NCBI GenBank assembly: GCA_030685015.1
Contig: JAUXWS010000002.1
Span: 1-23,438 of the forward strand
DNA: 23,438 nucleotides
Reading direction: 5' to 3'
Source: a bacterium
Lineage (GTDB): Bacteria; CAIWAD01
The notes beneath the pieces were generated by a model that searched no databases, was not told the DNA's origin, and saw only the letters and a program-made list of their open reading frames with translations. Below are positions 1 through 23,438 of this stretch, one piece after another (within the stretch, counting starts at the first letter, position 1; the number at the start of each line of letters is the position of its first letter). Both the position numbers and the translations under genes were made by a program.

Positions 1-134
1 TGCCTATGCCGAGAGAGCAGCATAAACCGGGAGACCCGCAAAGGCCGCCAGCGCCTTGCGCCCCCATGGCACTGCCTGAGCAGACTAGGCGCCGGCGCCA
101 CCACAAACCCAGCCTTCAAAGAGAATGCCAGTCT
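1..134 (-). other. Start of a further cassette, cut by the window edge
   Basis: This stretch lies beyond the outer core site of the first attC and so should be the 5' part of the next cassette. On the minus strand a reading frame opens with ATG at 67 and remains open to the edge for 22 codons. A short plus-strand frame from 7 is also open up to the attC. Neither resembles a family I recognise and there is too little sequence to choose between them, so no coding call is made. Confidence 0.3.
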
Positions 135-261
135 ATATAACGTTGGCTTCAGCCGCGGCGTGCCTGGCGCGGCGCTTGCCTTCGTCCACTTCGAGTCCTT
201 TTCACAACATCCAGCAAGCGGCGTGACAGGCGCAGCCGTCGGCTGCAAGCAGTTGTTAGCC
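135..261 (-). repeat. attC recombination site 1
   Basis: Core sites are GTTAGCC at 255-261 and ATATAAC at 135-141, the latter read as GTTATAT on the minus strand and degenerate against GTTRRRY. The arms are complementary: GGCTTCAGCCG near 144 pairs with CGGCTGCAAGC near 240, leaving one extra base in the right arm. GCTTGC and GCAAGC form an inner pair. The site is almost identical to the one at 1704-1828 except for a few bases, including the central loop. It ends the higBA cassette. Confidence 0.85.
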
Positions 262-275
262 AGTTTCGTCGAGCG

Positions 276-563
276 CTAGCTCAAGGCGGAGGCGACAGCC
301 TTTGGGTTCTTTGCCGCCACTTTGAGTAACGCCATGGCGGGGCCGTCCGGTGTACGCCGGCCCTGTTCCCAATTGCGTAGAGTTGCGACACTTACGCCGA
401 TCATCATAGCAAACTCAACCTGCGACTTACCCAGAGTCAACCGAACATCCTTGATGTCTGCAGGCTTGAAGGCAATGATGCGAGACGGCTTTGATTCACC
501 CCGACGGATTTTACCAGCCTGCTTGACGCTTTCGACGAGATCGTCGAAGTCCCGCTGCTTCAT
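276..563 (-). CDS. higA: HigA-2-like antitoxin, XRE-family helix-turn-helix
   Basis: This is a 95-residue DNA-binding antitoxin that would neutralise the adjacent HigB-like toxin and repress the operon. An XRE helix-turn-helix occupies residues about 38-90, with the recognition region around SVATLRNWEQGRRTPDGPA. The N-terminal 35 residues fit the toxin-binding extension of the HigA-2/NadS-like group. The start ATG at 563 overlaps the toxin's TGA stop as ATGA, so the two are translationally coupled in toxin-first order, typical of higBA loci. The pair fills one integron cassette, followed by attC at 135-261. The known relative higBA-2 of Vibrio cholerae is also an integron cassette. Family assignment is strong; the exact subfamily name is inferred. 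Confidence 0.88.
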   Translation of the reverse strand: MKQRDFDDLVESVKQAGKIRRGESKPSRIIAFKPADIKDVRLTLGKSQVEFAMMIGVSVATLRNWEQGRRTPDGPAMALLKVAAKNPKAVASALS

Positions 564-877
564 TTGAATTCCTCTCTGACCAAACGACTCAGAATTCGGA
601 GCTGTTCTGGTGTCAGGTCTTCCTGTTCGTTCTTTGCATACGCCAAAAGCATGTAGAATGCTGTTTGCTCTTTGTCCCAGAAGTAGATGATCCGTAGGCC
701 ACCGCTCCTACCACGACCGGATCCACCCCAACGAATCTTGCGAAGCCCGCCAGATCCCTGAATGAGGGCGCCTTGCTCTGGCCGAAGTATCAGAGCCATC
801 TGCAAGGTCCGGTAATCCTCATCAGGGACAAGGGCTTTGACCAGCCGGGTGAAGATCGGCGTTTCTACGAATCGCAT
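560..877 (-). CDS. higB: HigB-2-like toxin, RelE/ParE superfamily mRNA interferase
   Basis: This 105-residue protein closely follows the V. cholerae HigB-2 pattern. It has an N-terminal VETPIFTRLV, then a central IQGSGGLRKIRW, a basic glycine-rich stretch GGSGRGRSGG, and the core strand LRIIYFW followed by YMLLAYAKNEQEDLTPEQ. Relatives cleave mRNA on the translating ribosome. The gene precedes its antitoxin with a 4-base ATGA overlap. A sigma70-like promoter ends six bases upstream of the start codon and no ribosome-binding site is visible, so the message may be leaderless. Length is normal and no frameshift is seen, so the toxin is probably intact. Confidence 0.9.
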   Translation of the reverse strand: MRFVETPIFTRLVKALVPDEDYRTLQMALILRPEQGALIQGSGGLRKIRWGGSGRGRSGGLRIIYFWDKEQTAFYMLLAYAKNEQEDLTPEQLRILSRLVREEFK

Positions 878-882
878 GGCTC

Positions 883-911
883 ATAGTACGTCATTGGCGT
901 AGCAATGTCAA
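883..911 (-). promoter_or_regulatory. Sigma70-like promoter of the higBA cassette
   Basis: On the minus strand TTGACA (911-906) is separated by 17 bases from TACTAT (888-883). The -35 box is perfect and the -10 matches four of six. Transcription would be expected to start around 877-875, which is exactly the ATG of the toxin gene. The promoter lies inside the cassette, between its outer core site (947-953) and the gene, so the cassette carries its own expression signal. Confidence 0.65.
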
Positions 912-946
912 TGGAAATCTTGTGACCGATGCAGGTTATCCGGTCT

Positions 947-1071
947 GGCTAACGGTGGCTTCAGCCGCGACGCGCCTGGCGCGGCGCTTGCCTTCTCCTA
1001 CCGACGTTTCTTATCCCGTCCGACTGCAAGCGCCGTGACAGGCGCAAAGTCGGCTGCAAGCAGTGTTAGGC
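947..1071 (-). repeat. attC recombination site 2
   Basis: Core sites are GTTAGGC at 1065-1071 and GGCTAAC at 947-953, the latter GTTAGCC on the minus strand. The paired arms around GGCTTCAGCCGCGACGCGCC and AAGTCGGCTGCAAGC match the other two sites. The central loop (about 990-1025) is different in sequence. It ends the DUF4468 cassette and its outer core site starts the higBA cassette. Confidence 0.87.
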
Positions 1072-1110
1072 AACAAGATCGATCAAGCATAATTCTAAAG
1101 CTCATTCATT

Positions 1111-1659
1111 TCACCAATCACTTCCGCCGACTAGCGATGACCTTGTCATAGCAGACTTCAGGTTCTCGATCAGTAGCCTCAATTCTTTATCGCTTCTCTC
1201 TAGAACCTTTTTATATCCTATCATTCCGCGACCATCTTCCATTGGCTTTTCACTTGCTGGGAAAGATGCAACTGAATTTCGAAATAGTGGAAAATGCATT
1301 ACGAAATCAGAAAAGGTATACCGGTATCGGCCCTCCTTGATTTCGATCGTCAGTGTGTGGTAAATATCCAGATCATTCGTGTTCCAATAGTTCTTTGTAA
1401 ATCCCTTTGCAATAATGATCCCCTTTTCTGGATCATCTAGTTGGATTACATCATTCGCACTGCGGTAGGCGTTAGCAATCCAAGACTTGGCTCTTGCATA
1501 AAGCTCATTTTGGCTCAGAGTATCAATCTCAATAACTTCTTGGTAGCAAAACATTCCCTTCCCATCGGCACTTGTTCTAGTGCTATCCCTAGGGATTTCG
1601 GCCAAGCACGACCCAGCATAGAACAGCACGCAAGTTACGATCGTCGTGATTGTCCTCAT
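1111..1659 (-). CDS. Secreted DUF4468-type protein, integron cassette gene
   Basis: A 182-residue protein of unknown function. It opens with a signal peptide (MRTITTIVTCVLFYAGSCLA, cleavage expected after residue 20), so it should be exported. The mature part has the DUF4468 pattern: a first strand around YQEVIEIDTLSQNELYARAKSW, then DDPEKGIIIAKGF, then YHTLTIEIKEGRYRYTFSDF. This fold is common in Bacteroidota periplasmic proteins. The start at 1659 is preferred because GAGG lies five bases upstream and the signal peptide begins there; an in-frame ATG at 1680 would add seven residues including a glutamate. The gene is clearly more AT-rich than the chromosomal genes, is alone in its cassette, and shows no promoter of its own. 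The domain call is from memory of the pattern. Confidence 0.75.
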   Translation of the reverse strand: MRTITTIVTCVLFYAGSCLAEIPRDSTRTSADGKGMFCYQEVIEIDTLSQNELYARAKSWIANAYRSANDVIQLDDPEKGIIIAKGFTKNYWNTNDLDIYHTLTIEIKEGRYRYTFSDFVMHFPLFRNSVASFPASEKPMEDGRGMIGYKKVLERSDKELRLLIENLKSAMTRSSLVGGSDW

Positions 1660-1703
1660 TTGAGCCTCAAGGTTTGTCATTTAGAATTGTCTCCAGCTAG
1701 TTT

Positions 1704-1828
1704 GCCTAACGTTGGCTTCAGCCGCGGCGCGCCTGGCGCGGCGCTTGCCTTCGTCCACTTCGAGTCCTTTTCGCAACATCAGCAAGCGGCGTGACAGGCG
1801 ATGCCGTCGGCTGCAAGCAGAGTTAGCA
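1704..1828 (-). repeat. attC recombination site 3
   Basis: Core sites are GTTAGCA at 1822-1828 and GCCTAAC at 1704-1710 (GTTAGGC on the minus strand). Arms and central loop are nearly identical to site 1 (135-261), with only a handful of substitutions or single-base indels. It ends the vapBC cassette. Confidence 0.87.
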
Positions 1829-1837
1829 AGCCATTAG

Positions 1838-2197
1838 CTATTCATTGACTAATCCAAGACCCTCAGCAGCACGAACAAGCGCTTTATCATAAGTCCAGAG
1901 CCGACATCCTGTCAATTGAGCTGAAGCAAGGAGATTGATATCGATCCATCCCAGCCCCAACCCAAAAAGCTTTCTTGATTCCATGAACTGGATCGTCTCA
2001 TCGTATTCAGTAATACGTGCCTGCGGTAATGTAGAAAGGAGACCCAGGATCTCTAGGCGATTGCTGAGGTTACCACATGCAAGCTCAGCAAAAACGAGAG
2101 GGTGATGGAGAACCAACCCCGCGTTGAGCAACTGCACAAGTTGATCATTCACTCTACGAAGGTGATCAATCCAAACAGATGTATCGACCAGCGTCAT
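1838..2197 (-). CDS. vapC: VapC toxin, PIN-domain ribonuclease
   Basis: A 119-residue PIN-domain protein. The acidic residues that bind the catalytic metal are all present: D5 in LVDTSVWIDHLRR, E38 in FAELACG, D86 in GWIDINLLASA and D104 in WTYDKAL. VapC toxins cut tRNA or rRNA and are held inactive by VapB. The start ATG at 2197 overlaps the vapB stop as ATGA, so antitoxin and toxin are coupled in antitoxin-first order. The gene sits directly before attC site 3, making vapBC one cassette. Length is at the lower end of normal and the active site is complete, so it is probably functional. Confidence 0.92.
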   Translation of the reverse strand: MTLVDTSVWIDHLRRVNDQLVQLLNAGLVLHHPLVFAELACGNLSNRLEILGLLSTLPQARITEYDETIQFMESRKLFGLGLGWIDINLLASAQLTGCRLWTYDKALVRAAEGLGLVNE

Positions 2198-2394
2198 TGA
2201 ATGGCTTCGGAGCGTCGGCGCGGAATGATCTGAAGATTCTTCTCAGATCCACCAAGCAAGGCAAGTCGACGGGCGCTCTCAAGCGCGATGAGCGCTTCAA
2301 GACCCAACCTGATGAGCGAAGTCTTTTCGGAAATGCCGGTGAGCTTCGAGGCCTGGCTTAGAAGCTGGTCGTCGATATTCAGTGTAGTTCTCAT
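2194..2394 (-). CDS. vapB: VapB antitoxin, ribbon-helix-helix type
   Basis: A 66-residue antitoxin of the pfam09957-like VapB group. The N-terminal strand RTTLNIDDQLL starts a ribbon-helix-helix fold, followed by the conserved TGISEKTSLIRLGLEALIALE helix pair and a LALLGGSE segment. The basic tail IIPRRRSEAIQ should wrap the toxin. It is expected to neutralise VapC and to repress its own promoter. That promoter (2402-2430) ends eight bases before the start codon, with no ribosome-binding site between, suggesting a leaderless or nearly leaderless message. The stop overlaps the vapC start by four bases. Confidence 0.9.
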   Translation of the reverse strand: MRTTLNIDDQLLSQASKLTGISEKTSLIRLGLEALIALESARRLALLGGSEKNLQIIPRRRSEAIQ

Positions 2395-2401
2395 GTGCCT
2401 C

Positions 2402-2430
2402 AGTATGCTAATTCAATGCAGATCTTTCAA
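2402..2430 (-). promoter_or_regulatory. Sigma70-like promoter of the vapBC cassette
   Basis: On the minus strand TTGAAA (2430-2425) and CATACT (2407-2402) are separated by 17 bases. The predicted start is about 2396-2394, at the vapB ATG. The spacer contains ATTAGCA (2412-2406), which looks like a core site with its essential G changed to A. Confidence 0.55.
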
Positions 2431-2445
2431 GCGGAATCATCGTCT

Positions 2446-2452
2446 TGCCAAC
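2446..2452 (-). other. Possible outer core site of the vapBC cassette
   Basis: On the minus strand this reads GTTGGCA, close to the GTTAGCA core of attC site 3. If it is the recombination point, the vapBC cassette is about 742 bases and its promoter lies entirely inside. No palindromic attC arms lie further right, so this would be an attI remnant or a secondary insertion site in the chromosome. Confidence 0.35.
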
Positions 2453-2475
2453 TGGACTTCGGCGGACACCGCCCG

Positions 2476-2507
2476 TAAAAAGGAGAAGGGCCGGCAGGCG
2501 CCGGCCC
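2476..2507 (-). terminator. Rho-independent terminator
   Basis: A perfect 8-base stem, GGGCCGGC (2488-2495) with GCCGGCCC (2500-2507), closes on a 4-base loop. On the minus strand it is followed by a T-rich tail, TTCTCCTTTTT. It lies about 50 bases after the small membrane protein gene and would stop chromosomal transcription before it enters the cassette array. Confidence 0.8.
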
Positions 2508-2558
2508 AACTAAGCCAAGTCAGCGAGCGACGCTCGCCGGGGAGAGAGCGGATGATGG

Positions 2559-2684
2559 TCAGAAGATCATGATGAACAGCACCAGCAGAAGCAGGAAGAG
2601 CGGACTGGAAAACAACATGTCCGTGGGCAGGCCCAGGAACTTCCGTCGATTCAAGGCGCGCATCAACTTGCGATCCGCAGTCAT
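2559..2684 (-). CDS. Small single-pass membrane protein (41 aa)
   Basis: A short frame encodes 41 residues. A basic N-terminal half (MTADRKLMRALNRRKFLGLP) is followed by one hydrophobic segment rich in Leu, Phe and Ile that runs to the C-terminus, the profile of a small inner-membrane protein with a cytoplasmic N-terminus. The start at 2684 is chosen because GGAG lies six bases upstream; an in-frame ATG at 2696 would add four residues but has no such site. A strong terminator follows about 50 bases after the stop. Its own ribosome site, a typical transmembrane profile and a private terminator together make it likely to be a real gene. I do not recognise a family and propose no function. Confidence 0.6.
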   Translation of the reverse strand: MTADRKLMRALNRRKFLGLPTDMLFSSPLFLLLLVLFIMIF

Positions 2685-2696
2685 GGCGTACTCCAT

Positions 2697-2968
2697 TGTG
2701 TTCAGGCTTCAGGGCATGCGCCGGTTGGGGGCCGCGCTCGGGAAGGGTTTGAGCAAGCTGCGGGCCAATCCGTCCGGACTCCCTGACAATTGTGTGAACT
2801 CCTTGCCCCTCACACGCAAAAACTGAGTGCCGCCGCCCCCATAAGTTCTGCATTATGAAGCTGCCTGCATGATTTCCGCCGGAGCTGTTCAATTCCCGAC
2901 AGTGTTCTACCGGGCGGGAACCTTGTCCATCGTCACAAGGGCTTGGCGAGAAGAGGCCGGCGGGGAGG
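2697..2968. other. Unassigned intergenic stretch between small membrane protein and SprT-like gene
   Basis: No convincing gene is seen here. It probably holds the leader or promoter of the small membrane protein, but no promoter with well-placed boxes could be picked. An inverted repeat GTGTGA/TCACAC (2792-2797 and 2810-2815) with a 12-base loop is present; its role is unknown. Confidence 0.4.
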
Positions 2969-3745
2969 TCAACCCGTGCGGCGGCGTCTCAGGTGGCGGG
3001 CCACATGGCGGGGCCATTGGTCGCGCGACCAGGCCTCGGCCTGGCCGAAGGCGGGAAAGGCCTTCTCGCGCCGGCGAAACTCGGCGTGGTGATGGACCAG
3101 GCGGGATCCCTCCACCTTGGGCGCCAGCACGGCATGCAGCAGCTCATGGAAGATGAGGTTGTCCAGGACGTGGTCCGGGACGGCCGGATCGCGCAAGGCC
3201 AGGTGCAGTTCGATGCGGCGGGCGCGGCTGTCATAGCGGCCCATCACCCGGCGGCTGGCGCTGTCCACCCAGACAATTCCCGGCAACCCGCCCGGCGGCA
3301 ACCCCAGGGCGCTCCGCTCCTGGACGGCCGCCAGGCGGGCGGGCAGCGCCGGGTCCTCCAGCAGGCCCCGAGGCCTTCGCCCCCGCGGAGACTCCCAACC
3401 GGCCCGCAGGCCAGCCAAGCGGATGCGAAGCGCCTCGGGCGGCGGCTGGCGCCGGGCCCGATGCAGCAGAAGCAGTCCCAGGTCGAGGGCGGCCTGCGGA
3501 TCCCGCTCCAACAGGTCGGCCGCCACCGTGAAGCGCCAGACCGACGGCTTGTCCCGGCTCAAGCGCAGGCTGCCCAAGGTGCTGCGGTTCCGGCGGCTGC
3601 GCACCTCCACCTCGGGCGGCAAGAGGGTGCCCAGGTTGCGGTCCTGTTCCCGCAAGCGAAAGGCTATCTCGCTTGTGCTCAACGCATCCGGCCAATCAAG
3701 GGCCAATTGGCCGGCCTGGGCGGCCTGTTGTGCTGTCATGGTCAT
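2969..3745 (-). CDS. SprT-like zinc metallopeptidase
   Basis: About 258 residues. The C-terminal third has the SprT-like zincin signature: LIFHELLHAVLAP (HExxH, residues about 200-204) followed about 16 residues later by a histidine cluster in RLVHHHAEFRRREKAF that should give the third zinc ligand. Before it comes the usual strand pattern (IVWVDSASRRVMGRYDSRARRIELHLAL). The N-terminal 180 residues are Arg/Leu-rich and unassigned. Start choice is uncertain: ATG at 3745 or 3739 is preferred because the frame further upstream, open to 3901, runs into the region shared with the divergent mrp gene and lacks ribosome sites. SprT-like peptidases act on proteins, in some relatives on DNA-bound ones; the substrate here is unknown. 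Confidence 0.72.
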   Translation of the reverse strand: MTMTAQQAAQAGQLALDWPDALSTSEIAFRLREQDRNLGTLLPPEVEVRSRRNRSTLGSLRLSRDKPSVWRFTVAADLLERDPQAALDLGLLLLHRARRQPPPEALRIRLAGLRAGWESPRGRRPRGLLEDPALPARLAAVQERSALGLPPGGLPGIVWVDSASRRVMGRYDSRARRIELHLALRDPAVPDHVLDNLIFHELLHAVLAPKVEGSRLVHHHAEFRRREKAFPAFGQAEAWSRDQWPRHVARHLRRRRTG

Positions 3746-3921
3746 GCACCGAAATGTAAGTTCATGCCAACCGGCATCCTTCGCCGAGGACAGGCGCTCC
3801 AACACGAGGGGTCGCCATCCAGGTTCCATTGGGCGGACCCACTCCGGCAACCCGCCACCAGGCTGTGGGAATGAATGGACAGGCCCGGCCGGAAGCAACA
3901 TGGAAAGGCGGTGTCCGTCCC

Positions 3922-4989
3922 ATGAGCGTGACGCGCGACGAAGTCATGTCCCTGCTCAAGCAGGTCAACTACCCCGGTCTCAACCGGGATCTGGTCTCCT
4001 TCGGCATGGTGCAGGATGTGGAGATCCTGCCCGATGGCGTGGATATCCATCTGGCAGTGGCCAGCAAGGATCCCGCCCTCCCCGGGCGGCTGGATGCCGC
4101 CGTCCGCGCCGTGCTGGCACCCGTCCTGCCCGGACGTCTCCAGGTCATCACCCGCCTCACCGGCGCTTCTTCCGGCGGCGAGGGCGGCCACGGCCATGCG
4201 CACGGCCAGGGCGCACCCGATCCCAACACCCTGCCCAAACTGCTCAGCCAGGTGCGGCACGTCGTCGCCGTCGCCTCGGGCAAGGGCGGGGTGGGCAAGT
4301 CCGCCGTCGCCTCCAACCTGGCGGTGGCCCTGGCGGCGGCAGGCTACCGGACGGGTCTGCTCGACGCCGACATCTACGGCCCCAGCATCCAGCTCATCAT
4401 GGGCAATCTGGAGCGTCCCTTCGTGCAGGACGACAAGATCATCCCGTTGGAGGCGCACGGGGTCCACATGCTCAGCATCGGCCATCTCATCGAAGAGGAC
4501 GCGGCCATGATCTGGCGCGGTCCCATGGTCATGCAGGCCCTCACCCAGCTCATGCAGGACGTGAGCTGGCCGGAGCTGGATTTCATGGTGGTCGACATGC
4601 CGCCCGGCACGGGCGATGCCCAGCTTACCATGGCGCAGCGCGTCAAGCTGTCGGGGGTCGTGGTCGTCACCACGCCGCAGGAAGTGGCGCTGATCGACGC
4701 GCGCAAGGCGGTGACCATGTTCCGCAAGGTGGGCGTGCCCATCCTCGGGCTGGTGGAGAACATGAGCTGGTTCCAGTGCCCGGACACCGGCCGGCGCTTC
4801 CACATCTTCGGCCAGGGCGGCGGCGTCCGCGAGGCGGAGCGGCAGCAGGTCCCCCTCCTGGCCGAGTTGCCCATCGACATCCGCATCCGGGAGGGTGGGG
4901 ATCTGGGCCAGCCCATCGTGCTGACGGATCCGGCCTATGCGGAAATATTCGACCAGATGGTGAAGGAGATCTGCCGGCAGCTGGCGTGA
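3922..4989 (+). CDS. mrp: Mrp/NBP35-family Fe-S cluster carrier ATPase
   Basis: A 355-residue cytoplasmic P-loop ATPase that delivers iron-sulfur clusters. Residues about 1-80 form the MIP18/DUF59 domain (LNRDLVSFGMVQDVEI). A glycine- and histidine-rich linker follows (GGEGGHGHAHGQG), then the deviant Walker A motif ASGKGGVGKS and LLDADIYGPS. VDMPPGTGD and VVTTPQEVALIDA are also typical. The C-terminal metal site is unusual: ENMSWFQCPDTGRRFHIFG has one cysteine where many members have CxxC. Some bacterial lineages lack one or both cysteines, so this may still be functional. The start at 3922 agrees with family length; a GGAAAGG lies rather far upstream. The gene is divergent from the SprT-like gene. 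Confidence 0.93.
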   Translation: MSVTRDEVMSLLKQVNYPGLNRDLVSFGMVQDVEILPDGVDIHLAVASKDPALPGRLDAAVRAVLAPVLPGRLQVITRLTGASSGGEGGHGHAHGQGAPDPNTLPKLLSQVRHVVAVASGKGGVGKSAVASNLAVALAAAGYRTGLLDADIYGPSIQLIMGNLERPFVQDDKIIPLEAHGVHMLSIGHLIEEDAAMIWRGPMVMQALTQLMQDVSWPELDFMVVDMPPGTGDAQLTMAQRVKLSGVVVVTTPQEVALIDARKAVTMFRKVGVPILGLVENMSWFQCPDTGRRFHIFGQGGGVREAERQQVPLLAELPIDIRIREGGDLGQPIVLTDPAYAEIFDQMVKEICRQLA

Positions 4990-5042
4990 TCAGCCCATCC
5001 CGGCACGATCCTTGCTCCGCCCGGATTGTCCCTGTCGCTCGG

Positions 5043-5071
5043 TTGACAGCCGAAGGGGGCCTTCCTACTTT
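5043..5071 (+). promoter_or_regulatory. Candidate promoter of the outer-membrane protein gene
   Basis: TTGACA (5043-5048) is followed after 17 bases by TACTTT (5066-5071) and then G. The -35 is perfect; the -10 is weak against TATAAT but similar to the TTTG-containing -7 boxes known from Bacteroidota. It lies between mrp and the gene at 5103, which has a GGAGG ribosome site at 5094-5098. Confidence 0.45.
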
Positions 5072-5102
5072 GATGGCGCTTGTCCGCAACCTCGGAGGAT
5101 CC

Positions 5103-6116
5103 ATGCCGCACGTGTCAAAGTTGTTGGCGACCACCTTGTTGCTCTCGGCCGCCGCCCTGGCCCAGCCATCCAGTGGCCTCTTGTCGGGGTTCACCATCCG
5201 CTTCCATGGCGGTCTGGACCACATGTCCGGCCTGGAGGACCTCAACAACCACATCAGCGGCATGAACGAGTACTTCGGCCAGAACGGCACCTGGGTGACT
5301 GATGCCCAGGGGGAAAACGTCAACTTCGGCAACTGGGCGCCCTATCTGCGGGTGAAGTCCCTGAAAAACCGTCCGGACATGGGCCTGACGGTGGAGCGCA
5401 CCTGGATCACGTGGCCCCACAGCCGCTTGATGGCGGGCTTGGAGTACACGGCGGGCGCCACGGCCACGTCCAACCTCTTCCGCTTCTCCATCGGCACAGG
5501 TTTCACGCCGTCCATCTTCGCCGAGGAACGCGTGGACGTCAGCAACGTGATGGCCACCTGCCGGTACAGCTTGAAGGACCTCAACCTGCCCCTCCACGCC
5601 CATGTCGGGCTGGGGCTGGGCCTGGGCAACATCGAGTCGACGGGGACCTACATCCAGAAGAGCAACTCCTTCTTCGAAACCGATCCGCTCTTCAACAAGG
5701 AAGTGGTCCAGCACTCCATCGAAGCCGCCTACGACGGGTCCGCGCTGACGGGCCGCCTCTTCCTCGGCACCGAGGTGGAGCTGGGGCCGGTCAGCCTCTT
5801 CCTTGACCTGGGTTACAACCACATGAATTTCGACAAGCTGGACGGCGAGACCACCCAGCTCTTCCGCAGCCCCACCGGCGAGATGGTGGAGCTTCCCCTT
5901 GTGGGCGAGCCGGACACGCGCTACGAGTTCGCCCCGCTCATCTCCGCCTCGCTGCAGTACCAGCGGGACAACGCCCTGCGCCAGGCCATCGGCCTGCCGC
6001 CCTTCTCGGAGCCCCTGGATCTCAATGATCCGGACCTGCAATGGGGCGCCCCCAAGCCGATCTCCTACAACCTGTCGGGCGGCTATGCCCGCTTCTCGAT
6101 CGGATACCGTTTCTGA
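5103..6116 (+). CDS. Outer-membrane beta-barrel protein, function unknown
   Basis: A 337-residue exported protein. Residues 1-20 form a signal peptide (MPHVSKLLATTLLLSAAALA, cleavage before Q21). The rest is a series of amphipathic strands with alternating aromatic and glycine residues, such as FRFSIGTGFTPSIFAE, HAHVGLGLGLGNIES and VSLFLDLGYNHMNF. It ends in GGYARFSIGYRF, with the terminal phenylalanine usual for barrels inserted by the BAM machinery. A GGAGG ribosome site four bases upstream fixes the start. It has its own promoter candidate upstream and a strong terminator downstream, so it is probably monocistronic. No specific porin or transporter family is recognised. Confidence 0.8.
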   Translation: MPHVSKLLATTLLLSAAALAQPSSGLLSGFTIRFHGGLDHMSGLEDLNNHISGMNEYFGQNGTWVTDAQGENVNFGNWAPYLRVKSLKNRPDMGLTVERTWITWPHSRLMAGLEYTAGATATSNLFRFSIGTGFTPSIFAEERVDVSNVMATCRYSLKDLNLPLHAHVGLGLGLGNIESTGTYIQKSNSFFETDPLFNKEVVQHSIEAAYDGSALTGRLFLGTEVELGPVSLFLDLGYNHMNFDKLDGETTQLFRSPTGEMVELPLVGEPDTRYEFAPLISASLQYQRDNALRQAIGLPPFSEPLDLNDPDLQWGAPKPISYNLSGGYARFSIGYRF

Positions 6117-6142
6117 TCCCCTTGATCGACGAGCATGCAAGC

Positions 6143-6168
6143 AGGGGGCCGCGGCCCCCTTTTTATTT
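6143..6168 (+). terminator. Rho-independent terminator after the outer-membrane protein gene
   Basis: AGGGGGCC (6143-6150) pairs with GGCCCCCT (6153-6160), followed directly by TTTTATTT. It is a strong GC stem with a T tail, 26 bases after the stop codon. Confidence 0.88.
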
Positions 6169-6269
6169 GGCCAGGAGTCGGTCGGACGCCGCGCCCGGGA
6201 TCTTCCATCCATCCCGCGCATCCGCCATCTTCTGCGCGTCGCCAGCCATCAACCCACCGGAAAGGCCCC

Positions 6270-9050
6270 ATGCGCAAGCTCTTCCTCATCGACCTGATGT
6301 CGGTCTTCTTCAAATCGCACATGGCCATGGAGCGGCATCATCTGACCACCGGGGACGGCTTGGTGGTGAGCGGCATCAACGGCGTGATGTTGACCCTGGC
6401 CCGCCTCATCCGCAGCGAGGCGCCCAGCGCGGTGGTGGTCACCACCGACACGCCGGCGCCCACGTTCCGGCACCAGCTCTATCCCGCCTACAAGGCCAAC
6501 CGGCCGCCCATGCCGGCCGAGATGGCCGCCCAGCTCCCCGTCCTCTTCGATCTGCTGGAACTGGCCGGCCTGCCCGCCATGCGGCTGGAGGGCTGGGAGG
6601 CGGACGATCTGCTGGGCACCTGCGCCCAGGAGGCGCGGCGCCAGGGCTGGGAGGTCTTCGTCCTGACCGCGGACAAGGACCTGATGCAGATCGTGCAGCC
6701 GGGCATCTTCCTCTTCACGCCGCAGAAGGGGGGCGAAGTCGACCTGGTGGGCGAGGAGCGCGTGCGCGAGAAGTTCGGGGTCGCACCGGGCCAGGTCGTC
6801 GACGTGCTGGCCCTGATGGGTGACAGCTCCGACAACGTGCCCGGGGTGCCCGGCGTCGGCATCAAGACGGCGGCCGACCTGGTGGGACGTTTCGGCGACC
6901 TGGACGGCGTCTACGCCAACCTGGCGGAGCTGGGCCAGAAGGCCGTGCGCGCCAAGCTGGAGAACAACCGCGACCTGGCCTACCTCTCGAAACGTCTTGT
7001 CACCATCGACTGCCAGGTGCCCTGCGCTTTCGACCCCTTGCGCCTGCCGGCGCCGGCCTGGGGTAGCCAGACCTTCCTCAAGCGGCTGGGGGAACTGGGG
7101 CTGCGCATGGCCATGCAGCACTTCGCGGCGCTGGAGGGAGGCGGCGCCCCGTCCTTCCCCCCGGCGCCGGCCGTCGGCGACACCGACGCGTCGCCGTCCC
7201 CGACGCGCTTGTATCACACGGTCGCCACCCGCGCCGAGGTCGAGGCCTTCGCCACCCGCCTTCTGGCCGAGACGCGGACGGAGCCCTGCGCCTTCGATCT
7301 GGAGACGACGGGCCTGGACGCCCACCAGTGTTCCATCGTCGGTTTCTCCTTCTCCTGGCGGGCCGGGGAGGCGTGGTACCTGCCGGCGCGCCTCAAGGAC
7401 GGTGCGGGAGAGGGTGCCGGCGGTGGATTGTTCGACACGGCGGAGGCGGCGGACGAGCTGGCCTGGGTGCTGGCGCGGCTCCGTCCCTGGTATGAGGCGG
7501 CCGACCACCCCAAGCTGGGCCAGAACGCCAAGTATGACCTCAACGTTCTCGCCCAGCATGGCGTGACGGTGCGCGGCGTGGTCTTCGACACCATGCTGGC
7601 CTCTTACGTCCTGCGGCCGGCCGGCCGGCGCCACGATCTGGATTCGCTCTCACTCCAGCATCTGGGCCTGGCCAAGATTCCCACCAGCGATCTGATCGGC
7701 AGCGGGGCCAAGCAGATCAGCATGGCCGATGTGCCCCTGGAGAAGATCGCCGAGTACGCCTGCGAGGACGCCGATTGCGTGCGGCAGCTGTGGCCCTTGC
7801 TGGAGAAGGAGTTGCGCGAGGCGGGGCTGGACGCGCTCTACCGGCGCATCGATCTGCCCATGCTCGCCGTGCTGGCCCGCATGGAGCAGGCGGGCGTCAA
7901 GATCGACCGCGTCCAATTGCAGGATCTGTCGAAGGAGCTGGCCGAGCGCATGGTCGTCCTCGAAGCGGAGATCCACGCCCTGGCCGGCGAGGCCTTCAAC
8001 CTCAATTCACCGCGCCAGCTGGCGGTCATCCTTTATGAGAAGCTGCGCCTCAAGCCAGGCCGCAAGACGGCCAGCGGCTGGTCCACCGACGTGGACGAAC
8101 TGGAGCGGCTGGCCGCCGAGGACGCCCTGCCGCGCCTCTTGCTTGAGTATCGCCAGCTGGCCAAGCTGAAGGGGACTTACAGCGACGCCCTGCCGCTGAT
8201 GGTCAATCCGCGCACGGGACGCGTCCACACCAACTTCAACCAGACCATTGCCGCCACGGGCCGCTTGAGCAGCACCGATCCCAACCTGCAGAACATTCCC
8301 ATTCGGACCGATTGGGGTCGCCGCATCCGCCGGGCCTTCGTGGCGGATGGCCCGGGCCAGATCCTGATCGACGTCGACTACAGCCAGATCGAACTCCGGC
8401 TGCTGGCCCACATCAGCGGGGATGCCGAGCTGATCGGCGCCTTCCGCGACGGGGCGGACATCCACGCCCGCACGGCGGCGGGCATCTTCCACGTGGCCGA
8501 GTCCGCCGTGGACGCCGACATGCGGCGGCAGGCGAAGGTGGTCAACTTCGGGGTGATCTACGGGATGGGGGCCTTCGCCCTGGCCGGCAACCTGGGCATC
8601 TCGCAAGGCGAGGCCAAACGCTTCATCGAGGACTACTTCACCCTCTACCGCGGCGTGAAGGACTGGTCCAGCCGCTTGATCGAGGAGGCCCGCGAGCGGG
8701 GATACGTCGAGAACATCTTCGGCCGCCGCCGCTACCTGCCCGACTTGAAGAGCGCCAACCGCCAACTGCGCGAGGGCACGGAGCGGATCGCCGTCAACAC
8801 GCCCATCCAGGGCAGCGCCGCCGATTTGATCAAGCTGGCCATGCTGAACATCGATGCCCGCCTGGGCGGCGACCTGCGCGGCCTGCGCATGATTTCGCAG
8901 GTCCACGACGAGCTGCTCTTCGAGGCCCCGCGCGAGGAGGCGCCGCGCTTCATGGCGGAGATCCGCCGCGAGATGGAGTCGGTTGTACCCCTGCAGGTCC
9001 CCCTCGTGGCGGAGCCGGCCATGGGTGCATGCTGGCTGGAGGCGAAGTAG
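6270..9050 (+). CDS. polA: DNA polymerase I
   Basis: 926 residues, full length with all three activities. The N-terminal 5'-3' nuclease domain (about 1-290) has LEGWEADDLLGTCA, LTADKDLMQIV and MGDSSDNVPGVPGVGIKTA. The 3'-5' proofreading domain (about 310-520) keeps its metal ligands: D343 and E345 in FDLETTGLD, the NAKYDLN motif and the YACEDAD motif. The polymerase domain has motif A DVDYSQIELR (D703), motif B with R753/K756 and F760 in NFGVIYGMG, and motif C VHDE (D880). F760 aligns with E. coli F762, so discrimination against dideoxynucleotides is expected. The start at 6270 follows GGAAAGG. It is transcribed after the terminator at 6143-6168 and converges with hsp20. Confidence 0.97.
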   Translation: MRKLFLIDLMSVFFKSHMAMERHHLTTGDGLVVSGINGVMLTLARLIRSEAPSAVVVTTDTPAPTFRHQLYPAYKANRPPMPAEMAAQLPVLFDLLELAGLPAMRLEGWEADDLLGTCAQEARRQGWEVFVLTADKDLMQIVQPGIFLFTPQKGGEVDLVGEERVREKFGVAPGQVVDVLALMGDSSDNVPGVPGVGIKTAADLVGRFGDLDGVYANLAELGQKAVRAKLENNRDLAYLSKRLVTIDCQVPCAFDPLRLPAPAWGSQTFLKRLGELGLRMAMQHFAALEGGGAPSFPPAPAVGDTDASPSPTRLYHTVATRAEVEAFATRLLAETRTEPCAFDLETTGLDAHQCSIVGFSFSWRAGEAWYLPARLKDGAGEGAGGGLFDTAEAADELAWVLARLRPWYEAADHPKLGQNAKYDLNVLAQHGVTVRGVVFDTMLASYVLRPAGRRHDLDSLSLQHLGLAKIPTSDLIGSGAKQISMADVPLEKIAEYACEDADCVRQLWPLLEKELREAGLDALYRRIDLPMLAVLARMEQAGVKIDRVQLQDLSKELAERMVVLEAEIHALAGEAFNLNSPRQLAVILYEKLRLKPGRKTASGWSTDVDELERLAAEDALPRLLLEYRQLAKLKGTYSDALPLMVNPRTGRVHTNFNQTIAATGRLSSTDPNLQNIPIRTDWGRRIRRAFVADGPGQILIDVDYSQIELRLLAHISGDAELIGAFRDGADIHARTAAGIFHVAESAVDADMRRQAKVVNFGVIYGMGAFALAGNLGISQGEAKRFIEDYFTLYRGVKDWSSRLIEEARERGYVENIFGRRRYLPDLKSANRQLREGTERIAVNTPIQGSAADLIKLAMLNIDARLGGDLRGLRMISQVHDELLFEAPREEAPRFMAEIRREMESVVPLQVPLVAEPAMGACWLEAK

Positions 9051-9082
9051 GGCAACCGTCGGGGGCCGGACCGTCCTTGGAG

Positions 9083-9113
9083 TGAAAAAGCCCGCCGACC
9101 CAGGCCGACGGGC
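9083..9113 (-). terminator. Rho-independent terminator for hsp20
   Basis: GCCCGTCG (9113-9106, minus strand) pairs with CGGCGGGC (9097-9090) with one mismatch and an 8-base loop, followed by TTTTT (9089-9085). The T run is on the minus-strand side only, so it serves hsp20; the hairpin may also slow transcription coming out of polA. Confidence 0.7.
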
Positions 9114-9203
9114 CTCCGCCCATGTCCCACGCGTTGCTGAGCGGATCTATTGTCGGAATCTCAGAGCGTCCGGTCCCGTGGAGGGTCCCCCAGGGGAACC
9201 CCC

Positions 9204-9231
9204 GGCGGCCGGCGGGGATCCGCCGGCCGCC
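9204..9231. repeat. Perfect 12-base GC palindrome
   Basis: GGCGGCCGGCGG (9204-9215), loop GGAT, then its exact complement (9220-9231). There is no T tract on either side. It lies between convergent polA and hsp20, so it may act as a transcription barrier or an mRNA 3'-end stabiliser. It was not seen elsewhere in the window. Confidence 0.6.
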
Positions 9232-9256
9232 GCTTCACATCATCACCACACATCAT

Positions 9257-9691
9257 TCAGGAAGAGGAAGAAGCTCCGCTGATCTGGATGTCGACCTTGC
9301 GGGGCAGGGCCTGGTCGGCCTTGGACAGGATGATGCGCAGCACCCCCTTGTCCATGTGGGCGGACACCTTCTCCAGATTGATCTCGTCCGACAGGCGGTA
9401 GCGGCGCTCGAAACTGCCGAAGAGGCGGCTGGAATACTCCACCCGATCTCTCTCGCCCAGGGCCTCACGGTTGTGAACACCCTTGATCACCAACTCGTTG
9501 CCTTCCACGAGGATTTCCACGTCCTCGCGATCCAGGCCCGGCAGATCCAGGTTCAGCTCCCAGTGGTGCTCGCGCTCGATCACCTCGCCACGGATGAGGT
9601 GGCCGATGGAAGGCGTGGCCACGGAGGGCTGCGCGAAGCTGCGGGCAATCTCCCGATGGAGGGAGGCGGGGAGAAGTGTGTTGAAGAACAT
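9257..9691 (-). CDS. Hsp20/alpha-crystallin small heat-shock protein
   Basis: A 144-residue cytoplasmic holding chaperone. The alpha-crystallin domain spans about residues 35-135, with WELNLDLPGLDREDVEILVEGNELVIKG at its start, SRLFGSFERRYRLSDEI in the middle and the closing DKGVLRIILSKAD motif. A short N-terminal arm and a serine-rich tail complete it; the usual IxI tail motif is represented only by a VDIQI-like stretch. AAAGGAG lies eight bases upstream of the ATG. The 240-base region upstream has a sigma70-like promoter and phased TGTCA repeats that may control it. A terminator lies downstream at 9083-9113. Confidence 0.93.
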   Translation of the reverse strand: MFFNTLLPASLHREIARSFAQPSVATPSIGHLIRGEVIEREHHWELNLDLPGLDREDVEILVEGNELVIKGVHNREALGERDRVEYSSRLFGSFERRYRLSDEINLEKVSAHMDKGVLRIILSKADQALPRKVDIQISGASSSS

Positions 9692-9861
9692 GGCGAATCT
9701 CCTTTCTATGCAATTTTTCCTGTTTCGATTGACTCGATGCTCTGTGCATCGGCGAACGCCAAGGGAATAAGCAAGCCCGATGCCAGTTTTGCATCCGCCT
9801 GTTCATCAATAGCTTTCCGCTGAGTCAGGGATGGTCGACGAAGAAATCCGGGGTGGGGATC

Positions 9862-9936
9862 TGTCAGCGCATGCGATTATGGCAGAAAGACTGTCATGAT
9901 GTCAGGTGAACTCGCCATTTGTGTCATGATTTGTCA
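9862..9936. repeat. Phased TGTCA repeats upstream of hsp20
   Basis: TGTCA occurs at 9862, 9892, 9900, 9922 and 9932, all on the plus strand. Three copies (9862, 9892, 9922) are exactly 30 bases apart, about three helical turns. The copies at 9892 and 9922 extend to TGTCATGAT and each is followed by another TGTCAGG. The set surrounds the candidate hsp20 promoter and its last copy overlaps the cutC stop codon. Confidence 0.55.
9876..9905 (-). promoter_or_regulatory. Candidate promoter of hsp20
   Basis: On the minus strand CTGACA (9905-9900) and CATAAT (9881-9876) are 18 bases apart, five of six matches in each box. The leader to the hsp20 start at 9691 would be about 180 bases. The boxes lie within the TGTCA repeat cluster, so a protein binding these repeats could control the promoter. 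Confidence 0.5.
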
Positions 9937-10653
9937 GGAGGCTGCCAGCACAAGCTGCCGCACCCGCGCTTCATCCACCCGGCGCCGGCGCAGGACGCCT
10001 GAGCAGGCGTGCAAAGAATAGCCGCGCCCACCCAGGGCCTGCTGGAGGTCGGGGACCATGCCGGGGTGGAGGCGGCCCGCAACCACCAGTTCCATGCGTC
10101 CGGCGGCGGCGACCAATGCTTGACGCAGGACCGGCATTCCGTCCAGGGCGGAGCCGCCGCTTTCCCAAACGCAGCCGCTGGTCAGCAGACGGTCCATCCC
10201 CAGGTCGATCAGCATTTCCTGGGCTCCCTGCCGATCCTCCACCCCATCGAAGGCGCGATGGCAGGTGACCCGCAGCCCCAGCTCGTGGGCGATGCGCACC
10301 AGGGCTGCCATGACCGGACGATCGAGTTCCTTCCCGCGCAGGGCGCCCAGGGCTACGCCGCCCGCCCCCAGCAGGGCGGCATGGGACATCCGGCGCGCCA
10401 GGCTCTCCACATCGCGCGGACCCAGCCTGAAGTCCGGCCGCGGACGGAGGAGCACCACCAACTCGGGGCCTCCGTGCAGCAGACCCGCCGCCGCTTCCAC
10501 CTGCCAGCGGGCGGGAGTCAGTCCCCCGACGGCCAGGCCCGAGCACAGCTCCACTCGCGCCGCGCCGCCTGCCCGGGCGGCAGCCAGGTTGGCCGGCAGG
10601 ACAGGACGGCTTCCCCCCAGGCAGATCTCCACGGACAGGAGCGGGACCGACAT
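9934..10653 (-). CDS. cutC: CutC-family protein
   Basis: A 239-residue TIM-barrel protein, normal family length. Motifs include SVEICLGG near the start, GGAARVELCSGLAVGGLTP, VLLRPRPDF, VTCHRAFDGVEDRQGAQE, LLTSGCVWESGG and YSLHACSGV. The family has been linked to copper homeostasis, although its biochemical role is disputed. The ATG at 10653 is chosen because it gives the normal CutC N-terminus; no strong ribosome site is visible. The upstream M23 peptidase gene on the same strand ends in a terminator just before it, so cutC is probably transcribed alone or by read-through. Confidence 0.88.
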   Translation of the reverse strand: MSVPLLSVEICLGGSRPVLPANLAAARAGGAARVELCSGLAVGGLTPARWQVEAAAGLLHGGPELVVLLRPRPDFRLGPRDVESLARRMSHAALLGAGGVALGALRGKELDRPVMAALVRIAHELGLRVTCHRAFDGVEDRQGAQEMLIDLGMDRLLTSGCVWESGGSALDGMPVLRQALVAAAGRMELVVAGRLHPGMVPDLQQALGGRGYSLHACSGVLRRRRVDEARVRQLVLAAS

Positions 10654-10667
10654 CAGATAGCCGCCAC

Positions 10668-10693
10668 AAGAAAAGCGCCGCGGAGGGCGGCGC
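10668..10693 (-). terminator. Rho-independent terminator after the M23 peptidase gene
   Basis: On the minus strand GCGCCGC (10693-10687) pairs with GCGGCGC (10681-10675) across a 5-base loop, followed by TTTTCTT. It lies 33 bases after the peptidase stop and immediately before cutC. Confidence 0.75.
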
Positions 10694-10726
10694 CGATTTG
10701 GTGCGGATCTGGTGTGAAGGCCTTCA

Positions 10727-11776
10727 TCAATCCAAGGCCGCCAATTCATGCATGACAAATGGTTCGGGATTCAGCGGGCGCCCTTGCCGATGCACTTCAT
10801 AGTGGAGATGGGCCGACGTGCTGCGGCCGGTGCTGCCCACATCGCCGATGTGGTCGCCGCGACGCACCTGCTGTCCCACCACGACCCGGATGCGCGAGAG
10901 GTGCCCGTAAAGGGTCTGCATGCCGTCCCCATGGTCCAGCCGCACCACCAGGCCGAATCCAGCCTCGCGGCCGCGGTCCTGCACCACGCCGTCGGCCGTG
11001 GCCAGCACCGGCGTGCCAAGGCGGGCCTGGAAATCCATGCCTTCGTGCATGCGCCAGGCCCCGTTGAAGGGATCCTCGCGGAATCCGAAGCGGCTGCTGA
11101 TCTCTCCATCGGCCACCGGCACGATGGAGGGCAGCCGCCGCATGCGGTCCACCTGGAGGAAGACCAGCTCCCGGGCCCGGCTGAGTGACGCCTGGAGCAG
11201 CCGGGTTTCCCGCTCCAGCTGGGCCAGCTCGCTCTTGGCCTGGAAACTGATGCCCGGCATGGTGGACTCGTAGAGGGCCCCCCCCACGCCCATGCGGCGC
11301 ACTTCGTCGGGAATGGGTTCAAGCTTGGCCAGCTGGCGGATCTCACGGTCCATGGAATGGAGGGAGTCCACGGACAATCGCAGGTGTTTCACATTGGCAA
11401 GAGCTTCTTCCAGGCTGCGATGCAACTGGTCGTTCTCACGCAGGACACGCTCAGCGTTGAAGTCCTGCTGGAAACGGATGCCCAGGAGAATCAGGGCGCC
11501 CACCACGGCCAGGCTCAGGACCCGCTGATGCCACGGCGGCGCGGTTGCAACGGCCGGCAGACTGGTGTTGTCAAGCTCTTGATGTGAATCGCGGAATCGG
11601 GGTTCTTCCAAACGAATCCTCACATCTTCGTGTATTGGCGGGGGAGAACGTAAGGAAAATTCACGCGCGGTCAAACCACCTCCATCCGCCGTAACGAGGC
11701 CGCCGCCTGGCGGCCGGTCGGACGTGGTCTCCGCGCACGGCGTTCCTACTTGCGAATCCCGAGGACAACCCGCCAA
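10727..11776 (-). CDS. Membrane-anchored M23 (LytM-type) metallopeptidase
   Basis: 349 residues with a cytoplasmic N-terminal stretch, one membrane segment (about 86-101, VLSLAVVGALILLGI), coiled-coil regions (about 106-150 and 180-212) and a C-terminal M23 domain. Zinc ligands are H244 and D248 in MHEGMDF and H325 in HLHYEV, with catalytic-type H292 in YGHL and H323, so it should cut peptidoglycan cross-links. It faces the periplasm and may function in cell elongation or division. The start is uncertain: ATG at 11776 is given, but a TTG near residue 35, after GGAGG, is also possible. Sequence upstream is atypical and no promoter is clear. Confidence 0.85.
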   Translation of the reverse strand: MAGCPRDSQVGTPCAETTSDRPPGGGLVTADGGGLTAREFSLRSPPPIHEDVRIRLEEPRFRDSHQELDNTSLPAVATAPPWHQRVLSLAVVGALILLGIRFQQDFNAERVLRENDQLHRSLEEALANVKHLRLSVDSLHSMDREIRQLAKLEPIPDEVRRMGVGGALYESTMPGISFQAKSELAQLERETRLLQASLSRARELVFLQVDRMRRLPSIVPVADGEISSRFGFREDPFNGAWRMHEGMDFQARLGTPVLATADGVVQDRGREAGFGLVVRLDHGDGMQTLYGHLSRIRVVVGQQVRRGDHIGDVGSTGRSTSAHLHYEVHRQGRPLNPEPFVMHELAALD

Positions 11777-12223
11777 CGAAGTCCCGCCTTGACCAGGGCT
11801 CCCCGTCTCAAAGTCCCTCTCAGGAATCTGTCGGACTTGACCACTTCGCGGTCCTCATCACCCTTGTCGGCCTGGGCCTTCCACAGCTTCCTTGCACATC
11901 CACCAAGTTGCGCCGCGAAATCTCCGGGAAACCAACCTCGACATGGACGCGAATCCCATCGAAGGCCCAAGCTCGACAGACTCCCTGCCATCTCCGAGAT
12001 TTGGATACACTCGGCAAGCCCATCCAAATCGTAGAGTTCAAGGATTCGCACAAATTCGTAGCAACAAAATGGCCCAAGACTTGTTATGTATATCCACTCG
12101 GCGCGACCCAATTTTCATCGCTTCATTTGGCCAGATGTGCTCATTGCATCTTGGGTGGGTCGATTCTAACTTCAAGGTTTGCGCAAAATCGCTCATCTGA
12201 CGATGAAGGAGCTTTCCATCACC
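11777..12223. other. Unassigned stretch of atypical composition before secD
   Basis: This region is lower in GC than its neighbours. On the minus strand a 121-codon frame opens with TTG at 12111 and ends at 11746, overlapping the peptidase start by 31 bases. Its third codon positions lack the GC bias of the surrounding genes and the protein resembles nothing I recognise. Two other frames are partly open too. It may be a decayed gene, a long leader, or foreign sequence. The secD promoter should lie in its right part but could not be placed. Confidence 0.4.
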
Positions 12224-14107
12224 ATGGAACAGCACAACAACAAGCTACGCTGGATCATTTTCGGCGTCATCCTGGCCCTCGCCCTTTGGAAACTGTATCC
12301 GACCATCCGTTTGTCGATGATCGGGGACGACAGACTGAAGGCCATGGATGCCAATGCCCAGGTCGAGCTTCGGCAAAAGGCCATCAAGCGCGGCCTGGAC
12401 TTGCAGGGCGGCATGCACATGGTCCTCGAAGTGGACCTCGTCGAGTTGGCCAAGGGCTTGGCCCGCACGCCCGATGCCCGCTTCGCGGAGCGCTTGAACC
12501 GGGTGGCGGCGAAGCTGGACGCCAGCACGGATTTCTGGCAGATATTCGAACAGGAGTTTTCCGACGTCCAACTGAGCGAATACTACGGGGAGCGCCGACA
12601 GTCCAACTCCGAGATTCTTGCGATCCTCAAGCAGCAATCCGTCGATGCCATCGACAACTCCCTGGTCATCCTGCGCAACCGCGTGGACGGCTCGGGACTG
12701 CAGGAACCCTCCATCACCAAGCAGGGCCAGCGCCGCATCGTGGTGGAGCTGGCCGGCGTGAGCGATCCCGAGGCGGCCCGCCGCATGATTGGCCGCACGG
12801 CCCTCCTCGAGTTCAAGATGGTGGAGGAGGTCACCCGCACCAACCAGGTCCTGGAGGCGGTCAACGGCGCCGTCAAAGGCGAGCTGCCCGTCCTGCCGGA
12901 CAGCGCCCTGGCCCAGGCCGCACCTGTGGACACGGCTGCGGTGGCGGCCGAAGTCGCCCAGGTCGCGGCGGACGATCCCGACAGCGAGGTCTTCGATCCC
13001 CTGGCTGCGCGCACAGAGCAGGAGTCCGCCACCACCCCCGGCAGCCAGGCCAGCACCTTCTTCGAGCTGCTCACGGTCTTCCCGGGCCGCAACAGCGTGC
13101 TCGTTGCCGAGGCCAACCGCGAACGCGTTCTGGCCGTGCTTGCACAACCCGCCGTGCAGGCCGTCATCCCGCCCGACAAGCAATTCATCCTGGGCAAGCT
13201 GGAGGACCTGGGCGGCCAAAAGTTCTCGGAGTTGTTCCTGGTTCACCGCGAGGCTGAACTGACGGGCAAGGCCCTGGAAAACGCCGGTGTCAACATCAAC
13301 CAGGGCGGCCAGGGCGTCAACGCCGGCGCCGCCATTGTCGAGATGTCCATGACGAGGGACGGCGCCCGCCGCTTCGCCCGCATCACGGGCGACAACGTGG
13401 GCCGGCGCCTGGCCATCGTGCTGGACAACCGCGTCTTCATGGCGCCCAACATCCGCAGCAAGATCCCCAATGGCCGCGCCATCATCGAGGGTCTCGAAAG
13501 CATCGAGGAGGCCAAGGAGCTGGCCAACCTCCTCAAGCACGGCGCCCTGCCCTCCACCGTCAAGTCGGTGGAGGAACGCACCGTGGGTCCCAGCCTGGGC
13601 AGCGAGAGCCTGCGCCAGGGAGCGTTCTCCGCAGCGCTCGCCTTCCTCTTCACCACCCTTTTCATGCTGGTCTACTACAAGAAGTCCGGCATCAATGCCG
13701 TGGCCGCCCTGGTCGCCAACATGATCTTCATGATGGCCGCGCTGGCGGGCTTCCACGCCACCTTGACCCTGCCCGGCATCGCCGGCATCGTGCTCACCAT
13801 CGGCATGGCGGTGGACGCCAACATCCTCATCCTGGAGCGCATCCGGGAGGAGCTGAAGCGCGGACGGACCGTGCGCGCCGCCGTGGACGCGGGTTACTCC
13901 AATGCCCTGTCCGCCATCGTGGACTCCAACGTCACCACCCTGATTGCCGGCGTGGTGCTCTACCAGTTCGGATCGGGACCCATCCGCGGCTTCGCCTTGA
14001 CCCTCATGATCGGCATCGCGGCGAACCTGTACACGGCCATCTTCCTGACCCGTCTGCTCTTCGATCGCTTCACCAATTACGACCGCGCCACGCGGCTGAG
14101 CATCTGA
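12224..14107 (+). CDS. secD: Protein translocase subunit SecD
   Basis: About 627 residues. With SecF it forms the RND-type complex that uses the proton gradient to pull secreted proteins across the inner membrane. Transmembrane helix 1 (about 9-25) is followed by LYPTIR and the conserved GLDLQGGMHMVLEVD. The large periplasmic P1 region includes LRNRVDGSGLQEPSITKQG and a low-complexity Ala/Glu/Asp insert (about 225-290). The C-terminal five helices begin near LPSTVKSVEERTVGPSLG and contain GMAVDANILILERIREELKRG. Start choice is open: ATG at 12224 fits family N-termini with AAGGAG 12 bases upstream; ATG at 12203 or TTG at 12179 are alternatives. No yajC is seen upstream. Confidence 0.95.
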   Translation: MEQHNNKLRWIIFGVILALALWKLYPTIRLSMIGDDRLKAMDANAQVELRQKAIKRGLDLQGGMHMVLEVDLVELAKGLARTPDARFAERLNRVAAKLDASTDFWQIFEQEFSDVQLSEYYGERRQSNSEILAILKQQSVDAIDNSLVILRNRVDGSGLQEPSITKQGQRRIVVELAGVSDPEAARRMIGRTALLEFKMVEEVTRTNQVLEAVNGAVKGELPVLPDSALAQAAPVDTAAVAAEVAQVAADDPDSEVFDPLAARTEQESATTPGSQASTFFELLTVFPGRNSVLVAEANRERVLAVLAQPAVQAVIPPDKQFILGKLEDLGGQKFSELFLVHREAELTGKALENAGVNINQGGQGVNAGAAIVEMSMTRDGARRFARITGDNVGRRLAIVLDNRVFMAPNIRSKIPNGRAIIEGLESIEEAKELANLLKHGALPSTVKSVEERTVGPSLGSESLRQGAFSAALAFLFTTLFMLVYYKKSGINAVAALVANMIFMMAALAGFHATLTLPGIAGIVLTIGMAVDANILILERIREELKRGRTVRAAVDAGYSNALSAIVDSNVTTLIAGVVLYQFGSGPIRGFALTLMIGIAANLYTAIFLTRLLFDRFTNYDRATRLSI

Positions 14108-14116
14108 GGTTGCGCC

Positions 14117-15031
14117 ATGCTTGAGTTCTTCTCGACGCCCAACATCGATTTCGTCGGCAAGCGCAAGATCTGGATCACGATCTCGCTGATCCTGCTGGTG
14201 ATCAGCCTGCTGCTGGCCATCTTCCGCGGCTACAACAAGACGATCGATTTCACCGGCGGTCTGGAGCTGCAATACCGCTTCAACGGCCCCATGACGGAGG
14301 GACAGCTGCGCGGCGCCCTGTCCGCGGGCGGCCTGGAGGCGGAGGTGACCACCCTGCGCTCGGAGGATCTGGCCCACCCCGACTGGATGGTCAAGCTGCA
14401 GACGGCGGATGCGGAAACCGTGCGCTCCCTGGTCGACGCCGCCTTCGCCAGCGCCTTTCCCGGCAACGCCTTCGAGCTGCGTTCCATGCACAACATCGGG
14501 CCGCGGGTGGGCAAGGAGCTGACCCGGGCGGCCATCTGGTCCACCATCTGGGTCTCCATCCTGCTTGTCATCTACGTCAGCGTGCGTTTCGAGTTCATCT
14601 ATTCAGTGGGCGCCATCGTGGCCACGCTGCACGACGTCTTCGTCGTCCTGCTCTTCTTCAGCCTCTTCGGCCTCCAATTCAGCTTGGCCGTGCTGGCCGC
14701 CATCCTCACCCTGGTGGGCTACTCCATCAACGACACGATCGTCGTCTACGACCGCATCCGGGAACAAGTGAAGAAGCAGCGGGGAGCGCCCTACACCAAG
14801 GTGGTCAACGACGCCATCAACCAGACCTTGAGCCGCACCGTGCTGACAGGAGCCACCACCATCATCTCGGTGGTCATCCTCATCTTTTTCGGCGGCCAGA
14901 CCTTGACGACGATGGCGGTGGCCCTGCTCATCGGAGTCCTCACCGGCACCTACTCGTCCGTGTTCATCGCAGCCCCCATCCTGATCGAATGGCATGACCG
15001 GCGCGCCGCCAAGCTGGCCCTGAGCAAATGA
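14117..15031 (+). CDS. secF: Protein translocase subunit SecF
   Basis: 304 residues, normal length. After FSTPNIDFVGKRKIW comes helix 1, then the family motif TIDFTGGLELQYRF, a periplasmic domain to about residue 125, and the five-helix C-terminal domain from GPRVGKELTRAA onward. VGYSINDTIVVYDRIRE holds the conserved acidic residue pair of the proton pathway, and INQTLSRTVLTGATTI is also typical. It starts nine bases after the secD stop, so the two are co-transcribed, and a terminator follows. Confidence 0.96.
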   Translation: MLEFFSTPNIDFVGKRKIWITISLILLVISLLLAIFRGYNKTIDFTGGLELQYRFNGPMTEGQLRGALSAGGLEAEVTTLRSEDLAHPDWMVKLQTADAETVRSLVDAAFASAFPGNAFELRSMHNIGPRVGKELTRAAIWSTIWVSILLVIYVSVRFEFIYSVGAIVATLHDVFVVLLFFSLFGLQFSLAVLAAILTLVGYSINDTIVVYDRIREQVKKQRGAPYTKVVNDAINQTLSRTVLTGATTIISVVILIFFGGQTLTTMAVALLIGVLTGTYSSVFIAAPILIEWHDRRAAKLALSK

Positions 15032-15082
15032 GCGCCCCCCGGACGGCGGCGCGTCCGGGCCCGGGAGATCCGCATCCATCTG

Positions 15083-15112
15083 GGCTCCGGTTGCCGCCGG
15101 AGCCTTTTTCTT
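15083..15112 (+). terminator. Rho-independent terminator between secF and purA
   Basis: GGCTCCGG (15083-15090) pairs with CCGGAGCC (15097-15104) across six bases and is followed by TTTTTCTT. The T tail ends only about ten bases before the purA start, with the purA ribosome site GAGGAAG in between. Confidence 0.85.
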
Positions 15113-15122
15113 CGAGGAAGGC

Positions 15123-16406
15123 ATGCCCGTCACCGTCTTGATCGGCGCCCAGTGGGGCGATGAGGGCAAGGGCAAGATCATCGACGCCCTGGCGCCCGGC
15201 CTGCAGATGGTGGTCCGCTACCAGGGCGGTCCCAACGCCGGCCACACGGTGATCGCCGATGGCCGGCGCATCGTCCTGCATCAGGTCCCCACCGGCATCC
15301 TCCACACCAGCGTGTCCTGCCTGATCAGCCCCGGCGTCCTGCTCGACCCCTGGGAGTTGCTGGACGAGCTGGCCATGCTGGCCGCTCAGGGCGTGGACCT
15401 GGACCGCCTGCGCGTCTCACCCTCCTGCCACCTCATCATGCCCTGGCACCGCCGCCTGGACCGGGCCCGCGAGGCGGCCCTGGACTCCACGGGCGGCGCC
15501 ATCGGCACCACCGGGCGCGGCATGGGTCCCTGCGCCATGGACAAGGCCGGCCGCCGGGGCGTGCGCCTGGGGGACCTGCTGGATCCGGCCCGTCGCGGCC
15601 AGGTGGCCGCCGGCCTGGAGCGCGCCAACGCCGAGTTGGCGACCCTCGGCGCCGAGCCGCTGCCCCGCGCCGAAGTGGATGCAGCCTGCGCCCAGGCCGC
15701 CCTGGGATTGGCTCCCTTCGTGGCGGACACCCAGGTCCTTCTGCACGAGGTCCTGCAACGAGGCGGCCGGGTGCTGATGGAAGGCGCCCAGGGCGCCATG
15801 CTGGATCTGGACTGGGGGACCTACCCCTATGTCACATCCACCCATCCTTCGGCGGGCGGGGCCTGCACGGGCGGCGGCGTGCCCCTGCGCCAGATCGACC
15901 AGGTGATCGGCATCTGCAAAGTCTACGCCACCCGCGTGGGCAACGGCCCCTTTCCCACCGAGTTCCCCCCCGGCCCCTTCGCCGACGCCTTCCGCACCCA
16001 GGCCGGCGAGTTCGGCGCCACCACCGGACGTCCCCGCCGCTGCGGCTGGTTCGACGCGGTGGCCGCCCGCTACGCCTGCCGCCTCAACGGGTTCACGGAG
16101 CTGGCCCTGACCAAGCTGGACGTGCTGGACGGTCAGGAGGAGGTGCGCGCCGCGGTGGCTTATGAGCTGGAGGGCCGGCGCCACGACGAGATGCCGGAGG
16201 ATCTGCGCCGCCTCGAATCCGGCGTCACGCCGGTGTGGCAAGGTTTTCCTGGCTGGACGGACAGCGCCGCAGCCGGCGCTTGGGACGAGCTGCCCTCCCC
16301 GGCACGACGCTACTTGGCCTGGCTGGAGGAGGATCTGGCCACTCCCATCGGCTGGGTCTCCAACGGTCCCGACCGCCGCCAGCTGATCCGTCGACCCGGC
16401 GCCTGA
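15123..16406 (+). CDS. purA: Adenylosuccinate synthetase
   Basis: 427 residues, standard length. It joins IMP and aspartate with GTP in the first committed step to AMP. The N-terminal loop WGDEGKGK carries catalytic D13 and NAGHT carries catalytic H41. Other motifs are GTTGRGMGP, MEGAQGAMLDLDWGTYPYVTSTHP, TTGRPRRCGWFD, TKLDVLDG and the guanine-binding SNGPDR at the end. MGPCAMDK replaces the more common GPAYxDK, a small variation. GAGGAAG gives the start at 15123, just after the secDF terminator. With no room for a promoter between terminator and start, transcription must come from inside secF or from read-through. It heads a run of six closely spaced genes. Confidence 0.95.
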   Translation: MPVTVLIGAQWGDEGKGKIIDALAPGLQMVVRYQGGPNAGHTVIADGRRIVLHQVPTGILHTSVSCLISPGVLLDPWELLDELAMLAAQGVDLDRLRVSPSCHLIMPWHRRLDRAREAALDSTGGAIGTTGRGMGPCAMDKAGRRGVRLGDLLDPARRGQVAAGLERANAELATLGAEPLPRAEVDAACAQAALGLAPFVADTQVLLHEVLQRGGRVLMEGAQGAMLDLDWGTYPYVTSTHPSAGGACTGGGVPLRQIDQVIGICKVYATRVGNGPFPTEFPPGPFADAFRTQAGEFGATTGRPRRCGWFDAVAARYACRLNGFTELALTKLDVLDGQEEVRAAVAYELEGRRHDEMPEDLRRLESGVTPVWQGFPGWTDSAAAGAWDELPSPARRYLAWLEEDLATPIGWVSNGPDRRQLIRRPGA

Positions 16407-16425
16407 GCCGTTCCAGGGAACCCAC

Positions 16426-17481
16426 ATGTTCTGGATCTACACGGGCTTCATCGTCTTCGTCGTCGCCATGCTGGTGCTGGACCTGGGCGTCTTCCACCGG
16501 AAGGCCCATGTCATTTCCGTGCGTGAGGCCCTGGGCTGGGCCGCCTTCTGGATCAGTCTCGCCCTCAGCTTCACCGTGTTCATCTACTTCGCCTACGACC
16601 ACCACTGGCAGGGTCTGGGCACCACCATCGACCCGGTGGACGGCCTGCTCAACACGGGCCATCTGGCCAGCATCAAGTACATCACCGGCTACTTGATCGA
16701 AGAGTCCCTCAGCATGGACAACCTCTTCGTCATCGCCTTGATCCTGGGCTTCTTCGCCGTGCCCGCCGTCCTCCAGCACCGCGTCCTCTTCTGGGGCATC
16801 CTGGCCGCCATGGTGTTGCGCGGCCTGATGATCGCCATCGGAGCCGGTCTGGTGGCACGCTTCCACTGGATCCTCTACCTCTTCGGCGCCTTCCTCGTCT
16901 TCACCGGCATCAAGATGCTCCTTGCCAAGGACGAGGAGACGGACCTCGAGTCCAACATCCTGGTGCGCACCGCCCGCCGCTTCTTCCCGGTGAGCACGCG
17001 CTTCTACGGTCAGCACTTCATGGTGCGGGCCGGCTCCCCCGAGGCGGCGCTGCCGGTCTGCGGTGGCGCGGACCCGGTGATGGCGGCGGCCAAAACGGGG
17101 GCCTTGGTCCTCACGCCCCTGGCCCTGGCCCTCATCGTGGTGGAGGCGGCGGACGTGGTCTTCGCCGTGGACTCCATCCCGGCCATCTTCGCCATCACGG
17201 CCGATCCCTTCCTCGTCTTCACCAGCAACATCTTCGCCATCCTGGGGCTGCGCAGCCTCTTCTTCGCCCTGGCCGGCATGCTGCGCACCTTCCGTTACCT
17301 GAGAGTCTCGCTCTCCCTCGTCCTTACCTTGGTGGGCGTCAAGATGCTGGCCGCCCACTGGCTGCGGGATCTGCTGGGCAGCCACTTCAATCTCTATCTT
17401 CTGGGCGCCGTCCTGCTCATCCTGGCGGGCGGCGTGATCGCCTCGCTGCTGGTGCGACAGCCGGCCGGCGACGAATCCTGA
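16426..17481 (+). CDS. TerC-family integral membrane protein
   Basis: 351 residues with about eight or nine hydrophobic helices. The two family signatures are present: LIEESLSMDNLFVIALI (about 89-105) and the repeat VVEAADVVFAVDSIPAIFAIT followed by PFLVFTSNIFAILGLRSLFF (about 240-285). The conserved acidic residues in these helices are thought to bind metal ions. Members have been linked to tellurite resistance, manganese export and metal loading of exported enzymes; which applies here is not known. It begins 19 bases after purA and is probably in the same operon. Confidence 0.92.
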   Translation: MFWIYTGFIVFVVAMLVLDLGVFHRKAHVISVREALGWAAFWISLALSFTVFIYFAYDHHWQGLGTTIDPVDGLLNTGHLASIKYITGYLIEESLSMDNLFVIALILGFFAVPAVLQHRVLFWGILAAMVLRGLMIAIGAGLVARFHWILYLFGAFLVFTGIKMLLAKDEETDLESNILVRTARRFFPVSTRFYGQHFMVRAGSPEAALPVCGGADPVMAAAKTGALVLTPLALALIVVEAADVVFAVDSIPAIFAITADPFLVFTSNIFAILGLRSLFFALAGMLRTFRYLRVSLSLVLTLVGVKMLAAHWLRDLLGSHFNLYLLGAVLLILAGGVIASLLVRQPAGDES

Positions 17482-17538
17482 TCCACGGGGCCGCTTGGCG
17501 CCCTGCCCCCGTCCAGGCTGGAGATCTTGGAGCATGTC

Positions 17539-18420
17539 ATGACAACATGTCGCGTCGCCCGCATGGCCGGATCGTGGTACCCGGACCAGCCCACCGCGCT
17601 GGCCTCGCTCCTGGATGAGCTGCGCCCCGCGGCGCGGCCCACCTCCTCCCGCCCCGCACCGAGTGCCAGGTTGGCCGGCCTGCTCGCTCCCCATGCCGGT
17701 TACCATTACAGCGGGCACACCGCCGCAGCGGCCTATGCCGCCCTGGATGAGTGGCGGCCGGCCCGGGTGGTGGTGCTGGCCCCCTCCCACCGCGAAGCCT
17801 TCTCCGGCGCCTGCGCCTGGAGTCCGGTGGCGGGGCGGGCCGCGCCCGGCAACTGGCGCACGCCACTGGGTGAGATCCCGGTGGACGACGCTTTCCTGGA
17901 GCGTCTGGGCCACGCCTTGCCCCGCCTGAGGTACGGCCAGGCCGGCCACGGGGAGGAGCACAGCCTGGAACTGCAGCTGCCCTTCCTCCAGCAGGCGCTG
18001 GGAGCCTTCCGCTTGGCGCCCATCGTCCTGGGCGAGCAGAGCGCGGACACCGTGCTGCACCTGTCCGCGGCGCTGAGCGAGGTGCTGCGCGACGAGCACG
18101 CGGCCTGCCCCACCCTGCTCGTCGCCTCCTCCGATCTCAGCCACTTCCATCCTTTGGACCATGCGACGCGCCTGGACAGCCGCTTCCTCGACCTCTTCGC
18201 GGCGGGGGACGAGCACGAGCTGCTGGGGGAACTGGCGGCGGGCTCCTGCGAAGCCTGCGGCGGTGGACCGGCCGCCGCGCTGCTCTCCTGCTGCCGGCAC
18301 CTGATGAAGCGTCCCATTGTGGAGATCCTGGACTACCGCACCAGCGCCGAGGCGGGAGGCGACGAGAGCCGCGTGGTGGGTTACGGCGCCGCCCTGGTGC
18401 GGGATGGCGATGATGTCTGA
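17539..18420 (+). CDS. Memo-family protein (AmmeMemoRadiSam system protein B type)
   Basis: 293 residues. The N-terminus VARMAGSWYPD and the motifs LLAPHAGYHYSGHTA, VLAPSHREAF, EEHSLELQLPFLQ, VASSDLSHFHP and CEACGGGP are those of the Memo family. The four residues that bind metal in human MEMO1 have counterparts: H52, H84, H202 and C240. The family is related to extradiol dioxygenases; its bacterial role is unclear. The usual partners, an AMMECR1 protein and a radical SAM enzyme, are not in the window. GGAG six bases upstream fixes ATG at 17539. Its stop overlaps the start of the next gene. Confidence 0.9.
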   Translation: MTTCRVARMAGSWYPDQPTALASLLDELRPAARPTSSRPAPSARLAGLLAPHAGYHYSGHTAAAAYAALDEWRPARVVVLAPSHREAFSGACAWSPVAGRAAPGNWRTPLGEIPVDDAFLERLGHALPRLRYGQAGHGEEHSLELQLPFLQQALGAFRLAPIVLGEQSADTVLHLSAALSEVLRDEHAACPTLLVASSDLSHFHPLDHATRLDSRFLDLFAAGDEHELLGELAAGSCEACGGGPAAALLSCCRHLMKRPIVEILDYRTSAEAGGDESRVVGYGAALVRDGDDV

Positions 18421-19261
18421 GCGCACCCGCCACTTCCGCCTGGGCCTCCTCGGCGTGGGCGCCGCCGCACGCGGCGTGCTGCCCGCCCTGCAGGGCACGG
18501 GGCTGGTCGACCTCGCCTTCGCCGCCGATCCCGCCCATGCCGGCGAGACCCTGGCGGGACAGACCGTGCGCGACGAGGCCCCCGAACCGCTGGGAGCGGA
18601 CCTTCTGCTCCTGGCCGTGCGCGAGGCGCAGCTGCCCGGGCTGGTGGACCGCCTGGCCCGCCGCTTGGAGCGGGAGAACCTGCCCGGCCGCATCGTCCTG
18701 CAGGTGAGCGCCTCCGCGCCATTGGCCGGATTGGAGCCCCTCAGCCGGGCGGGCGTCCTGGCGGGCCTGCTCCATCCCCTCCAGACCTTCCCGCCCGGCG
18801 TTCCGCCGCCGGAGCAGATCCCCTTCTGGGCGCTGGGCGGCGACGCGGCCCTGCGCCAGGAGCTGGCGCCTCTGCTGGGGAGGCTGGCCGACGAATGGCT
18901 TTGGCTGGAGCCACAGGATCAGCTTCCCTATCATCTTAGCGCCGTGCTGGCCTGCAACTTCCTGCCGGCGATGGCTTCCCTCTGCCGCCGCCTGTGGCCG
19001 GGAGATCCCGCCCAGGCCTGGCGGGCGCTGCAGCCCATCGTGGGACAGACCCTGCGCAACCTGGCGGCGGGACCACCGGAGCTGGCGGTGAGCGGCCCCG
19101 CCACCCGGGGCGACCAGGTGACGATGGAGCGGCACCTGGCCTGGCTGGCCGACCATCATCCCGCGCTGGTGACGGTCTATGAGCAGCTCAGCGGCGAGAT
19201 CCTGTCCCTGCGGACCGACCGCATGAACGCAGCTTTGTTGGACGTGGCAAAGGAGGAATGA
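18410..19261 (+). CDS. Rossmann-like and DUF2520 domain protein
   Basis: 283 residues. The N-terminal Rossmann fold (FRLGLLGVGAAARGVLPAL, then ADLLLLAVREAQLPGLVDRLA) should bind a dinucleotide. The C-terminal half is DUF2520, recognisable by LLHPLQTFPPG and the closing SGPATRGDQVTMERHLAWL. It resembles pyrroline-5-carboxylate or F420-dependent reductases in layout, but the substrate is unknown. Three in-frame ATGs (18404, 18410, 18413) overlap the end of the Memo gene, so translation is likely coupled. It is widespread in FCB genomes. Confidence 0.85.
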   Translation: MMSERTRHFRLGLLGVGAAARGVLPALQGTGLVDLAFAADPAHAGETLAGQTVRDEAPEPLGADLLLLAVREAQLPGLVDRLARRLERENLPGRIVLQVSASAPLAGLEPLSRAGVLAGLLHPLQTFPPGVPPPEQIPFWALGGDAALRQELAPLLGRLADEWLWLEPQDQLPYHLSAVLACNFLPAMASLCRRLWPGDPAQAWRALQPIVGQTLRNLAAGPPELAVSGPATRGDQVTMERHLAWLADHHPALVTVYEQLSGEILSLRTDRMNAALLDVAKEE

Positions 19262-19309
19262 ACTGGACCCTGGCACGCTCCTTTCAACCAAGCATCGAGG
19301 AGAATCGCC

Positions 19310-20863
19310 ATGTCACGACGAGTGTTGTGGGCGGACGACGAGATCGACCTGCTGCGGCCGCACATTCTCATCCTGGAGCGGCAGGGCTACGAGGTGGCGG
19401 GCGTCACCAACGGCATGGACGCCCTGGAACGGGTCCGCCAGGAGCGCTGGGATCTCGTCCTCCTGGACGAGATGATGCCGGGCATGACCGGGCTGGACAC
19501 GCTGAAAGAGATCAAGAAGCTGGACGCGGCACTGCCCTGCGTCATGGTCACCAAGAGCGAATCCGAATCCCTCATGGACCAGGCCATCGGCCGCCAGATC
19601 GACGATTACCTGACCAAGCCGGTCAATCCCAGCCAGATCATCGCCGTCTGCAAGCGGATCATCGACCGTCAGCGTCTCACCGGCCGCAACTTGAGCGAGA
19701 GCTACATGCAAGGCCTCGCCGGCATCGGCCGGACGCTGGCCCTGGGGGCGGGCTGGCGGGAATTCCAGGACTTCCATCAGCAACTCTGCGCCTGGGACCT
19801 GGAGCTGGACGAGCGCCCCGAGCTGGGCTTCGGCCAGACCCTCCTCGACCAGCGGCGGGAATGCAACCGCGAGTTCTCCCGGCTGGTGGAGCGCGAATAC
19901 CTGGACTGGATCAACGGCTCCGGCGGCCCCATGATGAGTCCCTCCGTCGTCAAGCAGGTGGTGGTGCCCCTGCTGCGCGAAGAGCGCCCCGTCCTCTTCT
20001 GCGTGATCGACTGCATGCGGATGGACCATTGGATGGTGCTGGAGAAAACCCTGCGCGAGAAATTCCGCGTGCGCCGGGAGGTGCAGGTCTCCATCCTGCC
20101 CAGCGCCACGCCCTATGCGCGGAACGCCATTTTCGCCGGCATGTACCCGGCGGACATCGCCAAGACCCATGCCGAGTTCTGGGAGCGCAACATGGACGAC
20201 GAGGGCAACACCAACCGCCACGAGCGGCAGTTCCTCGACCACCAACTGCGCCTCAACGGACTGGAGTTCAAGCCCGCCCACAAGTACATCAAGGTCATCG
20301 ACCTGGCCGAGGCGGGCGACACGTTGAAAAAGGTGGACAACCTCTTCAACCACCGCTTCGTCAGCATGGTGTGGAACTTCGTGGACATCCTGGCCCACAG
20401 CCGCAACCAGAACGACATCGTGCGGGAGATGGTGCCGGACGAGGCTGCCTACCGCAGCGTCGTCTCCGCCTGGTTCCGCCACAGCGCCCTCAACCAGATC
20501 CTCGAGGCTTTCCGCGAGAAGGGCTACACCATCGTCATCACCAGCGACCACGGCTCGGTGCGCGTCCAGCGTGGCGCCCGCATCTACAGCGACCGCGACG
20601 CCACCCGCGGCGTGCGTTGGAAGCTGGGCCGCAACCTGCGACTGGAGGACGACCGCAGCGGCATTTTCGTGGACAAGCCGGAGAAATGGCGGCTGCCCCA
20701 CGGCAAGATCAGCGAGACGATGGCCTTCGCCACCGAGGATCACATGTTCCTCTACGGCAACAACTACAACCAGTACCTGGCCCAGTTCAAGGACAGCTTC
20801 CAGCACGGCGGCATTTCCATGGAGGAGATGATCCTGCCCGTTGCGGTGTTGGAGCCGCGATGA
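19310..20863 (+). CDS. porX: PorX-type response regulator with PglZ/alkaline-phosphatase domain
   Basis: 517 residues. The receiver domain (1-120) has D9/D10, phospho-acceptor D53 in LLDEMMPGMTGL and K103 in LTKPVNP. A helical linker leads to a PglZ domain of the alkaline-phosphatase superfamily (about 220-517) with FCVIDCMRMDHW, the nucleophile region LPSATPYARNAIFAG (T267), TSDHGSVRV (D413, H414) and the closing HGGISMEEMILP. In Porphyromonas and Flavobacterium, PorX controls the type IX secretion system and hydrolyses oligonucleotides. The same architecture here suggests a comparable envelope or secretion signalling role. No PorY kinase is in the window. GGAG seven bases upstream fixes the start. 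Confidence 0.93.
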   Translation: MSRRVLWADDEIDLLRPHILILERQGYEVAGVTNGMDALERVRQERWDLVLLDEMMPGMTGLDTLKEIKKLDAALPCVMVTKSESESLMDQAIGRQIDDYLTKPVNPSQIIAVCKRIIDRQRLTGRNLSESYMQGLAGIGRTLALGAGWREFQDFHQQLCAWDLELDERPELGFGQTLLDQRRECNREFSRLVEREYLDWINGSGGPMMSPSVVKQVVVPLLREERPVLFCVIDCMRMDHWMVLEKTLREKFRVRREVQVSILPSATPYARNAIFAGMYPADIAKTHAEFWERNMDDEGNTNRHERQFLDHQLRLNGLEFKPAHKYIKVIDLAEAGDTLKKVDNLFNHRFVSMVWNFVDILAHSRNQNDIVREMVPDEAAYRSVVSAWFRHSALNQILEAFREKGYTIVITSDHGSVRVQRGARIYSDRDATRGVRWKLGRNLRLEDDRSGIFVDKPEKWRLPHGKISETMAFATEDHMFLYGNNYNQYLAQFKDSFQHGGISMEEMILPVAVLEPR

Positions 20864-20915
20864 GGATCCGCCCTGGATCCCCGCCACGCGGGATGGTGCT
20901 GGAGCCGCGCTGATG
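20846..20915 (+). repeat. Imperfect duplication at the porX-tsaE junction
   Basis: About 18-20 bases at the end of porX (from 20846, encoding VLEPR and the stop) recur 50 bases later (from 20896) with two changes. The second copy supplies the GGAG (20901-20904) that serves as the tsaE ribosome site. Confidence 0.6.
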
Positions 20916-21401
20916 GATCTGCCGCTTCCAACGGGCGGACGGCTCTCGCCGCCAATACTCCTGCCGGACCTGGCCGCCACGCGGGCGGCGGGCGCCCTCC
21001 TGGCTCGAGGCCTGTCGGGCGGCGAGCTGATCCTGCTCGAGGGGCCGCTGGGGGCCGGCAAGACGAGCTTGGTCCAGGGGCTGGCCGCGGAGCTGGACGT
21101 GAGCGGCGACGTGACCAGCCCCACCTTCGCCCTATGCAATCGTCTGGCCGGCAGGCTGGAGCTGCACCACTACGACCTCTACCGCATGGACACCCTGGAC
21201 CGCCTCCGCCGCATCGGCTTCGAGGAGAGCTTGGAGAGCGGGGCGGTGGTGCTGGTGGAGTGGCCCGCCCTGGCCTTGCCCCTGCTGCGGGGTGAAGTCC
21301 TGCTCGTCCGCCTCGACCACGCCGGCGAGGTGCGCCAGCTACGCTGGGGCCGGCTGCCCATCGGGGCGTTGGCGGCCCAGGAATTCTGTCCGCCCACTTG
21401 A
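20913..21401 (+). CDS. tsaE: TsaE, ATPase for tRNA t6A37 modification
   Basis: 162 residues, typical length. The P-loop GPLGAGKTS (44-52) follows a GGELILLEG strand; TSPTF (68-72), HHYDLYRMD (85-93) and VEWPALA (115-121) complete the family pattern. TsaE works with TsaB, TsaC and TsaD to place threonylcarbamoyl on adenosine 37 of ANN-decoding tRNAs. The position next to porX is a recurring FCB arrangement. ATG at 20913 is chosen because GGAG lies eight bases upstream and longer forms have no site. Confidence 0.94.
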   Translation: MDLPLPTGGRLSPPILLPDLAATRAAGALLARGLSGGELILLEGPLGAGKTSLVQGLAAELDVSGDVTSPTFALCNRLAGRLELHHYDLYRMDTLDRLRRIGFEESLESGAVVLVEWPALALPLLRGEVLLVRLDHAGEVRQLRWGRLPIGALAAQEFCPPT

Positions 21402-21677
21402 GCCTGGCATTCGTGGGCAACGGGCAGGTCGTCCATCGCCCCTGTCTGCAGCCACGATAGTGTGCAGATTGGACTTCTCCTTGCTATCCATTGCATCTTC
21501 TGATAGCTTGTCGAGGAATTATCAGGCTGAGCCCCACTTTATTCGTAGTCTGCACCGGCACAACTTGTTCAACAACAGATCTTCGACCTGACCGGGCCGT
21601 GGTCCTGGCCGGACGGGGAGCTTCAGACGAGGCTCCACAGGAGCACGAGCCACACGATTCAACGAAAGGTGCGCGAA
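21402..21677 (+). other. Intergenic region with probable leader of the lipoprotein gene
   Basis: No gene is seen. Base composition drops toward AT in the middle. An inverted repeat CTGATA (21500-21505) and TATCAG (21520-21525) with a 14-base loop is present. No terminator follows tsaE clearly, and a promoter for the lipoprotein gene is likely here but could not be placed with confidence. Confidence 0.4.
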
Positions 21678-22985
21678 ATGATCCGTCGAACCATTTTCCA
21701 TCCACTGGTGCATGCGTTGCTGCTCTTGGCCATCCTGTTGGCCGGTTGCGAGGAAGTCACCAATGTGTACGAGACTTATCCGAACAATGGACGCGTCATT
21801 GGCAACGTCAGTGGCCGCGTCCTGGACAGCATCCTGAACACGGCCATCGCCGGCGCCATCATCTCCTATGCCGACAATGGCCGCACTTTGACCACAACCA
21901 CCAATGCCACCGGCTATTACGCCATCACCGGGCTTGACCCCGGCACCTATTCCCTGACCATCACCGCCGGCGCCACTTTTGCCACGGTAAGCACCCTGGT
22001 TGTCATTCCGGACTTGGATGAGATCGGCATCGTGGACATCCCCACGGAGGAGGACTTCAACTTCAACATCAACCGCGATGTCATGATGTATGGCTTCCAC
22101 AGCGGCATCCAGGGCACGGCCTACAAGCGGATCGATGCCAGCACCATCGTGCCGGCGGCGGGCCTGCTCGTGCGTGCCAGCTTCATCGCCTTCAACCTGA
22201 CTCCTTCCTACTACGAGACCATGACCGACGCCAATGGCGCATTCTCCTTCACCGACCTTCCATCCACCGCTTCCGCCAACGTCTTCACCTACTCCTTCAC
22301 CAGCGATGGATACGTCTTTGGCGGGTGGCAGGGAAACGTGAATCTGTTCCCCAATCACACCTCACAAATGAACAACATCATTCTGGCCCTGGTGCAGGAT
22401 GAGCCCTTCATTGTGTCGAACAACCTGGGCGGCGGGCAGTTTGGCATCAACAACGCCATCGTCCTCACCTTCAACAAGGCCATGCGTCCGGACCAGTTCA
22501 CGGCGACCCTGCAGGGGAACAGCCTGGTTGAGCTGAATACGCCCGTGTGGAGCCAGGGCAATCGCACCGTGACCATCACGCCCAACGAGCCGCTTCGGTT
22601 GGAGCAGCAGTACCTCTTGAACCTGGCGGGCATGGCCACCGACAACAGCGCCTATGGCGAAGTCATCCAGTTCCGCACCCAGGACGGGATTTTCATCAGG
22701 TCCTCCAGCCTGCAGATGTACGACGGCTTCTATGCGATTGGCGCCAATGACGCCATCGTCATCCGCTATTCCGAGGCGATCAACGTGGCCGACAGCCGGA
22801 ATGTCTACCGCGTGAACGGGGCGGATGTCCCGGTCAGCTTCTCCAACGGCGACCGGAACATCACGATCAGCGCGCCCGCCGGCGGCTATCCGGGGGCCCA
22901 GATCAACCTCTTCGTCACGGTCTATTCCACGCTGGCGCCTTACGACAACGACGTGCTCAACCGGACGGTCGTCATCAGCCAATAG
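21678..22985 (+). CDS. Lipoprotein with carboxypeptidase-regulatory-like and SbsA Ig-like domains
   Basis: 435 residues. A lipoprotein signal ends in the lipobox LLAGC, making C24 the lipid-bearing residue. NVSGRVLDSILNTAIAGAIISY and TNATGYYAITGLDPGTYSLTI (about 35-95) form a CnaB/carboxypeptidase-regulatory-like beta-sandwich; a second related repeat is suggested by TMTDANGAFSFTDLP. VLTFNKAMRPDQF to ITPNEPLRLEQQYLLNLAG (about 258-320) is a Big_5/SbsA-type Ig-like domain, and another Ig-like stretch follows with IVIRYSEAINVADS. It is likely a surface or periplasmic structural or binding protein; no enzymatic motif is seen. AAAGG eight bases upstream fixes ATG at 21678. Confidence 0.82.
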   Translation: MIRRTIFHPLVHALLLLAILLAGCEEVTNVYETYPNNGRVIGNVSGRVLDSILNTAIAGAIISYADNGRTLTTTTNATGYYAITGLDPGTYSLTITAGATFATVSTLVVIPDLDEIGIVDIPTEEDFNFNINRDVMMYGFHSGIQGTAYKRIDASTIVPAAGLLVRASFIAFNLTPSYYETMTDANGAFSFTDLPSTASANVFTYSFTSDGYVFGGWQGNVNLFPNHTSQMNNIILALVQDEPFIVSNNLGGGQFGINNAIVLTFNKAMRPDQFTATLQGNSLVELNTPVWSQGNRTVTITPNEPLRLEQQYLLNLAGMATDNSAYGEVIQFRTQDGIFIRSSSLQMYDGFYAIGANDAIVIRYSEAINVADSRNVYRVNGADVPVSFSNGDRNITISAPAGGYPGAQINLFVTVYSTLAPYDNDVLNRTVVISQ

Positions 22986-23029
22986 CTTGCACGGCGGGTC
23001 GGCCCGCGCTTGGCAATCGAATCTCGGAG

Positions 23030-23066
23030 AAGGCCCTCGCCACGGCGGGGGCCTTCCTCTTCTGCC
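23030..23066. terminator. Hairpin terminator between convergent genes
   Basis: AAGGCCC (about 23032-23038) pairs with GGGCCTT (about 23049-23056) with further inner pairing, followed on the plus strand by CCTCTTCT. The T tract is poor, so it may be a weak or bidirectional terminator between the lipoprotein and chemoreceptor genes. Confidence 0.5.
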
Positions 23067-23078
23067 GGGTCGGCCGCA

Positions 23079-23438
23079 TCAGCCGGCCTTGGCCATGTGC
23101 TGGCCGGCATGGGAGTTCAGTTCCGCCAGGCGTTGCACCCGCTCCTGGGTCTCCTCCACGATGGCGTGCACTTGGCGCGACATCTCGGCGACAGCACTGG
23201 CCTGCTCCTGGGTGGCGCCGGCGATGGCGCTTTGGGAGTCGCCCACGCTCTGGGTGATGCCCATGAAGGCGCCGATCATCTGCTCGACACGATCCGTGTC
23301 CTGGGCGATGGTCTGCGCCTCCTTCGAGATGCGCTGGGTGGCTTCGCCCGTCACGCGCGCCAGCTCTTTCACCTCGTTGGCCACCACAGAAAAGCCGCGC
23401 CCCAGGTCGCCCGCCCGGGCCGCCTCGATGGTGGCGTT
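23079..23438 (-). CDS. Methyl-accepting chemotaxis protein, C-terminal part
   Basis: The last 119 residues of a chemoreceptor; the 5' part lies beyond the window. The highly conserved hairpin tip is visible at the edge: [20 protein letters not shown] followed by EVKELA, which contacts CheA and CheW. The descending coiled-coil helix follows, with a [17 protein letters not shown] segment that normally includes methylation sites, and a short tail ending [10 protein letters not shown]. No C-terminal CheR-binding pentapeptide is seen. The gene implies a chemotaxis system elsewhere in the genome. Confidence 0.93.

Follow-up and report, generated by a model that had tools for sequence, protein, structure and literature searches.

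An integron integrase, IntI, excises gene cassettes and inserts them at attC hairpins and at the primary site attI. In the integrons of Treponema an atypical layout has been described, in which intI is transcribed towards attI and the cassettes read in the same direction (PMC3607928). Cassettes encoding toxin-antitoxin (TA) pairs can stabilise arrays by killing the cells that lose them, as is known from Vibrio (PMC11023631). For clusters of attC sites without an adjoining integrase gene (CALINs), the origins listed include rearrangement and the off-target insertion of cassettes by a remote IntI (PMC8618304), and draft assemblies are known to inflate the number of such calls (PMC9024848). The window considered here, the whole stretch of 23,438 nucleotides that was analysed, is contig C2 of a draft bacterial assembly of many contigs (3.6 Mb, 105 contigs, contamination 0.35%), and it carries at its left end a series of minus-strand cassettes that an initial annotation had described as an orphan array. 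The reading favoured here, with a probability of roughly 0.86, is that this is a block of integron cassettes in a genome whose integron system is complete and reverse in type. The genome was compared with two congeners, G001 and G002, and with a further genome of the same taxonomic family, G003.

On the minus strand, three repeats in direct orientation, each about 125 nt long and spaced 812 and 757 nt apart, occupy positions 134-262 (attC c), 946-1072 (attC b) and 1703-1829 (attC a), and each is backed by box order, fold and a covariance model. Read on that strand, every repeat runs through R'' (GCTAAC or CCTAAC), L'' with its one extra base (TTGCAGCCGA), the arms and loop, L' (CGGCTGAA) and R' (GTTAGGC, GTTAGCC or GTTATAT), which is the order of an attC site. 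The covariance model, built from the sites on contigs C58 and C102 and in G001 with those of the window left out, recovered precisely these three across the 23 kb, at 148.9, 96.4 and 90.7 bits, the next match scoring 13.8. As single-stranded DNA the bottom strands (the plus strand of the window) reach folding energies of -37.7 to -41.1 kcal/mol (z between -4.6 and -5.6); none of 200 shuffles folded as well, and the top strands fold less well (z -1.4 to -2.7), as would be expected of sites that are recombined as bottom-strand hairpins. Sites a and c are 92% identical and each is about 80% identical to b. Searching the window against Rfam gave no match at gathering scores, and a generic attC finder written for the analysis was too strict, missing most true sites, including those of the window. 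The repeats are integron attC sites separating cassettes in one direction; their number, orientation and size, and the near identity of two of them, had been read correctly in the initial annotation, as had the cassette sizes.

Between consecutive sites lies one ORF or one TA pair, in cassettes of 757 and 812 nt, and all of the genes are on the minus strand. The first cassette encodes a VapB antitoxin (2194-2394; PF09957, 56.5 bits) and a VapC-like PIN toxin (1838-2197; PF01850) with a near copy at C102:166-522; the second encodes a DUF4468 protein of 189 aa (1111-1680; PF14730, 70.7 bits); and the third encodes a NadS-like HTH antitoxin (276-563; HTH_3, and NF041265 with 67.4 bits against a cut-off of 60) and a RelE-like toxin (560-877; PF06296, 31.3 bits against a cut-off of 27), which bears out the earlier claim that two of the three complete cassettes are TA pairs. 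A fourth cassette, referred to below as X, begins in positions 1-141 (minus strand) and is cut by the contig end, which falls 133 bases beyond the last attC and thus inside the array. For the first cassette the probable start is G|TTGGCA (2452/2451, within 2450-2452, minus strand), a boundary placed from the sequence only, where the core is non-canonical and not GTTRRRY.

To the right the array gives way to chromosome. The flank consists of mrp, a SprT-like gene, and a 41-aa peptide gene (2559-2684) with a terminator-like hairpin (about 2475-2507), the latter two spanning 2475-2684 on the minus strand, and it is syntenic in G001 and G002. The chromosomal setting proposed for these cassettes holds. 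Homology to the congeners ends at 2483, and neither G001 nor G002 has an attC at the equivalent site. In the array's place G001 carries an ORF (C24, L150 from about 4850) that begins METVFGIDLGTNSLGWAAI and is Cas9-like by eye, and G002 carries genes that by eye are TetR and TolC-like; the spot behind the hairpin seems to be a variable site. Farther along, at 19310-20863, the window encodes a 517-aa response regulator that may be akin to PorX, the PglZ-domain protein of the type IX secretion system in Bacteroidota.

A search of the rest of the assembly for intI found one, on contig C96. It encodes a full-length IntI (TIGR02249, 471.9 bits against a cut-off of 265, positions 2-314 of 315) and is the sole match above that cut-off in the genome, the remaining tyrosine recombinases giving only partial matches. 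The protein aligns from end to end with the solved integron integrase of Vibrio cholerae, 2a3v (E 4e-88), has the catalytic HxxR, H and Y motifs, and contains the stretch peculiar to IntI. The statement that no integrase is present is therefore true of C2 alone and fails for the assembly. Behind the gene lies a candidate attI motif, CAGACTGT-N9/10-GTTA, which occurs once each in this genome, G001 and G003, always no more than 165 bases 3' of the intI stop; the remainder of the scanned loci does not contain it, and neither do the window or the other arrays, which were likewise searched. The G001 contig stops right at the crossover spot of this region, which is taken as attI on the strength of its conserved sequence. 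Assignment of C96 to this genome rests on the assembly binning and on the likeness of its IntI and attI to those of congeners, which speaks against misbinning: the IntI encoded there branches as sister to the G001 protein, and the attI motif is common to G001 and G003.

On C96 attI lies 3' of intI and the cassettes run in the direction of intI, and attC sites behind the 3' end of intI also occur in G003 and in loci from Spirochaetes, Cyanobium, Nitrospira, Rokubacteria, Acidobacteria and others. A tree calculated from 85 IntI proteins has a single branch (support 96/85) that splits 12 reverse from 8 classic cases, the orientation labels having come from the strict generic finder together with hits of the covariance model built on the sites of this genome and its congener, so that unlabelled rows are to be read as unknown and not as negative. 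The C96 and G001 proteins are sisters (support 92/96), and that of G003 groups with cyanobacterial ones. The C96 integron is of the reverse type, as in Treponema, in keeping with the IntI tree. The side on which an integrase had been expected, and missed, presupposed the classic layout, which does not apply to this clade, where cassettes lie 3' of intI.

An intI above the family cut-off is present in all three of the other family genomes compared (four of four with the present one), and its neighbours differ among this genome, G001 and G003, DNA likeness being confined to intI itself. The gene is thus not found at one locus through the lineage, as it would be in a sedentary chromosomal integron; since, moreover, the G003 protein groups with cyanobacterial ones, the term sedentary is doubtful in its strict sense. 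The intI of G002 (C206, L132:1200-2000) is divergent, with an end branch of 1.43 and tRNA-like genes within about 130 bases behind it; no attI motif was found behind that gene, and the G002 integron may be decaying.

The array and the integrase contig meet in a shared sequence. The first 141 bases of C2 are identical to C96:1-141, and the two sequences diverge at base 142. On the minus strand the break coincides exactly with a G|TT crossover and immediately precedes the G of a GTTATAT, which on C2 is the R' of the third attC (c) and on C96 closes the stretch that follows the intI stop. Cassette X follows attI on C96 and attC c on C2, with the same breakpoint. Contigs of this assembly overlap by 141 bases (the last 141 of C96 are C95:1-141 reversed), so that a shared start of that length marks a fork in the assembly graph. 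A contig with the remainder of X is absent from the bin, and a search for it in viral contigs found nothing. Cassette X either exists twice or is arranged in two ways within the population. The contig taken by itself would score as a CALIN, with neither intI nor attI beside the array, but the contig ends inside the array, and the label of orphan array is not supported at the level of the genome, where the attI of the IntI precedes a cassette start identical to the one that follows the third attC.

The same junction decides against a dispersed palindromic element unrelated to integrons, which the initial annotation had itself raised and which is now very improbable. Strong palindromes do recur on several contigs, as such an element would have it; yet the boxes are ordered as in attC, direction is uniform within each array, one ORF or TA pair stands between sites, the model that gave three strong hits in the window also matches sites behind intI in other lineages, and the G|TT junction of attC c is common with attI, which rules this candidate out.

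How the fork arose bears on two further readings. Two strains may have been assembled together, with X after attI in one and after attC c in the other, through rearrangement or through excision and re-insertion by IntI. A draft assembly that forks exactly at the crossover, its many contigs and a contamination of 0.35%, compatible with near-identical strains, agree with this. In a mixture, however, attI should have two successors, and C96 should end at attI and not 141 bases into X, unless one strain were rare; a single successor is what is seen behind attI, and we hold this reading to be possible but rather doubtful. A single successor is as expected if X is present twice, as it would be were the block a true CALIN, standing alone at the mrp locus, where a rearrangement or an attG-like off-target insertion had placed it. 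Such a CALIN would still fall under the favoured reading, differing in the lack of a physical link to intI, and IntI may act on it in trans. It draws on the run from vapBC to the mrp flank, where neither intI nor attI was found between the cassette and the right-hand chromosomal genes, on the lack of attC at this site in both congeners, on further arrays without intI on C58 and C102, and on a published list of CALIN origins that includes rearrangement as well as off-target insertion by an IntI at a distance (PMC8618304). Against it, the far side of X is unseen and a link to intI through a rearranged chromosome is possible, and we give it even odds. The favoured reading too has points against it: the contig with the remainder of X is missing from the bin, the first cassette boundary departs from the canonical core, and the array start adjoins old chromosome without attI, so that more is involved than a run of C96 integron cassettes next to attI. 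A start of this kind fits off-target insertion or rearrangement.

Within the favoured reading, that of cassettes belonging to a complete reverse-type system, the C96 IntI would act on bottom-strand attC sites folded into hairpins, cutting cassettes out and placing them, with crossover at G|TT, after attI or after another attC; it is presumably active and would have assembled the C2 block, which may then have reached the mrp flank by one of the two routes just named. What the analysis establishes is the attC sites, the integrase gene, the conserved attI and a single recombinant junction, whereas the direction and timing of these movements are inferred.

A search for more copies of the attC site elsewhere in the genome, as the initial annotation had suggested, brought the total to about 12 good sites, with remnants, over several contigs. 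Six are on C58, where an insertion sequence has shortened one of them; of the two on C102 one is degraded, and C100 has a single site; C63, C79 and C83 hold remnants. G001 has four sites and G002 one. Across arrays the sites are closely alike, at about 74-92% pairwise identity, which agrees with the uniformity first noted. A second vapBC cassette stands on C102, and between window positions 1704-2362 and that copy (L035:1-661) the genes are 95% identical but the attC only 80% (Fisher p 2e-7); by contrast, attC a and c, on different cassettes of the window, are 92% identical. Such a pattern suggests that attC sites are exchanged or homogenised within an array. If vapBC is truly duplicated in one cell, TA protection would be weaker for this pair. 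A more tentative proposal, which we consider unlikely though worth stating, is that one reverse-type IntI serves several separate arrays in trans, starts new ones at sites like the mrp flank and copies cassettes between them (X at attI and on C2, vapBC on C2 and C102), attC sites becoming alike within arrays.

An IS110-family transposase gene on C58 (L033:7454-8692; NF033542, 205 bits) abuts an attC end, as does a truncated copy of the element on C100 (L034:7628-8025), and both stand after the same end sequence, GAGACCTCTATGA; the element resembles the attC-targeting IS1111 group, which includes ISKpn4 and ISPst6 (PMC11187229). Among the C58 cassettes, two have matches to candidate defence families (TIR-type PDC-S35, and PDC-S64), and an OLD-like ATPase gene lies directly before the array; these three genes are at L033:10619-11548, 13164-14066 and 14841-16904.

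The kind of system is already known, and the present array adds a member to it from a little-studied lineage with few genomes available, in which a reverse-orientation integron with an attI identified from sequence is documented here. It also offers a natural case of one cassette start occurring in two settings, next to attI and in an array that no integrase adjoins, and it illustrates how orphan arrays called at the level of contigs can mislead in draft genomes.

Among described systems, CALINs share with this locus at least two attC sites and no intI beside the array on C2, but here the genome has an IntI, and the cassette start with which the array ends also follows the attI of that IntI. 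The sedentary integrons of Vibrio and Xanthomonas likewise have long, mutually similar attC sites and TA cassettes and are chromosomal; their intI is of the classic layout, whereas here it is reverse, its neighbourhood differs between congeners, and the arrays as seen are short. The chromosomal integrons of the Treponema denticola type (PMC3607928) agree in an intI directed towards attI, cassettes along intI, many similar attC sites and a place of their IntI on the same side of the tree; this system differs in its lineage, in attC sequence, and in having arrays over several contigs instead of one array.
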